Below the pieces are notes generated by a model. The model worked only from the letters and a program-made list of their open reading frames with translations. It ran no database searches and was not told where the DNA came from. From Exiguobacterium alkaliphilum 12/1 (GTDB lineage: Bacteria; Bacillota; Bacilli; Exiguobacteriales; Exiguobacteriaceae), in assembly GCF_000714435.1 (NCBI RefSeq), contig NZ_JJMW01000015.1:124001-188000 (forward strand): a stretch of 64,000 nt of DNA. Reading direction: 5' to 3'. The translations under genes were made by a program, and so were the position numbers. Below, in pieces: positions 1-64,000 of the stretch. Positions within the stretch are counted from its first letter, which is position 1; the number at the start of each line of letters is the position of its first letter.

Positions 1-132
1 GTGCTCGGCGATAAAGAGCGCGATGAGCGGGCGGTCAACATTCGCCGTTACGGCCAACAAGAACAAGTTTCGGCTTCACTTGACGAATTTATCGCGTCAT
101 TGACTGCGGAAATCGCCAACCGTTCACGTTAA
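1..132 (+). CDS. thrS: Threonyl-tRNA synthetase, C-terminal end (partial)
   Basis: The window opens inside a reading frame whose last 43 residues read VLGDKERDERAVNIRRYGQQ followed by a SLDEF segment. This is the end of the anticodon-binding domain of threonyl-tRNA synthetase, the cytoplasmic enzyme that charges tRNA-Thr. The VLGDKE...VRRYG pattern is typical of that C-terminus. The gene begins outside the window, so its catalytic core cannot be judged. An intrinsic terminator follows seven bases after the stop codon. The position just upstream of the infC region agrees with the Bacillus order, which supports the call despite the short fragment. Confidence 0.85.
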   Translation: MLGDKERDERAVNIRRYGQQEQVSASLDEFIASLTAEIANRSR

Positions 133-138
133 CTGAGG

Positions 139-171
139 AGACCGTCCTTCGACGAAGGATGGTCTTCTTTT
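139..171 (+). terminator. Intrinsic terminator of thrS
   Basis: A 12-bp stem (139-150 with 154-165, one G-T pair) closes a three-base loop and is followed by a T-rich tract. Confidence 0.85.
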
Positions 172-235
172 CGGTCTAAAGACGGATGCGGAATAGGTGT
201 GAGAACACGTAAGGTAGAAGAAAGGAGTGATCATT

Positions 236-1111
236 TTGAATTTTATGAAACCATTCGTAGCGCTGACGATCGGTTCGGTCGTCGCGACGAGCATGATACC
301 AAAAGTAAACGCAGAAGCCATCGTGGACGATACAATCGTCACGCTCGGGGAGTCGCTTTCCTCGAACCAGCAGCAGTGGGTGCTCGAACGTGTCGAGGCA
401 CCGGCCGGAATCGACCCGATTATCACGACAGTGGCCGATGAAGAGAAGTATTTAGGTGACGCGGTTCCACAAGCCCAGCGCGGGGGTGGCATGTACTCGT
501 CAGCCCGCATCAAATTGATGGAGGAAGGCAGCGGATTGAACATTAAGACAGAGAACGTCACATGGGTGACAGAAGACATGTATGCGAATGCACTCGTCAC
601 GGCCGGCGTGACCGATGCGGACATTTACATCACGTCACCGATTCGCGTGACCGGTACGTCCGCTCTCACAGGCATCATGAAGGCGTATGACGTCACCGCT
701 AGTGAGACGGGCATCGAACTGACAGAAGAACGTAAGGCGCTCGCCCAAGAAGAGCTCGCCGTCACGTCGGAGATCGGCAAAGCGGTCGGACAAGAGGATG
801 TCGCCGGGCTCATGAACGACATCAAGGCGGCGATCGCCAACCAGAAACCAGAGACGAACATCGAAATTCGTGACATCGTCATTCAAGTGCTCAATCAAAA
901 CAACGTCCAACTGTCAGACACGCAGTTGAACCAATTGACGGGGCTATTTGAAAACATGCAACAAGCGAACCTTGACTGGGCATCGATCAGTGACGGGTTG
1001 AAAGGGGCCGGACAAAACGTTCAAGCGTTCCTCGAGCAAGAAGAAGTGAAAGGCTTCTTCGCCCGGTTGTTCGCCGCACTGAGTAACTTCTTCAAATCGT
1101 TGACGAACTAA
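236..1111 (+). CDS. Secreted DUF1002 protein (YpuA-like)
   Basis: A 291-residue protein of the DUF1002 family, similar in length and character to B. subtilis YpuA; its molecular function is unknown. The N-terminus is a signal peptide: MNFMK, a hydrophobic stretch, then VNA-EA as a likely signal peptidase I site near residue 24. The mature part is soluble and mostly helical, with the TLGESL and YITSPIRVTG segments typical of the family. The C-terminus is hydrophobic and aromatic (GFFARLFAALSNFFKSL). The TTG at 236 is chosen because the Shine-Dalgarno AAAGGAG sits at 221-227, eight bases upstream; the in-frame GTG at 227 overlaps that site. It is a single gene between two terminators. Confidence 0.8.
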   Translation: MNFMKPFVALTIGSVVATSMIPKVNAEAIVDDTIVTLGESLSSNQQQWVLERVEAPAGIDPIITTVADEEKYLGDAVPQAQRGGGMYSSARIKLMEEGSGLNIKTENVTWVTEDMYANALVTAGVTDADIYITSPIRVTGTSALTGIMKAYDVTASETGIELTEERKALAQEELAVTSEIGKAVGQEDVAGLMNDIKAAIANQKPETNIEIRDIVIQVLNQNNVQLSDTQLNQLTGLFENMQQANLDWASISDGLKGAGQNVQAFLEQEEVKGFFARLFAALSNFFKSLTN

Positions 1112-1116
1112 CTATA

Positions 1117-1145
1117 CAAAAAAAAGGGCGCGAGCCCTTTTTTAA
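1117..1145. terminator. Bidirectional terminator
   Basis: A GGGC-GCGA-GCCC hairpin is flanked by A-run and T-run on opposite sides, so it can stop both the DUF1002 gene and the converging minus-strand gene whose stop codon lies at 1142. Confidence 0.8.
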
Positions 1146-1351
1146 TACCAGCGTTTATAAATGTAGTCGCGGGCGCTCTTGTTGTCATCGACGATCTTAA
1201 GGGTGATGCGGTTCATCTCTTCTAATAAATCGGTCAGTACGGCTTTTAACTTTTCATCTTCTAACCCATGGTGTCGCATCGTCTCGGTGACGATGCGTTC
1301 GACTTGGTCATGATAATCGTGATCGCTGCCTACATCTTTACGCCAATTCAT
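1142..1351 (-). CDS. Small hypothetical protein (69 aa)
   Basis: A 69-residue soluble protein beginning MNWRKDVGSDHDYHDQVERI and rich in charged residues. The ATG at 1351 is chosen because the reverse strand has GGAGG seven bases upstream; longer in-frame versions lack a ribosome site. It is predicted to be mostly helical (EDEKLKAVLTDLLEEMNRITLKIVDDN), with no signal peptide or membrane segment. I do not recognise the family. It lies alone, convergent with the DUF1002 gene and divergent from the infC leader. Coding is supported by the clean ribosome site and the shared terminator, not by homology. Confidence 0.55.
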   Translation of the reverse strand: MNWRKDVGSDHDYHDQVERIVTETMRHHGLEDEKLKAVLTDLLEEMNRITLKIVDDNKSARDYIYKRWY

Positions 1352-1462
1352 GGCCATCCCTCCCTTTTTTATTTTTATTCCCTCGCAAAAGGTATTGCGA
1401 AACGATGGAATGACTGTTATCATCATAAAAGTGTGAGCTACCAATTATTCATGCGCGAATTC

Positions 1463-1491
1463 TTGACATCTTTTCCTGCTAGTGTTAAGAT
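1463..1491 (+). promoter_or_regulatory. Sigma-A promoter of the infC operon
   Basis: TTGACA at 1463-1468 and TAAGAT at 1486-1491 are separated by 17 bases. Transcription would start near 1498, at the beginning of the L20 leader. Confidence 0.8.
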
Positions 1492-1497
1492 GACATA

Positions 1498-1690
1498 GTG
1501 ATTAAATACAACAAAGCAGAAGCGCCCGCTTCTCACCTCGTCCGAACAGATTCGGTCAGGTCCATCATGTACGTGAAGCAGCCGAGCATTCGTCTCTGTT
1601 GACTCCGAAATGATGTGTGGGCGGGAAACTGCCGACGCTTTTTTTATTGCCATGTTGTCTTATCAATCTAAAACTCGTGCATTCGCACGA
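1498..1690 (+). ncRNA. L20 leader (autoregulatory 5' UTR of infC-rpmI-rplT)
   Basis: The roughly 190-base untranslated leader ends in an attenuator hairpin and precedes infC-rpmI-rplT. In Bacilli, ribosomal protein L20 binds the equivalent leader and promotes premature termination. Visible elements are an AGAAGCG/CGCTTCT-type hairpin near 1516-1534 and the terminator at 1614-1645. Assignment rests on position, layout and the terminator; I did not fold the whole RNA. Confidence 0.75.
1614..1645 (+). terminator. Attenuator terminator in the L20 leader
   Basis: GTGTGGGC pairs with GCCGACGC (one mismatch) around a short loop, followed by seven T. It lies about 60 bases before infC. Confidence 0.75.
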
Positions 1691-1704
1691 TGGAGGTGCT
1701 AACC

Positions 1705-2220
1705 ATTAGCAAAGAGCTCTTTATCAACGAAAACATTCGTGCCCGTGAAGTTCGCCTAATTGGAGCGGACGGTGCACAACTCGGTGTGCAATCGCGCAAT
1801 GAGGCATTGCGTTTAGCGGAAGAGGCTGAACTTGACCTTGTCTTGGTCGCCGACAAAGCTAACCCACCGGTCGCCAAAATCATGGACTATGGGAAATACC
1901 GTTTCGAACTTCAAAAGAAGGAAAAAGAAGCGCGTAAAAACCAAAAAGTCATCCAGATGAAAGAAGTGCGTCTCAGCCCAACGATCGAGGAAAACGATTT
2001 CCAGACGAAGTTGCGTAACGCGCGTAAGTTCCTCGAGAACGGAAACAAAGTGAAGGCGTCAATCCGCTTCCGCGGACGTGCCATCACGCACTCTGAAATC
2101 GGGAAACGCGTCATGGAGAAATTGGCGGCGGAATGTGCCGATTTGGCAACTGTTGAGCAAAAGCCGAAGATGGAAGGACGCAGCATGTTCTTAGTGCTGG
2201 CTCCGAAGAAAGAAGATTAA
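1705..2220 (+). CDS. infC: Translation initiation factor IF-3
   Basis: IF-3 (171 aa) binds the 30S subunit, keeps it dissociated from 50S, and checks start codon-initiator tRNA pairing. The N-domain ([13 protein letters not shown]...LGV) is joined by the lysine-rich helix [16 protein letters not shown] to the C-domain ([14 protein letters not shown]...RAITHSEIG). The start is ATT at 1705: GGAGGTG occupies 1692-1698 with a six-base spacer, and the resulting MISKEL start matches the Bacillus protein. The ATG at 1690 overlaps the ribosome site and cannot use it. An ATT start lets IF-3 repress its own translation. First gene of infC-rpmI-rplT. Confidence 0.97.
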
Positions 2221-2250
2221 TCATCGAGTCATAGTGGGGAGGAAATACTC

Positions 2251-2445
2251 ATGCCGAAAATGAAATCGCACCGTGGTGCTTCAAAACGTTTCAAACGTAC
2301 TGCATCAGGTAAACTCAAGCGTTCGCACGCTTACACAAGTCACTTGTTCGCTAACAAATCGACAAAAGCAAAACGTAAGCTCCGTAAAGGCGCTATCGTA
2401 TCAGCTGGAGACTTCAAACGCATTCGCAACATGATCGCGAAGTAA
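2251..2445 (+). CDS. rpmI: 50S ribosomal protein L35
   Basis: A 64-residue, very basic protein beginning [21 protein letters not shown], which is the L35 signature. It is a structural component of the large ribosomal subunit. Full length for the family. GGGGAGG lies just upstream of the ATG at 2251. It is the middle gene of infC-rpmI-rplT, 30 bases after infC and 28 before rplT, and falls under the L20 leader control upstream. Confidence 0.97.
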
Positions 2446-2473
2446 TACAGAAAGAATTTAGGAGGGAAACCAT

Positions 2474-2833
2474 ATGCCACGCGTAAAAGGCGGATATACG
2501 ACTCGTCAACGTCGTAAAAAGCAAATCAAATTGGCCAAAGGTTACTTTGGCTCGAAACACATTCTCTTTAAAGTAGCAAAACAACAAGTCATGAAGTCAC
2601 TCATGTACGCATACCGTGACCGTCGTCAGAAGAAACGTGATTTCCGTCGTCTTTGGATCACACGTATCAATGCGGCAGCACGTACGAACGGCCTCTCATA
2701 CAGCCGTATGATGCACGGCCTCAAGCTTGCAGGGATCGACATCAACCGTAAGATGCTTGCTGAGCTTGCTGTGACGGATGCACAAGCGTTCGCGTCACTC
2801 GCTGACACAGCTAAATCAAAATTGAACGCTTAA
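2474..2833 (+). CDS. rplT: 50S ribosomal protein L20
   Basis: L20 (119 aa) binds 23S rRNA early in 50S assembly and is the feedback regulator of this operon. [20 protein letters not shown] and the [17 protein letters not shown] segment are family signatures. The lysine/arginine-rich N-terminal extension inserts into rRNA, and the C-terminal globular part ([20 protein letters not shown]) is the portion that recognises the leader RNA in studied bacteria. AGGAGGG precedes the ATG. Last gene of the operon, followed by a strong terminator. Confidence 0.98.
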
Positions 2834-2841
2834 GTTCAAAC

Positions 2842-2878
2842 GAAAGCGCCGAGACCTTATCTCGGCGCTTTCTTTTTT
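2842..2878 (+). terminator. Terminator of the infC operon
   Basis: A 13-bp perfect stem (2842-2854 with 2860-2872) followed by a T tract. Confidence 0.9.
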
Positions 2879-2917
2879 CTCGTGAATTTCTTAAGATGAA
2901 GAGAAGGAGGGGAACGC

Positions 2918-3172
2918 ATGGATCAATCGGTTCTGGCCATCGTCGCGTTAGCGCTCATCGTCTTGAACGTCTTCACGTACGTCCAAGCGAAAAACTATAC
3001 GCACGGCAACGGTGAATTCAACATACTATACGCCTATGCGGGCGGCGCGATCGGTGCGCTGTTCGGGCTTCATTTGACACGGAAAAAGTCCGTTCATGCC
3101 CCAAAAAGCGTCCAATTACAAGTATTGATTTTAGCAGTGGGCTGGTCTTTAATGATTTTAGTACTGCTTTAA
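2918..3172 (+). CDS. ysdA: DUF1294 membrane protein (YsdA-like)
   Basis: An 84-residue integral membrane protein with about three hydrophobic segments: residues 5-23, 40-52 (GGAIGALFGLH) and 68-84. The NVFTYVQAKNY and GAIGALFGLHL..RKK motifs match DUF1294. The family function is unknown. The B. subtilis homologue ysdA also directly follows rplT, which strengthens the assignment. GAGAAGGAGGGG gives a good ribosome site for the ATG at 2918. It heads a co-directional run through dUTPase, M42 peptidase and the RNA methylase, with short spacers and no terminator. Confidence 0.85.
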   Translation: MDQSVLAIVALALIVLNVFTYVQAKNYTHGNGEFNILYAYAGGAIGALFGLHLTRKKSVHAPKSVQLQVLILAVGWSLMILVLL

Positions 3173-3195
3173 GTGGAGAATAGGAGGAGCAACCG

Positions 3196-3678
3196 GTGAA
3201 CTGGACAACATTATTTGATCAGCAACGTCGTTTGGACGAACGGATCAAAGAAGAACATCAATTATCCGGGAACCAATTTGATGAGCGGTTACTCGCTTTG
3301 CTCGTCGAACTGGGGGAACTCGCCAATGAGACCCGTAGTTTTAAATTTTGGTCGACGAAAGGCCCGTCGCCTCAAGACGTGATCTTAGAGGAGTATGTCG
3401 ACGGCATTCACTTCTTACTGTCGCTCGGCCTCGCCCTCGGATACGAACGGGAGTCGTTCCCGGCCGGTAGCTCGTATCTTGATGCGACTGATGCTTTTTT
3501 AGACGTATTCCGAAAAGTGACGAACTTTGGTTTGTCGAAAACGGAAGCGATGTACGAGACGCTGATGGCGGCATATCTCGAACTCGGATATACGTTAGGC
3601 TTCAATGAAGAATTGATTATGTTGGCGTATGTCTCGAAAAATAAACAAAACCATGAGCGACAAGATCAAGGCTATTAA
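3196..3678 (+). CDS. Dimeric dUTP diphosphatase (all-alpha NTP-PPase fold)
   Basis: A 160-residue protein of the dimeric dUTPase / MazG-like superfamily, which hydrolyses dUTP to dUMP and pyrophosphate to keep uracil out of DNA. The metal-binding pattern is visible: ELGELANE near residues 37-44, followed by EEYVDGIHFLLSLG with acidic residues about 30 positions later. FKFWSTKGPS lies between them. GTG at 3196 is used, with GGAGGAG upstream. In B. subtilis this slot between ysdA and ysdC holds ysdB instead, so this is a local gene replacement. Exact nucleotide specificity is inferred from the family. Confidence 0.85.
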   Translation: MNWTTLFDQQRRLDERIKEEHQLSGNQFDERLLALLVELGELANETRSFKFWSTKGPSPQDVILEEYVDGIHFLLSLGLALGYERESFPAGSSYLDATDAFLDVFRKVTNFGLSKTEAMYETLMAAYLELGYTLGFNEELIMLAYVSKNKQNHERQDQGY

Positions 3679-3701
3679 TCGGACAAGGGAGCGATCTAGA
3701 G

Positions 3702-4781
3702 ATGAATGAATCCTTACATATGTTGAAACGATTGACTGATGCGACAGGCGTACCAGGGAACGAAGGGGAAGTGCGAAGTCTCATGCGCGAATACCTCGAA
3801 CCACACGTCGAGTCGTTCGAACAAGACGGCCTCGGTAGCTTGTTCGGTCGTGTGACCGGAGACGCCGATGGCCCACGTGTCATGATTGCCGGCCACATGG
3901 ATGAAGTCGGTTTCATGGTCACACGGATTGAAGAAGGCGGGTTCCTTCGCTTCCAAGCGCTCGGGGGCTGGTGGAATCAAGTGCTGCTCGCCCAGCGGAT
4001 GGACGTCGTGACGCGCTCTGGGGAAAAGATTCCTGGCGTCATTGGGGCGAAACCACCGCACGTCTTGCCGATGGAAGCCCGGAAGAAACCGGTCGAGATC
4101 AAAGACATGTTCTTAGATATCGGGGCGACGTCAAAAGAGCAAGTCGCGGAATGGGGCATCCGTCCGGGTGATACGGTCGTGCCGCATTGCGAGTTCACGG
4201 TCATGAAGAATGAAGACTTCTTGATGGCCAAGGCGTGGGATAACCGAATCGGCTGTGCCATCGCCATTGAGGCGGCGAAGCGATTAAAAGAAGATCAGGC
4301 CCCAGGTGTCGTCTTCACCGGCGCGACCGTTCAAGAAGAAGTCGGATTGCGTGGTGCCGTCACGGCAGCCAACATGCTCAAGCCGGACGTCGCCATCGCG
4401 GTCGACACGGGTATCCCGGGTGACACGCCAGGCATGACGGCTGCCGAAGGATTGTCGAAGCTAGGCGAAGGGGTTCAAGTGATTTTCTTTGATGCGACGA
4501 CCATCACGAACCCACGACTCATCGACTTGATTGTAGATGTCGCGAAGGAAAACGACATCAAGTATCAACTCGACTTGACGCCAGGCGGCGGAACGGACGC
4601 AGGCCGTTTCCACTTATCTGGAATCGGGATGCCTGCGGTCGCGCTCACGGTACCGGTCCGTTACTTGCATACGAACGTCTCGATTATCCATAAAGCGGAT
4701 TATGAGGCGGCCGTCGAACTCGTCGTCGCACTCACAAAACGGTTGGACGACAAGACGGTCCAATGGCTGAAAGAGGGATAA
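3702..4781 (+). CDS. ysdC: M42 family metallo-aminopeptidase (YsdC-like)
   Basis: A 359-residue cytoplasmic dimetal aminopeptidase of family M42 (glutamyl aminopeptidase/FrvX group), which trims N-terminal residues from peptides. Candidate metal ligands are all present: H65 and D67 (AGHMDEVG), D180 (KAWDNR), E213 next to the catalytic E212 (VQEEVG), D235 (AVDTG) and H323 (YLHTN). The inserted regulatory domain lies around residues 70-165. These enzymes form dodecameric shells in characterised members. The order ysdA-x-ysdC-ysgA-pheST is conserved with Bacillus. The next gene starts one base after the stop codon, so the two are probably translationally coupled. Confidence 0.93.
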   Translation: MNESLHMLKRLTDATGVPGNEGEVRSLMREYLEPHVESFEQDGLGSLFGRVTGDADGPRVMIAGHMDEVGFMVTRIEEGGFLRFQALGGWWNQVLLAQRMDVVTRSGEKIPGVIGAKPPHVLPMEARKKPVEIKDMFLDIGATSKEQVAEWGIRPGDTVVPHCEFTVMKNEDFLMAKAWDNRIGCAIAIEAAKRLKEDQAPGVVFTGATVQEEVGLRGAVTAANMLKPDVAIAVDTGIPGDTPGMTAAEGLSKLGEGVQVIFFDATTITNPRLIDLIVDVAKENDIKYQLDLTPGGGTDAGRFHLSGIGMPAVALTVPVRYLHTNVSIIHKADYEAAVELVVALTKRLDDKTVQWLKEG

Positions 4782-4782
4782 T

Positions 4783-5529
4783 ATGACGAAAATCACGTCA
4801 ACGAAAAGCGAGACGATTAAACGATTGAAACGCTTGATGACGAAAAAAGGCAGACAAGAGTCCGGCCAGTTCCTTGTCGAAGGCGAGCATTTGGTTGACG
4901 AGGCGATTCGTGCAGGTCGGCTCGTGCAGCTCATTGTCGGCGAATCATACACGCCGAAGCGTTCGTGGCGTCTTGATCAGATGCCCGTCCTCGAGCTCTC
5001 TGATCACGTGGCGGACATCTTGTCTGAGACGGAGAAGACGCAAGGCGTGTTCGCGGTCGTCAACATGTCTCCGGTCGAACGGAAGATGAAACACGTGCTC
5101 GTCCTCGATCGGATTCAAGACCCCGGTAACCTCGGGACAATGATTCGGACGGCAGACGCCGCCGGGTTCGATACGGTATTGCTCGGCAAAGGGACGGTCG
5201 ACCCCTACAACGCCAAGGCGGTCCGGGCGACGCAAGGTTCACTGTTCCACGTGAACGTGCGCACGGTCGATTTACTTGAGACGTTACCGGAATTGAAAAG
5301 TGACGGGTTCCACGTATACGGGACGGCGCTCGAAAAAGCCAAGTCGTACGACCAAATCGATTTTGGGGACCGCGTCGCGCTTGTCATCGGGAACGAAGCC
5401 CAAGGCGTCCATGCGGACGTCCTTGCCCTCTGTGACACCCGGGTGCACATTCCGATGCTCGGCGACGCCGAGTCGCTGAACGCGGCGGTCGCGGCTGGGA
5501 TTCTCATGTACCGGATCGCCTTACGTTAA
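4783..5529 (+). CDS. ysgA: SpoU-family RNA 2'-O-methyltransferase (YsgA-like)
   Basis: A 248-residue SPOUT methyltransferase that transfers a methyl group from SAM to a ribose 2'-OH of rRNA or tRNA. An N-terminal L30e-like substrate-binding domain (KGRQESGQFLVEGEHLVDEA) covers residues 1-80. The knotted catalytic domain follows, with LDRIQDPGNLGTMIRTADAAG (motif 1), GNEAQGV (motif 2) and IPMLGDAESLNAAVAAGI (motif 3). All three SpoU motifs are intact. The target nucleotide cannot be told from sequence. The same gene precedes pheST in B. subtilis. Confidence 0.92.
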   Translation: MTKITSTKSETIKRLKRLMTKKGRQESGQFLVEGEHLVDEAIRAGRLVQLIVGESYTPKRSWRLDQMPVLELSDHVADILSETEKTQGVFAVVNMSPVERKMKHVLVLDRIQDPGNLGTMIRTADAAGFDTVLLGKGTVDPYNAKAVRATQGSLFHVNVRTVDLLETLPELKSDGFHVYGTALEKAKSYDQIDFGDRVALVIGNEAQGVHADVLALCDTRVHIPMLGDAESLNAAVAAGILMYRIALR

Positions 5530-5531
5530 TC

Positions 5532-5560
5532 TTGTCAGCAATTCTGTTTCATGATAGGTT
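5532..5560 (+). promoter_or_regulatory. Probable promoter of the pheST T-box operon
   Basis: TTGTCA at 5532-5537 and TAGGTT at 5555-5560 with a 17-base spacer lie just upstream of the T-box RNA. The -10 is weak. Confidence 0.45.
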
Positions 5561-5566
5561 AATTAT

Positions 5567-5808
5567 ATTGAACGATATACGATAGACGTTGAAAGAGCAT
5601 AGTACGCGAACTACCGAACGAGTACAGGGAGCATCGGCCGTGATTGGAAGCCGACGCCTCGGGCGGCGCCGAATTCACTCTGGAGTCGTGTTGGAGACAA
5701 CACCGGGTTGGCATCTCGATACCGATGCTCTCAAGTGGGCCTTCGGGCCAAGTAGGGTGGTACCGCGATGATTCGTCCCTTCAGTCAATGACTGAAGGGA
5801 CTTTTTTT
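5567..5808 (+). promoter_or_regulatory. Phenylalanine T-box riboswitch
   Basis: The T-box consensus AGTAGGGTGGTACCGCG is at 5751-5767, followed by a terminator stem (about 5776-5802) ending in a run of T. Stem I carries an AGTA motif near 5600, and the opposite strand of the specifier loop reads GAATTCACTCT. This places a TTC (Phe) specifier at 5674-5676, matching the downstream genes. Uncharged tRNA-Phe would stabilise the antiterminator and allow pheST transcription. Confidence 0.93.
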
Positions 5809-5826
5809 GTAGAGGAGGAATTATTG

Positions 5827-6849
5827 ATGAAAGAACAGTTACAAGCGTTACAACAGGAAGCCCTTCAAGAGATTGAGGTCGCCTCGACACAAAAGGCGTT
5901 GAACGAAGTCCGCATCAAGTACTTAGGAAAGAAAGGACCGATGACCGAGGTGTTACGCGGCATGGGCAAGCTCTCACCGGAAGAACGCCCGGTCGTCGGC
6001 GATCTTGCGAACACGGTACGCGCCGCAATCCAAGAAGCGCTCGAGACACGCATCGAGTCGGTGAAGGCGACAGAGCTTGAAGCAAAACTCGCCGCTGAGG
6101 CCATCGATGTGACGTTACCAGGACGTACATCGCTCCCGGGGCATACGCATCTACTCCAGCAAATCGTCGACGAGATGGAAGATCTGTTCGTCGGGCTCGG
6201 CTACACGATTGCCGAAGGACCAGAAGTCGAGACGGACTTGTATAACTTCGAGATGCTCAATCTTCCAAAAGACCATCCGGCCCGCGACATGCAAGACTCG
6301 TTCTACATCACGGACGAGACGTTACTCCGGACGCATACGTCTCCGGTTCAGGCACGGACGATGTTACTCGCAAACGGTGAACCGATTCGCATCATCTGCC
6401 CGGGGAAAGTGTATCGTCGGGATGAGGACGACGCGACCCATTCGCACCAATTCTTGCAAATCGAAGGGCTCGTCGTCGATGAACACATCTCGATGGCCGA
6501 CTTGAAAGGGACGCTCGAGGCGTTCGTCAAACAACTGTTCGGTGAGACGCGTGAGATTCGTCTCCGTCCAAGCTTCTTCCCGTTCACAGAGCCGTCGGTC
6601 GAAGTCGATATTTCGTGTTTCAAGTGTGGCGGAAAAGGCTGTAACGTCTGCAAAGGGACTGGCTGGATTGAAATCTTGGGCGCCGGCATGGTACATCCAC
6701 GCGTGCTCGAAATGGCGGGCTACGATTCGACGAAAATGTCAGGTTTCGCGTTCGGCATCGGTGTCGAGCGGATGGCGATGCTCAAACACGGCGTCGACGA
6801 CATTCGTCACTTCTATACAAACGACTTACGCTTCATCGAGCAATTCTAA
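5827..6849 (+). CDS. pheS: Phenylalanyl-tRNA synthetase alpha subunit
   Basis: The 340-residue catalytic subunit of the alpha2-beta2 enzyme that charges tRNA-Phe. An N-terminal coiled coil (residues 1-85) binds tRNA. The class II core shows motif 1 around [22 protein letters not shown], motif 2 around [10 protein letters not shown] and [18 protein letters not shown], and motif 3 in [14 protein letters not shown]. The [17 protein letters not shown] cysteine cluster is normal for Bacillales PheS. The ATG at 5827 follows GAGGAGG; a longer open frame through the T-box is not translated sequence. Co-transcribed with pheT, 12 bases downstream. Confidence 0.98.
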
Positions 6850-6861
6850 GGGGGACCACAC

Positions 6862-9234
6862 ATGTTACTATCAAAAAAATGGTTGAATCAATATATCGAC
6901 GTCTCGGATTTGAGCGGGCAACAGCTCGCCGATTTGATTACAAAGAATGGGATTGAAGTGGAAGGCGTGACGAATCGGGCCGAGGGATTGAGCGGTCTCG
7001 TCGTCGGACGCGTCTTGACGTGCGAAAAGCATCCGGAAGCGGATAAGTTGAACGTGACGACAGTCGACATCGGTGGTGACACGGCTCAAATCGTCTGTGG
7101 CGCCCCGAACGTCGCGGCCGGTCAACACGTCATCGTCGCAACGGTCGGCGCGACGCTACCTGGCTTGAAAATCAAGAAGGCCAAACTGCGCGGCGTCGAG
7201 TCACACGGAATGATTTGTTCGCTCGAGGAACTCGGATTCGAGAAGAAGCAAATCCGCGAAGACGAACAAGACGGAATCCATACGTTCCGTGAAGCGGTCG
7301 AAGTCGGTGCGGACGTCGTCAGTCTCCTTGACCTCGATGATGAGGTGCTCGAACTCGGCTTGACGCCGAACCGTTCGGACTGTCTCAGCCTCTATGGCAT
7401 CATTCACGAAGTCGCAGCGATTTTGGAGCGTCCGTACACGTTACCGGACACGGACGTCGCGGCAACTGGTCAAAATGACGTCACGGTCTCACTTGAGACA
7501 GACAACTGCCCGTATTACGCGACGCGACGCGTGGATGGGGTCAAAATCGAGGACTCGCCGCAATGGTTGAAGAACATCTTGATCGCAGAGGGCGTGCGCC
7601 CAATCAACAACGTCGTCGACGTGACGAACTATGTCATGCTCGAACTCGGTCAGCCGCTCCACGCGTTCGATGCGTCGAAGCTCGGCCGAGCCATCGGCGT
7701 CCGTCAAGCACACGACGGCGAGACGATTGTGACGCTTGACGATGTGACACGGACGCTCGATGAATCGATGATGGTCATCACGGACGGGAATGCGCCGGTC
7801 GCCATCGCCGGTGTCATGGGTGGTGCGAGCACCGAAGTCGACGCGACGACGACGAGTGTCGTGCTCGAATCCGCTTATTTCGTTCCAGCCTCGGTGCGGA
7901 AGACGAGTCGTGTGCTCGGGCTTCGTTCCGATTCGAGCGCTCGTTTCGAGAAAGGCGTCGACCCTGAGCGTGTCATGCGTGCGCTCGACCGGGCTGCGCA
8001 ATTGATTCAGTCGATCAGCGGTGGGACCGTCAGTGACGCCGTGACGTCCGGGGATATCCTGTCGGCCGAACGGACGATTGACGTATCGGTTGCCTACATC
8101 AATGAACGTCTCGGTATGGAGCTCGACCGGGAGACGATCGTCTCGATTTTGAACCGCCTCGGCCTCGACGTCGAAGGCGACGAACTGTTGACGGTACGCG
8201 TCCCGTCCCGTCGTCCCGACCTCGAGCTACCGGCGGACGTGACAGAAGAAGTTGCTCGTCTGTTCGGTTACGACAGCCTACCGTCGAAACTGCCGGCCTC
8301 GACGACGAAAGGTTACTTGCCGCATGTCAACGTCTTGCGCCGTCGTGTGCGCCGCATCCTCCAAGGTGCAGGGCTATCGCAAGCGATTACGTACTCGTTG
8401 ACGAGTGAGGCACACGCATCACGCTTCGGCGGCGAATCGGCGACAAAAGTACAATTGGCGATGCCGATGAGTGAAGAACGTACCGTGCTTCGGACATCAC
8501 TCGTCCCAGGACTCCTTGAAGCGGTGCGACATAACACGGCCCGTCAACAAGCGAACGTTGGCTTGTACGAAACGGGACGCGTATATGTGAACGTCGGGGA
8601 GACGTTACCGCTCGAGACAGAACGTGTGGCCGCTGTCGTGACAGGCCTTTGGTACGACCATCGTTCGCAAGGCACACGCGTCCCGGTCGACTATTTCGTC
8701 GCGAAAGGGATTGTCGACACGTTGGCACAGACGCTTCGCACCGAAGTCACGTATGAAGCCGCTTCGATTCCGGACATGCATCCGGGCCGCACGGCGAACG
8801 TCCTCGTTGACGGAGAGGTCGTCGGCTATGTCGGTCAAGTGCATCCAGGTGTATCGAAAGACATCTACGGTTTAAAAGAAGTATATGTCTTCGAACTCGA
8901 TGTCCAAGCGTTCGATACGGAAGCGACAGCGATTTATGAAGACGTGCCACGTTACCCGTCCATCACGCGAGACTTGGCACTCGTCTTAAACCGAGACATC
9001 CCAGCCGGTCACGTTGAGGCGACGATGAAACAAGCGGCCGGTCCGCTCTTGATTGACCTCGCCTTGTTCGATGTCTATACAGGTGAAAACGTCGGGGAAG
9101 ACGAGAAATCGCTCGCCTTTTCACTTAAATATCAAGATCCGACGCGCACGCTTCAAGATGAAGAAGTGACAGCGTCGTATGAGGCGATCATCGCCGCCGT
9201 CAAAGCGACACACGGCGCCGACGTTCGCGCTTAA
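6862..9234 (+). CDS. pheT: Phenylalanyl-tRNA synthetase beta subunit
   Basis: The 790-residue beta subunit of the heterotetramer. Domains in order: EMAP/tRNA-binding OB-fold (about 40-150, GLVVGRVLTCEKHPEADKL), B3/B4 editing domain that hydrolyses mischarged Tyr-tRNA-Phe (about 200-390, including GGASTEVDATT), B5 domains (about 400-480), catalytic-like core without active site (about 490-680) and the C-terminal FDX-ACB anticodon-binding domain (about 695-790, YPSITRDLALVLNRDIPAG). Length is usual. GGGGGACC precedes the ATG. A strong palindromic terminator follows. Confidence 0.98.
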   Translation: MLLSKKWLNQYIDVSDLSGQQLADLITKNGIEVEGVTNRAEGLSGLVVGRVLTCEKHPEADKLNVTTVDIGGDTAQIVCGAPNVAAGQHVIVATVGATLPGLKIKKAKLRGVESHGMICSLEELGFEKKQIREDEQDGIHTFREAVEVGADVVSLLDLDDEVLELGLTPNRSDCLSLYGIIHEVAAILERPYTLPDTDVAATGQNDVTVSLETDNCPYYATRRVDGVKIEDSPQWLKNILIAEGVRPINNVVDVTNYVMLELGQPLHAFDASKLGRAIGVRQAHDGETIVTLDDVTRTLDESMMVITDGNAPVAIAGVMGGASTEVDATTTSVVLESAYFVPASVRKTSRVLGLRSDSSARFEKGVDPERVMRALDRAAQLIQSISGGTVSDAVTSGDILSAERTIDVSVAYINERLGMELDRETIVSILNRLGLDVEGDELLTVRVPSRRPDLELPADVTEEVARLFGYDSLPSKLPASTTKGYLPHVNVLRRRVRRILQGAGLSQAITYSLTSEAHASRFGGESATKVQLAMPMSEERTVLRTSLVPGLLEAVRHNTARQQANVGLYETGRVYVNVGETLPLETERVAAVVTGLWYDHRSQGTRVPVDYFVAKGIVDTLAQTLRTEVTYEAASIPDMHPGRTANVLVDGEVVGYVGQVHPGVSKDIYGLKEVYVFELDVQAFDTEATAIYEDVPRYPSITRDLALVLNRDIPAGHVEATMKQAAGPLLIDLALFDVYTGENVGEDEKSLAFSLKYQDPTRTLQDEEVTASYEAIIAAVKATHGADVRA

Positions 9235-9237
9235 CGC

Positions 9238-9277
9238 AAAAACTGCGATTCCTAAGCTTAGGAATCGCAGTTTTTTA
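9238..9277. terminator. Bidirectional terminator between pheT and the EIIC-like gene
   Basis: A near-perfect 40-base palindrome centred on AAGCTT, with A and T runs at its ends. It includes the stop codon of the minus-strand gene (9275-9277), so it serves both converging genes. Confidence 0.9.
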
Positions 9278-10288
9278 TTGCACTTCGAGCGCCAAGTCAC
9301 CGAACTTCGTCCAACCGACGAGGCAAGTCACTTTATAAAGAAGGAACGTGATGACAGCAGGGAGCACGACGCCTGTGCCGACGAAGATGGCGAATGCCTC
9401 GGCGCCTTGAGCCGCCAAGATATTGAGTGGGGCGATCATCGAGTTCAAACCGAGACCGGCAATCTCGTACGGGACTTCGAGCGAGAACCAGAGCGTCGCA
9501 ATCGGGGCGCTAACCATCGCCGCGATAAAGGGTGGCATGACGACGCGCGGATTTTTGACGACGTTCGGGAACTGGACTTTCGGTGTGACGAAGAATGATG
9601 CGACCAAACCGCCTGGGTCGGTTTGACGATAGGCCATGAGTGTGAACCCGACGAATTGGGCGGTACATCCGATCAAGGCGGCAGCACTCGCGACGGGGTC
9701 GAGTTGGAGCGCGATGGCGAGCGCAGCCGATGAGGCCGGGGACATGAGCATGACGCTAAAGACGAGCGCGATGACGAGTGATGTGGCGACTGGTGACGTG
9801 TTGACTGATGCGGTGATGCTCGCACTGATGGAGTTGATGAGCGGTGTCGTAACGGCAGCTGCACCGACTCCGACGATTCCACCACCGAGAACGGCGGAAA
9901 CCGGGACGACCATCATGTCAAACTTCGTCTTGCCGAGAACGCGTTTTCCAATCCAGACAGCCGCAGCCGCTGCAATCAAAGCGCTGATCGGTTGACCCGG
10001 GACGAGCACGAGTCCACTTTCGGTCGGTTGGAGCGCGGCCCCGCCGACGGTTGCCGCAATCATCGAACTGAATAAAATGAGCGTGTTGCCGCCGAGTTGA
10101 TAGGCCACACCTGCGCCGAGGGCCGGGGCGAGTAATGACTTGGCGACTTGGCCAATCGTGACGAGCATGCCGAGCCCTGTCATGTTTCCAATCGTCTCAA
10201 TCAAGAGACCGACCCCGAGCGTGACGAGGACGGCGCTTGCCATCCCGGCTGATATTTTAATCATTCGATCCATTGCGTACTGTTTCAC
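9275..10288 (-). CDS. PTS EIIC-like membrane permease (PTS_EIIC_2 family)
   Basis: A hydrophobic protein of about 337 residues with roughly eight to ten membrane segments, rich in Gly, Ala and Val, and matching the PTS_EIIC_2 family (annotated as sugar PTS subunit IIC). No EIIA or EIIB partner is nearby, so phosphotransfer-linked sugar uptake is doubtful and the true substrate is unknown. The segment MAYRQTDPGGLVASFFVTPKVQFPNVVKNPR is a cytoplasmic loop typical of the group. Start choice: GAGGAG is followed by ATG-ATG-GAA-GTG; the GTG at 10288 has the best spacing, while ATG at 10294 or 10297 is possible. Expression is probably controlled by the upstream attenuator. Confidence 0.8.
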   Translation of the reverse strand: MKQYAMDRMIKISAGMASAVLVTLGVGLLIETIGNMTGLGMLVTIGQVAKSLLAPALGAGVAYQLGGNTLILFSSMIAATVGGAALQPTESGLVLVPGQPISALIAAAAAVWIGKRVLGKTKFDMMVVPVSAVLGGGIVGVGAAAVTTPLINSISASITASVNTSPVATSLVIALVFSVMLMSPASSAALAIALQLDPVASAAALIGCTAQFVGFTLMAYRQTDPGGLVASFFVTPKVQFPNVVKNPRVVMPPFIAAMVSAPIATLWFSLEVPYEIAGLGLNSMIAPLNILAAQGAEAFAIFVGTGVVLPAVITFLLYKVTCLVGWTKFGDLALEVQ

Positions 10289-10325
10289 TTCCATCATCTC
10301 CTCTGTCTGTTTTCCAATAAAAAAA

Positions 10326-10344
10326 CCTATCCGAATGGGATAGG
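10326..10344 (-). terminator. Attenuator terminator before the EIIC-like gene
   Basis: On the minus strand, CCTATCC-loop-GGATAGG is followed by seven T (complement at 10319-10325). It lies about 35 bases before the start codon, so it can only be an attenuator, not the end of an upstream gene. Confidence 0.75.
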
Positions 10345-10369
10345 CGCAAGTGGTTCACGGTGAGCGCCT
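10342..10369 (-). promoter_or_regulatory. Candidate antiterminator stem
   Basis: On the minus strand, AGGCGC (10364-10369) can pair with GCGCCT (10342-10347). The second arm shares three bases with the 5' arm of the terminator, so the two structures exclude each other. Confidence 0.5.
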
Positions 10370-10426
10370 CGTCCGAATCCATCGAAACAAGGGCCCAAAA
10401 ATTCGTCTCGGTTTACGAGTCGATTT

Positions 10427-10480
10427 TCAGTCCCTTCGTCGAATAATAATCAGCAGGCCGTGTTGTGTCTGTGTATGCAT
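10427..10480 (-). CDS. Leader peptide of a putative transcription attenuator
   Basis: An 18-codon open frame on the minus strand encodes MHTQTQHGLLIIIRRRD and ends with TGA. A strong ribosome site (GGAGGAG, complement at 10490-10496) stands nine bases before its ATG. Three consecutive ATT (Ile) codons follow two CTG (Leu) codons and precede three Arg codons (CGA CGA AGG). This resembles leader peptides of branched-chain amino acid attenuators, where the ribosome stalls when a charged tRNA is scarce. It is followed by a hairpin (10397-10427), the candidate antiterminator and the terminator. The sensed amino acid, Ile being the first guess, is inference. Confidence 0.65.
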   Translation of the reverse strand: MHTQTQHGLLIIIRRRD

Positions 10481-10502
10481 GGCGTTTCGCTCCTCCGTTT
10501 TG

Positions 10503-10518
10503 CTAAGATTTGTCTTAG
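10503..10518. repeat. Inverted repeat upstream of the leader peptide
   Basis: CTAAGATTTGTCTTAG is a perfect 6-4-6 inverted repeat located close to the expected promoter of the minus-strand leader; it may be an operator. Confidence 0.35.
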
Positions 10519-10582
10519 AGTAACATGACAATTTTCAATAATCAATATTTTCTGAAAATTTATTTGAAAAAAATTGGAACGA

Positions 10583-10625
10583 TAAAATAAAAAGAGGTAG
10601 CAGCTCCCAAATTGAGAGCGCTACC
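10583..10625 (-). terminator. Terminator of the alpha/beta hydrolase gene
   Basis: On the minus strand, GGTAGC-GCTC pairs with GAGC-GCTACC (one bulge) and is followed by a TCTTTTTATTTT tract. Confidence 0.75.
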
Positions 10626-10642
10626 ATTCGCCATACATAGCG

Positions 10643-11455
10643 TTATGAGGTGCTAGCCGTGAGCAAGCCAACTTGTTCATCAATAAAATTCATCGAGACG
10701 GTGTTAAAGATATCCGGCTGATCGACGTTGACGACGTGACCAGAATCCTCGACGACATGAACGTTCGCCGTCGGCTGGTGTTTCGCCGTCCGTTCGACCG
10801 CTTCGAGAAACATGTAATCCTCATCACCCATCACATAAAGAATCGGGACGGCCGTTTGAATCGATGAGAAATGTCGGAGCAACGGATTCATGTTCTCGGT
10901 CATCTTGAACCAACGAATGAACTCGCGTTGGCATAGGTTAGCCGCATCGCGGACAAACATCATCCGTGACTTCTTATGGCGTTTTTTCGGCAATAAAATC
11001 CATGCGAACAGTTGATAGAGCCACATGTACGGCACGAAGCTTTGCACGAGACTACCGAGACGAATCAACAACGTCGATCGAACGTTGAATTTGACGATCG
11101 CGCCCCCGAGCACGACCGATGCGATTCGCTCCGGGTGATGTTCGAACATCGCTTGAATGACGATCGTTCCAAGCGATAGGCCGACCATATGGCCTTTTTC
11201 GATGTTCAAGTGGTCCATCACTTCGACCACGTCTTCGACGACGACGTCGAGCGTATACGCGTTGAGCGGTTGCGTCAACGACTGCTCGGCATCATAAGAT
11301 CCGCCGTGGCCACGCAAGTCGAGCAACAGGACATTATATTTCTTTTTAAACGGTCGGATTTGACGATACCAGTGAGACAGGCTCCCCCCGGCGCCATGAA
11401 TGAAGATGACCCAAGGATGATCGTCGCTTAATGTGTACGTTTTATAATGCAACAT
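10643..11455 (-). CDS. Alpha/beta-hydrolase
   Basis: A 270-residue alpha/beta-hydrolase fold enzyme. The oxyanion region is FIHGAGGSLSHW, the nucleophile elbow is VGLSLGT (Ser in GxSxG), the acid is probably in YVMGDEDYMF, and the catalytic His is in DSGHVVNVDQP. A cap domain with hydrophobic and basic stretches (SFVPYMWLYQLFAWILLPKKRHKKSR) spans about residues 130-185 and may touch membranes or lipophilic substrates. GGAGG precedes the ATG. The substrate is unknown; esterase, lipase-like or haloperoxidase-like are all open. It stands alone between two minus-strand neighbours with its own terminator. Confidence 0.85.
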   Translation of the reverse strand: MLHYKTYTLSDDHPWVIFIHGAGGSLSHWYRQIRPFKKKYNVLLLDLRGHGGSYDAEQSLTQPLNAYTLDVVVEDVVEVMDHLNIEKGHMVGLSLGTIVIQAMFEHHPERIASVVLGGAIVKFNVRSTLLIRLGSLVQSFVPYMWLYQLFAWILLPKKRHKKSRMMFVRDAANLCQREFIRWFKMTENMNPLLRHFSSIQTAVPILYVMGDEDYMFLEAVERTAKHQPTANVHVVEDSGHVVNVDQPDIFNTVSMNFIDEQVGLLTASTS

Positions 11456-11526
11456 GAACGCTATCCTCCAAAAATTTTAAGTTCATTAAACCATAAAAAT
11501 AATATACCATATGTCGCTTGGAAGCA

Positions 11527-12435
11527 CTATCGTTTCAACTCGCTCAAGCGCAGCGCCTTCTTCGTGTTGGCGAAATGAACTTTGGCGATATCGTTCAACC
11601 GTTCGACACCATCACGTTTAATGAGCGAGGCGGCGACTTGGTCGACTTTGGCTCCCGCTCCTTTGGGCAACGTGAGGCCGACGGTTTGACTTAATTTGTC
11701 CATTTCTTTCAAAAAGAACGCGCGTGCCAAAATCGAGGCGGCTGCGACGGCGACGTGTAACCCTTCCGCTTTCGTCGAGAAATAGACGTCAGCATTGACG
11801 ATGTTTCGCTCATGGCTCAGATGCTTGTAATAGACGTTCTTTTCCGCGAACTGATCGATTAAAATCGCATCCGGCTTCTCCTCGAGTTTTTCGAGAAGGG
11901 CCGACAAGGCGGCGTTATGGGCGATGGCCGTCATCTTCCCTTGCGTCATCGTCTTTTGCATCTTGTTGTACATCGGGTTATGGAGCGTCGCCTTCTGATA
12001 CGGAATCGTCACATGTAAATCACGGGCGATTCGTTTGATCTCAGGGTCGGACAACAGTTTCGAGTCTTTGACGCCTAGTTCTTTGACGAGGTCGATCTTA
12101 TCTTTCGAAACGTAAGCGGCGACGATGACGAGCGGACCGAAATAGTCTCCTTTTCCGACTTCGTCACTGCCGACGACCGACCAATTTGAAAAACCGTCTG
12201 GTAGTGTCGAGGCAGCCGCTACTTTTTTCGCCTCCGGCGTCCCCCATTTTGCTGCCTCCGTTTCGGCCGCCTGGCCTTGGAACATGACTTTACCCGAATT
12301 GTAAACGGTAATCACGCACGAAGGTGTTTTCGCACTGAATTTGGCGTAAGGCGGCGGATTGACCGCGTAGGGTGAATAACGCTCGATTAAGGCGTTTTGC
12401 GCCTCAATCGATAATTTGATGACTTGATTGCCCAA
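11527..12435 (-). CDS. rnhC: Ribonuclease HIII
   Basis: RNase HIII (302 aa) cuts the RNA strand of RNA-DNA hybrids and helps remove R-loops and primers. The N-terminal TBP-like substrate-binding domain (about 1-75, CVITVYNSGKVMFQG) precedes the catalytic domain, which opens with GSDEVGKGDYFGPLV carrying the first acidic residues; the others are in ELGVKDSK and DQFAEKN. TTG at 12435 gives the start MGNQVIKLS, which aligns with Bacillus RnhC; AAAGGA lies about ten bases upstream. Longer frames run into the promoter region. In B. subtilis rnhC also follows pheT, but here it is separated and monocistronic. Confidence 0.93.
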   Translation of the reverse strand: MGNQVIKLSIEAQNALIERYSPYAVNPPPYAKFSAKTPSCVITVYNSGKVMFQGQAAETEAAKWGTPEAKKVAAASTLPDGFSNWSVVGSDEVGKGDYFGPLVIVAAYVSKDKIDLVKELGVKDSKLLSDPEIKRIARDLHVTIPYQKATLHNPMYNKMQKTMTQGKMTAIAHNAALSALLEKLEEKPDAILIDQFAEKNVYYKHLSHERNIVNADVYFSTKAEGLHVAVAAASILARAFFLKEMDKLSQTVGLTLPKGAGAKVDQVAASLIKRDGVERLNDIAKVHFANTKKALRLSELKR

Positions 12436-12490
12436 CAGGAGCACTTCCTTTCTCTCTCGCAAATTAATTTTACATTTTTTTTGTATATTT

Positions 12491-12517
12491 TGAAACCAGT
12501 GCACCGGCTTTTCCGTA
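12491..12517 (+). promoter_or_regulatory. Sigma-W-like promoter of the floT operon
   Basis: TGAAAC at 12491-12496 and CGTA at 12514-12517 with a 17-base spacer match the ECF sigma-W consensus. The same arrangement precedes the floA operon at 46576. It lies on the opposite strand just upstream of rnhC. Confidence 0.75.
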
Positions 12518-12560
12518 TGAAACAGTGAGTCGAGTAGAAGTGAAATGAGGTGAGGCGAAA

Positions 12561-12962
12561 ATGTGGTGGCGCGATGACACGGAGCAAGATGAGGCGGAAT
12601 CCCTCTATAAACAAATTCTCGAGTTAGAATCGAGAATCGCCAAACTAGTGGCCCATCAAGTGCGGGTGCGTCGTCTACTCATGCAGGAGTCGTCGGAGAC
12701 GACGGCAGAGCAAATCATTACGTTGCAGGCGGAAGTCGATCATTATTTGACGTTATTGCGGCAAGAGCGTGTGGAGGCCGTCGATCGCTACGATCGATTG
12801 CGGTTCGAGCAGACGTTAGGGCGCGTCCGTCAATCTGTTGAGCAACCGACCCGTCCGCTCTCGGAATGGGACACGATTGAACGGGCGCTCGCGCTTGAAG
12901 TCGAGCATTTGCGCCGCGTGCTCGCCTACGAGCATGAACGCCGAAGCGAGGAGGGGTGGTAA
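12561..12962 (+). CDS. Coiled-coil protein in the floT operon
   Basis: A 133-residue soluble protein, almost entirely charged helix: residues 8-40 (EQDEAESLYKQILELESRIA) and 50-90 show heptad-like spacing, and a second helical part covers 98-133. It has no signal peptide or membrane segment. I do not recognise a family. Its stop codon overlaps the ATG of the NfeD gene (TAATG), so it is translationally coupled to an NfeD-flotillin pair and shares their stress promoter. It may be a cytoplasmic partner of the flotillin scaffold; this is inference from context only. AGGTGAGG supports the ATG at 12561. Confidence 0.7.
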   Translation: MWWRDDTEQDEAESLYKQILELESRIAKLVAHQVRVRRLLMQESSETTAEQIITLQAEVDHYLTLLRQERVEAVDRYDRLRFEQTLGRVRQSVEQPTRPLSEWDTIERALALEVEHLRRVLAYEHERRSEEGW

Positions 12963-13486
12963 TGGAGTCGATCGATCAACTATATTGGTGGGTCCTCATC
13001 ATCGCGGGGCTCGGGACGTTCGTTTATATGCTGTTCTCGGATGCGTTCGATTTGTTTGAAGGCTGGTTCAATCCGGCCGTCATCCTTTCGTTCTTGGCAC
13101 TCGGGGCGGGAATCGGTCTCATTTTGAATGCACTCGCGCACGTCTCGCCGATGATTGGGCTCGCCGTCGCCCTCGTTGGGTCTTTCGCTTTGACGACGCT
13201 TCTTTACTTATTCGTCTTGTTGCCGTTATCGAACGCGGAAGAATCAATCGGGATGACTGACGATTCGCTCATCGGCCTCGTCGGTCGGTTGACCGTTCCT
13301 GTCCCGGAAGGCGGGTACGGGGAAGTGCTCGTCGAGTCGGTGACCGGCTCCGTGTTAAAGACGGCGCAAAGCATCGACGGAAAAGCCATCCCGGCGGACC
13401 GTCGCGTCGTCATCATCGAAGTAGAACGAAACATTGCGGTCGTCATGGAATATGACGAACCGACAATCCGGAAGGAGAATGGATAG
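12962..13486 (+). CDS. yuaF: NfeD-like membrane protein (YuaF-like)
   Basis: A 174-residue NfeD2-type protein. Three membrane segments (about residues 9-25, 38-60 and 65-92) are followed by a C-terminal OB-fold domain (GLVGRLTVPVPEGGYGEVLVES...VIIEVERNIAVVMEYDE). NfeD proteins accompany flotillins in membrane microdomains; in B. subtilis yuaF-floT is a sigma-W operon. GAGGAGGGG upstream and the TAATG overlap fix the ATG at 12962. The flotillin gene starts immediately after the stop codon. The molecular action of NfeD proteins is not settled. Confidence 0.88.
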   Translation: MESIDQLYWWVLIIAGLGTFVYMLFSDAFDLFEGWFNPAVILSFLALGAGIGLILNALAHVSPMIGLAVALVGSFALTTLLYLFVLLPLSNAEESIGMTDDSLIGLVGRLTVPVPEGGYGEVLVESVTGSVLKTAQSIDGKAIPADRRVVIIEVERNIAVVMEYDEPTIRKENG

Positions 13487-15004
13487 ATGGATACAGTCAT
13501 ACTTGCAAGCATTATCGTCGGGGTGATCATTCTTTCCCTGATTTTTGTATTCGTATTAAAGTACCGTACAGTCGGACCGGATGAGGCGTTAATTGTCACC
13601 GGGAGTTACTTAGGGAAGAAAAACGTTCATAGTGACGCTTCGGGCAACCGGGTCAAAATCATCCGGGGTGGCGGTACGTTCGTCTTGCCGGTATTCCAGC
13701 AAGCAGAACCGCTCAGCCTTCTCTCGAGCAAACTCGAAGTCACGACACCGGAAGTGTACACCGAGCAAGGTGTACCGGTCATGGCGGACGGAACGGCTAT
13801 CATTAAAATCGGGGGCTCTATCAGTGAGATTGCCACAGCAGCCGAACAGTTCCTCGGCAAACCGAAAATCGAACGTGAGAACGAGGCGAAAGAAGTGCTC
13901 GAAGGGCATCTCCGTTCGATCCTCGGCTCGATGACGGTCGAAGAGATTTACAAGAACCGTGACAAGTTCTCACAAGAAGTCCAACGCGTCGCCTCGCAAG
14001 ACTTGGCCAAGATGGGCCTCGTCATCGTCTCGTTCACAATTAAAGACGTCCGCGACAAGAACGGTTATCTCGAGTCGCTCGGTAAACCGCGAATCGCCCA
14101 AGTCAAACGAGACGCGGACATCGCGACGGCCGAAGCGGATAAAGAGACACGCATCAAGCAAGCCGAAGCGATGAAAGACGCGAAGAAAGCCGAGCTCGAG
14201 CGGGCGTCAGAAATCGCGGAAGCCGAGAAAGAGAACCAACTCCGCATCGCGGCGTACCGTCGTGAACAAGACGTCGCCAAAGCCCGAGCCGACCAGGCGT
14301 ACGAGCTCGAAGAGGCGAAAGCGAAACAAGAAGTCACCGAGCAACAGATGCAAGTCCAAATCATCGAGCGTCAAAAGCAAATCGAGCTCGAAGAGAAAGA
14401 GATTATGCGTCGCGAGAAACAATACGACTCGGAAGTGAAAAAGAAAGCCGACGCCGATCGATATGCGATCGAGCAGTCAGCTGAAGCGGATAAAGCCCGT
14501 CAAATCGCCTCAGCCGATGCCGAGAAGTACCGCATCGAGGCCGAAGCGAAAGCCGACGCCGAGCGCGTCCGCCTCGCCGGTCTCGCCGAAGCCGATTCGG
14601 AGCGGGCAAAAGGGGAAGCGGAAGCCGAAATCATCCGCTTGACCGGTCTTGCCGAAGCGGAAGCGAAACAAAAAATCGCCGAAGCGTTCGAGCAATACGG
14701 CCAAGCCGCGATTCTCGATATGGTCGTCAAGATGCTTCCGGACTACGCGAAACAGATTGCTGCGCCACTCGGAAACATCGATCAAATCACGGTCGTCGAT
14801 ACAGGAAGCGGCAAAGACGGTGGGGCCGGAAAAGTCACGGGTTATGCCACTGACTTGATGGCGTCGCTCCAGCAGACGCTCAAAGCCTCATCGGGGATCG
14901 ACATGAAAGACCTGCTCGACAACTTCGTCGGGAAAGGGAACGTGCCGACAGACGATGCGCCGGAACGCAAGCTCGTTGAGACGGCAGCGACGACAGAAGA
15001 ATAA
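13487..15004 (+). CDS. floT: Flotillin-like scaffold protein FloT
   Basis: A 505-residue flotillin that organises functional membrane microdomains. An N-terminal membrane-inserting hydrophobic segment (about 4-24) is followed by the PHB/SPFH domain (about 25-190) and a long Ala/Glu/Lys-rich coiled coil (about 195-400) with repeated EA-rich heptads that drives oligomerisation. The C-terminal part (AILDMVVKMLPDYAKQIAAPLGNIDQITVVDTG) is the conserved flotillin tail. Length matches YuaG of B. subtilis. It is last in the operon and ends at a terminator. Low-complexity GC-rich coding in the coiled coil creates spurious antisense frames. Confidence 0.95.
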   Translation: MDTVILASIIVGVIILSLIFVFVLKYRTVGPDEALIVTGSYLGKKNVHSDASGNRVKIIRGGGTFVLPVFQQAEPLSLLSSKLEVTTPEVYTEQGVPVMADGTAIIKIGGSISEIATAAEQFLGKPKIERENEAKEVLEGHLRSILGSMTVEEIYKNRDKFSQEVQRVASQDLAKMGLVIVSFTIKDVRDKNGYLESLGKPRIAQVKRDADIATAEADKETRIKQAEAMKDAKKAELERASEIAEAEKENQLRIAAYRREQDVAKARADQAYELEEAKAKQEVTEQQMQVQIIERQKQIELEEKEIMRREKQYDSEVKKKADADRYAIEQSAEADKARQIASADAEKYRIEAEAKADAERVRLAGLAEADSERAKGEAEAEIIRLTGLAEAEAKQKIAEAFEQYGQAAILDMVVKMLPDYAKQIAAPLGNIDQITVVDTGSGKDGGAGKVTGYATDLMASLQQTLKASSGIDMKDLLDNFVGKGNVPTDDAPERKLVETAATTEE

Positions 15005-15011
15005 ATCACGA

Positions 15012-15043
15012 GGTCGCAGACGCATTCGTCTGCGGCCTTTTTT
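15012..15043 (+). terminator. Terminator of the floT operon
   Basis: A stem of about 10-11 bp (GGTCGCAGACG with CGTCTGCGGCC) is followed by six T. Confidence 0.85.
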
Positions 15044-15086
15044 GTGAACATGCGCGAGATTTCCCTAACTTTCAAACGGAATGACT

Positions 15087-15113
15087 TCAAGCCGAGTCGA
15101 ATCGTGTCGATAA
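15087..15113 (+). promoter_or_regulatory. Sigma-D (flagellar)-like promoter of the lipoprotein-MCP operon
   Basis: TCAA at 15087-15090, a 15-base spacer and GTCGATAA at 15106-15113 closely match the motility sigma factor consensus TAAA-N15-GCCGATAA. The downstream pair includes a chemoreceptor, the expected type of target. Confidence 0.6.
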
Positions 15114-15149
15114 GTGAGATGTCAGACCAATTGAGAGAGGAAGAATGTC

Positions 15150-16121
15150 ATGAAAAAAGGAGTCATCTTCGGGTTGATGACCGCGAGCGTGTTGTGGTTA
15201 TCGGCCTGTCAATCTGTCATCGATCGACCTGAGACCGCCATCGAGGAGCGGCAGTCGATGGGTGTCGTCTTATCGGACGTCGGTCTCGGGGACCAATCGT
15301 TCAGCGACGCGGCCATGCGGGGCATGGGTCAATTACGAGAGACTGGGGAATGGTACGTTGATTATCGAGAGCTTGAGGAGACGAAAACGTATGAAGCCGG
15401 CTTCGAACAGCTCGTAGCGGCAGGGCACGATGTCATCATCGGTCTCGGCTTTGCGTGCCAGGAGGACTTAGAGAAAGTAGCGGCCAATCATCCAGACCAA
15501 CAGTTCGCCTTGATTGACGCCGTCTCGACGTTACCGAACGTGATTTCGGTCACGTTTGAAGAAGTAGAAGGGAGCGCGTTAGCCGGTGCGGTCGCAGGCC
15601 TTGAGACAGAGACAGGCAAAATCGGCTTTGTCGGCGGTGTCGACAATGAATTGATTCAAAAGTTCTCGACCGGCTTCTTACTCGGGGCGCAGGCGGTGAA
15701 CGCCGATGTCGAACTCCTAGTCGATTATGCGAATGACTTTGCCTCACCTGAGATCGGGCAGCAGTTGGCCGAGAAACAGATCGAGGCAGGAGCCGACGTG
15801 TTGTATGCGGCGGCTGGATTAACCGGCGTCGGTGTCTTGCAAACCGCACAAGCGAACGGCGTGAAAGCGATCGGGGTCGATAGCGACCAATCGATGATTG
15901 CGCCGGACGCGGTCATCACGTCGATGTTAAAACAAGTCGACTTAGCCATCGTGGCAATCGCGGAAAACGTTCAAGAAGACGCGTTCAGTGAACATCTCAC
16001 GATCGGTCTCGAACAAGGCGGGGTCGGTCTCGCCGCACTTCGACGCGTCCAGTGGAGCGACGAGGAACAAGAACGCTTTGACGCGTTCGAGAAACGGCTA
16101 CTGGAGGGCAATTCACCATGA
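15150..16121 (+). CDS. BMP-family substrate-binding lipoprotein
   Basis: A 323-residue lipoprotein. The signal peptide ends in the lipobox WLSAC with lipidated Cys20. The mature protein has the two-lobed BMP/PnrA-like binding fold ([67 protein letters not shown]). Family members bind purine nucleosides or related ligands for ABC importers, but no permease or ATPase gene is next to it. Its stop codon overlaps the start of a chemoreceptor gene (ATGA), so it probably serves as the receptor's ligand-binding partner. The ligand is inferred only from the family. Confidence 0.87.
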
Positions 16122-17758
16122 GTTTACGAAAACGATTTATTGTATCAACCGTCTTCACGGTCGTGTTGGTCGTCCTAATGATGAGTTACGTCTTGACGAC
16201 GTTAAATCGGTTGCAAACGTATAACGAACAGTATGGCTCGCAAATGATTGAGCTGTCCCAGCTCGAGACGTCACTGCTTCAAGAGCAGTCGCTCTGGACA
16301 TCGCTTGGCGAACAGATGAGCCCAGCGACCTTGAATCAGTTGGCACGCATCCGCGAGAACAATGTGGCCACGTTTGAGACGCTAGAGCGGACGTACTTGA
16401 TTCCGACCTTCAATGAACATTTGGAGCGGGCGACGGAGAAGTATACACGCATCGGTGAGAACGTCGAGGCCGAGTCGGGTGGGATTGCGGCCCGAATTCA
16501 AGCCGCCAAGCTTGAAGGATTGCTGAACGACGTGAATACGCTACTCGTAAAGAATGGTTCGTTCTACGAAGCACTCCAACAGGAGGCGGCAGAGGAGACG
16601 AAACGGTTGTTTGTCATTTCCATCGTGCTCACGGCGTTCGTGATTGGCGCGCTCGCGGTGTACAACTTCTTCTTTGCCCGTTCCATCACGCGTCCGCTCG
16701 AGCAGACCGTCGAGGCAGCCGAGGCCATCGCTTCTGGTCGACTGATTTCATTGCCAGAGTCGACGAGACGAGACGAGATCGGGCGTCTTGAACGAGCGAT
16801 GCAACATATGACGGTCTCCCTTCAAACGGTGATCGGGTCAATCCGGGTCACCTCGATGCAAGTCAACGCGATGACCGAGACGGCCGCGACCGAGAACGAG
16901 GCGGTCGTCAGCACGACGTCAAACATCACGAACGCGGTCGATGAGATGGCGAACGGTGCCCAATCGATTGCGACCGAACTACAGGAGACGCTCGAGTCGG
17001 TCGGCATCATGGCGGCCTCGTTCGAGACGAGCCTCCAACAGACGCGCCAGACGACAGAAGAGACGAGCGCGATGACGCGTGAAGTCCAAGACGGGATTGA
17101 AACGCTGATTGACCAAGAGCGGATTTTACAACGCTCGAGCGAACGGAATGACACGCTCGTCAAACGGATGGATGCGTTTGCGCGAAACACGGACGAGATT
17201 GAACGGATGGCGAAACTCGTCGAAGACGTTGCCGCCCAGACGAACTTACTCGCATTGAACGCAGCGATTGAAGCGGCGCGGGCCGGTGAGGCGGGGCGTG
17301 GCTTCGCCGTCGTCGCAAGCGAAGTGAAGAAGCTGGCCGAAGAGAGTAACGTGGCGACACGGTCCATCTTTGGGGTCGTCCAATCGATTCACGAAGAAGT
17401 GGAGCGGTTGAAACAGACGGTCGAAGAGGCGAGTCAAGAACAGACGGCACAACGACAAGCGTTCGGCTTGACGAAACAGGCGTTCACACGCATCCATGAC
17501 CGGACAGACCATGTGGCCACATTCGTCCATACGATCGAGCGAGAGATGCTCGCCTCGAGCAGTGAAGTGACGAACGTGTTGAAGCGGGTCGAAGAAGTGA
17601 GCGGGGTGACGGAAGAGCTAGCCGCCGGAAACGAGGAAGTGGCCGCCTCGATGAAGGAACAACAGGCGAGCTTTGACCAAATCTTCGCCTTGATGCAAGA
17701 ACTCGAAGGACAGGCAGGGGCACTTGCCAATCAAGTCCAACATTTTCAAAACGATTGA
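16118..17758 (+). CDS. Methyl-accepting chemotaxis protein
   Basis: A 546-residue transmembrane chemoreceptor. TM1 is about residues 7-27, a roughly 135-residue extracellular four-helix-like sensor follows, TM2 is about 163-187, HAMP about 188-240, and the rest is the cytoplasmic signalling coiled coil. The conserved hairpin tip [20 protein letters not shown], which contacts CheA and CheW, is intact, and glutamate/glutamine-rich methylation helices flank it. It is translationally coupled to the BMP lipoprotein upstream (ATGA overlap), suggesting indirect ligand sensing through that lipoprotein. A terminator overlaps its stop codon region. Confidence 0.95.
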
Positions 17759-17785
17759 GACAAGTTTCGGCTTGTCTCTTTTTTA
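17757..17785 (+). terminator. Terminator of the lipoprotein-MCP operon
   Basis: GAGACAAG and CTTGTCTC form an 8-bp perfect stem with a six-base loop, followed by seven bases of T-rich sequence. Confidence 0.85.
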
Positions 17786-17918
17786 TATGGGAGAACGGAA
17801 TGGTTGGAATAGCGCTACCGATACACTATGGGCTGGACTAAGGACATAACCCGGGATGAGCGAGTGCCGAATGCATCGCATACTGTGGATGAAAGACGCA
17901 TCGATAGGAGGAGACGGG

Positions 17919-18488
17919 ATGGAAAAATGGAAGCGTTACGTCATCGGGCTGGTCGTGGCTTTATTCATGGCGGTCGGCTACATGTTCGCATCGAAACAGC
18001 CCGAGACGCCGATGGTCGAACAATTCGAACTCAAAGCGGAAGAGTCGGTTCAAGCGGAACCGGCAGCGGGGAAAATCGTCGTCTACGTGACAGGCGCCGT
18101 CGTCTCACCTGACGTATATGAGATGCCGTCCGGGGCAAGGGTCGGGGACGTTCTAACGCTTGCCGTTTTGACTCCGGAAGCAGAACCGGAGCAGTTGAAC
18201 TTGGCTCAACTGCTCGTCGACGGCTCGAAGATCACCGTCCCGAAAAAAGGTGAACTTCTCGACGTCGTACCGGAGACGACGGAGACCGGTACGAACGGCG
18301 TCCACGTCAACAGTGCGACAAAAGAGGAGCTGATGACGGTCCCTGGCATCGGTCCGGCCAAAGCTGAAGCGATTTTAAACTACTTGAAAGAACACGGCCC
18401 GTTCAAGTCGTACGAGGAGCTTCGGAATGTGAAAGGGTTTGGTGACAAGACGTTGGAGAACATGAAGGGCTATCTGCTGGTCCCGTGA
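17919..18488 (+). CDS. comEA: Competence protein ComEA
   Basis: ComEA (189 aa) is the membrane-anchored receptor that binds double-stranded DNA outside the cell and passes it to the ComEC channel. One membrane anchor (about residues 8-25) is followed by a SLBB domain (about 50-110, VYVTGAVVSPDVYEMPSG), a flexible linker, and a C-terminal double helix-hairpin-helix DNA-binding domain (VNSATKEELMTVPGIGPAKA...GPFKSYEELRNVKGFGDKTL). The ATG at 17919 follows AGGAGGAG. In B. subtilis comEB lies between comEA and comEC; here comEC starts one base after the comEA stop. Confidence 0.95.
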   Translation: MEKWKRYVIGLVVALFMAVGYMFASKQPETPMVEQFELKAEESVQAEPAAGKIVVYVTGAVVSPDVYEMPSGARVGDVLTLAVLTPEAEPEQLNLAQLLVDGSKITVPKKGELLDVVPETTETGTNGVHVNSATKEELMTVPGIGPAKAEAILNYLKEHGPFKSYEELRNVKGFGDKTLENMKGYLLVP

Positions 18489-18489
18489 G

Positions 18490-20622
18490 ATGCCACTCTT
18501 TCCGTTACTTCCAATCAGTCTACTCATCGCTTGGACCCATGACGTCTTGGTCCTTTCGGTCGTGCTATTCTTATTGCTGCTCGCTTCGTGGCGTGGCCAG
18601 GCTGTAAGCACGTATTGCGGCGCGATTGTTCTGGCCTTACTCGTCTTTTGGCACGATGAGCCGCCGGAGATCTCAACAGGTGAACGTGTCTTGTTTTCCA
18701 TCGAGAGCCGGCGTGACAATGGTCGTTCCGTCCGATTGTATGGCGAGACGTCAGGGGCGAACGGGGTTTTAGTCGGACGTGATGTGGCGCTCGGCCGTCC
18801 GGGAGAGACGTGTCTCGTCACGTTCGAGCCGGATGCGTTCGCACCGCTCCGAAACGTCGGCGGGTTCGATGAAATGGCGTGGGCGAAAGGGGCAGGCCTT
18901 TCATTCAAGGGAAGACAAGTCACCGTTCACGCCTGTCGTCCGACGGCAGGCGTGGACGGGGCGATGCTTCGGTTCAAAGAGAGACAATTGGCACGCATCG
19001 AGGCGACGTATCGGGCCGATGTTGCGTTGTATATGGAGGCGCTTTTGTTTGGAGAAGGACGATTGTTGGATGAAGAAACCTCGTTTTCGTATCGGGTCAC
19101 GGGGCTGTTGCATCTGCTCGTCATTTCGGGGTCACACATCGCCATGCTCGTCCTCGCGTTCAAATGGCTGCTATCTCCTCTCCCGTTCCATCGAGAGACG
19201 AAGATCCTCCTTATCGTCTTGATTGTGACGGCGTTCGGCTGGTTGACCGGCTTTTCACCGCCGGTCGCGCGCGCCGTCCTCGTCGCCGACATGGTGCTGA
19301 TTCTTTCCTTGTTCGGCTATTCGGTCCGTGACCCGATGCGTCTCCTCAGCTGGTGTGGGGCGGGACTGCTCGCACTTCAACCTTACTTGTTGTTCAATCT
19401 TGGGTTCCAGCTTACCGTTGGGATGACGCTCTTTTTGATTGTGACGCGTGCGCTGTGGACGAACGTCCTCAGTCTGGCGATTTACGCGCAATGGGTCGGA
19501 TTGATTTTGTTATGGCACGTTCAACCGGTCATCTCGGTCGTGGCGCCACTCTACAACGTCGTCGTCGCAATCCTCCTTTCGTGGGTGATCATTCCTCTCG
19601 CTCTCCTGTCGTATCTGATGCCATTCTATGAACCGTGGCTTCATCCGGTACTCGATGGGTTGCACGGGACGTTCTCGCTTCATAATATGTACAAGCCTTG
19701 GATCCCGCTCCATGAGCTGACCGTTTGGGGTTCGTTCGGGCTCGCTTCCGGACTTTGGGTCGGGTTGCTCCTGCTCGAGCGGCGCCGTTGGATTGGGTGG
19801 GGTGTCGCCTTTCTCACGCTCGGTGTCGTCACCTGGACGGCCGAATATAAAGAGCAGGGGCGAGTCACATTTTTAGACGTCGGGCAAGGTGACGCCATCG
19901 TCGTCGAGACGGACGGTCTCACGGGCGTGATTGACGTCGGCGGGGTATTCCATGACCCATCGGTACAGAAACGCTCGACGTTCGACCCGGGAGCAGACGT
20001 CGTCGCGCCTTACTTGTGGAAGCGGGGCGAGCGGGAAATCGATTTCTTGTTGTTGACCCATGCCGATCACGACCATACGGGTGGGTTAGAAGGGGTGCTT
20101 GATTCGATTCAAGTAAAGGAGGTATGGCTAGCGGCCGAGGCGACCGATTTGGAGAAGCGGAACGATTTGTTAGCGAAGCTCGAGACAAGGGACGTCCCGG
20201 TCCGTTACGTTCGTTCAGGCGACCGACCTTATCCGTGGCTTTGGATTGTCAGTCCGTCGGAGCGGAAAGCAGATGAAAATGCCAATTCGGTTTCGGCCTA
20301 TTTAGCGGTCGGTGGGATGACGTACTTATTGACGGGTGACTTACCGGAAGCGGGGGAAGCCACTCTCCCGACTGTCGACGTTGATGTGTTCAAACTCGGC
20401 CATCATGGCTCGGACACGTCGTCGAGCGAGGCACTAGTAAACCGGATCGATCCGGAATGGGTCGTGGCGAGCGTCGGCAGGAACAACCGTTACGGGCATC
20501 CGCATCCAGACGTCTTGGCGCGACTTGTCGGCAGGCGCGTGCTACGGACGGATGAGGACGGGATGATCGTATGTGAACGTGGCGCTTGCCGAGGGATCGT
20601 GGAAACGAAGGTCAGTCGATGA
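18490..20622 (+). CDS. comEC: DNA uptake channel ComEC
   Basis: A 710-residue polytopic membrane protein that carries single-stranded DNA across the cytoplasmic membrane during transformation. The N-terminal part (about 1-50 membrane, 50-150 DUF4131 OB-like, LFSIESRRDNGRSVRLYGE) is followed by the Competence membrane domain (about 200-440, with LLHLLVISGSHIAML) and a C-terminal metallo-beta-lactamase-like domain (about 455-710, FLDVGQGDAIVVE and LLTHADHDHTGG). The HxDHDHTGG metal motif is intact, so the proposed nuclease activity is possible. Together with ComEA it implies at least potential natural competence. Confidence 0.95.
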   Translation: MPLFPLLPISLLIAWTHDVLVLSVVLFLLLLASWRGQAVSTYCGAIVLALLVFWHDEPPEISTGERVLFSIESRRDNGRSVRLYGETSGANGVLVGRDVALGRPGETCLVTFEPDAFAPLRNVGGFDEMAWAKGAGLSFKGRQVTVHACRPTAGVDGAMLRFKERQLARIEATYRADVALYMEALLFGEGRLLDEETSFSYRVTGLLHLLVISGSHIAMLVLAFKWLLSPLPFHRETKILLIVLIVTAFGWLTGFSPPVARAVLVADMVLILSLFGYSVRDPMRLLSWCGAGLLALQPYLLFNLGFQLTVGMTLFLIVTRALWTNVLSLAIYAQWVGLILLWHVQPVISVVAPLYNVVVAILLSWVIIPLALLSYLMPFYEPWLHPVLDGLHGTFSLHNMYKPWIPLHELTVWGSFGLASGLWVGLLLLERRRWIGWGVAFLTLGVVTWTAEYKEQGRVTFLDVGQGDAIVVETDGLTGVIDVGGVFHDPSVQKRSTFDPGADVVAPYLWKRGEREIDFLLLTHADHDHTGGLEGVLDSIQVKEVWLAAEATDLEKRNDLLAKLETRDVPVRYVRSGDRPYPWLWIVSPSERKADENANSVSAYLAVGGMTYLLTGDLPEAGEATLPTVDVDVFKLGHHGSDTSSSEALVNRIDPEWVVASVGRNNRYGHPHPDVLARLVGRRVLRTDEDGMIVCERGACRGIVETKVSR

Positions 20623-20637
20623 AATGTATGATAAACT

Positions 20638-20670
20638 AAAAAACGATTGCTCCCCCGGGGCAATCGTTTC
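20638..20670 (-). terminator. Terminator of yqzM
   Basis: AAACGATTGC and GCAATCGTTT pair around a CCCCCGGG-type loop. The T tract lies on the minus-strand side, so it ends yqzM; it may also slow transcription leaving comEC. Confidence 0.75.
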
Positions 20671-20675
20671 GTAGC

Positions 20676-20840
20676 TTATAAGCTTAAGAACTTGATGAGG
20701 ACGCCAATCGCGAATAGCGTGAAGAAAAAGCCGAACGGTACGATGAAGCCGATCGCTGAATCGATGGCATCGTTTCGTTTGCATTGGACATCGTTCTCAA
20801 ACGGGTTTTCGCTTGGTGGGCGAACAGAGTTAATATGCAT
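20676..20840 (-). CDS. yqzM: YqzM family small membrane protein
   Basis: A 54-residue protein with one C-terminal membrane helix. NPFENDVQCKRNDAIDSAIGF followed by a FGFFFTLFAIGVLIKF segment matches the YqzM family, found next to comEC in Bacillus. Function is unknown. The N-terminus is about ten residues longer than I recall for Bacillus YqzM. The ATG at 20840 has AGGAGGG eight bases upstream on the minus strand; longer frames lack such a site. It is divergent from holA. Confidence 0.85.
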   Translation of the reverse strand: MHINSVRPPSENPFENDVQCKRNDAIDSAIGFIVPFGFFFTLFAIGVLIKFLSL

Positions 20841-20886
20841 AGTGAGTCCCTCCTTGAAATGGTTCCGTCCTAAGTATAGCGAATCG

Positions 20887-20916
20887 TTGAAGGATAATCT
20901 ATGTTTTAGATAAGAA
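20887..20916 (+). promoter_or_regulatory. Possible holA promoter
   Basis: TTGAAG at 20887-20892, an 18-base spacer and TAAGAA at 20911-20916. Confidence 0.4.
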
Positions 20917-20940
20917 TAAATTGTGAAAGTGGTGTGTGTT

Positions 20941-21942
20941 TTGAATGAACCCTGGCTCCATAACGGCAAAGTAGCCAACGTGTACGTCTTGTTCGGGACG
21001 GAGAAGTATCTGCTCGATTCGTGGGAGAAAGAAATCGTCAAGGCGGCCAACCCGTCCGGCGACCAGTTCGACGTGATGCGACTCGACTTACAAGAGACGG
21101 CGCTCGATACGGCACTCGACGAGGCGGAGACGGTCCCGTTCTTCAGCGATTATCGGACGGTCGTCGTGAAAAACGCCCAGTTTTTGACCGGCGCGAAAGA
21201 GAAACAAAAGCAAAATGTCGAACGGTTGACGGAATATTTGTTGCAGCCGGCACCGTACGCCGTGCTCGTCTTCATCATCGAGACAGAAAAACTCGATGAG
21301 CGTAAAAAAGTCGTCAAGCGCTTAAAAGAACGGGCCATCGTCCTCGAGGCGAAAAAGCCGAGCCAGACGGAGCTGATGCGTTACGTCGGTGACGAACTGA
21401 ATCGACGTGGGCAAAAGATGGACCGCTCGACCGTCGAGCGACTTTTGTTCTTATGCCATGATGATTGGGGGAAACTCGTACGCGAGCTCGAGAAGTTGCA
21501 ACTGTATGCGAGTGATGGTAGCGAGATCCCGCTCGAAATCGTCAACGATCTCGTCCCTCGAACGCTTGAAGACAATGTGTTCCAACTGTCCGAATTTTTA
21601 GTCGCCCGGCGTGCCGACGCGGCGCTACGGCTCGTCCGTGATTTAGAGAAACAAGGTCAGGAGTTGATTGGGCTCTTGTCGCTTCTCGCCCGTCAGTACC
21701 GGAACATGTATTTGACGAAGCAGCTGACGGAAAAAGGATATGGGGAAAAACAAATCGCGTCAAAGATTGGGGCGCATCCGTACACAGTGAAGCTGGCCGG
21801 GCAAGCGAGCCGGAACTTCACGGAGGCGCAGCTCGCCGCGGCGCTGACGATGATTGCCGATGCAGATGAGTCGATGAAGACCGGTCGTGGCGATAAACAA
21901 ATCGTCTTCGATACGCTCGTCTGTCAGTTGACGCTCGTGTGA
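20941..21942 (+). CDS. holA: DNA polymerase III delta subunit
   Basis: The delta subunit (333 aa) of the clamp loader opens the beta sliding clamp and loads it onto primed DNA. The N-terminal Rossmann-like domain (VYVLFGTEKYLLDSWEKEI) lacks a functional ATP site as expected for delta; the middle and C-terminal collar domains follow (TLEDNVFQLSEFLVARRADAALRLV). TTG at 20941 is preferred because GGTG precedes it by about six bases and the N-terminal length then fits the family; GTG at 20923 would add six residues. Gene order comEC-yqzM-holA-rpsT is conserved with Bacillus. Confidence 0.92.
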   Translation: MNEPWLHNGKVANVYVLFGTEKYLLDSWEKEIVKAANPSGDQFDVMRLDLQETALDTALDEAETVPFFSDYRTVVVKNAQFLTGAKEKQKQNVERLTEYLLQPAPYAVLVFIIETEKLDERKKVVKRLKERAIVLEAKKPSQTELMRYVGDELNRRGQKMDRSTVERLLFLCHDDWGKLVRELEKLQLYASDGSEIPLEIVNDLVPRTLEDNVFQLSEFLVARRADAALRLVRDLEKQGQELIGLLSLLARQYRNMYLTKQLTEKGYGEKQIASKIGAHPYTVKLAGQASRNFTEAQLAAALTMIADADESMKTGRGDKQIVFDTLVCQLTLV

Positions 21943-21951
21943 GGTGAGAAA

Positions 21952-22386
21952 ATGAGTTTACGACAAGTGGAACTTGAAGATGTGATTCCGCTCAGGCATG
22001 AAGTGCTCAGACCGGGTCAGATGCGGGAGACGTGTTATTTTGAAGGGGATGACAACGAGACGACACGCCATTTCGCTTGGGTCGAGGACGGTCAGGTGTT
22101 GTCGATCGCGACCGTGATGGAAGCAGGGCGTGACGTCGACGGGAAGACAGTGCCGTACCAACTGCGGGGGATGGCGACCGACCCGGCCTCCGCCGGGCAA
22201 GGGATTGGCTCGTCGTTTTTACAGGCGCTGCACGAAACGGTCAACGACTCGTGGTGGTGCAACGCCCGCGAAGTCGCCGTGCGCTTCTATGAACGGAACG
22301 GCCTCGTCGTCGTCGGTGAGCCGTTCGAAATTCCCGGGATTGGGACGCATTACGTCATGGTATACGAAAAAACAGCCGGCTCCTGA
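21952..22386 (+). CDS. GNAT-family N-acetyltransferase
   Basis: A 144-residue GNAT acetyltransferase. Motif A with the acetyl-CoA pyrophosphate loop is LRGMATDPASAGQGIGSSFL (Q/R-x-x-G-x-G/A pattern), and motif B includes NAREVAVRFYERNGL. The acceptor substrate is not predictable. It begins nine bases after holA and is likely co-transcribed with it; AGGTGAG serves as ribosome site. Its last codons double as the terminator of the convergent rpsT gene. It is not part of the standard Bacillus order at this site. Confidence 0.85.
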   Translation: MSLRQVELEDVIPLRHEVLRPGQMRETCYFEGDDNETTRHFAWVEDGQVLSIATVMEAGRDVDGKTVPYQLRGMATDPASAGQGIGSSFLQALHETVNDSWWCNAREVAVRFYERNGLVVVGEPFEIPGIGTHYVMVYEKTAGS

Positions 22387-22400
22387 TGGAGGCGGCTGTT
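22366..22400 (-). terminator. rpsT terminator inside the GNAT gene end
   Basis: A 13-bp stem (22371-22383 with 22388-22400, one mismatch) is followed on the minus strand by six T. It overlaps the last five codons and stop codon of the convergent acetyltransferase gene. Confidence 0.75.
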
Positions 22401-22416
22401 CCGGTTTGATCTCTAA

Positions 22417-22677
22417 TTAGAGAGCTGCGATGCGAGCTGCGAGACGTGATTTGTCACGGCCAGCTTTGTTTTGGTGGATAAGACCTTTTGCTGCAGCTTT
22501 GTCGATTTTCTTCGTAGCGAGGACGAAAGCTTCTTGAGCAGCTTCTTTGTTTCCTTCGAGTACGAGAGCGTCAACACGTTTTACTGCTGTACGCATTGCT
22601 GCTTTCTCTTGCGAGTTTGCGACGCGACGCTTTTCAGAAGTTTTTGCACGTTTGATTGCTGATTTGATGTTTGCCAT
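22417..22677 (-). CDS. rpsT: 30S ribosomal protein S20
   Basis: S20 (86 aa) is a helical 16S rRNA-binding protein of the small subunit body. [21 protein letters not shown] and the C-terminal [19 protein letters not shown] are family signatures. It is monocistronic on the minus strand, as in B. subtilis. Codon use is more A/T-ending than in neighbours, as expected for a highly expressed gene. GGAGGTG precedes the ATG. Confidence 0.98.
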
Positions 22678-22715
22678 TGTTTGTCACCTCCTGAAACAAG
22701 AAAGTGTATGTTCTC

Positions 22716-22730
22716 ATTACTTCAAGTAAT
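22716..22730. repeat. Palindrome in the rpsT leader
   Basis: ATTACTTCAAGTAAT is a perfect 7-1-7 palindrome in the untranslated leader between the rpsT promoter and its ribosome site. It could be a small hairpin or a protein site. Confidence 0.4.
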
Positions 22731-22750
22731 CATTCAACAGAACAAGCACA

Positions 22751-22779
22751 ATTGTAGCAAACGCTTATTTGAAAAGCAA
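22751..22779 (-). promoter_or_regulatory. rpsT promoter
   Basis: On the minus strand, TTGCTT (complement 22774-22779), 17 bases, then TACAAT (complement 22751-22756). Confidence 0.75.
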
Positions 22780-22830
22780 CCACTTGATGATTATTCTGAA
22801 AACTATATGTGGTATTGTTGTAGTAGGTCG

Positions 22831-22859
22831 TACACATACACTTAAGATTTTGATATAAT
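22831..22859 (+). promoter_or_regulatory. lepA promoter
   Basis: A perfect TATAAT at 22854-22859 is preceded by TGA (extended -10). The -35 at 22831 (TACACA) is poor. Confidence 0.6.
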
Positions 22860-22896
22860 GACACGGTATGCATGAGAAGGATAGGTGAACCCATAT

Positions 22897-24720
22897 ATGA
22901 ACAACAAAGAATTAGAGAATCGTCAGAAGAAGATTCGCAACTTTTCCATCATCGCTCACATCGATCATGGAAAGTCGACGCTCGCTGACCGGATTCTTGA
23001 GAAGACGGGTGCGCTCACGGCGCGCGAGATGAAAGAACAGACGCTTGATGCGATGGACCTTGAACGTGAGCGCGGTATCACGATTAAGTTGAACGCCGTC
23101 AAGTTGAACTATACGGCTAAAGACGGGGAAGAGTATATCCTTCATTTGATCGATACACCGGGCCACGTCGATTTCACGTATGAAGTATCACGCTCGCTCG
23201 CGGCGTGTGAAGGGGCCGTCCTCGTCGTGGACGCGGCCCAAGGAATCGAAGCACAGACGCTCGCGAACGTCTACCTCGCATTAGATAACGACCTTGAAAT
23301 CATCCCGGTCATCAACAAAATTGATTTGCCGTCAGCCGACGTCGAGCGCGTGCGCCAAGAGATTGAGGACGTGATTGGTCTTGACGCGAGTGATGCCGTA
23401 CCGGCTTCAGCGAAAGCCGGGATCGGGATTGAAGAGATTCTCGAGCAAATTGTCGAGCTCGTCCCGGCACCGACGGGCGATCCGTCTGCGCCGCTTCAAG
23501 CCCTCATCTTCGACTCGTACTATGACGCCTATCGCGGTGTCGTCGCCTCGATTCGAATCGTCAACGGTTCGGTCAAAGTCGGAGACAAGGTGCAAATGAT
23601 GTCGACCGGTAAATCGTTCGAAGTCACAGACCTCGGCGTCTCGACCCCAAAACCGGTGTCGGTGAAAGAGTTGAACGTCGGAGACGTTGGGACATTGTCA
23701 GCGTCGATCAAGACGGTCGGCGACGTTCGCGTCGGTGACACGATCACACTCGCGAAAAACCCAGCGACGGATCAACTCCCAGGTTATCGGAAGATGAACC
23801 CGATGGTGTACTGCGGTCTTTATCCGATCGATGCGGCGAAGTATAACGATTTACGTGAAGCGCTCGAGCGCCTCCAATTGTCGGATGCGGCACTCGAATT
23901 TGAGCCCGAGACGTCACAAGCACTCGGTTTCGGTTTCCGTAGCGGTTTCCTCGGCATGCTCCACATGGAAATCATCCAAGAGCGGATTGAGCGAGAGTTC
24001 GGGATTGACTTGATTACGACGGCACCGTCGGTTATTTATCACGTCACGACGACGTCAGGCGACGTCATCCACGTCGATAACCCATCGAAGATGCCAGAAC
24101 AACAAAAGATCGAGACGATTGAAGAGCCGTACGTCAAAGCGGCCATCATGACGCCGAACGACTATGTCGGCGCCATCATGGAGCTCTGCCAGAAGAAACG
24201 TGGGACGTTCATCGATATGCAGTATATCGACACGACACGCGTCAAAATCACGTACGAGATTCCATTGAGTGAAATTGTCTACGACTTCTTCGATCAGTTG
24301 AAGTCGAGCACGAAAGGCTATGCCTCGCTCGATTACGAGTTGATCGGCTATCGTCCGTCACGCCTCGTCAAGATGGACATCCTTTTGAACAACGAAGTCG
24401 TCGATGCACTCAGCTTTATCGTTCACCGCGATTTCGCGTACGAGCGTGGGAAAGTCATCGTCGAGAAGTTGAAGGCGCTCATCCCGCGGATGCAGTTCGA
24501 GGTACCGGTCCAAGCAGCGGTCGGGACGAAGATTGTCGCCCGTTCGACGATCAAGGCGCTCCGCAAGAACGTCCTCGCGAAATGTTACGGCGGGGACATC
24601 TCGCGGAAGCGGAAGCTTCTTGAGAAGCAAAAAGAAGGTAAAAAGCGCATGAAGATGGTTGGATCTGTCGAAGTGCCGCAAGAAGCGTTCATGTCTGTCT
24701 TGTCGATGGACGAAGAATAA
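22897..24720 (+). CDS. lepA: Elongation factor 4 (LepA)
   Basis: A ribosome-binding translational GTPase (607 aa) implicated in back-translocation, stress recovery and 30S biogenesis. G-domain motifs: G1 AHIDHGKST, the switch region with RGITIK, G3 DTPGHVDF, G4 NKID, G5 SAKAG. Domains II, III and V follow, and the LepA-specific C-terminal domain contains the lysine-rich [24 protein letters not shown] at 22897 has GGTG nine bases upstream and gives the usual [10 protein letters not shown]-type start. Unlike in Bacillus, no gpr or spoIIP lies between rpsT and lepA. A terminator follows, so hemW is not directly co-transcribed. Confidence 0.97.
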
Positions 24721-24725
24721 CCGTT

Positions 24726-24757
24726 CGCCCTTATCAAACGATAAGGGCGATTTTTTT
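24726..24757 (+). terminator. lepA terminator
   Basis: CGCCCTTATC pairs with GATAAGGGCG (10 bp, AAAC loop), followed by seven T. Confidence 0.9.
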
Positions 24758-24760
24758 GAT

Positions 24761-24789
24761 TTGGCAGGATATGGGGAAGGCGATACGGA
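24761..24789 (+). promoter_or_regulatory. Possible serC operon promoter
   Basis: TTGGCA at 24761-24766, 17 bases, TACGGA at 24784-24789. The -10 is weak; no riboswitch or T-box is visible before serC. Confidence 0.35.
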
Positions 24790-24827
24790 ATAGTACCCAC
24801 TTACAGAAAAATAGAGGAGGAGAAGCA

Positions 24828-25898
24828 GTGCCGACTTATAATTTTTCAGCCGGTCCGGGGATGTTGCCCGCACCGGTGTTGGAAGAAGTACAATCACAAC
24901 TTCTTTCCTATAAAGAAAGCGGCGTCTCGATCGTCGAGATGAGCCATCGTTCTTCGGCATTCATCGAAGTGGCAAGGGAACTCGAGCACCGGCTTCGCCG
25001 TTTGATGCACATTCCAGACACGTACGCCGTCCTGTTCCTTCAAGGTGGGGCGACGCTCCAGTTCTCGATGGTCCCGATGAATCTGGGCAAATCGGGCCGC
25101 TTCGCCTATCTCGACAGCGGGACGTGGTCGAAGAAGGCGATTCAAGACGCAAGCCGGTTCGGTGATGTCGTCCTTGCGGGTAGTTCGACGGCAACAACGT
25201 ATGGGACGATTCCAGTTTGGCCGGAATCGATTCAAGACGTCGACTATCTTCATTTAACGTTGAACAACACGATTGAAGGTACCCGCTACACCGCGCTTCC
25301 TGAGACGAACGTCCCGCTTGTCGCCGACGTCTCGTCCAACATTCTGGCGGAAGCGATTGACGTCGAGCGCTTCGGCCTCATCTACGCCGGTGCCCAGAAG
25401 AACATCGGGCCGGCCGGGTTGACGCTCGTCGTCATCCGTCGCGATTTGATTGTCGAACGTGACCTGCCGTCATATCTCGCTTACAGCAAACACGTCGATA
25501 CGCTCTTGAACACCCCGGCGACGTTCAGTCTCTATGTCGCCGAACGGGTCCTCGCTTGGATTGAAGCGGAGGGGGGCGTTTCGGAGATGGAGCGCCGCAA
25601 CCGCGAGAAGAGCGAGCGATTGTATCACGCGCTCGATACGTCATCATTGTTCCGTCCGATTGTGACCGATACGACGTGCCGCTCGTTGACGAACATCCCG
25701 TTCACGACGGGGGATGACGTCACGGACGAGGCGTTCCGGAAGTTTGCAGAAATGCGCGGGTTGATTGAACTCGGCGGCCACCGGTCGGTCGGCGGGTTGC
25801 GGGCGAGCCTATACAATGCGATGCCGCTCGAAGGCGTCAATCGCTTGATTGAAACGATGCAAGAGTTTGAACAGGGGGGACACGATGTTTCATATTAA
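24828..25898 (+). CDS. serC: Phosphoserine aminotransferase
   Basis: A 356-residue PLP enzyme that converts 3-phosphohydroxypyruvate plus glutamate to O-phosphoserine, the second step of serine synthesis. The N-terminal YNFSAGPGMLP is the family signature. The PLP lysine is in YAGAQKNIGPAG, and substrate-binding residues are in MSHRSSAF and GGHRSVGGLRASLYNAM. GTG at 24828 follows GGAGGAGAAG. Its end overlaps serA by 14 bases, indicating translational coupling. It heads the serC-serA-DUF1015 operon inserted between lepA and hemW relative to Bacillus. Confidence 0.96.
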   Translation: MPTYNFSAGPGMLPAPVLEEVQSQLLSYKESGVSIVEMSHRSSAFIEVARELEHRLRRLMHIPDTYAVLFLQGGATLQFSMVPMNLGKSGRFAYLDSGTWSKKAIQDASRFGDVVLAGSSTATTYGTIPVWPESIQDVDYLHLTLNNTIEGTRYTALPETNVPLVADVSSNILAEAIDVERFGLIYAGAQKNIGPAGLTLVVIRRDLIVERDLPSYLAYSKHVDTLLNTPATFSLYVAERVLAWIEAEGGVSEMERRNREKSERLYHALDTSSLFRPIVTDTTCRSLTNIPFTTGDDVTDEAFRKFAEMRGLIELGGHRSVGGLRASLYNAMPLEGVNRLIETMQEFEQGGHDVSY

Positions 25899-27048
25899 AA
25901 CGTATAATCAAATCGCACAGGAAGGACTCAATCGCTTCGAACCGAGCGAATATGCCCTCAATGCGTCGGAGCAGGCGGACGCCTGGGTCATCCGGAGCCA
26001 TGACGTGCACGAGGCGGAGATTCCGCCTTACCTGCTCGCTATCGCCCGCGCTGGAGCCGGGGTGAACAACTTGCCGCTCGAACGGCTGGCCCGTCAAGGC
26101 GTCGTCGTGTTTCACACCCCGGGAGCGAATGCGAACGCGGTGAAAGAACTCGTGCTCGCGAGCATGCTTTTGTCGGTCCGGCCAATTTTACAAGGCGTCC
26201 GTTGGGTCAACGAGCATACGTTCAACAGCCAGACGCTCCTTGATCGGGCGATGGAAGACGAAAAACGTAAGTTCGTCGGGGCGGAGCTTCGAGGTAAGAA
26301 AGTCGGCATCGTCGGCCTCGGGGCAATCGGCTCGGCGCTCGCGAGCGACTTGATTCAGCTCGGTGTCGACGTCGTCGGATACGACCCGCATCTATCGGTC
26401 GATGGGGCGTGGAACGTCTCCAAGCAAGTGAAACGGGCGCGGCACGTGAGCGAACTGCTCGCCGATATCGACCTGTTGTCCATCCATATGCCGCTCACGG
26501 CAGATACACGTGGCATCATCGACGCCTCATGGTTCAATCAAATGAAGCCGAGAACGACCGTGTTGAACTTTGCGCGCGGTGAGCTCGTGAACGATTCCGA
26601 CTTGTTGGACGCGCTCGATGGGAACGTCGAGACGTACATCACCGACTTCCCGAAACAACAGCTTCTCGGACATCCGCGGATTGTCGCATTCCCACATCTC
26701 GGGGCGTCGACGAAAGAGTCGGAAGTGAACTGTGCCGTCCAGGCGGTCGACACGTTGAAATCGTATTTGGAGACCGGCAACATCCGCCACTCGGCGAACT
26801 TTCCGGACACCGAACTGCCGTACATCGGCAAGCGCCGTCTGGCCGTCCTCCATCTAAATGTCCCGAACATGGTCGGCCAAATCGCGAGCCGACTCGCTGA
26901 GAACGGAATCAACATCGACAACATGGTGAACCGGAGTCGAGGGGACGTGGCATATACGTTAATTGATATCGATAATCACCAGAACGAGAAACTGTCGGTC
27001 CACACGCTTTATGAGATCGAGGGCGTCATGCGCGTCCGTGAATTTTGA
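25885..27048 (+). CDS. serA: D-3-phosphoglycerate dehydrogenase
   Basis: A 387-residue NAD-dependent enzyme catalysing the first step of serine synthesis. The nucleotide-binding motif is GKKVGIVGLGAIGSALASDL near residue 145. Catalytic Arg and Glu/His elements are in FARGELVND and FPHLGASTKES. A C-terminal ACT domain (LAVLHLNVPNMVGQIASRLAENG) without the larger intervening domain makes it a short form, probably feedback-inhibited by serine. The ATG at 25885 lies inside the end of serC with AGGGGGG upstream. This differs from the longer Bacillus SerA architecture. Confidence 0.95.
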   Translation: MFHIKTYNQIAQEGLNRFEPSEYALNASEQADAWVIRSHDVHEAEIPPYLLAIARAGAGVNNLPLERLARQGVVVFHTPGANANAVKELVLASMLLSVRPILQGVRWVNEHTFNSQTLLDRAMEDEKRKFVGAELRGKKVGIVGLGAIGSALASDLIQLGVDVVGYDPHLSVDGAWNVSKQVKRARHVSELLADIDLLSIHMPLTADTRGIIDASWFNQMKPRTTVLNFARGELVNDSDLLDALDGNVETYITDFPKQQLLGHPRIVAFPHLGASTKESEVNCAVQAVDTLKSYLETGNIRHSANFPDTELPYIGKRRLAVLHLNVPNMVGQIASRLAENGINIDNMVNRSRGDVAYTLIDIDNHQNEKLSVHTLYEIEGVMRVREF

Positions 27049-27060
27049 GGAGGAATGACC

Positions 27061-28245
27061 ATGGTCGTATTCAAACCGTTTACCCCATACATGCCGAAAC
27101 ATCCCGAGGACGTCGCCGCCGACCCGTACGATATCGTCAGCGTCGAACAGGCACGTCTTGACGTCGAACAGCGTCCCGATTCGTTTCTTGCGGTCGATAA
27201 GCCAGAAGTATTCATGGCGGACATGCCGCTCGAGGCGTGGGGACAACGAGCCCGTCATGAGCTCGAGCGGCTTTACGAGAGCGAGTTGACCGAACGGACG
27301 AACGGATTTTACGTGTATCGGCTCACCGATCAAGGGCGTGTCCAGACAGGGCTCGTCGCCACGTTCTCAGTGGCAGATTATGAGGCAGGTCGCATCAAGA
27401 TTCATGAGCACACGCGTGCCGTGAAAGAACGCGAACGCGTCGAGCACGTTTCGGCGACGAAAGCGCACACCGGACCGATTTTGATGAGCCACGCGCCGGA
27501 CGAAGGGTTGCGTCGCATCCTAGACGACGCGACGACAGGGGAGCCGTTGTTTGCCTTCACGGACAGTCAAGGTGTCGTCCATGAAGGCTACGCCGTGCCA
27601 TCGAAGCATCAAGCACGCGTCATCATGCTCGGGGCCAACATTCCGGCCATCTATATCGCCGATGGACATCACCGTGCCAAGGCTGCAGCCGTCGTCGCCC
27701 GGAGCCCGCTTCATGAAGGAGAGTCCAAACAAGAACGGGACCACTTCCTCGGCGTCTTGTTCCCGAGCGATGAGCTGACGATTTTGCCGTACCATCGCGT
27801 TTTGCACGATGTGGCACCTGAAGAAGTCGCGGCGCTACTAGACGGCCTCTCCTTTAGTTACGAGATTGAAGCCGCAGAAAATGTATTCGTCCCGACCGAG
27901 AGTGCGATGTTCGGTTTGGCTTTTCGAGACAAGCATTACAAGCTGACGAAGCGACAAGACGTCGAGGCGTTAGCCGTCGCGACGCTTCAACGAGACATCC
28001 TCGAGCCGTACTTCCGAGTCGAGGATGTTCGGACGGATGAACGCATCGATTTTGTCGGTGGAAAAGACGCGATTGAGCGCCTCGAAGCGTTAGCTAGGCG
28101 ACAGGACGTCGTCATCCTGACGTGCCACGCCACGGCGATGGAAGAACTGATGCGCGTCGCGGACGAAGCGGGCCAAATGCCGCCGAAATCGACGTGGTTC
28201 GAGCCGAAACTGAAGAGCGGGCTATTCATCCATCGCTTTGACTGA
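27061..28245 (+). CDS. DUF1015 protein of the serine operon
   Basis: A 394-residue soluble protein of the DUF1015 family, of unproven function. The N-terminal segment FKPFTPYMPKHPEDVAADPYDIVS is the family hallmark. The central YIADGHHRAKAA motif resembles the DGHHR-type signature of ParB/sulfiredoxin-fold proteins, a fold that includes free-serine kinases (SerK, SbnI). Together with its place 12 bases after serA this suggests a role in serine or phosphoserine metabolism, which is inference. ATG at 27061 is chosen because GGAGG lies seven bases upstream; ATG at 27055 is too close. The operon lacks a phosphoserine phosphatase gene. Confidence 0.88.
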   Translation: MVVFKPFTPYMPKHPEDVAADPYDIVSVEQARLDVEQRPDSFLAVDKPEVFMADMPLEAWGQRARHELERLYESELTERTNGFYVYRLTDQGRVQTGLVATFSVADYEAGRIKIHEHTRAVKERERVEHVSATKAHTGPILMSHAPDEGLRRILDDATTGEPLFAFTDSQGVVHEGYAVPSKHQARVIMLGANIPAIYIADGHHRAKAAAVVARSPLHEGESKQERDHFLGVLFPSDELTILPYHRVLHDVAPEEVAALLDGLSFSYEIEAAENVFVPTESAMFGLAFRDKHYKLTKRQDVEALAVATLQRDILEPYFRVEDVRTDERIDFVGGKDAIERLEALARRQDVVILTCHATAMEELMRVADEAGQMPPKSTWFEPKLKSGLFIHRFD

Positions 28246-28312
28246 ACACGCATAGTGGCATCGCGGCGCAAAAAACGTTATAAATGGAAAGAGAAGAAAG
28301 GGGTGGCCGCTC

Positions 28313-29470
28313 ATGGCTAAAGCCGTATATCTTCACATTCCATTTTGTGAACATATTTGTTATTACTGCGATTTCAACAAGGTGTTCTTAAAGAACCAAC
28401 CGGTTGATGACTATTTAGATGCACTTGAACGAGAGATCGAACTATCGCTCGTTCAATATCCGACCGATACGATCGAGACGATTTTTATCGGCGGCGGGAC
28501 ACCGACCGCGCTCAATGAGGCGCAGATGAAACGACTCATGGACATGGTCGAACGTCATCTGCTCCCGCTCGCGTCTCCGAATCTTGAATACTCGGTCGAG
28601 GCGAACCCGAACTTCGTCAGTACCGAGAAACTCGATACGATGAAGCGAGGCGGCGTCAATCGCCTCAGTTTCGGCGTCCAGACGTTCGATGACGGCGGGT
28701 TGGAACGGATCGGCCGGACACACCGGGCAGATGACGTGTTCCACACCGTCAACGAAGCGGCGAAACGGTTCGATAACATATCCATCGACCTCATGTTCGG
28801 GCTCCCGGAACAGACGCTCGAACAAATCGAGCGCGACCTCGACTTGGCGTTCCAGCTGCCGATTCAACACGTCTCTTCCTACTCGCTCATTTTAGAGCCA
28901 CATACCGTGTTCGCGATTCAAGAGCGAAAAGGGAAGCTGCGCCTTCCGGGTGAGGATATCGAAGTCGCGATGTATTTGAAAGTGATGGAGACGCTCGAAC
29001 GACGCGGGTTGAAACAATATGAGATTTCAAACTATAGCCTCGAAGGACGGGAGAGCCGGCACAACCAAGTGTATTGGCGTAATGAAGAGTATTATGGCTT
29101 CGGTGCCGGGGCGCACAGTTATTTGAACGGGGAACGGCGGGCGAACATCGCACCCATCCCGCACTATATTAAAGCGGAAGGGTTACCGGTTCGCAGTACG
29201 ACGCCGCTCGAGACGGTCGAGAAGATGGAAGAGGAGCTTTTCCTCGGTCTTCGCATGCGTTCCGGTGTAGCGTTCGAGACGTTTGAAGCGAAGTACGGCC
29301 AATCGATGGAAGCCGTGTTCGGTCACGTCTTGGCCGACCTTGAAGCGAAGCGGTTAATCGAACGGACGGACACGCACGTCCGGCTGACCGAGTCCGGTCT
29401 GCCGCTCGCGAACGAGGCGTTCGCCGCCTTTATCGGCGAGGCCCGTGTCGACTCTGATGCGGTTCAGTAA
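28313..29470 (+). CDS. hemW: Heme chaperone HemW (radical SAM)
   Basis: A 385-residue radical SAM protein of the HemN-like HemW group, which binds and transfers heme rather than oxidising coproporphyrinogen. The 4Fe-4S motif is CEHICYYCDF (CxxxCxxC) near residues 12-19. The GGGTPTAL motif near residue 60 and the C-terminal HemN domain (QVYWRNEEYYGFGAGAHSYL) are present. True HemN carries an N-terminal extension and an extra cysteine after the motif; here the cluster is followed by Asp-Phe, which fits HemW. AAAGGGGTGG supports ATG 28313. As in Bacillus it lies between lepA and hrcA. Confidence 0.92.
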   Translation: MAKAVYLHIPFCEHICYYCDFNKVFLKNQPVDDYLDALEREIELSLVQYPTDTIETIFIGGGTPTALNEAQMKRLMDMVERHLLPLASPNLEYSVEANPNFVSTEKLDTMKRGGVNRLSFGVQTFDDGGLERIGRTHRADDVFHTVNEAAKRFDNISIDLMFGLPEQTLEQIERDLDLAFQLPIQHVSSYSLILEPHTVFAIQERKGKLRLPGEDIEVAMYLKVMETLERRGLKQYEISNYSLEGRESRHNQVYWRNEEYYGFGAGAHSYLNGERRANIAPIPHYIKAEGLPVRSTTPLETVEKMEEELFLGLRMRSGVAFETFEAKYGQSMEAVFGHVLADLEAKRLIERTDTHVRLTESGLPLANEAFAAFIGEARVDSDAVQ

Positions 29471-29481
29471 ATTGCGCATAC

Positions 29482-29511
29482 AAAAAGGGAATCCACGATG
29501 GATTCCCTTTT
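29482..29511. terminator. Bidirectional terminator hemW / DUF1054
   Basis: AAAGGGAATCCA and TGGATTCCCTTT form a 12-bp perfect stem with a CGA loop, with A and T runs on its two sides. Confidence 0.85.
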
Positions 29512-29514
29512 ACG

Positions 29515-30120
29515 TTATAAGACGAGGTCGCGATAAATCGGCGTGAGCCGGCTGAACGTGTCCTCGACGAGCGCGAGGAAGGCCGCCTCGTTTTGGAGGA
29601 TCGACGCATTGGCCGGAAGTTGGCGACCGATTAAAAAGTCGGCTTTTTTCACGTCTTTGAACCGGTGTAAAATTGTGTCGATTGCTTCTTCGGACATGTC
29701 GTCGAGCAAGAACGCCTCTTTCTTCATATGGTCGCCGGCGATATGGAAGTCCGGGAACGCCGATTTGACGTCAACCTGCATGAGACGCTCGGCAATCGCC
29801 GCCTTGTTTGGCATTTCATAGATGAAAGCGAGCCAGATGAAGACGCGGTCGTCGAACAGGCCGACCTGGAAGTGCGGGTGTTTCTTATAGCCACGTTTGT
29901 CGTGACAGATGGCCATCCACGTATCTTTCGGCGGATTGACCGTACGACGCGCATGTTTGGCGACGTGCAAGTAGAGCGGGATTCCGACGTCCGCTTCGAG
30001 TTGTGGACCGACTTCCTCATAGATTTGATGGAAGAGCGGTTGGATGGTCGAACGAATCCCTTCCATCCGTACATCGAGACCGTCTTGTGTGAATACGTCA
30101 AATTGTTGTGTTGTAAACAT
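29515..30120 (-). CDS. UPF0637 / DUF1054 protein (YktB-like)
   Basis: A 201-residue cytoplasmic protein of the DUF1054 (UPF0637) family, homologous to B. subtilis YktB, function unknown. Typical segments are FHQIYEEVGPQLEADVG, HVAKHARRTVNPPKDTWMAI and HFQVGLFDDRVFIWLAFIYE. The ATG at 30120 has AGGTGAGGTGA just upstream. It sits on the minus strand between hemW and hrcA, which are adjacent in B. subtilis, so it was inserted here in this lineage. It is convergent with hemW and divergent from the heat-shock operon. Confidence 0.9.
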   Translation of the reverse strand: MFTTQQFDVFTQDGLDVRMEGIRSTIQPLFHQIYEEVGPQLEADVGIPLYLHVAKHARRTVNPPKDTWMAICHDKRGYKKHPHFQVGLFDDRVFIWLAFIYEMPNKAAIAERLMQVDVKSAFPDFHIAGDHMKKEAFLLDDMSEEAIDTILHRFKDVKKADFLIGRQLPANASILQNEAAFLALVEDTFSRLTPIYRDLVL

Positions 30121-30210
30121 TTAATCACCTCACCTCGTATGATACCGAAATGAGTCGTAAGATGCATCGGCGGCGACTTCGGAACAACTGGAAAAAATGA
30201 AGCGAATGAA

Positions 30211-30238
30211 TTGACAAATATGGAGAACGTGATAATAT
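30211..30238 (+). promoter_or_regulatory. Promoter of the hrcA-dnaK operon
   Basis: TTGACA at 30211-30216, 16 bases, TAATAT at 30233-30238; transcription would begin just before the CIRCE element. Confidence 0.8.
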
Positions 30239-30249
30239 TTGAAGTGTGA

Positions 30250-30276
30250 TTAGCACTCAGTAAATATGAGTGCTAA
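30250..30276 (+). promoter_or_regulatory. CIRCE operator (HrcA site)
   Basis: A perfect TTAGCACTC-N9-GAGTGCTAA inverted repeat. HrcA binds here to repress the operon until heat or misfolded protein occupies GroE, which HrcA needs for activity. Confidence 0.97.
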
Positions 30277-30312
30277 TAAAGCGAGGCCAATCATTCAGAG
30301 AGGAGTGAAAAC

Positions 30313-31335
30313 GTGCTGACGGAGAGACAATTGCTCATTTTACGAGCCATCATTGATGACTATATTCAGACGGCACAACCGGTCGGATCGAGGACGTTAT
30401 CGAAACGAGATGATCTTTCGTTCAGTTCGGCGACGATTCGAAACGACATGGCTGATTTGGAAGATTTGGGTCTCATCGAGAAACCGCATACTTCAGCCGG
30501 GCGCATTCCTTCTGAGGTCGGCTATCGCTATTATGTCGACCACCTCGTCGAGAAACGAGTGATTGACGAACGGGAGACGCACCATCTCGGTGAACGGTTG
30601 CGGGCGTCGGCGCAAGAGTCGGATCTGCTCATTCGTCAAGCCGCTGACCTCCTCTCTGACTTGACCAACTATACGACGGTGGCACTTGGCCCCAATAGCC
30701 AAATGAATCGTCTGGCCCGCATCGATTTGATGCCACTCGATGAACGGCGCGGTGTCGTGTTGATTTTGACGGACCAGGGCCACGTCGAACATCGGACGCT
30801 TGTCTTCGAATCTCCGATGGCGCCGGACATGGTCGAGGAGACGATTCGGTTTTTAAATGATCGGTTGAAAGGGACACCGATCGGGCAGTTGAAGCAGCGC
30901 CTTGGCGAGGAAGTATCAAAGCTTCAACTCGCGAATCGAGAACAGTATGAGAATATGTTGCAACTGATTCAATCGACTGCCGGACTGCAACATCCGACCT
31001 CGCTCTATTTAGGCGGGAAGAAGAACATCTTCAATCAACCGGAGTTTCAATCGCTCGATACGCTCCGCCCGTTCCTCGAATGGATCGATGAACAGGAGCG
31101 CTTGACCGATTGGCTCGAATCGTTGCCAAACCGCGAGATTTATGTGAGCATTGGGAGCGAGAACGGGATCCTCGCGCTTCAAAACTGTAGCGTCATCACG
31201 TCGGATTATACGCTCGACGGAAAAACGTTCGGAACGATTGCGATGATCGGTCCGACGCGGATGGACTATCGGCACGGCGTCCAAATGATGGGGCAGTTGA
31301 TTGAAGCGCTCAGGCGAACGAAATTAGAAGAGTGA
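30313..31335 (+). CDS. hrcA: Heat-inducible transcription repressor HrcA
   Basis: HrcA (340 aa) represses class I heat-shock genes by binding CIRCE. The N-terminal winged helix ([28 protein letters not shown] and [30 protein letters not shown]) is followed by a GAF-like central domain and C-terminal segment. The GTG start at 30313 follows GAGAGGAG. It autoregulates through the CIRCE 37 bases upstream. First gene of hrcA-grpE-dnaK-dnaJ-prmA-rsmE, the standard Bacillales order. Confidence 0.97.
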
Positions 31336-31352
31336 CGGAAAGGAGCCTCAAC

Positions 31353-31928
31353 ATGACAGTTGACAACCAGAACGGTCCAGACAAGGACGAAGTGCTCGAA
31401 GAGAAAGATTTTGAGCCGAAACAAGAAGCGACAGAAGTCGAAGTGGACGAGGTTTCAAATGCTCAGATTGTGGAAGAAACTTCTGAGGGGACGGATTATG
31501 AAAAAGAAATCGAAGCACTGCGAGCGAGCGAGCTTCGCATTCGCGCCGATTTTGACAACTTCCGTCGTCGGACGAATGAAGAGAACGCGAAACGCATCAA
31601 GTTCGCTTCCCAGTCAGTCATCGAGAAATTGATTCCGCTCATCGATAACTTCGAGCGGGCACTTCAAGTCGAAGCGACGTCTGACGATGCGAAACAGATT
31701 CAGGCGGGCGTCGACATGATTCACCGTCAGCTTCTCGATGTGTTGAACGGGGAACAAGTCGAAGCGATCGACGCGTTCGGTCAGCCGTTTGACCCGAATT
31801 TTCATCAAGCGGTCATGCAAGAGCCGAGCGACGAGTTCGATTCAGGCGTCGTGACGATGGAGCTTCAAAAAGGGTACACGATGCATGGGCGTGTCATTCG
31901 TCCGAGCATGGTAAAAGTCGCAGAATAA
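31353..31928 (+). CDS. grpE: Nucleotide exchange factor GrpE
   Basis: GrpE (191 aa) drives ADP release from DnaK. A long acidic, disordered N-terminus (about 1-55) leads into the dimeric coiled coil (YEKEIEALRASELRIRADFDNFRRR) and the C-terminal beta-wing domain (FGQPFDPNFHQAVMQEPSDEF and KGYTMHGRVIRPSMVKV). ATG at 31353 follows AAAGGAG; a frame start at 31332 overlapping hrcA lacks such a site. It sits 17 bases after hrcA. Confidence 0.96.
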   Translation: MTVDNQNGPDKDEVLEEKDFEPKQEATEVEVDEVSNAQIVEETSEGTDYEKEIEALRASELRIRADFDNFRRRTNEENAKRIKFASQSVIEKLIPLIDNFERALQVEATSDDAKQIQAGVDMIHRQLLDVLNGEQVEAIDAFGQPFDPNFHQAVMQEPSDEFDSGVVTMELQKGYTMHGRVIRPSMVKVAE

Positions 31929-31942
31929 CATTACTTAACTAG

Positions 31943-33781
<1,839 letters not shown>

Positions 33782-33800
33782 TAAAACGGATGGGAGGGCG

Positions 33801-33830
33801 CCAAAGCAGGTTTCTGCTTTGGCTCTTTCT
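33801..33830 (+). terminator. Hairpin between dnaK and dnaJ (possible attenuator)
   Basis: CCAAAGCAG and CTGCTTTGG form a 9-bp perfect stem with a GTTT loop, followed by CTCTTTCT. The weak T tract suggests partial termination or an mRNA end that reduces dnaJ relative to dnaK. Confidence 0.6.
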
Positions 33831-33886
33831 ATGTTAAGGTAGAATCGGTAAATTCGAACTTTAAAGACGAGATAGGAGAGACTAAC

Positions 33887-34990
33887 GTGGCGAAACGAGA
33901 TTATTATGAAGTGCTAGGCCTAGATAAATCGGCCTCGGCGCAAGACATTAAACGAGCGTACCGTAAGCTCGCACGGGAATATCACCCGGATATCAACCAA
34001 GAGCCGGATGCGGCGGATAAATTCAAAGAGATTGGCGAAGCATACGAAGTGTTGTCCGATGAGCAAAAGCGGGCCCAATATGACCGCTTCGGGTTTGAAG
34101 GGGCGAGCCAGTTCGGTGGCGGCGACTTCCAAGGCGGATTTGGCGATATTTTCGACATGTTCTTCGGTGGCGGTGGACGCCGACAAGATCCGAACGCGCC
34201 GCGTCGTGGCGAAGACTATCAATACGTCGTCGACCTCGATTTCATGGAGAGCGTCACGGGCAAGACGGAGACGATCGAACTCGAGATTGAAGTCGAATGT
34301 GACACGTGTATGGGCAGTGGTGCGAAACCGGGTACGAAACCGGAGACGTGTGGTCGCTGTGGTGGCAGTGGCGTCGAGACGGTCGAACAGAACACGATTC
34401 TCGGCCGGATGGTCAATCAGCGGCCGTGTAGCCAATGTCATGGGACAGGGAAGACGATTAAGGAGAAGTGCCCGACGTGTCATGGTTCGGGCCACGTGAA
34501 GAAGACGCAGCGCGTCGAAGTGAAGATTCCAGCGGGGATTGATAACGGTCAGCAGATTCGGATGTCCGGAAAAGGTGGTCCTGGCTTTAACGGGGGACCA
34601 GCCGGGGACTTGTACGTCGTCGTCCGTGTCCGTGGTCACGAGATTTTCGAACGGGTCGATCAACATATCGCGATGGAGATGCCGGTCACGTTCGCCCAGG
34701 CGGCGCTCGGTGCCGAAATCGAGGTTCCGACCGTCCATGGCAAAGTCAGCTTGAAAGTCCCGGCCGGCACGCAGACCGGATCAAAATTCCGACTTCGTGG
34801 AAAAGGGATGCCGAGCGTTCGTGGCGGTGGTCACGGGGACCAATACGTCACCATCGTCGTCATGACACCGACGAACATGACGGACCGTCAAAAAGAGTTG
34901 CTCCGCGAGTTCGAAGAGATTGGCGGCGAAGCGGGCGTCGAAGAACAACACGGGTTGTTCCAAAAAATGAAAAAGTTTTTTAGTCACTAA
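33887..34990 (+). CDS. dnaJ: Co-chaperone DnaJ (Hsp40)
   Basis: DnaJ (367 aa) delivers substrates to DnaK and stimulates its ATPase. The J domain (1-70) has the HPD motif in [11 protein letters not shown] Gly/Phe-rich linker (about 75-110) is followed by a zinc domain with four CxxCxGxG-type repeats ([32 protein letters not shown]) and the C-terminal substrate-binding domains. GTG at 33887 follows TAGGAGAG. A class I (type A) DnaJ with all zinc ligands present. Confidence 0.98.
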
Positions 34991-35008
34991 AAGGAGCGTG
35001 TTCAAACG

Positions 35009-35947
35009 ATGAAATGGTCTGAAATTTGTGTCCACACGACACAGCAGGCGGTCGAGGCCGTATCGAATTTATTACATGAAGTGGGGGCACAAGGGGTCGT
35101 CATCGAGGACGTCGAAGACTATGACCAGATGATGGCTGAAGACCATTTCGGAGAGATTTGGGACGTCTCGGGACGTGAATCGTATCCGACCTCAGGCGTT
35201 TACGTCAAAGCGTACGTGCCGGCGTCGAGCGACTTTCAGGACACGCTCGCCGCGTTCCGAAAAGAAGTCGACCGGCTACGGGACATCTTGGACATCGGTA
35301 GCGGAGACGTGACCGTCGCCGAGCTCGACGAAGAGGACTGGGCCCACTCGTGGAAACAATACTATAAGCCCGTCAAAATCTCACAACAGCTCACGATCGT
35401 CCCGCTCTGGGAGGACTATGAGCCGCAACCGGAAGAGAACGTCATTCTCCTCGATCCGGGCATGGCCTTCGGGACGGGCACGCATCCGACGACGATGTTA
35501 TGCATTCAAGCGATCGAGAATTACATTCAGCCGGGTGACCGCTTGATTGACGTCGGGACCGGTTCAGGCGTACTTGCCATCGCGGCGGTGAAACTCGGGG
35601 CGTCACACGTCGAGGCGCTCGATTTGGATACCGTCGCCGTCGAATCGGCGCGACAAAACGTCGAGACGAACGGGGTCGAAGCGCTCGTCGCCGTCAACAC
35701 GGGTGACCTGTTGAAAGGAATGGACGGCACGTATGACCTCGTCGTCGCGAACATCCTCGCGGACGTCATCTTGCTCTTTATCGACGATGCGTACGACCGC
35801 GTCAAACAAGGCGGTTACTTCATCACATCCGGCATCATCGGTCAGAAGCGGGCGGAAGTTGCCGAAGCGCTCCAAACGGCCGGCTTTGTCATTGAAGAGA
35901 CGCGTGTCATGGAAGATTGGGTTGCCATCATCGCGAAGAAGGGGTGA
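35009..35947 (+). CDS. prmA: Ribosomal protein L11 methyltransferase
   Basis: PrmA (312 aa) trimethylates lysines and the N-terminus of ribosomal protein L11 using SAM. An N-terminal substrate-recognition domain (about 1-90) is joined to a class I methyltransferase domain whose SAM motif is LIDVGTGSGVLAIAAVKLGA; the NILADVI motif, where NxxA/L binds the substrate nitrogen, and FGTGTHPTT are also present. AAAGGAG precedes the ATG. The next gene starts four bases after its stop, within the standard dnaJ-prmA-rsmE order. Confidence 0.96.
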   Translation: MKWSEICVHTTQQAVEAVSNLLHEVGAQGVVIEDVEDYDQMMAEDHFGEIWDVSGRESYPTSGVYVKAYVPASSDFQDTLAAFRKEVDRLRDILDIGSGDVTVAELDEEDWAHSWKQYYKPVKISQQLTIVPLWEDYEPQPEENVILLDPGMAFGTGTHPTTMLCIQAIENYIQPGDRLIDVGTGSGVLAIAAVKLGASHVEALDLDTVAVESARQNVETNGVEALVAVNTGDLLKGMDGTYDLVVANILADVILLFIDDAYDRVKQGGYFITSGIIGQKRAEVAEALQTAGFVIEETRVMEDWVAIIAKKG

Positions 35948-35951
35948 GCGC

Positions 35952-36698
35952 ATGCAACGATACTTTCTGAACAGAGACGCGCTCGCGAATGACCACGTCG
36001 TACTACCGGCGGATATCGCCCATCATATCGGGACCGTGCTCCGCGGACAGCCCGGCTATCGGCTCGTCCTTCTCGACGGGGAAGGATACGAGTACGAGGC
36101 CGAGGTCGTGACACTCGAGAAGAAGTCAGGGACGGTACGTGTGATCGAGAAACGCCCGGCGACGACGGAACTGCCGATTGAGGTGACGCTCGCCTATGCG
36201 CTCCCGAAAGGTGACAAAGTCGAACTCGTCGCCCAAAAGGCGACCGAGCTCGGCGTGCACCAGTTGCTTCTCTTCGAGTCGAAACGGTCGGTCGCGAAGT
36301 GGGACGCGAAAAAAGCGCCGAAAAAAGTCGAGCGTCTTCAAAAGATTATGCAGGAGGCGGCCGAACAGTCGTATCGTGCCATCGTCCCGACGTGTTCGTA
36401 CATCAGTTCACGAGAGTTGTCACGACAGCTCGAGACGTACGATGCCGTCGTGGTCGCCTATGAGGAAGAAGCGAAGCAAGGAGAGAAAGCGGCCTTTGCG
36501 ACCGTGCTCCAGACACTTCGACCTGGGGCCAAGCTACTGCTCATCGTCGGGCCGGAAGGTGGCTTTGATGAGGGTGAAGTGATCGAGTGGACGGAACGCG
36601 GGGCACAGGCCTGTGCGTTCGGACCACGCATCTTGCGTTCTGAGACGGCGCCGCTCTACGCGCTCGCTGCCATCTCCTATGCGCTCGAATTGACGTAA
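35952..36698 (+). CDS. rsmE: 16S rRNA (uracil1498-N3)-methyltransferase
   Basis: RsmE (248 aa) methylates U1498 of 16S rRNA in the assembled 30S subunit. A PUA-like N-terminal domain (MQRYFLNRDAL to about residue 75) precedes the SPOUT knot with LAYALPKGDKVELVAQKATELG, IVGPEGGFDEGE and the terminal LGPRILRSETA-like sequence FGPRILRSETAPLYAL. GGGGTGAG, overlapping the prmA end, serves as its ribosome site. Last gene of the heat-shock operon, before a strong terminator. In Bacillus mtaB (yqeV) follows; here it is absent. Confidence 0.95.
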   Translation: MQRYFLNRDALANDHVVLPADIAHHIGTVLRGQPGYRLVLLDGEGYEYEAEVVTLEKKSGTVRVIEKRPATTELPIEVTLAYALPKGDKVELVAQKATELGVHQLLLFESKRSVAKWDAKKAPKKVERLQKIMQEAAEQSYRAIVPTCSYISSRELSRQLETYDAVVVAYEEEAKQGEKAAFATVLQTLRPGAKLLLIVGPEGGFDEGEVIEWTERGAQACAFGPRILRSETAPLYALAAISYALELT

Positions 36699-36733
36699 AA
36701 AAAGCTCTCGCCGCGTGCGGCAAGAGCTTTTTT
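36698..36733. terminator. Bidirectional terminator rsmE / subtilase
   Basis: AAAAGCTCT-GCCGC and GCGGC-AGAGCTTTT form a long stem with A and T runs on both sides between converging genes. Confidence 0.88.
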
Positions 36734-39700
36734 CATTTCTTCGTCAATGTGATTGTCTCTTTTGTGACGTTCCCCGCGAGGTCGACCGCCTCGAACGTGA
36801 ACGTGTTCTCACCAGAGACGACAGGTAGCGTGAGCGTCTCGGTCCGAGAGAACGGGCGCATCTCATATGGCGCCTTGAGCGTTTGGCTGAACTTCAAGTC
36901 TCCGTTGACGAGTAATTTCACTTCGTCAAAGTTGTCTTTCACCGTCACATCCAAGCGGACGGACTGCTGGTTTTTATTAATCGTTTTTGGAAGCTTCCCG
37001 AACGAGATCGTCGCTGGTGTCGCATCGACAAAGATCGTCCGTTGGAAGTTCGCGACGTTACCGGCCGCATCTTCAGCGACAAAACGTAACTTGTGCACGC
37101 CGTCGGCGAACGTCCGCGTCGTGTTGAAGTCATAGCGCTTCGTCGTCTCGTTCCACGTGAGTGGGACGTCCGTGCCATCGACTTGGAACGATTGAATCGC
37201 AGAGGCGTCTTGAATCGAACCGGCGATCGGGATGACCGAAGTCGCGTACGGTGCGAGCGCGAGCGGGGCCGTCAAGAAGACGCCTGGCTTGTCGGCGTCG
37301 TTCGAGTACGCCACTGCTTTCGTCGTCGCGTTACCGGCATGGTCGGTGACGCGGACGCTGATGGAGTCGCTCTCGGCGAGCGAGGCGAACGTATGCGTCG
37401 CTGTCATGTCAGCGGATGTCGAAACGGCTTTCCCGTTGACGAGGTACTCGACCGAACGGACGCCGGCGAAGTCGTCTTTCGCTTGGACCGTCAAACTGTC
37501 GCCTTGCCATTTCGCCGTGAACGTCGGGTCCGTGTAGTCGACTTTGACCGGGAAACGAAGCGTCTGTGCTTCTTTTTTCATGTAATCGATGCTCGCTTCA
37601 ATCTCGTAGAAGTACTTGCCGGCAGGTGCCGGTTTCCCGTTCAACTGGCCGTCCCACTTGTAGGCTGCCGAGTAGTAGTACGGTGTGTTGCGTCCGCCAT
37701 CAAAGTAATTCTTCCGCAACTCATCGTCTTGGCGGAGGGTACGGACGACGTTTCCGGCTTCATCGACGATGCGGTACTTCACATCTTTCGCGTTTCGGAG
37801 CAACGAGAAGACTGGTGTCGCGGCGTCTTTCACGCCGTCACCATCTGGCGAGAAGGCAATGGCATCAAAGTTTAACGACTTGTCTAACTTGGAGCCTAGG
37901 TAGTTCCCGGCTTGATCGACCATGCCGGCAGTCTCATAGAATGAGCCCGACTCATAAACCGAAGCGTCGAAAATTGGTGCCTTGCCCCAGTCCCCTTCGA
38001 AACCGACGAACGGTACGACGAGATCCGGGTTTCCTTCAGATCCGTTCGAATCAACCAAACGGATGAAGCCGTCGACGAAGTACCCATTCTCGAACACGTC
38101 TTTCGCTGCCACAAGGCCGCTTAACGTTTTCGGATTCAATACTTGTGCTTTTGAGACATCGACAGCCACTCTGATTTCGGTCTTCTGGTTCGGTTTCAAC
38201 TTCACGGAGTTGACCGCCTTCCCGTTGACGGTCACCGTCGCATTCTGGAGTGGTTGGGCTTCCATCGCGTTTTGGACGAGGCCTGGTGTGCGCTCGATGG
38301 CGAGGTCTGTCTGGAGCGATGATGAGATATCATACGAGACGGCTTCGTTCGACAAGTTCTCGACGACGAGCGTGAACGTCGCTTTGCTGCGGTTCAATTC
38401 CTTCAAGGCAACTTTTGCCTCTTTTGACGTCTTCTCATAGGCGACGGCCGGAGTCGAGACGGCAGCGTGCAACTGCATCAAGCCGGCTCCACCGCGACGT
38501 GGCGTGTACGGGATGTTTTGTTTCAACTGTTGATTGTATGGGCCGATATCGGTCACAGCTTTCGACGTGTTAATCAACAAGTTTTTCGCCATCGTGACGC
38601 GATCGACGCCGTCGAGGTCGAACTGCTCATCGACACGTTGCAAGACGAGCGCCGCGCCCCCAGCGACGTGCGGGGCCGCCATCGATGTACCGCTCATGAG
38701 GCCGTATTGGTTATCGTTGAGCGTCGAGAAGATTTGACCGCCCGGTGCCGCGATTTCTGGTTTGAAATCGAGGTTCGGTGTCACGCCCCACGATGTGAAG
38801 TTTGACAACGCGCCAGCCGCGCGGTTGGCCACGCTAATTCGATCGCCGTTGAAGCCGATGCGCATCTGTTCGCCAGCGATCAGACGGTCGCGCAAGTCGT
38901 TCCCGTCTTTGATGCTGAGCGAAGCCATCGGGATCTTCGGGTTCGCCAAGGCCATGCTCACATAGTCGCCGTGACCGACTGTACCGCGGACGATGACACC
39001 CGCCGCACCGTTCGCTTCGGCAGTTTGTTGGATGTTCGAGTAGAAGTAACTACCGTCCCGGACCGCGAGCACGATTTTTCCTTCGATGTCTTTACCGACG
39101 TAGTTTGCCGGCTGACCGTCGCCGACGTAGACGATATCGTACTCGCCTTGTGTGAAGGCTGGTCCGTCTTGCTTTTTCCAACCGATTTTATCGGTCTTGT
39201 CACCCGAGCGGACCGAGAACGCGTCGAGCTGGATTTGGTCGTTCTCAAGCGAGGCGACCGATGTCGAAGCCGAACTAACGCTCGGTGAACCGACGACGCC
39301 TGTGTCCGGGTTATTGGCGTATGGCAAATCGAATCCGTTCCCAAAGTATGCCGAGTTCCCTGCCGAGATGGACATGAACACGCCATTGTCAACAGCGCGT
39401 TGAACGGCTTGTTGTTCCGGGGAATCGGCGCTGACGAATCCAGCGGTCGACCCGAGACTCATGTTGATGACGTCCGCACCGAGCTTGATGGCATCGTCAA
39501 TCGCTTTGATATAAATGTCTCCATACGTCGAGGCGTAGTTCGGATCGTTACTGAATACTTTCAGTCCGAGGACTTGGGCCTCAGGCGCGACACCTTTCAA
39601 TCCGCCAGTCTCTTCGTTTCCGTTCGCGGCGACCGTTCCGGAGACGTGCATGCCGTGCATCGATGCACCTGGCGAATCATCACGGATGTCGTCATTCTCG

Positions 39701-40398
39701 TCATAATAGTTGTATGCATACGGGACCTTATCGTTTATGTACGCGCCGGCCATCCCGAATTCGCTCACGGCCGATGTGACCTCGGATTCAGAGAGCTCGG
39801 CTTTTGACTGATCGCTCAATTTGAAGTCGCGATGGTCCGCATCGACACCGGTATCGATGACGGCGACGACCGTCCCTTCTCCTGTATAGCCGTAGTCGCC
39901 CCATGTCTGTTGGGACTGGACCATGCCGTTGCTCGTCACCATGTCTGGCTTCACTTCCGGACGTTCGTACTCGTTGACAAGGTGGACGGCCGCGACTTCT
40001 GGCAACGCCTCGATTTTTTCGATGTCGGCTGTCGTCACGAACGTACTAAATCCGTTGAAGACGGTCGTGAACTCTTCGATTGGCTCGGTCTTGACGCCTT
40101 TTTTCGCAATCGCGTCTTTCGCTTTCTTTTGCTCGGCCTTCACGAGACCGTGTGCCCGATCTTTCTCGGCTTTTGAAAGCGCATTAAACTTTTTACCTTT
40201 TTGTTTCGCTTGTTCAATGGCCGGGGCGCCGACGAGTTCGACGACGACACGAAGTTTTTCTTGTTTGTCACTGACGGCGACGTTCGCCGTGACCGACGGT
40301 TTGGCAAGGACTGGTTCGGCACCGAGACCGAGAAGGCCAGGCGTCAATGCGAGGCAAGTGGCGAGGGATACGTTAACGTAAAATTTAGGTTGTGGCAA
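36733..40398 (-). CDS. Large secreted subtilisin-like protease (lactocepin/C5a peptidase type)
   Basis: A 1221-residue S8 serine protease. The signal peptide ends near AEPVLA-K (about residue 32). An inhibitor-I9-like propeptide (about 45-145) precedes the catalytic domain with D182 (VIDTGVD), H248 (MHGMHVSGT), oxyanion N348 (SAGNS) and S572 (SGTSMAAPHVAG). A PA domain (about 395-525) is inserted between N348 and S572. The remaining about 600 residues hold Fn3-like and bacterial Ig-like repeats (VDYTDPTF...KDDFAGVRSVEYLVNGK; DQAGN/DAAGN motifs). There is no LPxTG sorting signal or S-layer repeat, so it is probably released or held non-covalently. TTG at 40398 follows GGAGG. It replaces the Bacillus mtaB position. 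Confidence 0.93.
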   Translation of the reverse strand: MPQPKFYVNVSLATCLALTPGLLGLGAEPVLAKPSVTANVAVSDKQEKLRVVVELVGAPAIEQAKQKGKKFNALSKAEKDRAHGLVKAEQKKAKDAIAKKGVKTEPIEEFTTVFNGFSTFVTTADIEKIEALPEVAAVHLVNEYERPEVKPDMVTSNGMVQSQQTWGDYGYTGEGTVVAVIDTGVDADHRDFKLSDQSKAELSESEVTSAVSEFGMAGAYINDKVPYAYNYYDENDDIRDDSPGASMHGMHVSGTVAANGNEETGGLKGVAPEAQVLGLKVFSNDPNYASTYGDIYIKAIDDAIKLGADVINMSLGSTAGFVSADSPEQQAVQRAVDNGVFMSISAGNSAYFGNGFDLPYANNPDTGVVGSPSVSSASTSVASLENDQIQLDAFSVRSGDKTDKIGWKKQDGPAFTQGEYDIVYVGDGQPANYVGKDIEGKIVLAVRDGSYFYSNIQQTAEANGAAGVIVRGTVGHGDYVSMALANPKIPMASLSIKDGNDLRDRLIAGEQMRIGFNGDRISVANRAAGALSNFTSWGVTPNLDFKPEIAAPGGQIFSTLNDNQYGLMSGTSMAAPHVAGGAALVLQRVDEQFDLDGVDRVTMAKNLLINTSKAVTDIGPYNQQLKQNIPYTPRRGGAGLMQLHAAVSTPAVAYEKTSKEAKVALKELNRSKATFTLVVENLSNEAVSYDISSSLQTDLAIERTPGLVQNAMEAQPLQNATVTVNGKAVNSVKLKPNQKTEIRVAVDVSKAQVLNPKTLSGLVAAKDVFENGYFVDGFIRLVDSNGSEGNPDLVVPFVGFEGDWGKAPIFDASVYESGSFYETAGMVDQAGNYLGSKLDKSLNFDAIAFSPDGDGVKDAATPVFSLLRNAKDVKYRIVDEAGNVVRTLRQDDELRKNYFDGGRNTPYYYSAAYKWDGQLNGKPAPAGKYFYEIEASIDYMKKEAQTLRFPVKVDYTDPTFTAKWQGDSLTVQAKDDFAGVRSVEYLVNGKAVSTSADMTATHTFASLAESDSISVRVTDHAGNATTKAVAYSNDADKPGVFLTAPLALAPYATSVIPIAGSIQDASAIQSFQVDGTDVPLTWNETTKRYDFNTTRTFADGVHKLRFVAEDAAGNVANFQRTIFVDATPATISFGKLPKTINKNQQSVRLDVTVKDNFDEVKLLVNGDLKFSQTLKAPYEMRPFSRTETLTLPVVSGENTFTFEAVDLAGNVTKETITLTKK

Positions 40399-40725
40399 AA
40401 TAAATCCTCCATTCGTTTTCTAAAGATTTAATCCATTTGTGGAAAATCATAGCGGAATAACGATTTAATTTCCTTTTATTTTTTAAAAATCAGGGTAATG
40501 AATTTGAACAAATTAAAAAATTCTGACAATTACTTTTGTCCTAACGACTCATAATTGGATGGGTCTTTTTTCGTTTTGAGACATCGATTTATAAATAATG
40601 CGGCTGATTGAGACGAGAGCGATACAATTCACTTGAGATTTTTCAAAAAAGTTGATAAAGTCTGGGTATAGAATTCATATAAAACATATCAACATAGTCG
40701 GAATAAAGAAGAATGAGGTGGACCA
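40399..40725. other. AT-rich divergent intergenic region
   Basis: A 327-base spacer between the divergent subtilase and methyltransferase genes, far more AT-rich than the coding sequence around it. It must hold both promoters. I see a moderate plus-strand promoter (40652-40680) and no convincing minus-strand one. No S-box, T-box, small ORF with a ribosome site, or terminator is evident. Confidence 0.6.
40652..40680 (+). promoter_or_regulatory. Possible promoter of the methyltransferase-luxS-mccAB operon
   Basis: TTGATA at 40652-40657, 17 bases, TCATAT at 40675-40680. The AT-rich GGAATAAAG sequence downstream could form part of a repressor site, but I cannot assign it. Confidence 0.4.
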
Positions 40726-41370
40726 ATGGGACTTCAGTTTATGGATATTTTTAAAGAGTGGGCGTCACAATACGATGAGACGGTGAACGGGCACGACGAA
40801 CAATACAAAGAAGTGTTCACCGGGTATGACACGATGCTTGACGAGGTCGTTGAGCAGTTAGACGGACGCGTGATGGAGTTTGGTGTCGGGACGGGAAACT
40901 TGAGTGCCCGTATTCTTAAACAGCACGAGTTGATTGCGATCGAGCCTTCTGATGAGATGCGTGAGGTAGCGATTCAAAAGCTCGGGATTGAAGTAAAGAC
41001 GGGTGACTTCTTGAACTATCCGGCCGAGCAACGCGTCGATTCGATTGTATCGTCTTACGCGTTTCACCATTTGACAGACGTCGAGAAACGTCAAGCGATC
41101 GAGAGCTATGTCGAGCATCTTGATTCACCAAGGTTCGTCTTGCTCGATACGATGTTTGAGTCAGCTGAAGCACGGGCACAGATTATTAATTGGGCAACGG
41201 AACATGGTTACGCTGACTTGGTCGAAGATTTGAACCGCGAGTATTATCCATACACAGACACGATCCGGTCGATTTTAGAAGACAACGGATACGCTGTGCA
41301 GATGGAACAAAAAAACAAATTTGTATGGCTCGTCGTGGCCACGAAACAAACAGGAGGAACACAATCATGA
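40726..41370 (+). CDS. yrrT: SAM-dependent methyltransferase (YrrT-like)
   Basis: A 214-residue class I methyltransferase. The SAM-binding motif is VMEFGVGTGNLSARIL with the acidic residue in IAIEPS, followed by FLNYPAEQRVDSIVSSYAFHHL (motif IV region). It corresponds to YrrT, the first gene of the homocysteine-to-cysteine operon in Bacillus; its substrate is unknown. Its stop codon overlaps the luxS start (ATGA), implying coupling. In Bacillus the next gene is mtnN; here luxS occupies that place. It could supply S-adenosylhomocysteine to the pathway, which is inference. GAGGTGG precedes the ATG. Confidence 0.85.
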   Translation: MGLQFMDIFKEWASQYDETVNGHDEQYKEVFTGYDTMLDEVVEQLDGRVMEFGVGTGNLSARILKQHELIAIEPSDEMREVAIQKLGIEVKTGDFLNYPAEQRVDSIVSSYAFHHLTDVEKRQAIESYVEHLDSPRFVLLDTMFESAEARAQIINWATEHGYADLVEDLNREYYPYTDTIRSILEDNGYAVQMEQKNKFVWLVVATKQTGGTQS

Positions 41371-41834
41371 AAAGTTATAAAGTCGAAAGCTTTAATTTAG
41401 ATCATACAAAAGTACAAGCGCCTTACGTCCGTCTAGCCGGAGTGAAGAAAGGCACGGCCGATACGATTTATAAATATGATATCCGTTTCATTCAACCGAA
41501 CGAGGGGCTCATGCCGATGCGGGCCGTGCACTCGCTCGAGCATTTGATTGCTGAAAACAGCCGTAGCCATTCGAACCAAATTATCGATGTATCGCCAATG
41601 GGTTGCCAGACAGGCTTCTACTGGACGATGCTCAACGACGGCGATTACGAAGCGATGCTCGACCTCGTCGAAGCGACACTGCGCGACGCGGCGAATGCGA
41701 CCGAATTACCGGCGCAAAACCCGATTCAATGCGGAAGCGCGAACCATCATGATTTCGAGGGCGCCAAAAAACTTGCGGCTGATATGCTCGCGAAGCGTGA
41801 CGAGTGGCACATCATCTTCAAGGACGAGGCGTAA
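41367..41834 (+). CDS. luxS: S-ribosylhomocysteine lyase LuxS
   Basis: LuxS (155 aa) cleaves S-ribosylhomocysteine to homocysteine and DPD, the autoinducer-2 precursor. The metal site HxxEH is H55-E58-H59 in RAVHSLEHL; the third ligand is C122 in NPIQCGSANHHDF, and the catalytic cysteine is C80 in SPMGCQTGF. All key residues are present. AGGAGG precedes ATG 41367, which overlaps the upstream stop codon. It is followed immediately by mccA, so the homocysteine it makes can pass straight to cystathionine formation. mtnN/pfs, which makes its substrate, is not in the window. Confidence 0.97.
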   Translation: MKSYKVESFNLDHTKVQAPYVRLAGVKKGTADTIYKYDIRFIQPNEGLMPMRAVHSLEHLIAENSRSHSNQIIDVSPMGCQTGFYWTMLNDGDYEAMLDLVEATLRDAANATELPAQNPIQCGSANHHDFEGAKKLAADMLAKRDEWHIIFKDEA

Positions 41835-42773
41835 ATGATTGTCCGGGATGTGTATGAGCTTATCGGACATACCCCGCTCATCGAGTTGACGACGTTACCT
41901 GTCCCGGAAGGCGTCAAAGTGTACGGGAAGATGGAGATGCGAAACCCGGGCGGGAGCGTTAAAGATAGGCTCGGCCTGCAATTGATTGAGCGTGCCATCG
42001 AGCGCGGACAACTCAAACGCGGCGGGACTGTCGTCGAACCGACCGCCGGGAATACCGGAATCGGACTCGCGCTCGCCTGTCAAAAGTTCGGGATTAATCT
42101 GATGACGGTCACTCCTGAGAAGTTCAGTCAAGAAAAACAGGCGCTCATGCGTCTGCTCGGGGCGACGGTCGTCAACACGCCGACATCACTCGGGATGAAA
42201 GGGGCGATTGAACGGGCGAAAGAGCTGGCGGTCGAACACGACGCGTATTTGCCAGAGCAATTCTCGAACCCGGACAATCCGGACGCCTATGTCGAGACGC
42301 TCGCTTTGGAATTACTGAACGACATGCCGCAAATTGACGTTTTCATCGCGGGTGCGGGTTCTGGGGGCACGTTCACGGGTGTCGCGAAAACGCTCAGACC
42401 GCACGGGACGAAAACGATCGTCGTCGAGCCGGAAGGGTCGATCTTGAACGGTGGGGCTCCTGGCCCGCACAAGACCGAAGGAATCGGTGTCGAATCGTGG
42501 CCTGTCTTTCTAGACGAGGCTTACGTCGATGGCATCTATACGATTACAGATGAAGACGCATTCTACTACGTGGCCCACATGGCCAAGCGCGAAGGGCTTC
42601 TTATCGGAAGTTCGTCCGGGGCGGCCATCGCGGCTTGTGTCCAGGAAGCCAACCAGATGACAGAAGGCGTGATTGTCACGATTTTGCCGGACAGTGTGGA
42701 ACGATATTTAAGTCAAGGGATAGTCGAGGAGGCAGAACATGCGTACAAAAACAGCGCTCATTCACGGCGGTAA
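41835..42773 (+). CDS. mccA: O-acetylserine-dependent cystathionine beta-synthase
   Basis: A 312-residue PLP enzyme of the cysteine synthase/cystathionine beta-synthase family. IGHTPLIEL is the N-terminal signature, the PLP lysine is in NPGGSVKDR, and the phosphate loop GSGGTFTG and PTAGNTGIGLALA are present. It lacks the CBS pair and heme domain of the eukaryotic enzyme. Placement between luxS and mccB favours the MccA role (homocysteine plus O-acetylserine or phosphoserine to cystathionine) over plain cysteine synthase. The end overlaps mccB by 35 bases. It starts directly after the luxS stop. Confidence 0.9.
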   Translation: MIVRDVYELIGHTPLIELTTLPVPEGVKVYGKMEMRNPGGSVKDRLGLQLIERAIERGQLKRGGTVVEPTAGNTGIGLALACQKFGINLMTVTPEKFSQEKQALMRLLGATVVNTPTSLGMKGAIERAKELAVEHDAYLPEQFSNPDNPDAYVETLALELLNDMPQIDVFIAGAGSGGTFTGVAKTLRPHGTKTIVVEPEGSILNGGAPGPHKTEGIGVESWPVFLDEAYVDGIYTITDEDAFYYVAHMAKREGLLIGSSSGAAIAACVQEANQMTEGVIVTILPDSVERYLSQGIVEEAEHAYKNSAHSRR

Positions 42774-43896
42774 AACGACGGACCCGTTAACAGGGGCCGT
42801 CACACCGGCGATTTATCAAACGAGCACATATAAACAAGACGGGATCGGAAATCTGCGGGAGGGATATGAGTACTCGCGTACGGCCAACCCGACGCGCACG
42901 GCGCTCGAGACGTTGATTGCTGACATCGAAAAGGGCGCGCGCGGATTCGCGTTCGCATCCGGGATGGCGGCCGTGTCGACGATTATAATGCTTTTAAAAT
43001 CTGGGGACCACGTCATCGTCGGTTCTGACGTATATGGAGGAACGTACCGTGTATTCAATCGAGTATTTCAATCACTTGGCCTGGAGGCATCTTTTGTCGA
43101 TACAGCCGATGAAACGGCAGTCCGCGCCGCGCTTCAGCCGAACACAAAAATGATTTACGTCGAGACGCCAACGAACCCGCTTTTGAACGTCACCGATTTG
43201 AAGCAAATGCGTCAAATCGCAGATGAGGCCGGAACGTTGTTCGTCGTCGACAATACGTTCATGACGCCGTACTTCCAAAACCCGATCGAGTTCGGAGCCG
43301 ACTACGTGCTCCATAGCGCGACGAAGTATTTAGGCGGCCATAGTGACGTCGTCGCCGGTCTCGTCGTCTCCCGGACAGAAGAGCTCGGTGAGGACTTGGC
43401 TTTCCTACAAAATTCGGTCGGAGCCGTCCTTGGACCGCAGGACAGCTTCCTCGTCGTCCGTGGCATTAAGACGCTCGCCGTCCGCATGGAGGAAATCGAA
43501 TCGAACGCGCTCGCGCTCGTCGACTTCTTGTCGAAACATGAAGCGGTTGGACGCGTCTTGCACCCGAGTATCGCAAGTGATGAGGCGAAGCAGGTGCATA
43601 CGTCACAATCCCGTGGATTCGGCGGTATGATTGCGTTTGATGTCGGATCGGCCGAAGCGGCAGAACTCATCGTCGCTAAGACGCACTACTTTACACTCGC
43701 GGAAAGTCTCGGAGCGGTCGAGAGTTTGATTAGTGTCCCGGCTCGGATGACGCACGCGTCAATCCCAGCCGAGCGGCGTCTAGAGCTCGGCATCACGGAC
43801 GGCCTCGTGCGCATCTCGGTCGGCCTCGAGGACGTGGCCGATTTGATTGAAGATTTAGAACAAGCGCTCGCATCCGTTGCGACGATTTCGAATTAA
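42739..43896 (+). CDS. mccB: Cystathionine gamma-lyase / homocysteine gamma-lyase
   Basis: A 385-residue PLP enzyme of the Cys/Met metabolism family that cleaves cystathionine to cysteine, ammonia and 2-oxobutyrate. FASGMAAVSTIIMLL, DNTFMTPYFQNP and the PLP lysine motif SATKYLGGHSDVVAG are clear, as is the C-terminal LVRISVGLEDVADLIEDLEQAL. Family members overlap in activity (MetB, MetC, MccB); the pairing with mccA supports MccB. GAGGAGG lies inside the end of mccA before ATG 42739. Last gene of yrrT-luxS-mccA-mccB. Confidence 0.93.
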   Translation: MRTKTALIHGGKTTDPLTGAVTPAIYQTSTYKQDGIGNLREGYEYSRTANPTRTALETLIADIEKGARGFAFASGMAAVSTIIMLLKSGDHVIVGSDVYGGTYRVFNRVFQSLGLEASFVDTADETAVRAALQPNTKMIYVETPTNPLLNVTDLKQMRQIADEAGTLFVVDNTFMTPYFQNPIEFGADYVLHSATKYLGGHSDVVAGLVVSRTEELGEDLAFLQNSVGAVLGPQDSFLVVRGIKTLAVRMEEIESNALALVDFLSKHEAVGRVLHPSIASDEAKQVHTSQSRGFGGMIAFDVGSAEAAELIVAKTHYFTLAESLGAVESLISVPARMTHASIPAERRLELGITDGLVRISVGLEDVADLIEDLEQALASVATISN

Positions 43897-43904
43897 AGGA
43901 ACAG

Positions 43905-44041
43905 CAAAAAGAGGCGGTGCTTTCGGCGAGGGCACTGAAAAACTTCAAATGCTTTTGAACAGAGGAGCGTCGTCCCGGATGGGATGACGCTCCTCTGCTT
44001 TCATTGCCATTCGAGCCCCCCTGTCCGGCACGCCTCTTTTT
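43905..44041 (+). other. Nested structured element after mccB
   Basis: Outer arms AAAAAGAGGCG-TGC (from 43906) and GCACGCCTCTTTTT (to 44041) can pair across about 110 bases. Inside lie a small TTCAAA/TTTTGAA hairpin (43944-43958) and a 16-bp hairpin with a GGAT loop (43961-43996). The outer right arm ends in a T tract, so the whole can act as the mccB terminator, but the inner structure is larger than a terminator needs. It may be a small RNA or an insertion into a terminator. Confidence 0.6.
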
Positions 44042-44066
44042 GTCATCAATATATGAAAGAAATGTG

Positions 44067-44095
44067 TTGAATGTCGCTAACGCATCGACTACACT
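44067..44095 (+). promoter_or_regulatory. rarD promoter
   Basis: TTGAAT at 44067-44072, 17 bases, TACACT at 44090-44095. Confidence 0.6.
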
Positions 44096-44125
44096 GACGT
44101 TAATTGTAGAAGAGGGCAGGTGAAT

Positions 44126-45007
44126 ATGTTGAATAAAGGAGTCGTGACCACGGTCGGCGCTTACGTCATGTGGGGAGTCCTCCCGATCTATTGGAAGTTT
44201 CTACAGGAAATTCCGAGCAGTCAAATTCTTGCTCATCGCATCGTGTGGTCGTTTTTATTCATCTTGCTCGTCTTGAAGTGGACGAAACAGTGGACAGAGT
44301 TCAACTATGCGCTCCGCCATCGGGCGACGCGAAACGCCTTCATGTTAAACGGATTTATCGTCAGTGCGAACTGGTTTGTCTACATATGGGCCGTCAATAA
44401 CGGTTATATCATCGAGGCCTCGCTCGGGTATTACATCAATCCGCTCGTGAGTATGGTGTTAGGGGTGCTCGTTTTTCGGGAATCATTAAACCGGGTCCAG
44501 TGGCTCGCCGTCGGGGTGGCCACGGTCGGTGTGCTCGTCTTGACGTTCGGATATGGCTCATTCCCTTGGATTGCCTTTATACTGGCCAGCACGTTCGGGT
44601 TTTATGGGATGGTGAAGAAACGACGCCCGCTCGCCTCGACGGTCAGCCTCGGTATCGAGACGCTCGCTGTCGTGCCGGTCGCAGTCCTGTTCCTCGCCTT
44701 CGAGACGTCGCGTGAGACGCTCACCTTGACGGCGTCCCCGATCATTTGGGTCGCTCTGCTCGGCACGGGCGTGATGACGGCGTTACCGCTGTTGTTGTTC
44801 GGCTACGGGGCGCAACATATCCCGTTCACGCTCGTCGGATTTTTGCAGTTCATCGCACCGACATTGAGCCTTGCGATTGGTGTCTTGTTATATCATGAGC
44901 CGTTCACGGCATACCATGTGTTCGCCTTCACGTGCATTTGGCTCGCCATCTTTTTCTTCAGCTGGAACAGTTGGGTCCAAACGAGAAAACGACGTCAACT
45001 CGTCTAA
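44126..45007 (+). CDS. rarD: EamA-family transporter RarD
   Basis: A 293-residue integral membrane protein with ten predicted helices, the drug/metabolite transporter fold. KGVVTTVGAYVMWGVLPIYWK and LAHRIVWSFLF are RarD signatures, as is NWFVYIWAVNNGYIIEASLGYYINPL. The natural substrate is unknown; the chloramphenicol-sensitivity annotation of the family is not evidence here. ATG at 44126 is preferred (GCAGG five bases upstream); GTG at 44120 and TTG at 44129 are alternatives. A single gene with its own promoter. Confidence 0.9.
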   Translation: MLNKGVVTTVGAYVMWGVLPIYWKFLQEIPSSQILAHRIVWSFLFILLVLKWTKQWTEFNYALRHRATRNAFMLNGFIVSANWFVYIWAVNNGYIIEASLGYYINPLVSMVLGVLVFRESLNRVQWLAVGVATVGVLVLTFGYGSFPWIAFILASTFGFYGMVKKRRPLASTVSLGIETLAVVPVAVLFLAFETSRETLTLTASPIIWVALLGTGVMTALPLLLFGYGAQHIPFTLVGFLQFIAPTLSLAIGVLLYHEPFTAYHVFAFTCIWLAIFFFSWNSWVQTRKRRQLV

Positions 45008-45017
45008 ATGAAAGCTG

Positions 45018-45044
45018 TTACAAGCGTACAAAACATGATAATAT
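45018..45044 (+). promoter_or_regulatory. deoC promoter
   Basis: TTACAA at 45018-45023 and TAATAT at 45039-45044; the spacer is short (15) but TGA before the -10 makes it extended. Confidence 0.55.
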
Positions 45045-45050
45045 GTTAGA

Positions 45051-45073
45051 GGTCAGACCTATATGTCAGACTT
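45051..45073 (+). repeat. Direct repeat, possible deoC operator
   Basis: GTCAGAC occurs at 45052-45058 and 45065-45071, 13 bases apart; the first copy lies within AGGTCAGACCT, a 4-3-4 inverted repeat. It lies just downstream of the -10, a typical repressor position. Confidence 0.45.
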
Positions 45074-45097
45074 AACGATCAAAGGAGGAACTATACG

Positions 45098-45763
45098 ATG
45101 GAATTAGCACGTTATATCGACCACACGGCTTTAAAGGCTGAAACGACGAAAGATCAAATTACAAAGCTTTGCGAAGAGGCGCTTGAGTACAAATTTGCGA
45201 GCGTCTGTGTCAACCCGACATGGGTAAAGTATGCAGCAGAACAACTCAAGTCAGATGACGACGTGAAAGTATGCACGGTCATCGGCTTCCCACTCGGAGC
45301 CAACACGCCAGAAGTGAAGGCGTTCGAGACGAAAGATGCAATCGCGAACGGTGCAGATGAAGTCGATATGGTCATCAACATCGCAGCGTTGAAAGACGGC
45401 GACTTGGAGCTTGTCGAGCGCGACATCCGCGCGGTCGTGGAAGCAGCGAACGGTACGCTCGTTAAAGTCATCTTCGAAACGTGCATGCTCACGAAAGAAG
45501 AAATCAAGACTGCGGCCGAGTTGTCAGTCAAGGCTGGTGCAGACTTTGTGAAGACGTCGACTGGTTTCTCGACGGGCGGCGCGACGGTTGAAGATATTCG
45601 CCTCATGCGCGAAACGGTCGGCCCGGATGTTGGCGTGAAGGCATCGGGTGGCGTACGTGACTTTGAAGGCGCGAAAGCGATGATTGATGCGGGTGCGACG
45701 CGCATCGGCGCATCGGCTGGAATCGCCATCGTCACAGGCGGTCGTTCAGATAGCGACTATTAA
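45098..45763 (+). CDS. deoC: Deoxyribose-phosphate aldolase
   Basis: A 221-residue class I aldolase that cleaves 2-deoxyribose-5-phosphate into acetaldehyde and glyceraldehyde-3-phosphate in deoxynucleoside catabolism. [17 protein letters not shown] is the family start; the Schiff-base lysine is in [14 protein letters not shown], the second lysine in [10 protein letters not shown], and [11 protein letters not shown] is conserved. AAAGGAGG precedes the ATG. No nupC, pdp or deoR gene is adjacent, so its regulator must be elsewhere. Codon use leans to A/T endings more than its neighbours, suggesting good expression. Confidence 0.96.
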
Positions 45764-45773
45764 CAACTAGTGG

Positions 45774-45802
45774 TTGACCTCACGACTTAATTTCACTATA
45801 AT
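45774..45802 (+). promoter_or_regulatory. rpsU promoter
   Basis: TTGACC at 45774-45779, 17 bases, consensus TATAAT at 45797-45802. An ACGTGT-GAA-ACACGT hairpin lies in the short leader at about 45811-45825. Confidence 0.88.
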
Positions 45803-45861
45803 ATGATATGACGTGTGAAACACGTTTCCTTAGTCGTGTAATTCGGAGGGAGGGAAAACTA

Positions 45862-46035
45862 GTGGAAACTCGTGTCCGTAAAAACGAATCGCTTGAAGAC
45901 GCTCTTCGTCGTTTCAAACGCGGTGTTTCGAAAGATGGCACTCTTGCCGAAGTTCGCAAACGTCGTCACTACGAAAAGCCAAGCGTAAAACGTAAATTGA
46001 AATCAGAAGCTGCGCGTAAGCGTAAGAAATTCTAA
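45862..46035 (+). CDS. rpsU: 30S ribosomal protein S21
   Basis: S21 (57 aa) is a basic small-subunit protein involved in initiation. [20 protein letters not shown] and the terminal [11 protein letters not shown] are diagnostic. The start is GTG at 45862, preceded by GGAGGGAGGG; an upstream in-frame ATG at 45808 would add an 18-residue extension over the leader hairpin. It forms the rpsU-yqeY pair found in Bacillus. Confidence 0.96.
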
Positions 46036-46068
46036 TTTCAGTTTCATTTGTAGAGAGGGTGTTAGCTC

Positions 46069-46518
46069 ATGAGTCTTCAAGAACGCTTGACGGACGACAT
46101 GAAGCAAGCCATGCGCGCCAAACAGAAAGATCGTCTTACGACGATCCGGATGGTCAAAGCGTCGCTCCAAAATGAGGCTATCAAATTTGGCCGACAAGAT
46201 CTTACTGAGGAAGAGGAACTCACGGTGCTCAACCGAGAGATGAAACAGCGCAGAGACTCCCTCCGAGAATTCGAAAGCGCTGGTCGTGAGGACCTTGCTT
46301 CTAAAGTTGCTGACGAGATTGTCGTGCTAGAGGCCTATATGCCTGAACAACTCTCTGAAGAAGAGGTCACTGCAATCGTCAAAGCAGCTATCGCCCAGAC
46401 GAATGCGTCGGCCCCATCTGATATGGGTAAGGTGATGGGCGTCGTCATGCCTCAAGTTAAAGGCAAGGCAGACGGTGGTCTTGTGAACCGAATCGTCAAA
46501 CAACAATTGACGAATTGA
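46069..46518 (+). CDS. yqeY: YqeY (GatB/YqeY domain protein)
   Basis: A 149-residue helical protein of the GatB/Yqey family, related to the tail domain of the GatB amidotransferase subunit that grips t[49 protein letters not shown] and [19 protein letters not shown] are characteristic. Role unknown, perhaps tRNA binding. It follows rpsU by 33 bases as in Bacillus and is closed by a terminator. Confidence 0.95.
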
Positions 46519-46524
46519 ACGAAT

Positions 46525-46567
46525 TGGCAGGGTCTTTTGGAAATTCCAAAAGATTCTGCCTTTTTTT
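46525..46567 (+). terminator. Terminator of rpsU-yqeY
   Basis: A stem of about 16 bp (GGCAG..TCTTTTGGAA with TTCCAAAAGA..CTGCC) followed by seven T. Confidence 0.9.
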
Positions 46568-46575
46568 GCGTATTC

Positions 46576-46602
46576 TGAAACCACATTCAATCTCGTTTCG
46601 TA
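46576..46602 (+). promoter_or_regulatory. Sigma-W-like promoter of the nfeD-floA operon
   Basis: TGAAAC at 46576-46581 and CGTA at 46599-46602 with a 17-base spacer. Same architecture as the floT promoter at 12491. The homologous B. subtilis operon is sigma-W dependent. Confidence 0.78.
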
Positions 46603-46652
46603 TACACTAGAGATAAGAGGTAGCTTTTTATTTGGAAGGGGGTAGCAATACG

Positions 46653-47165
46653 ATGACATTTGGTCTCGGAGTGATTCTGACAGTGTTTTTCGTCGGAGTC
46701 GTCCTTCTTGGAATTGAAGTGTTCGTTGCCGGTTTTGGGTTGTTTGGAGTGCTCGGTATAGGTGCGGTCGTCGCCAGTCTGATTATGGCAGGCGCCACGA
46801 TCGGTCAGTTGTGGCTATCGCTCGGTTTGGCCACGGCCATCGTTGCCGGACTTGGATTTTGGGCGTATCGACGTTTGCAGTCGAATCGGTCGCTCATGTA
46901 CAAGGGCCTTATTTTGACGGACTCGACGTCGTCAGAAAAAGGTTACTTGTCTCACGCCGACAAACAAAGTTTGCTCGGTAAGGTCGGCGTCACATTGACA
47001 CCACTTCGTCCAGCGGGTACCGCTGAGATTGAAGGAGAACGAATCGATGTCGTGACAGAGGGTAGCTATCTCGATCAACAAACTAAAATTCAGGTGTATA
47101 AAGTGGATTCAGGACGCGTCGTCGTCCGAAGCTTTGTAGAGCCGAAGGAGGATGTAACAGAATGA
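46653..47165 (+). CDS. NfeD-like membrane protein (short form)
   Basis: A 170-residue NfeD protein without the N-terminal protease domain of the Bacillus YqeZ type. About three membrane helices (5-30, 33-55, 60-75) are followed by an OB-fold tail ([33 protein letters not shown]). It overlaps the floA start (ATGA) and shares the sigma-W-like promoter. ATG at 46653 has GGGGGT about nine bases upstream; a start at 46632 lacks a site. Presumed microdomain partner of FloA. Confidence 0.87.
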
Positions 47166-48145
47166 CACCAGAACTATTGACCACGTTACTCATCTCAGGT
47201 GGAGGTTTGATTGCCCTAGCGGTATTCTTCACGTTCGTACCGGTAGGATTATGGATTAGCTCGTTCGCAGCAGGCGTTCACGTTTCAATCTTTACGCTCG
47301 TCGGGATGCGTCTCCGTCGCGTCGTCCCATCGAAAATCGTCAACCCGCTCATTAAAGCGGTGAAAGCCGGACTCGGTTTGAACACGAACCAACTCGAGAG
47401 TCACTTCCTTGCCGGCGGTAACGTCGACCGTGTCGTCAACGCATTGATTGCGGCACACCGCGCCAACATCGAGCTGTCGTTCGAACGAGCGGCAGCGATT
47501 GATCTCGCTGGTCGGAACGTGCTTGAAGCGGTCCAAATGTCGGTTAACCCGAAAGTGATTGAAACACCGTTTATCGCTGGTGTGGCGATGGATGGGATCG
47601 AAGTAAAGGCGAAAGCCCGCATCACGGTTCGCGCCAACATCGACCGTCTCGTCGGTGGTGCCGGTGAAGAGACGATCATTGCCCGTGTCGGGGAAGGGGT
47701 CGTTTCAACGATCGGTTCGCAAAACAATCATAAGCACGTACTTGAAAACCCGGATTTGATTTCACGTACAGTATTGACGAAAGGTCTTGATTCAGGGACG
47801 GCGTTCGAGATTCTCTCGATTGATATTGCCGACATTGATATCGGTAAGAACATCGGTGCGGTACTTCAAACAGACCAAGCCGAAGCCGACAAAAAGATTG
47901 CCCAAGCGAAGGCGGAAGAGCGCCGTGCGATGGCGATTGCTCGCGAACAAGAGATGAAATCTTCTGTTGAAGAGATGCGCGCGAAAGTTGTCGCAGCTGA
48001 AGCCGAAGTCCCACTCGCGATGGCCGAGGCACTCCGCCACGGTAAACTCGGTGTCATGGACTACGTCAACTACTTGAACGTCCAAGCCGATACAGACATG
48101 CGTAAAGCGATCGGTCACCCAGTCGAATCTGACAATAGAGAGTAA
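47162..48145 (+). CDS. floA: Flotillin-like protein FloA
   Basis: A 327-residue flotillin that forms membrane microdomain assemblies. A hydrophobic N-terminus (about 7-50) is followed by the SPFH-type domain ([37 protein letters not shown]) and an Ala/Glu-rich coiled coil ([28 protein letters not shown]). The C-terminal [19 protein letters not shown] is conserved in FloA. It differs from FloT (505 aa) in length and in lacking the extended coiled coil. Its start overlaps the nfeD stop. The six-base spacing to the next gene suggests a three-gene operon. Confidence 0.95.
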
Positions 48146-48150
48146 TCGAT

Positions 48151-48615
48151 ATGGATGGACTGTGGGTACTCCTACTCGCCGCGTTCGGGATCGCCTCGGC
48201 GGTCATGAAGCGGTTAGAGAAATCCTCGTCGACGACGGGAGAGCGTCCCCCAAGTTCGGACTTGAAACGCTATCTCGATACGGTCGGCGATATGATGAAA
48301 GAAGTCGAAGGTTCGCTTGAGGAACCGAAGCAAGGACAAGGCCAGGGACAAAAACTGCGACGCCGCGTCGCGGCTCCTGCGGCCCCGGAACAAACGTTAG
48401 GTCGTCCTTACGACCCAGACCGTCACGCGCCGAAGTCGCGAGAGCGACAACCGGCCGTCAGTCGGGAGTTTGAACAGACGGTGAAGATTCCGCCAATCAC
48501 GGAGGCGGAATCGACACGTCCACAACCACAACCACGCATGTCGATGAAGCAAGTGAGACAAGCGGTCGTGTGGAGTGAAATCATTCAGCCACCCGTTTCA
48601 AAACGTAAGCGCTGA
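48151..48615 (+). CDS. Membrane-anchored Pro/Gln-rich protein of the floA operon
   Basis: A 154-residue protein with one N-terminal membrane helix (about 3-20, LWVLLLAAFGIASAVMKRL), a short charged helix (SSDLKRYLDTVGDMMKEVEGSLEE), and a long disordered tail rich in Pro, Gln and Arg ending in a conserved-looking segment MSMKQVRQAVVWSEIIQPP. I do not recognise a family; it takes the place of Bacillus yqfB but does not obviously resemble it. The membrane anchor and position suggest a FloA-associated factor. It ends at a long terminator. Confidence 0.7.
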   Translation: MDGLWVLLLAAFGIASAVMKRLEKSSSTTGERPPSSDLKRYLDTVGDMMKEVEGSLEEPKQGQGQGQKLRRRVAAPAAPEQTLGRPYDPDRHAPKSRERQPAVSREFEQTVKIPPITEAESTRPQPQPRMSMKQVRQAVVWSEIIQPPVSKRKR

Positions 48616-48618
48616 ATG

Positions 48619-48695
48619 AAGCAGTGACGGGAACCGCCTTGATGTGTTGGTTTAATCCAACAATCAAGTGCGGTTCTTCTCGTTGCTGCTTTTTT
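48619..48695 (+). terminator. Long terminator of the nfeD-floA operon
   Basis: Interrupted arms GCAG..GGAACCGC..TTGAT..TGTTGG and CCAACA..ATCAA..GCGGTTC..CTGC fold into a hairpin of roughly 25 pairs ending in six T. It is unusually long for a plain terminator. Confidence 0.8.
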
Positions 48696-48787
48696 GCTCG
48701 TGAAAGGGGCGGTCTTTCTTTCACGAACGGCTTGATAGTGCTAAAGTAAAGAGGGAACAATCTATTCAAGAGGGGGAGTATCATCCA

Positions 48788-49750
48788 TTGATTATGACTG
48801 ATAAAATTCCGTTCGTCATGGAGCATGCGAACGAAGCACAAGCACTCCTTGGACCGAAAGACGAAGTGTTCGAAGCTATCGAATCTGAGCTTTCCGTCGC
48901 ATTGACACCTCGAGGAGAAGAACTCATCATTCAAGCAGACTCAGCCGATACGTTAGAGCTGACGAAACAAGTCGTCAAGACGTTGCAACAGCTCGTAAAG
49001 AAAGGCGCACGTTTGAACGAGAGCGATGCGATCAGCGTGATTCAACATATTCAAGTCGGGAAAGGTGACGAGTTGCTCGAACATTACGAACGCGTCGTCT
49101 TCACGACGAGCAAAGGGAAGCCGATTCGTGCGAAGACGGTCGGGCAGAGCCGTTACGTTCGCGCCATCGAGCGCCGTGACCTCGTCTTCGGAATCGGTCC
49201 GGCCGGTACGGGGAAAACGTATTTGGCGGTCGTCTTAGCCGTCCGTGCCTTGAAGGAAGGTCAAGTGAAACGCATCATCTTGACACGACCTGCCGTTGAA
49301 GCCGGAGAGAGCCTAGGCTTTTTACCGGGCGACTTGAAAGAGAAAGTCGATCCGTATTTGCGTCCGCTTTATGATGCCTTATTCGACGTCTATGGCGTCG
49401 AACAGACGAATCGCCTGCTCGAGCGCGGGACGATTGAAGTCGCCCCGCTCGCCTATATGCGAGGACGGACGCTCGAGGACGCGTTCGTCATCCTAGACGA
49501 GGCACAGAACACGACGAAAGAACAGATGAAGATGTTCCTGACTCGACTCGGTTTCGGGTCGAAGATGGTCGTCACGGGTGACTTGACGCAAGTCGACTTA
49601 CCGAAAGGGAAAGCGTCCGGCTTACAAGAGGCGCTCCGCCTGTTAGAAGGGGTAGACGGGATTCATTTCGAGCACTTTACCGCTTCGGACGTCGTGCGCC
49701 ATCCACTCGTCAAGAAAATCATCAACGCCTATAGCACGGATCTTACATGA
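48788..49750 (+). CDS. phoH: PhoH family ATPase
   Basis: A 320-residue PhoH-like P-loop ATPase, probably acting on RNA near YbeY. The Walker A motif is [11 protein letters not shown] near residue 137 and Walker B is [13 protein letters not shown]; the N-terminal part is KH-like (EDQAD-type, [18 protein letters not shown]). TTG at 48788 has GGGGGAG nine bases upstream; ATG at 48794 is an alternative. Its stop codon region overlaps the first possible pgpH start. In Bacillus yqfC and yqfD (sporulation) stand before phoH; here they are missing. Confidence 0.93.
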
Positions 49751-49767
49751 CGAAAGGGGGGGCACTG

Positions 49768-51849
49768 ATGCAACGAGCACGTCATTGGACGGTGGCGGCG
49801 ATTTCAATCGTCTTCTTCCTCATCCTTGGGGCAATCCTTTACTTTACAGTGCGCCCGACCATCATAAGCGTCGAACCACTCGGGATTGCCGAACAGGATA
49901 TCCGCTCACCGATCACAATCGAGGACCGCGTGGCGACGGAATGGTTGAGGCAAGAAGCGACGAACGCCGTCGGCAGCCAGTTCTCGCTTCGCCGTGAGTT
50001 CGCCGATCAACAGATTGCGAAAGTCGAGCAGCTGTTCGCGGCGTTCGAGAACACGGATGACGAGACAGAATTAGCCGACATTAAAAGTCGTCTCAACTCG
50101 ACTGATGCGAACGGATTTCTTGGGGACGATGAGTTGAACGCGTTGCTCCAGGCGAGTGAAAACACGCGAAGAACGGTCGAAGATGTCACCGTGACGGCGC
50201 TTCAGGAAGTTATGGGGAATCGCATCGAGACGAGTTCCGACTCAATCGCCGATGCACGAGACCGCGCCGGGACGCTCATCGATCAATCACCGCTCTCGCT
50301 CGAGTTTCGGACGATTGCCAAAAGCTTGAGCGACCAGCTCATCGTGCCGAACTACGTCTTCGACTCAGAAGCGACGCGGCAAAAGGAACAAGAAGCGGTC
50401 GATGCTGTCGACCCGGTCATCATTCAAGAGGGTCAACTGCTCGTCAATCAAGGAGAAGTCGTCACGCGCGAGATTTATCGTAAGCTCGAACTGAGTGGTG
50501 CCATTGACCCGAACCGATCGTTCGCACCGCTTTTCGGATCATACTTATTGAGCGGCCTGCTGACAGCTGGATTTTTGTTTATGTTGATTCGCTCAAAGAT
50601 CAATGAGCTATTGCTCCGACCGAAAATCTTGATTACGGTATATGGTCTCTTGTTATTCCAACTTGGACTCTTTTTCGGAGTTGGCTATATCGGCATCGAA
50701 TTCACAACGTACGCCTATGTGCTCGCGCCGACGGCCTTCGTCGTATTACTGCTCCGGATTTTGGTCGATGAACGCGTCGCCCTCGCATCGGCGTTGATCA
50801 CGATGATTGCCGGGGCGATTGTCGTCAGTTATGGACAGAATACGAGCTTCATGACGCTCGTTTATTTCGCGACGGGAAGCTTCCTCGCGGTGTTCTTGGT
50901 CGAACCGAAGATTCAGCGGAAGCGACTGTTCTTGTCCGGCATCTTGCTCGGGATCATCAATATCATCATGGTGCTCGCCTTGTTGTTCTTACGAAACACG
51001 CAAGTGACATGGGAGATGGCGGCTTACTTGTCCGGCTTCGCCGTCGTCGGAGCGCTCTTGTCCATCGTGCTCACGTTCGGCTTCTTGCCGTTCCTCGAAC
51101 CGTGGTTCGGCGTCTTGTCATCCGGACGCCTCGTCGAACTGATGAGCCCGACTCACCCGCTCTTGCGGAAGTTGTTGATGGAGGCGCCAGGCACGTATCA
51201 TCACAGCATGATGGTCGCCAATTTGGCCGAGTCGGCGTGTGAGGCGATCGGGGCCGACGGATTGCTCGCCCGCGTGGCGAGTTATTACCACGACCTCGGA
51301 AAGACCGAACGACCGCTCCATTTCATCGAGAATCAACAGAACGGCGTCAATCCGCATGACCGACTCACTCCTGAAGAGTCGGCCGATATCATCATGGCCC
51401 ATCCGTATGACGGGGCCGATCTTCTGCGGCGCTACAAGTTGCCACAAGAGATTATCGACATCGCCGAACAACATCACGGTACCTCGCTGTTGAAGTTCTT
51501 TTACGTGAAGGCGAAAGAGACGCGTGACGTATCCGAATCGCGCTTCCGTTATCCGGGTCCGAAACCGCAGACGCGTGAGGCGGCCGTCGTCATGATCGTC
51601 GATTCAATCGAGGCCGCGGTCCGGTCTCAAAAACAACCGACGCCCGACCGCATCCGTCAGCTCGTTAATGGCATCATTCGCGATAAGCTGCAAGACGGTC
51701 AGTTTGAAGATTGTGATTTGACGACGAAAGAAGTATGGCGTGTCGGCGAGAGTGCCTGTGAGACGTTGACTGGCCTCTTCCATGAACGCATCGAATATCC
51801 AGAACTAAAGAAAGAAGGCGACATGCATGCAAATCATCTCGAACGATGA
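49768..51849 (+). CDS. pgpH: Cyclic-di-AMP phosphodiesterase PgpH (7TM-HD)
   Basis: A 693-residue membrane enzyme that degrades c-di-AMP. One N-terminal helix (about 6-25), an extracellular 7TMR-HDED domain (about 50-265), seven membrane helices (about 270-455) and a cytoplasmic HD domain follow. The HD metal motif is visible in GTYHHSMMVANLAESACEAIG, ASYYHDLGK, MAHPYDGADLLRRY and AEQHHGTS. ATG at 49768 is preferred (AAAGGGGGGG upstream); ATG at 49747 overlaps the phoH stop. It overlaps ybeY by 23 bases. Confidence 0.94.
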   Translation: MQRARHWTVAAISIVFFLILGAILYFTVRPTIISVEPLGIAEQDIRSPITIEDRVATEWLRQEATNAVGSQFSLRREFADQQIAKVEQLFAAFENTDDETELADIKSRLNSTDANGFLGDDELNALLQASENTRRTVEDVTVTALQEVMGNRIETSSDSIADARDRAGTLIDQSPLSLEFRTIAKSLSDQLIVPNYVFDSEATRQKEQEAVDAVDPVIIQEGQLLVNQGEVVTREIYRKLELSGAIDPNRSFAPLFGSYLLSGLLTAGFLFMLIRSKINELLLRPKILITVYGLLLFQLGLFFGVGYIGIEFTTYAYVLAPTAFVVLLLRILVDERVALASALITMIAGAIVVSYGQNTSFMTLVYFATGSFLAVFLVEPKIQRKRLFLSGILLGIINIIMVLALLFLRNTQVTWEMAAYLSGFAVVGALLSIVLTFGFLPFLEPWFGVLSSGRLVELMSPTHPLLRKLLMEAPGTYHHSMMVANLAESACEAIGADGLLARVASYYHDLGKTERPLHFIENQQNGVNPHDRLTPEESADIIMAHPYDGADLLRRYKLPQEIIDIAEQHHGTSLLKFFYVKAKETRDVSESRFRYPGPKPQTREAAVVMIVDSIEAAVRSQKQPTPDRIRQLVNGIIRDKLQDGQFEDCDLTTKEVWRVGESACETLTGLFHERIEYPELKKEGDMHANHLER

Positions 51850-52303
51850 ACATGGATTACTGACGAGCGCACAACGTGAACTCGTCGAAGCGATTTTAGT
51901 CCACGCCGCAACAGAAGAAGACGTCGAGGAACCGAGTGAACTCTCGGTCACGTTCTTGACGAACGAGTTGATTCAAGAAATCAATCGGGATTGGCGCGGC
52001 AAAGATGCCCCGACGGATGTGATCAGTTTCGCGTTCGATGAGATGGGGGAAGAAGAGATGGATTTCATGCTCGACGAAGACGAGCCGCGCCTCCTCGGCG
52101 ACCTCGTCATCTCGGTCGAGCGTTGTCGGGAACAAGCGGCGGACTACGGCCACTCATTCGAACGAGAACTCGGTTTCTTGGCAATCCACGGCTTCTTACA
52201 TCTCCTCGGGTACGACCATATGACGCCGGAAGACGAGGCGGAAATGACGGCTCGGCAAGAAGAAGTGCTCGCCCATTTTGAGTTGAAGCGAGGCGAGGTG
52301 TGA
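51827..52303 (+). CDS. ybeY: Endoribonuclease YbeY
   Basis: A 158-residue zinc-dependent RNase for 16S rRNA 3' maturation and ribosome quality control. The metal motif HxxxHxxxxxH is clear in AIHGFLHLLGYDH, and NRDWRGKDAPTDVISFAFDE is conserved. The gene starts 23 bases inside pgpH and its end overlaps dgkA by four bases, making phoH-pgpH-ybeY-dgkA a compact run with translational coupling. Confidence 0.96.
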   Translation: MQIISNDEHGLLTSAQRELVEAILVHAATEEDVEEPSELSVTFLTNELIQEINRDWRGKDAPTDVISFAFDEMGEEEMDFMLDEDEPRLLGDLVISVERCREQAADYGHSFERELGFLAIHGFLHLLGYDHMTPEDEAEMTARQEEVLAHFELKRGEV

Positions 52304-52644
52304 GACCGTTTTGGTTCGCCGTGCAAGGGATTGTGCACGCGGCGCGGACCGAGCGGAATATGCGGATTCACCTCATCGCGAGCCTCCTCGTCGTTGTGTT
52401 CGCGATATGGCTCGACACGACGACGATGGAGAACTTGTTGTTATTTGGTTGGATCATTCTCGTCATTTCGTTAGAATTACTCAATACGGCCGTCGAACGG
52501 ACGGTCGATCTTGTGACGCGCGACGTGAGGCCACTCGCCAAACAAGCGAAAGATGTGGCCGCTGGTGCCGTGCTTGTCGCCTCAGTCGGTGCGGCCGTAA
52601 CGGCCCTCGTCATCTATTTACCGTATCTTCTCGCGCTCGTGTGA
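52300..52644 (+). CDS. dgkA: Undecaprenol kinase (DgkA family)
   Basis: A 114-residue integral membrane kinase with three helices, which phosphorylates undecaprenol in Gram-positive bacteria to replenish the cell-wall lipid carrier. The active-site motif [14 protein letters not shown] is present; the N-terminus ([23 protein letters not shown]) is an amphipathic helix. GTG at 52300 overlaps the ybeY stop (GTGA). In Bacillus cdd (cytidine deaminase) follows; here the next gene is era. Confidence 0.93.
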
Positions 52645-52687
52645 ACGGGCGCGTCCTTATTCAAGACAATATGAAAGCAGGTGCACT

Positions 52688-53596
52688 ATGTATCAAGAAG
52701 ATTTTAAATCAGGATTCGTCTCGATTATCGGTCGCCCGAACGTCGGGAAATCTACATTTTTAAACCGCGTGATTGGCCAAAAGATTGCCATCATGTCGGA
52801 TAAGCCACAGACGACGCGCAACAAAGTCCAAGGGGTGTACACGACCGACGACGCTCAAATCATTTTCATCGACACGCCAGGGATTCATAAACCGAAACAC
52901 CGCCTCGGTGATTTCATGATGAAAGTCGCGACGAACGCCTTGCGTGAAGTCGATGCGATTCTTTTCATGGTCAACGTGACGGAACCGCGTGGCGCGGGCG
53001 ATGATTTCATTATCGAAAAGTTGAAAGGGCTCGACACGCCGATCATCCTCGTCATGAACAAAATCGATATGATTCATCCGGATGAGATTCCAGCCGTGAT
53101 TGAACAATATAAAAACCAGCTCGATTTTGCGGCATATGTCCCAATCTCGGCACTTCAAGGGAACAACGTCGAACCACTTCTTAAAGAGATTAAAAAGTTA
53201 CTTCCGGAAGGCCCGATGTATTACCCGGCCGACCAAGTGACCGATCACCCGGAACGGTTCATCATCTCTGAACTGATTCGTGAGAAAGTGCTCCATAAGA
53301 CGCGTGACGAAGTGCCGCACTCGATTGCCGTCGCCATCGAGTCGATTAAAAAACGCGAGAACTCGGAGATGGTCGATGTCGAGGCGGTGATCATGGTCGA
53401 GCGCGATTCGCAAAAAGGAATCGTCATCGGCAAAAAAGGTGCGATGCTCCGTGAAATTGGGACCGAAGCCCGTCAGGATATCGAGATGCTCCTCGGGACG
53501 AAAGTGTATTTGAACCTTTGGGTGAAAGTACAGAAGGACTGGCGCAACAAGATGGGCCAACTGCGCGATCTCGGTTTCCGCGACGACGAGTATTAA
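52688..53596 (+). CDS. era: Ribosome assembly GTPase Era
   Basis: Era (302 aa) binds 16S rRNA near its 3' end and assists 30S maturation. GTPase motifs: G1 GRPNVGKST, the G2 region around [13 protein letters not shown]3 DTPGI, G4 NKID. A C-terminal KH domain contains [25 protein letters not shown], with the GxxG loop as GKKG. GCAGGTG precedes the ATG. It is followed four bases later by recO, as in Bacillus. Confidence 0.98.
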
Positions 53597-53599
53597 GCG

Positions 53600-54349
53600 A
53601 TGTTACAAAAAGTCACGGGAATCGTCATCCGCACGGTCAATTACGGTGAGTCGAACAAAGTCGTGACGTTGTTCACCGAAGAGCTCGGTAAGGTCGCCGT
53701 CATGGCACGGGGGGCGAAGAAGCCAGGCAGTCGTCTTCATTCGTCGAGTCAACCGTTCGTCGAAGCCGTCTATATCTTTCCGGCGAGTCGTGGCCTTGGC
53801 CAATTGAAATCGTCGGATGTAATCACGTCGTACCCAGAAATCCGAAAAGACGTCGAGCGGATGGCGTATGCGATGTATTGGCTCGAACTCGTCGACCGGA
53901 CCGTCGAGGACCGCGTGCCGAACCGTCCGCTCTACCGCATCTTGAACGAGGCGCTTCAGGCGCTCAATGCCGGGATGGACGCGGAGGTGATCACGCACCA
54001 CTTTGAGCTGCGTATTCTTCACTTGCTCGGTGTCGCCCCGGTATTGACCGGATGCATCCGCTGTAACGACGTGACCGACCCGATGTACTTTTCGGTGACG
54101 GCGGGTGGCTTCCTGTGTGCACGTCATAACGAGGAAGGCTCGATTCGTTTGAGCGAACGGTTGGCGAAGCTGCTGTATTGGATGAGCCGTCATGAGCTTT
54201 CCGAGTTCAGCAACGTCCCGCTCACGAAAGAGACGCGGCTACTTCTTAGGCAACTGTTCGACGCCTATATGGATTCATACAGCGGACTCCGTCTCAAGAC
54301 GAAGCGCGTGCTCGATCAAATGCAACGACTTCATTTGAACGATGATTGA
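53600..54349 (+). CDS. recO: DNA repair protein RecO
   Basis: RecO (249 aa) works with RecR to load RecA onto SSB-coated gaps. An N-terminal OB-fold (VTGIVIRTVNYGESNKVVTLFTEELGKVAVMARGAKK) is followed by helices and a zinc-type cysteine group (CIRCNDVTDP and FLCARH). Near-family length. The glycine T-box promoter overlaps its stop codon. It closes the era-recO pair. Confidence 0.96.
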   Translation: MLQKVTGIVIRTVNYGESNKVVTLFTEELGKVAVMARGAKKPGSRLHSSSQPFVEAVYIFPASRGLGQLKSSDVITSYPEIRKDVERMAYAMYWLELVDRTVEDRVPNRPLYRILNEALQALNAGMDAEVITHHFELRILHLLGVAPVLTGCIRCNDVTDPMYFSVTAGGFLCARHNEEGSIRLSERLAKLLYWMSRHELSEFSNVPLTKETRLLLRQLFDAYMDSYSGLRLKTKRVLDQMQRLHLNDD

Positions 54350-54374
54350 CTTTTTCGACAAGATTCGATACCAT
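54346..54374 (+). promoter_or_regulatory. glyQS T-box promoter
   Basis: TTGACT at 54346-54351 (overlapping the recO stop codon), 17 bases, TACCAT at 54369-54374. Confidence 0.55.
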
Positions 54375-54384
54375 AATCTACGAT

Positions 54385-54600
54385 TAGACAAATGAATGTA
54401 GCGTGCGCAATGAAGGAAATGAGTAGCTTTTTAACGATGGGGACAGCGAGTTCGGGCAGGTGGGAGCCGAGCGCCATGTGAAAAGTGAATGGCGATTCTG
54501 GAGCGCCCACAATCCAAAGAGTGGCCTCGTTTCGAGGCAAGTAGGGTGGAACCGCGGGTAATCCCGTCCCTATGTGCATGGCACATAGGGGCGTTTTTTG
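54385..54600 (+). promoter_or_regulatory. Glycine T-box riboswitch
   Basis: The T-box sequence AAGTAGGGTGGAACCGCGG is at 54539-54557 and is followed by a terminator (CCCTATGTG/CACATAGGG then six T, about 54565-54599). AGTA lies near 54421. The specifier strand reads GAATGGCGATTCTGG, giving GGC (Gly) at 54491-54493, consistent with the downstream glyQS. Glycine T-boxes lack some Stem I/II elements of others; I did not fold it fully. Confidence 0.92.
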
Positions 54601-54630
54601 TCGTTTCAATACTTTTGGAGGTGTCACAAC

Positions 54631-55533
54631 ATGAAACATAAGACAGTACAAGAAATCATTTTGACGTTGCAAAACTTCTGGGCGTCAAAAGGTTGCCTGA
54701 CGATGCAGGCATATGACGTGGAAAAAGGAGCCGGGACGATGAACCCGATGACGTTCCTCCGGAGTCTCGGACCGGAGCCGTGGAACGTCTGCTATACGGA
54801 GCCGTCGCGCCGCCCGGCAGATGGCCGATACGGAGAGAACCCGAACCGTCTCTATCAACACCATCAGTTCCAAGTCATCATGAAGCCGTCACCGGACAAC
54901 ATTCAAGAACTGTACTTGGAGAGCCTTGAACTCATCGGGATCAACCCGCTCGAGCACGATATCCGTTTCGTCGAAGATAACTGGGAGAACCCGACGTTCG
55001 GTGCGGCCGGACTCGGTTGGGAAGTGTGGCTCAACGGGATGGAAATCACGCAGTTCACGTACTTCCAACAAGTCGGAGGCATCGAGTGTGATCCGATCGC
55101 TGTCGAAATCACGTATGGTCTCGAGCGTCTCGCCTCGTACATCCAGGAAGTCGAGAGCGTGTTCGACCTCGTCTGGACAGATGGATTCAAGTACGGGGAC
55201 ATCTTCTACCAGCCGGAGTTCGAGCATTCGAAATATACGTTCGAGCTTTCAGATGTCGACATGCTGTTCACGTTGTTCGACACGTATGAAAAAGAAGCGA
55301 AACGCGCCCTTGATGAGAACCTCGTCTTCCCGGCTTACGACTACATCCTCAAATGTTCGCACACGTTCAACTTACTCGATGCGAAAGGCGCCATCTCGGT
55401 GACCGAACGTACCGGATTCATTCAACGTGTACGCAACATGTCGCGCGCGTGCGCGGCGAAGTTTATCGAAGAACGGGAACGTCTCGGTTTCCCGCTTCTT
55501 AATCAAGAGAAAGCAGGTGCCCTTGATGCGTGA
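54631..55533 (+). CDS. glyQ: Glycyl-tRNA synthetase alpha subunit
   Basis: The 300-residue catalytic alpha subunit of the bacterial-type alpha2-beta2 GlyRS, a class II enzyme. [22 protein letters not shown] and [28 protein letters not shown] (motif 2 area) are diagnostic. ATG at 54631 follows GGAGGTG; a frame opening at 54598 runs over the T-box terminator. The stop overlaps the glyS start by eight bases. Confidence 0.98.
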
Positions 55534-57583
55534 CCTTTTATTAGAAATCGGACTTGAAGAATTGCCAGCCCAATACGTCCTCCGCTCGGAGCAACAGCTA
55601 GCGGAGCGCGTCACCACGTTCTTGAACGACGCCCGCGTCAACTTTGGGACGGTCGACGTCTATTCGACGCCACGCCGTCTCGCCGTCCTCATCAAAGACG
55701 TCGAAGAGACACAACAAGATTTGACGGAGACGTTACGTGGACCAGCGAAGAAGATCGCCCAAGATGCTGAAGGGAACTGGTCGAAAGCCGCGGCCGGATT
55801 CGCGCGCGGTCGAGGCCTCTCGGTCGAGGACCTCTATTTCGCGGAAGAGAAAGGCGTCGAGTACGTCTTTGCGGACCGTCACGAGGCGGGCCAAGCGACG
55901 ATGTCGCTCCTGTCTGGCCTTGAACACGTCGTGCGCGGCATGACGTTCCCGAAAAACATGAAATGGGGGACGAGCAGTCTCCGTTATATGCGCCCGATTC
56001 GTTGGATGATCGCCTTGTTCGGAACAGAGCGCATCGATTTCGAGATTGAAGGGGTCAAAACAGGCAATGTGACGCGCGGTCACCGCTTCTTAAGCACGGG
56101 TGACGTCACGATCGCTTCGCCCGACGCGTACGTATCGACGCTCGAACAAGCGTACGTCATCGCTTCATATGAGGCGCGTAAAGACCAGATCACGGCTCAA
56201 ATCGAGGCGCTCGCCTCTGAACAAGGCTGGACGGTACCGCTCGACGCGTCATTGCTTGAAGAAGTGACGAACCTCGTCGAGTGGCCGACAGCGCTATTCG
56301 GTGAGTATGATGCGAGTTATCTTGAACTCCCAGAAGAAGTATTGATCACGACGATGAAAGAACATCAACGTTACTTCCCGGTCTACGTCGGGGACACGCT
56401 CAAGCAGTATTTCGTCACTGTCCGGAACGGGAACGCCGAGCACCTCGAGAACGTCGCCCGCGGAAACGAGAAAGTCATCCGTGCTCGTCTCGCCGATGCC
56501 GTCTTCTTCTACGAGGAAGACAAGAAGACGAAGCTTGACGATCAACTGCCGCGTCTCGACCGGATCGTGTTCCATGAAAAACTCGGCACGACCGGTGACA
56601 AAGTTCGTCGCGTGGAACGGCTAGCCGAGACGCTCGCGCCGCTCTTTAAAGCGGACGAAACGAAAGTCGCGCGTGCGGCACACATCCATAAGTTCGACCT
56701 CGTCAGTCAAATGGTGTACGAGTTCACGGAACTGCAAGGCATCATGGGCGAGAAATATGCCCTCATGCAAGGCGAAGACCGCGAAGTCGCTGCGGCCATC
56801 CGTGAACATTACATGCCACGGTTTGCCGGCGATGCGTCACCAACGACTGCGACCGGGGCAACGCTCGCGCTCGCAGACAAGCTCGATTCGATTGCCGCCT
56901 TCTTTGGAATCGGCATGATCCCGAGCGGTTCACAAGACCCGTTCGCTCTTCGTCGACAAGCGCAAGGTGTCGTTCAAATCCTTGGGGATTGGGACGTCGA
57001 CATGACGATTGATGAGATTTTGTCACAAGTTGTCGATTCTCAGCTAGAAGCAGGACTTTACGATGCCGATAAAGAACAAGTCAAAGCGCAATTGAAAGAC
57101 TTCTTCATGCTTCGTTTGAAGTATCGTCTGCAAGAGCGCCATGTCCGTTACGATGTCATCGATGCGATTCTTACGACAGGACTTTCGGTCACACGTCTCG
57201 ATGCCCGTGCCGAAGCGGTGCAACAGTTCGTGTCGCGTGACGAGGCGAAACCGTTGATTGAACAATTGACACGGGTCGGCAACATCGCGAAGAAAGGTGA
57301 ACACGGACCGATTGACGTCTCCTTGTTCGAGAACGACGAAGAACGTATGCTCCATGAAGCTGCCGAGACGACGGTGCATCAGTTGAATGATGCGGTCGAG
57401 GCAGGGGACTACGAACGCGCGCTCACGGCACTTCGCATCTTGGAGCAACCGATTAGCGCTTACTTTGAAAATACGATGGTCATGAGTGACGTGGAGGCAG
57501 TCCGCTTGAACCGTCTTCACGAGATGAAACGTCTGGCGTCGGCAATCGAGCGCGTCGCCGACTTCAATGCACTCGTGCTTTGA
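55526..57583 (+). CDS. glyS: Glycyl-tRNA synthetase beta subunit
   Basis: The 685-residue beta subunit, which binds tRNA-Gly. [17 protein letters not shown] and [16 protein letters not shown] open the chain; the [25 protein letters not shown] segment and an HD-like domain ([21 protein letters not shown]) follow. The C-terminal anticodon-binding region ([10 protein letters not shown] to the end) completes it. ATG at 55526 lies inside the glyQ end with AGCAGGTG upstream. Longer frames into glyQ are shadows. Confidence 0.97.
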
Positions 57584-57604
57584 CCAAAATAGAGGGGGTT
57601 GGCC

Positions 57605-58234
57605 ATGCAACTGAATGAACGCCAACAGAAGATTGTCGAAATCGTGAAAGGGAGCGGACCGATCACGGGTGAACAGATTGCACAAGAACTATCGCTCACC
57701 CGGGCGACGCTCCGTCCCGACCTTGCGATTTTGACGATGACGGGCATATTAGAGGCGAGACCGCGCGTCGGGTACACGTTCGTCGGCAAACGCAACTCAT
57801 CGATGCTGCGTGAGAAGCTCGATTCGTTGACCGTCGGCGACTTTATGTCGTCAGCAAAAGTCGTCAGTGACGAGATGACCGTATACGATGCGGTCGTGAC
57901 CCTGTTTTTAGAAGACGTCGGTTCTTTGTTCGTCGTCGGAAAAGATAGTGAACTCGTCGGCGTCTTGTCCCGGAAAGACTTGCTCCGGGCCGCGATTGGG
58001 AATCAAGACCTAGACCAATTGCCTGTCAATGTCATCATGACACGGATGCCGAACATTACCGTCTGCGAGAAAAGTGAGACGTTGATTCGGGCCGGGATGA
58101 AGTTGATTGAAAAACAAATCGACGCGATGCCGGTCGTCGAAGAAAAAGACGGCAAACTGATCGTGCTCGGACGGATGACGAAGACGAATATGACAAAAGT
58201 GTTGATCGCACTCGCCAACGATGAGTCGTTCTGA
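57605..58234 (+). CDS. ccpN: Gluconeogenesis repressor CcpN
   Basis: A 209-residue regulator, homologue of B. subtilis CcpN (YqzB), which represses gapB and pckA during glycolysis. An N-terminal HTH (ERQQKIVEIVKGSGPITGEQIAQELSLTRATLRPDLAIL) is followed by two CBS domains (LTVGDFMSSAKVVSDEMTVYDAVV and VIMTRMPNITVCEKSETLIRAG) that sense nucleotides. ATG at 57605 follows GGGGGT; TTG at 57599 is unlikely. Followed by its partner gene yqfL as in Bacillus. Confidence 0.95.
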   Translation: MQLNERQQKIVEIVKGSGPITGEQIAQELSLTRATLRPDLAILTMTGILEARPRVGYTFVGKRNSSMLREKLDSLTVGDFMSSAKVVSDEMTVYDAVVTLFLEDVGSLFVVGKDSELVGVLSRKDLLRAAIGNQDLDQLPVNVIMTRMPNITVCEKSETLIRAGMKLIEKQIDAMPVVEEKDGKLIVLGRMTKTNMTKVLIALANDESF

Positions 58235-58247
58235 GGAGGAAGCTGAT

Positions 58248-59054
58248 TTGACAAAGAAACAACTCGTGTTTGTCGTAAGTGACTCGGTCGGTGAGACGTG
58301 TGAACTCGTCGTTCGGGCTGCGAGCATCCAGTTCCATGAAAATGCGATTGAGACGCTTCGTATCCCGTTCGTCGAGGATGAACAGACGATTCATGACGTC
58401 GTCACGCAAGCCCGGGCGCAAACGGCGGTCATCGCGTTCACGCTCGTCAACGAAGAACATCGCGCCTTGCTCGTCTCACTCGGGGAGCGGTACGGCGTGA
58501 AGACGGTCGACTTGCTCGGTGACTTGCTCGACGTCTTGTCGGGTGAACTTCAAGAGAGCCCTCGTGAAAAGCCAGGACTCATCTATCGCCTTGACGACGA
58601 TTATTTCCGTAAAATCGAGGCGATGGAGTTCGCGGTGAAGTATGATGACGGTCGGGACCCGCGTGGACTGAAGAAAGCCGACATCGTGCTCGTCGGGGTC
58701 TCGCGGACATCGAAAACGCCGCTGTCCCAGTACTTGGCTTTGAAACGGTTTAAAGTGGCGAACGTCCCGCTCGTCCCGGAATCGCGGCCGCCAGAAGAAT
58801 TGTTCGATTTGCCGCCGGAACGCTGCGTCGGGCTGATCATTTCGCCGGACAAGCTGATCTCGATTCGAATGGAACGCTTGAAATCACTCGGTTTGAAGCC
58901 GGAGGCGGACTATGCGCAACTCGAGCGCATCAATCGTGAGCTCGAGTACGCGAGAGGGATTTATGAACGGATCGGTTGTGAGGTGATCGACGTTACGAAT
59001 AAGGCCGTCGAAGAGACGGCCGGTATCATTTTGCGTCATCTCGGTCATTCGTGA
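58248..59054 (+). CDS. yqfL: PPDK/PEP synthase regulatory protein (YqfL-like)
   Basis: A 268-residue DUF299 protein, a bifunctional ADP-dependent kinase and Pi-dependent phosphorylase that controls pyruvate phosphate dikinase; in B. subtilis YqfL modulates CcpN. FVVSDSVGETCELVVRAA starts the fold, and the P-loop-like VLVGVSRTSKTPLSQYLA is the nucleotide site. TTG at 58248 follows GAGGAGGA; ATG at 58221 lies within ccpN and has no site. No ppdK gene is adjacent. Confidence 0.92.
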   Translation: MTKKQLVFVVSDSVGETCELVVRAASIQFHENAIETLRIPFVEDEQTIHDVVTQARAQTAVIAFTLVNEEHRALLVSLGERYGVKTVDLLGDLLDVLSGELQESPREKPGLIYRLDDDYFRKIEAMEFAVKYDDGRDPRGLKKADIVLVGVSRTSKTPLSQYLALKRFKVANVPLVPESRPPEELFDLPPERCVGLIISPDKLISIRMERLKSLGLKPEADYAQLERINRELEYARGIYERIGCEVIDVTNKAVEETAGIILRHLGHS

Positions 59055-59074
59055 CGCATTACGAGCACTCGTGT

Positions 59075-59103
59075 TAGTAATCGGAGTTGCGAACGGGTAT
59101 AAT
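59075..59103 (+). promoter_or_regulatory. Promoter of dnaG-sigA
   Basis: A consensus TATAAT at 59098-59103 after yqfL; the -35 region (TAGTAA at 59075) is poor. Confidence 0.5.
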
Positions 59104-59122
59104 AGAGTACTGACATTACAGT

Positions 59123-59151
59123 GAAACGGAACGTGAAGCGCGTTCCGTTTC
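59123..59151 (+). other. Stem-loop in the dnaG leader
   Basis: GAAACGGAACG and CGTTCCGTTTC are perfect 11-base complements around a seven-base loop, with no T tract after them. The element lies between the -10 and the dnaG ribosome site. Confidence 0.7.
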
Positions 59152-59182
59152 GTTGCGAGTTTGGATGTAGGGAGTGGTGGAG

Positions 59183-60994
59183 TTGCCACGGATACCGGAT
59201 GAAGTCATTGCGGAAGTGAAACAGGCAACAGATATCGTCGATTTGATAAGCGAACGGGTCGAATTGAAGAAACAAGGACATCGCCTCGTCGGGCTCTGTC
59301 CGTTTCATTCCGAGAATAGTCCCTCTTTTTCGGTGTCCCCGGAAAAAGGGATGTATCATTGTTTCGGTTGCGGTGCAGGCGGTAACGTCTTCACGTTCGT
59401 CATGGAGACGGAAGGTCTATCGTTCCCGGAAACGGTTGAACGGTTGGCCACACGGGCCAACATCACCGTCGAAGGTGGTGTTCCCGGAGACGAGGAACTA
59501 TCGCACGACCAACAGATTCGTAAACAGATGCGTGACGCCCATCGTGTCGTCGCAGAACTGTATCATGAAGTGCTCATGAAGACAGAAGCAGGAGACGTCG
59601 GTTTGACTTATTTGACGAATCGCGGGCTCCATGAGGAGACCATCGCCGCATATAAGATTGGCTATGCGCCGGACCAGCGGCGATTTACTGTTGATTCACT
59701 TGAACGGCGAGGCTTCGACCTCGAAGTGATGGTCGAGGCCGGCTTGATTTCAAAGTCTAGAGCCGGTGAATATTTTGATCGGTTTGAAGGTCGGGTCGTC
59801 TTTCCGATTGCGGATCGAGACGGCACCATCGTCGGCTTCAGCGGCCGATCGATTGACGAACGAAATCCAAAGTACGTGAACACGTCCGACACCCCGTTGT
59901 TCAATAAGAGTGAACTGTTATTCGGCTTTCCCCAAGCGCGTGCGACGATGCGAAAACAGAAGCGTGTCTTCTTAGTCGAAGGCAACGTGGATGTGCTCCA
60001 AGTCGCCCAAGCGGGAACGAAAGAAGTGGTCGCGTCGCTCGGAACGGCGTTCTCGTCCGGACACGCCCGTGCGCTAGCACGGATGGTGGACGAGGTCATC
60101 GTCTGTTACGACGGTGACCATGCCGGGCAAGAGGCGACGCTCAAAGTCGTCCGCTTGCTCGAGACGTATCCGCTCGACGTCCAAGTGCTCCTCTTACCGG
60201 AAAAAACGGACCCGGACGACTACATTCGAACGAACGGGACCGAACAATGGCAACGGTTCGTCGACTCGGAACGTCTGTCTGTCCTCGATTTCATGAACCG
60301 CACACTCCGTCGCGGGAAAAACTTGAATCGAGAAGGAGAACGGATTCGGTTTATTGAATCTATGCTTGAGGAAATCAGTAAAAGTGACAACTCGATTCGG
60401 CGCGATTTATACGTGAAAAAATTGGCCGATGAGTTCGAGATTCCCGTTAACACGCTATTGTCACGGATGCCGGCGACGGGGAAAAAAGAGCAAGTGCCGG
60501 AGCGCGTGGCAGAACCTGAACCGGTGCGGCGACGTGCCTCGAAGGCGGCTGAGCCACGCTACTTGAAGGCGGAAAAGTTGCTGTTGCGTGCCTTGCTCAG
60601 CGGGCCGGATCGCGTGCGTTACGTACGAGACCGACTCGGGTTGGCGTATCAGGACGAGGTTCACCGGATGTTGGCGACAGCGCTTTATGAGGTCGTCTCG
60701 GAGGAGATGACGCTCGAGGAGTTCGAACAAGTCGTCCCAGCCTTCATGGAGCGACGATGCAACGAGCGTCCGGATTACGCGACACGATACGCGGAAGTTC
60801 GACTCATGGCTGCGCCTGATGAGCTTAGCGAAGAGGTTTTAGATGAATACATTAAGGTCATAAACAGTTATGAGGAACAGCGTCAAATCGAACGGGCGAA
60901 AAGGGATATCGCGCAAGATGCCGAAAGTATTGTAGACCAGGCATCGAAATTGCAAGAGCTCATTAACCGCAGTCGCCGTCTACGCGAACGATGA
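59183..60994 (+). CDS. dnaG: DNA primase
   Basis: DnaG (603 aa) makes RNA primers for replication. The N-terminal zinc domain shows LCPFHSENSPSFSVSPEKGMYHCFGCGAGGNVF. The TOPRIM core includes FLVEGNVDVLQVAQAG and CYDGDHAGQEA with the acidic metal residues, and the C-terminal helicase-binding domain covers about 450-603. TTG at 59183 gives MPRIPDEVIAEV, aligning with Bacillus DnaG, with AGGGAG eight bases upstream; GTG codons at 59174 overlap that site. Operon with sigA, 35 bases downstream. Confidence 0.96.
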   Translation: MPRIPDEVIAEVKQATDIVDLISERVELKKQGHRLVGLCPFHSENSPSFSVSPEKGMYHCFGCGAGGNVFTFVMETEGLSFPETVERLATRANITVEGGVPGDEELSHDQQIRKQMRDAHRVVAELYHEVLMKTEAGDVGLTYLTNRGLHEETIAAYKIGYAPDQRRFTVDSLERRGFDLEVMVEAGLISKSRAGEYFDRFEGRVVFPIADRDGTIVGFSGRSIDERNPKYVNTSDTPLFNKSELLFGFPQARATMRKQKRVFLVEGNVDVLQVAQAGTKEVVASLGTAFSSGHARALARMVDEVIVCYDGDHAGQEATLKVVRLLETYPLDVQVLLLPEKTDPDDYIRTNGTEQWQRFVDSERLSVLDFMNRTLRRGKNLNREGERIRFIESMLEEISKSDNSIRRDLYVKKLADEFEIPVNTLLSRMPATGKKEQVPERVAEPEPVRRRASKAAEPRYLKAEKLLLRALLSGPDRVRYVRDRLGLAYQDEVHRMLATALYEVVSEEMTLEEFEQVVPAFMERRCNERPDYATRYAEVRLMAAPDELSEEVLDEYIKVINSYEEQRQIERAKRDIAQDAESIVDQASKLQELINRSRRLRER

Positions 60995-61029
60995 ACGCGA
61001 AGGAAGTTTGGAAGGAGTTGAACTGCTAG

Positions 61030-62124
61030 ATGGCAGAGAAGAAAAAAGAGGACTTATTTAACGCCATAGAGGAACTCGAGAAGTTAGGGAAGAAAAAAGG
61101 CGTCGTCTCGATGCAGGAGATTCAAGACCGTCTCAGCCACTTTGAGGTGGACTCGGACTTTATCGATAACTTCATCGAAGATTTAGAAGGCAAAGACATC
61201 CGCGTCACAGAAGATGCGGCCGATGCCGAAGAGACACCAGCGAAAAAAGAGGACGAAGAAGTCGATTTGAACGACTTGTCGGTCCCACCAGGCATAAAAA
61301 TCAACGATCCGGTCCGGATGTATTTAAAAGAAATCGGACGCGTCGACCTTCTCAGCGCGAAAGATGAGACCGAGCTTGCGAAGCGGATTGAGCAAGGGGA
61401 TGAAGAAGCGAAGAAACGGCTCGCCGAAGCCAACCTTCGTCTCGTCGTCTCGATCGCGAAACGTTACGTCGGTCGCGGGATGCTCTTCCTCGATTTGATT
61501 CAAGAAGGGAACATGGGTCTGATTAAAGCCGTCGAGAAATTCGACTACATGAAAGGGTTCAAGTTCTCGACGTACGCGACGTGGTGGATTCGTCAAGCGA
61601 TTACACGCGCCATCGCCGACCAAGCCCGGACGATTCGGATTCCGGTCCATATGGTCGAGACAATCAACAAATTGATTCGCGTTCAACGTCAGTTGTTGCA
61701 AGACCTCGGCCGTGAGCCTTCTCCTGAGGAGATTGCCAAGGAGATGGAACTGACGCCGGAGAAAGTTCGTGAAATCTTGAAGATTGCCCAAGAGCCGGTA
61801 TCGCTTGAGACGCCGATTGGGGAAGAAGACGATTCACATCTCGGCGACTTCATCGAAGACCAAGACGCGATGGCACCTCAAGACGCGGCGGCTTATGAGT
61901 TGCTTAAAGAACAGCTCGAAGACGTGCTCGATACGCTCACGGACCGGGAAGAGAACGTCCTTCGTCTTCGTTTCGGACTCGATGATGGTCGGACCCGTAC
62001 GCTCGAAGAAGTCGGGAAAGTATTCGGCGTCACACGCGAGCGGATTCGTCAAATCGAGGCGAAAGCGTTACGTAAGCTGCGTCACCCGAGTCGTTCGAAA
62101 CGTTTGAAAGATTTCCTTGATTGA
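61030..62124 (+). CDS. sigA: Primary sigma factor SigA
   Basis: The 364-residue housekeeping sigma factor. The acidic N-terminal region 1.1 (1-80) leads to region 1.2 ([18 protein letters not shown]), region 2 ([30 protein letters not shown] and the -10 recognising [21 protein letters not shown]), region 3 and region 4 ([40 protein letters not shown]). Regions are complete. GAAGGAG lies about twelve bases before ATG. The macromolecular synthesis operon order dnaG-sigA is retained, but without the Bacillus yqxD gene upstream of dnaG. Confidence 0.98.
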
Positions 62125-62153
62125 TTAGACATTTGAATAAAGTGTGAAGTTTT

Positions 62154-62204
62154 AGAAGAAAGGGAGGAAAATGAGTGATTTTCCTTCCTTCTTTATTGTT
62201 TTTT
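62154..62204 (+). terminator. Terminator of dnaG-sigA
   Basis: AGAAGGAAGG-type arms (62154-62172 and 62178-62194) form a stem of about 17 pairs followed by ATTGTTTTTT. Confidence 0.82.
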
Positions 62205-62256
62205 GAGTAAAATAGTGATGGGTAGAAATTTGGAATGAACATGAGGGGGAAATACA

Positions 62257-62595
62257 ATGCGTAATCCATTGTTGCCATTTGCCGCGATCGCAATCGTTGC
62301 CATCATCGCCATGGTCTCATTATCTTATTTTGGCGTGAACCAAGCGCAACAAGCAGCGGAAGGTCCGGCTATGACTGAAATGAATCCGGAAGAGTTGTAT
62401 GCTGCGAAAGGGTGTACCGGTTGCCACGGTGGTAACTTAGAAGGTGGCGTCGGCCCGGCCCTTACAGGTGTAGGGGAGCGCTTGTCGGCTGAAGAGATTG
62501 CCAACATTATCGTAAACGGTCAAGGTTCAATGCCAGGTGGCCTCGCGTCGGCAGAAGAGGCGGAAGTCCTCGCGACGTGGTTGCTCGAGCAATAA
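62257..62595 (+). CDS. cccA: Membrane-anchored cytochrome c550
   Basis: A 112-residue c-type cytochrome. One N-terminal membrane anchor (about 5-25) is followed by a short linker and a compact heme domain with CTGCH (C53, C56, H57) and the likely axial Met92 in GQGSMPGGL. It carries electrons on the outer face of the membrane, probably to an oxidase. No lipobox is seen, so it is the CccA (c550) rather than the CccB (c551) type. The B. subtilis cccA also lies next to sigA. GAGGGGG precedes the ATG. Confidence 0.93.
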   Translation: MRNPLLPFAAIAIVAIIAMVSLSYFGVNQAQQAAEGPAMTEMNPEELYAAKGCTGCHGGNLEGGVGPALTGVGERLSAEEIANIIVNGQGSMPGGLASAEEAEVLATWLLEQ

Positions 62596-62600
62596 GACGG

Positions 62601-62632
62601 ACGTACTCTCACGCATGAGGGTACGTTTTTTT
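62601..62632 (+). terminator. cccA terminator
   Basis: ACGTACTCTCA and TGAGGGTACGT form an 11-bp stem (one G-T) with a four-base loop, then seven T. Confidence 0.88.
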
Positions 62633-62694
62633 ATTGTCCGCATCACGAAATTTCGTTAACCTAAGATAGAAGTAGTCAAAAAGGAGTTGTCTTC

Positions 62695-63411
62695 ATGCAA
62701 GAACAAGTAACGTTAGACCGTCGACTCAAACAAGTCGTCGATTTCATTCCGCACGGTAGCGTGCTCGCCGATATCGGTTCCGACCATGCCTATGTCCCGT
62801 GTTATCTCGTTCAAAATGGGATCGTCGACCGTGCGATCGCCGGTGAAGTGAATCGCGGACCGATGGAAGCGGCAGAGGCTCAAGTCGCTTTGATTGGGGC
62901 GACGGACAAAATCGACGTCCGACTCGGAGACGGGCTTGCCGTCCTAAATGAGGATGAGGCGACATGTATCTCGATTTGTGGGATGGGTGGCAGTTTGATT
63001 CGCTCGATTCTAGAAGCTGGGAAAAATAAGCTCGGAGCGGTCGAGCGACTCGTCTTGCAACCGAACGTTGACGGGGAGCATGTACGGGAATGGTTGCTTG
63101 CCTCAGGATATGTATTGATTGATGAGCAAATCGTTGAGGAGAACGATAAAGTGTATGAAATTCTTGTCGGCGAGCGTGGGAGCGAAACCCGGTACAGCCA
63201 AAACGAAGACGTACGAAAATGGCAACTGCTTTTCGGTCCTTATCTCTTAGAGCGTCGCCCCGACGCGTTTAAACTCAAATGGCGTCGTGAGGCCGACAAG
63301 TTGGACTACGTGCTCGGACAGATGCGTTCTGGCGAACAGACGGAGGCGCTCCTTGAAAAGCAACGGACGTTTACGCTACTACGTGACAAGATGAGAGAGG
63401 TGAGTGGATAA
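62695..63411 (+). CDS. trmK: tRNA (adenine22-N1)-methyltransferase
   Basis: TrmK (238 aa) methylates N1 of A22 in the D-loop of tRNA. A class I methyltransferase domain shows LADIGSDHAYVPCYLVQNG (SAM motif) and ICGMGGSLIRSILEAG; the C-terminal coiled coil (RREADKLDYVLGQMRSGEQTEALLEKQRTFTLLRDKM) is typical of the family. AAAGGAG precedes the ATG. Its stop codon overlaps the yqfO start (TAATG), matching the Bacillus trmK-yqfO pair. Confidence 0.95.
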   Translation: MQEQVTLDRRLKQVVDFIPHGSVLADIGSDHAYVPCYLVQNGIVDRAIAGEVNRGPMEAAEAQVALIGATDKIDVRLGDGLAVLNEDEATCISICGMGGSLIRSILEAGKNKLGAVERLVLQPNVDGEHVREWLLASGYVLIDEQIVEENDKVYEILVGERGSETRYSQNEDVRKWQLLFGPYLLERRPDAFKLKWRREADKLDYVLGQMRSGEQTEALLEKQRTFTLLRDKMREVSG

Positions 63412-64000
63412 TGGCAAACGGCAATCATATCATCCAACTGTTCGAATCGTTCGCCCCGAAGCACTTGGCCGTCGAAGGGGATAAGATTGGTCTTCAAATC
63501 GGTTCGCTTGATAAAGAAGTCCGAAAAGTGATGGTCACGCTCGATGTGCTCGAACCGGTCGTCGATGAGGCGATTGAGCACGAGATCGACTTGATTATCG
63601 CTCACCATCCGCCAATCTTTAGCCCGCTCGGCCAAGTGAATGACCGAAGCGCCGCCGGCCGGATCGTCATGAAATGTGTGAAGCATGACATCGCCGTGTA
63701 TGTGGCCCATACGAACCTCGACGTGTGCGCCGGCGGGGTCAACGACTGGATGAGCGACGCGCTCGGCCTAATCGAGACGAGCGTCCTCATTCCAACATAT
63801 GAAGAGCCCGTGTATAAGCTCGCCGTCTTCGTCCCGAAGACGCACGAAGCGGTCGTGTCTGAGGCGTTGGCAAGGGCAGGGGCCGGTCACATCGGTGACT
63901 ATCGTGACTGTCAGTTCAAAGTGGACGGCATCGGCCAGTTCAAACCGCTCGACCACGCGGACCCGTATCTCGGTCAAGTCGGCAAGACGGAAACGGTCGA
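63411..64000 (+). CDS. yqfO: Nif3-like dinuclear metal protein YqfO (partial)
   Basis: The first 196 residues of a NIF3 / GTP cyclohydrolase 1 type 2-like protein; it runs off the window end. It starts MANGNHIIQLFESFAPKHLA. Metal-binding residues appear in LIIAHHPPIFSPLG (two His) and AHTNLDVCAGGVNDWM. After about residue 130 the sequence enters the inserted PII-like (YqfO/CutA-fold) domain (YKLAVFVPKTHEAVVSEALARAGAG) that marks long bacterial members. Function is unsettled; Nif3 proteins are proposed hydrolases. It overlaps trmK by one base. Confidence 0.93.
   Translation, partial: MANGNHIIQLFESFAPKHLAVEGDKIGLQIGSLDKEVRKVMVTLDVLEPVVDEAIEHEIDLIIAHHPPIFSPLGQVNDRSAAGRIVMKCVKHDIAVYVAHTNLDVCAGGVNDWMSDALGLIETSVLIPTYEEPVYKLAVFVPKTHEAVVSEALARAGAGHIGDYRDCQFKVDGIGQFKPLDHADPYLGQVGKTETV

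Follow-up and report, generated by a model that had tools for sequence, protein, structure and literature searches.

Why should a gene annotated as a sugar PTS subunit be preceded by what looks like an amino-acid attenuator? The question arises from a 64,000-nucleotide (64-kb) stretch of the Exiguobacterium alkaliphilum 12/1 genome, here called the window, in which a permease of 340 aa is encoded on the minus strand (9275..10297). The protein matches PF13303 (PTS_EIIC_2) over nearly its whole length, with 285.5 bits against a Pfam cut-off of 28.9, and its predicted fold matches the PTS glucose EIIC; a sequence search of the PDB gave no match, and neither did a search of the defence library. 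The genes adjoining it are pheT, an alpha/beta hydrolase gene and a ribonuclease HII-family gene, with no PTS gene (EIIA or EIIB) among these adjacent genes. We take PF13303 to be the PfoR-like family, for which no function was found in the open-access literature. The regulatory role once assigned to C. perfringens pfoR has been contradicted by mutation, according to a review (PMC4448169).

Because the motif GAGGAG touches the ATG at 10297, translation of the permease may instead begin at a GTG nine bases further in (10288), and relatives vary at this point. The genome holds three further PF13303 paralogues (C44:30886, C15:58708 and C19:330122), all of which are without an attenuator or a CodY-type box. 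The permease and pheT genes converge on a symmetric hairpin (9235-9280) that looks like a two-way terminator. Within the assembly, contigs C25 and C70 (85,324 and 85,323 bases) carry matches one base apart, and the listed contamination is 7.58%; the assembly may hold duplicates of this kind.

Leader ORF and upstream signals

Upstream of the permease, a short ORF of 17 codons, MHTQTQHGLLIIIRRRD (10427..10480, minus strand), was read from the sequence together with its relatives. It follows a ribosome site, GGAGGAG, from which translation is predicted. Codons 9-17 are CTG CTG ATT ATT ATT CGA CGA AGG GAC, with Leu9-Ile13 at 10456-10442 and Arg14-16 at 10441-10433, and are followed by the stop codon TGA (10429-10427). 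This agrees with a sequence-only reading of the locus, which had described a 17-residue minus-strand leader peptide with its own ribosome site and three ATT codons ahead of three Arg codons. Among 88 SD-preceded ORFs of 10-30 codons in the 64-kb window, the leader is the only one with five consecutive I/L/V codons; shuffled windows hold a mean of 0.53 such runs each (n=30 shuffles).

A probable promoter (10517..10545, minus strand), picked out by eye and with the help of related upstream regions, comprises TTGATT (10545-10540), a 17-nt spacer and TACTCT (10522-10517), with TG before TACTCT; it is absent from the output of a consensus promoter scan. Its likely -35 is abutted by a CodY-type box, AATTTTCAGAAAATA (10546..10560, minus strand), which has one mismatch to AATTTTCWGAAAATT, taken here as the CodY box consensus. 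This is the only CodY-type match with two or fewer mismatches in the 64 kb, against an expected 0.12. The window's genome also encodes CodY, and with a box at the promoter the permease would belong to the CodY regulon, the box being a predicted site of CodY binding.

Alternative RNA structures ahead of the permease

Five segments of the leader RNA, all on the minus strand, can adopt two alternative pairings, either 1:2 with 3:4 (read-through) or 2:3 with 4:5 (termination). Segment 1, AGGGACTGAAAA (10424..10435), comprises the end of the leader ORF and its stop, and pairs with segment 2, TTTTTGGGCCCTT (10389..10401), which can pair with segment 1 or with segment 3. Segment 3, AGGCGCTCA (10361..10369), is the 5' arm of the antiterminator, and segment 4, GCGCCT (10342..10347), is its 3' arm, so that the antiterminator stem joins AGGCGC (10369-10364) to GCGCCT (10347-10342). 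The intrinsic terminator, CCTATCC-CATTC-GGATAGG followed by T7 (10319..10344), was found from the sequence and by a terminator scan; its arms lie at 10344-10338 and 10332-10326 and its T7 at 10325-10319, and its 5' arm overlaps segment 4.

The AGGCGC/GCGCCT stem, and the overlapping, mutually exclusive terminator with seven T before the permease, had both been described in the sequence-only reading and are borne out by this overlap of arms. The hairpin that it placed at 10397-10427 is also present, although those limits are too small, the arms being 10424-10435 and 10389-10401. Helix 2:3 (10390-10397 with 10361-10369), which turned out to be the best supported helix, was overlooked.

Taken from the single sequence, the evidence for an attenuator is suggestive only. 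The terminator before the permease has the longest stem among four terminator-like sites in 9000-12600, where shuffling gives a mean of 4.0 sites. Folding of the 203-nt region gives an MFE of -54.9 kcal/mol (z -2.2), which four of 200 shuffles equal.

Conservation of the leader and the RNA element

By a genome-contig scan we gathered 42 loci homologous to the permease locus, the closest named ones of which encode a permease 98% identical to that of the window. A leader that combines an SD with a reading frame carrying this codon zone, the features sought by the calling script, is present at 30 of the 42: all 22 Exiguobacterium loci, six Sporolactobacillus loci, and one each in Peribacillus asahii and Weizmannia acidilactici. 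At the other 12 no leader was called, and the retrained covariance model R2 (see below) gave nothing convincing there, its best match (E 0.49) lying behind the gene. Endings of the leaders read GLLIIIRRRD, SLLIIIRLRD, GRLIILCSRD, ALLIILKKRD, LIRIILRLRT and NIIILLLC, and the longest I/L/V run in 16 leaders chosen from the 30 is 3-6 codons. In the order Exiguobacteriales, the element was detected in 35 of 38 genomes searched, many of the 35 sharing their species with the loci used for training. The permease is on the same stretch as the element at all 30 loci inspected, and the other five adjoin by coordinates. The three genomes of the order that lack the element have two PF13303 genes each, which are not of the window's type by score and profile range.

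Helix 2:3 was proposed unprompted by RNAalifold from 17 elements. We then see, in an alignment of 22 elements (the window, 15 other Exiguobacterium permease elements and six brnQ copies, with eight other-genus elements left out), that all of its 176 cells are paired (100%), and that this pairing is lost when the partner segment is slid along the alignment. The helix has 15 cells changed on both sides against a shuffled mean of 4.8, a count reached by none of 500 shuffles and inflated by the relatedness of the sequences; measures that count pairs or types were equalled within the shuffles (133 and 497 of 500). Helix 1:2 is paired in 95.9% of cells in the 22 sequences and is mostly invariant, while helix 3:4 is paired in 99.2%, with one of its six pairs varying (CG 16, UA 4, UG 1, other 1). 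As their arms are nearly invariant, these two helices yield little covariation. Conservation of the peptide and of the stems in relatives was the check that the sequence-only reading had asked for, and both were found, the leader at 30/42 loci and helix 2:3 paired in 22/22 elements. Compared with the single-sequence evidence, we regard this conservation of leader and element as decisive.

Conserved hairpins upstream of a terminator could equally be expected of a ligand-binding riboswitch or a T-box acting in place of a translation-coupled attenuator. We consider this highly improbable, since all 30 leaders combine an SD with a reading frame that keeps the codon zone, as the script required, and the leader of locus L006 keeps its frame intact with TAA replacing the TGA stop. 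In addition, the window gave no Rfam match at cut-off, and its leader gave no match to the T-box family (RF00230) at E 10.

Predicted folding by ribosome position

The two pairings suggest how a translation-coupled switch would work. With branched-chain amino acids (BCAA) plentiful, the ribosome would reach the stop codon and cover segment 1 (10424-10435), leaving segment 2 free to pair with segment 3; once 2:3 had formed, segment 4 would join the terminator (4:5) and transcription would stop. A shortage of Leu or Ile would make the ribosome pause at codons 9-12, and segment 1, left free, would trap segment 2, so that 3:4 would pair, the terminator would be blocked and the permease would be made. 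If translation were absent, the Leu codons (GCCT) could pair with segment 3, also favouring termination; this pairing is partly kept among relatives, its last pair being standard in 11/17.

Partial transcripts were folded with the ribosome footprint masked at each leader codon. For the window RNA, A-site codons Leu9 to Ile12 gave 0.93-0.99 for 1:2 and 0.46-0.84 for 3:4, and at every later codon (Ile13, the Arg codons and onwards to the stop) 2:3 reached 0.97-1.00 and 3:4 was 0.00. Because the fold switches between Ile12 and Ile13, the codons read would be those for Leu and the first Ile residues, not those for Arg. With segment 3 just out, six of 13 sequences have 1:2 favoured by a first-Ile pause and 2:3 favoured at the stop, and with segment 4 out the contrast in 3:4 between positions is seen in four of the 13; at L011, L014, L017 and L024, 3:4 wins at either ribosome position, and at L002 it does not form. 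In the full-length window RNA the terminator wins at every ribosome position, and read-through would therefore have to depend on the kinetics of co-transcriptional folding.

The three Arg codons of the window leader might be taken for the sensor, which would make this an arginine attenuator (or, by analogous codons, one for His or Thr). We find such a reading scarcely credible. Ile and Leu occur in 16/16 of the chosen leaders, against 14 for Arg, 11 for His and 12 for Thr, and the position of the Arg codons is implausible for a sensor, as pauses there are predicted to cause termination in the window. The same codons bear on the idea of an antibiotic-sensing leader, in which macrolide-type arrest at an Arg-x-Arg motif would drive read-through, and which we judge to be very unlikely. 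The motif R/K-x-R/K is found in nine of the 16 chosen leaders and is missing from seven. An Arg-Leu-Arg motif is described for an HflX leader (PMC8632094), and in two Sporolactobacillus leaders (L024 and L025) a pause at Arg21 is predicted still to allow 1:2. In the window, a modelled Arg pause covers segment 1 and predicts the OFF state. The genes downstream of the element are the permease, brnQ and ilvD, with no resistance genes among them.

For the BCAA attenuator, the layout proposed in the sequence-only reading stands, in that a translatable ORF, a conserved codon run and a mutually exclusive terminator and antiterminator are all present. It is highly probable that the element is an attenuator that would switch in response to BCAA supply.

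Copies of the element before brnQ and ilvD

A covariance model trained only on permease leaders (R1) finds one copy of the element in the window's own genome, where brnQ has a two-mismatch CodY-type box and no R1 match. In 11 of 19 sister-genus genomes R1 finds a second copy, and all 11 of these adjoin brnQ (PF05525) by coordinates. Leaders are present at the six brnQ copies inspected (e.g. MTHATLIQERLIVIKSRD), and the one brnQ product of the 11 that was checked with Pfam matches PF05525 with 442.9 bits. A second R1 match in genome G011, with E 0.054, was attributed to chance.

Across 398 genomes of the class, R1 matched 49, of which 35 are in the order and 14 outside it. Thirteen of the latter were inspected (G180 being the exception): three precede ilvD and have leaders, in three genomes of one family (E 5e-5 to 6e-3); two precede PF13303 (G374 and G158); one precedes ilvD with no recognised leader; and seven have unrelated downstream genes and were taken as chance. 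The one ilvD match without a recognised leader peptide, L094 (G331:C1:1705668-1705779), is weak and lies 286 nt before the gene, with a terminator.

The model was then retrained with the brnQ and ilvD copies added (R2), and matched 62 of the 398 genomes: 35 in the order, G158 and G374 (both PF13303), and 25 in one other family. Three of these 25 were in the training set, and we inspected 20 of the 22 others. Each of the 20 has ilvD in the same orientation, starting some 25-42 nt after the element, and a script picked out an I/L/V-rich leader in every one. Every inspected R2 match thus precedes PF13303, brnQ or ilvD, with two matches uninspected. As relatives of the switch stand before known BCAA genes, the transporter probably serves BCAA supply. 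The window holds a weak second R2 match at 40462-40570 (+; 17.2 bits, E 0.33), which is probably due to chance.

Comparison with known leaders

Staphylococcal ilvD (ilv-leu) is controlled by a leader-peptide attenuator together with CodY, and the study argues mainly for Leu control (PMC5794164). Our element resembles the staphylococcal one in its SD-led short Ile/Leu-rich ORF, its terminator before the gene and CodY as a second layer, and the detection of ilvD leaders by the permease-trained R1 links the two. It differs from the leader of that biosynthetic operon in having a permease as its target, another peptide tail and a covarying 2:3 helix.

For the Listeria rli60 ilv-leu attenuator, control by attenuation plus CodY was shown by reporters and mutants (PMC5864092). 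Features in common with rli60 (RF02414) are a leader with BCAA codons, an AAGGACU... hairpin after the codons (in the Rfam consensus) and the combination of CodY with an attenuator. Of 4227 families, RF02414 scored highest in bits with the leaders of both the window (22.3) and locus L037 (21.6). We nevertheless rejected membership, as 22.3 bits compares with a gathering score of 60; the target also differs. For the window leader, U6 gave a lower E-value (0.56) than rli60 (0.74), and the rli60 search also gave matches at E up to 10 in 5/14 control genomes, including B. subtilis.

CodY-type boxes, T-boxes and BCAA synthesis genes

All 22 Exiguobacterium loci have a CodY-type box with one or two mismatches whose end lies 58-72 nt upstream of the leader ATG; the background is 142 in 8400 random 200-nt windows. 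Elsewhere the box has two mismatches in Peribacillus and three in the six Sporolactobacillus loci, and there is none at the Weizmannia locus. Two of the 12 leader-less loci have a box with two mismatches.

In Clostridium sp. C8-1-8, the permease orthologue (56% identity) is preceded by a T-box (RF00230; 91.3 bits against a cut-off of 93), a system that differs from ours in reading tRNA directly. Its specifier columns give AUC (Ile), with an insertion beside them in the alignment, and in the same columns the pheS T-box of the window, used as a control, reads UUC (Phe). That control lies at 5580-5783 (+) and scores 72.8 bits; it was missed in the standard scan, which applies the Rfam gathering score of 93. 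A T-box regular expression applied to 31 clostridial loci was positive at Clostridium sp. C8-1-8 only. Three of the 31 clostridial proteins are close orthologues (54-56% identity), and the other two are without a T-box. Clostridial PF13303 proteins (L117-L146) are mostly about 30% identical to the window's protein or less, which indicates that the family holds several distinct clades.

Models of IlvD and of IlvC each detected nothing in the 38 genomes of the order, and each was positive in 14/14 controls. Judging from these gene models, bacteria of the order probably cannot synthesise branched-chain amino acids themselves, in which case a switch of this kind would naturally act on uptake genes.

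Might the attenuator respond to BCAA and the permease still carry a sugar, a peptide or an unrelated nutrient, simply as one component of a broader starvation response? In favour are the EIIC-like character of PF13303 and of the predicted fold, whose best match is glucose EIIC, and the many non-BCAA genes in CodY regulons. We regard this as rather unlikely, since a Leu/Ile attenuator plus an Ile T-box in one Clostridium is more specific than CodY, the inspected R2 matches are confined to the three gene types named above, and the genes adjacent to the permease include none of the PTS.

Conclusions and implications

Very probably, the best explanation of the whole is a BCAA-responsive leader attenuator that would control a BCAA-related permease. 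The earlier guess at a branched-chain substrate gains support from the element before brnQ and ilvD, the CodY-type box, the undetected IlvD and IlvC, and the one clostridial Ile T-box, transport itself being a prediction from this context. On balance it seems likely that the substrate is BCAA-related, for example a branched-chain 2-keto acid, and that the permease would import it. More tentatively, and with some doubt, the PF13303 clade may be an unrecognised importer of BCAA or keto acids, with an EIIC fold but without phosphotransfer partners, joined to the BCAA regulon in Bacillota by a CodY box, a leader-peptide attenuator and an Ile T-box.

Leader-peptide attenuation is a mechanism type already known; it is the target that is new, together with the function implied for an orphan family, and no report of a PF13303 permease under such control was found in the open-access literature. 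With neither IlvD nor IlvC detected in Exiguobacterium, it would seem that this genus has retained the attenuator for uptake and not for synthesis. The finding ties ilvD, brnQ and the permease to one leader-RNA family, a possible marker for further BCAA genes. It also offers a testable function for a family of orphan membrane proteins whose sole annotation is that of a sugar PTS subunit.
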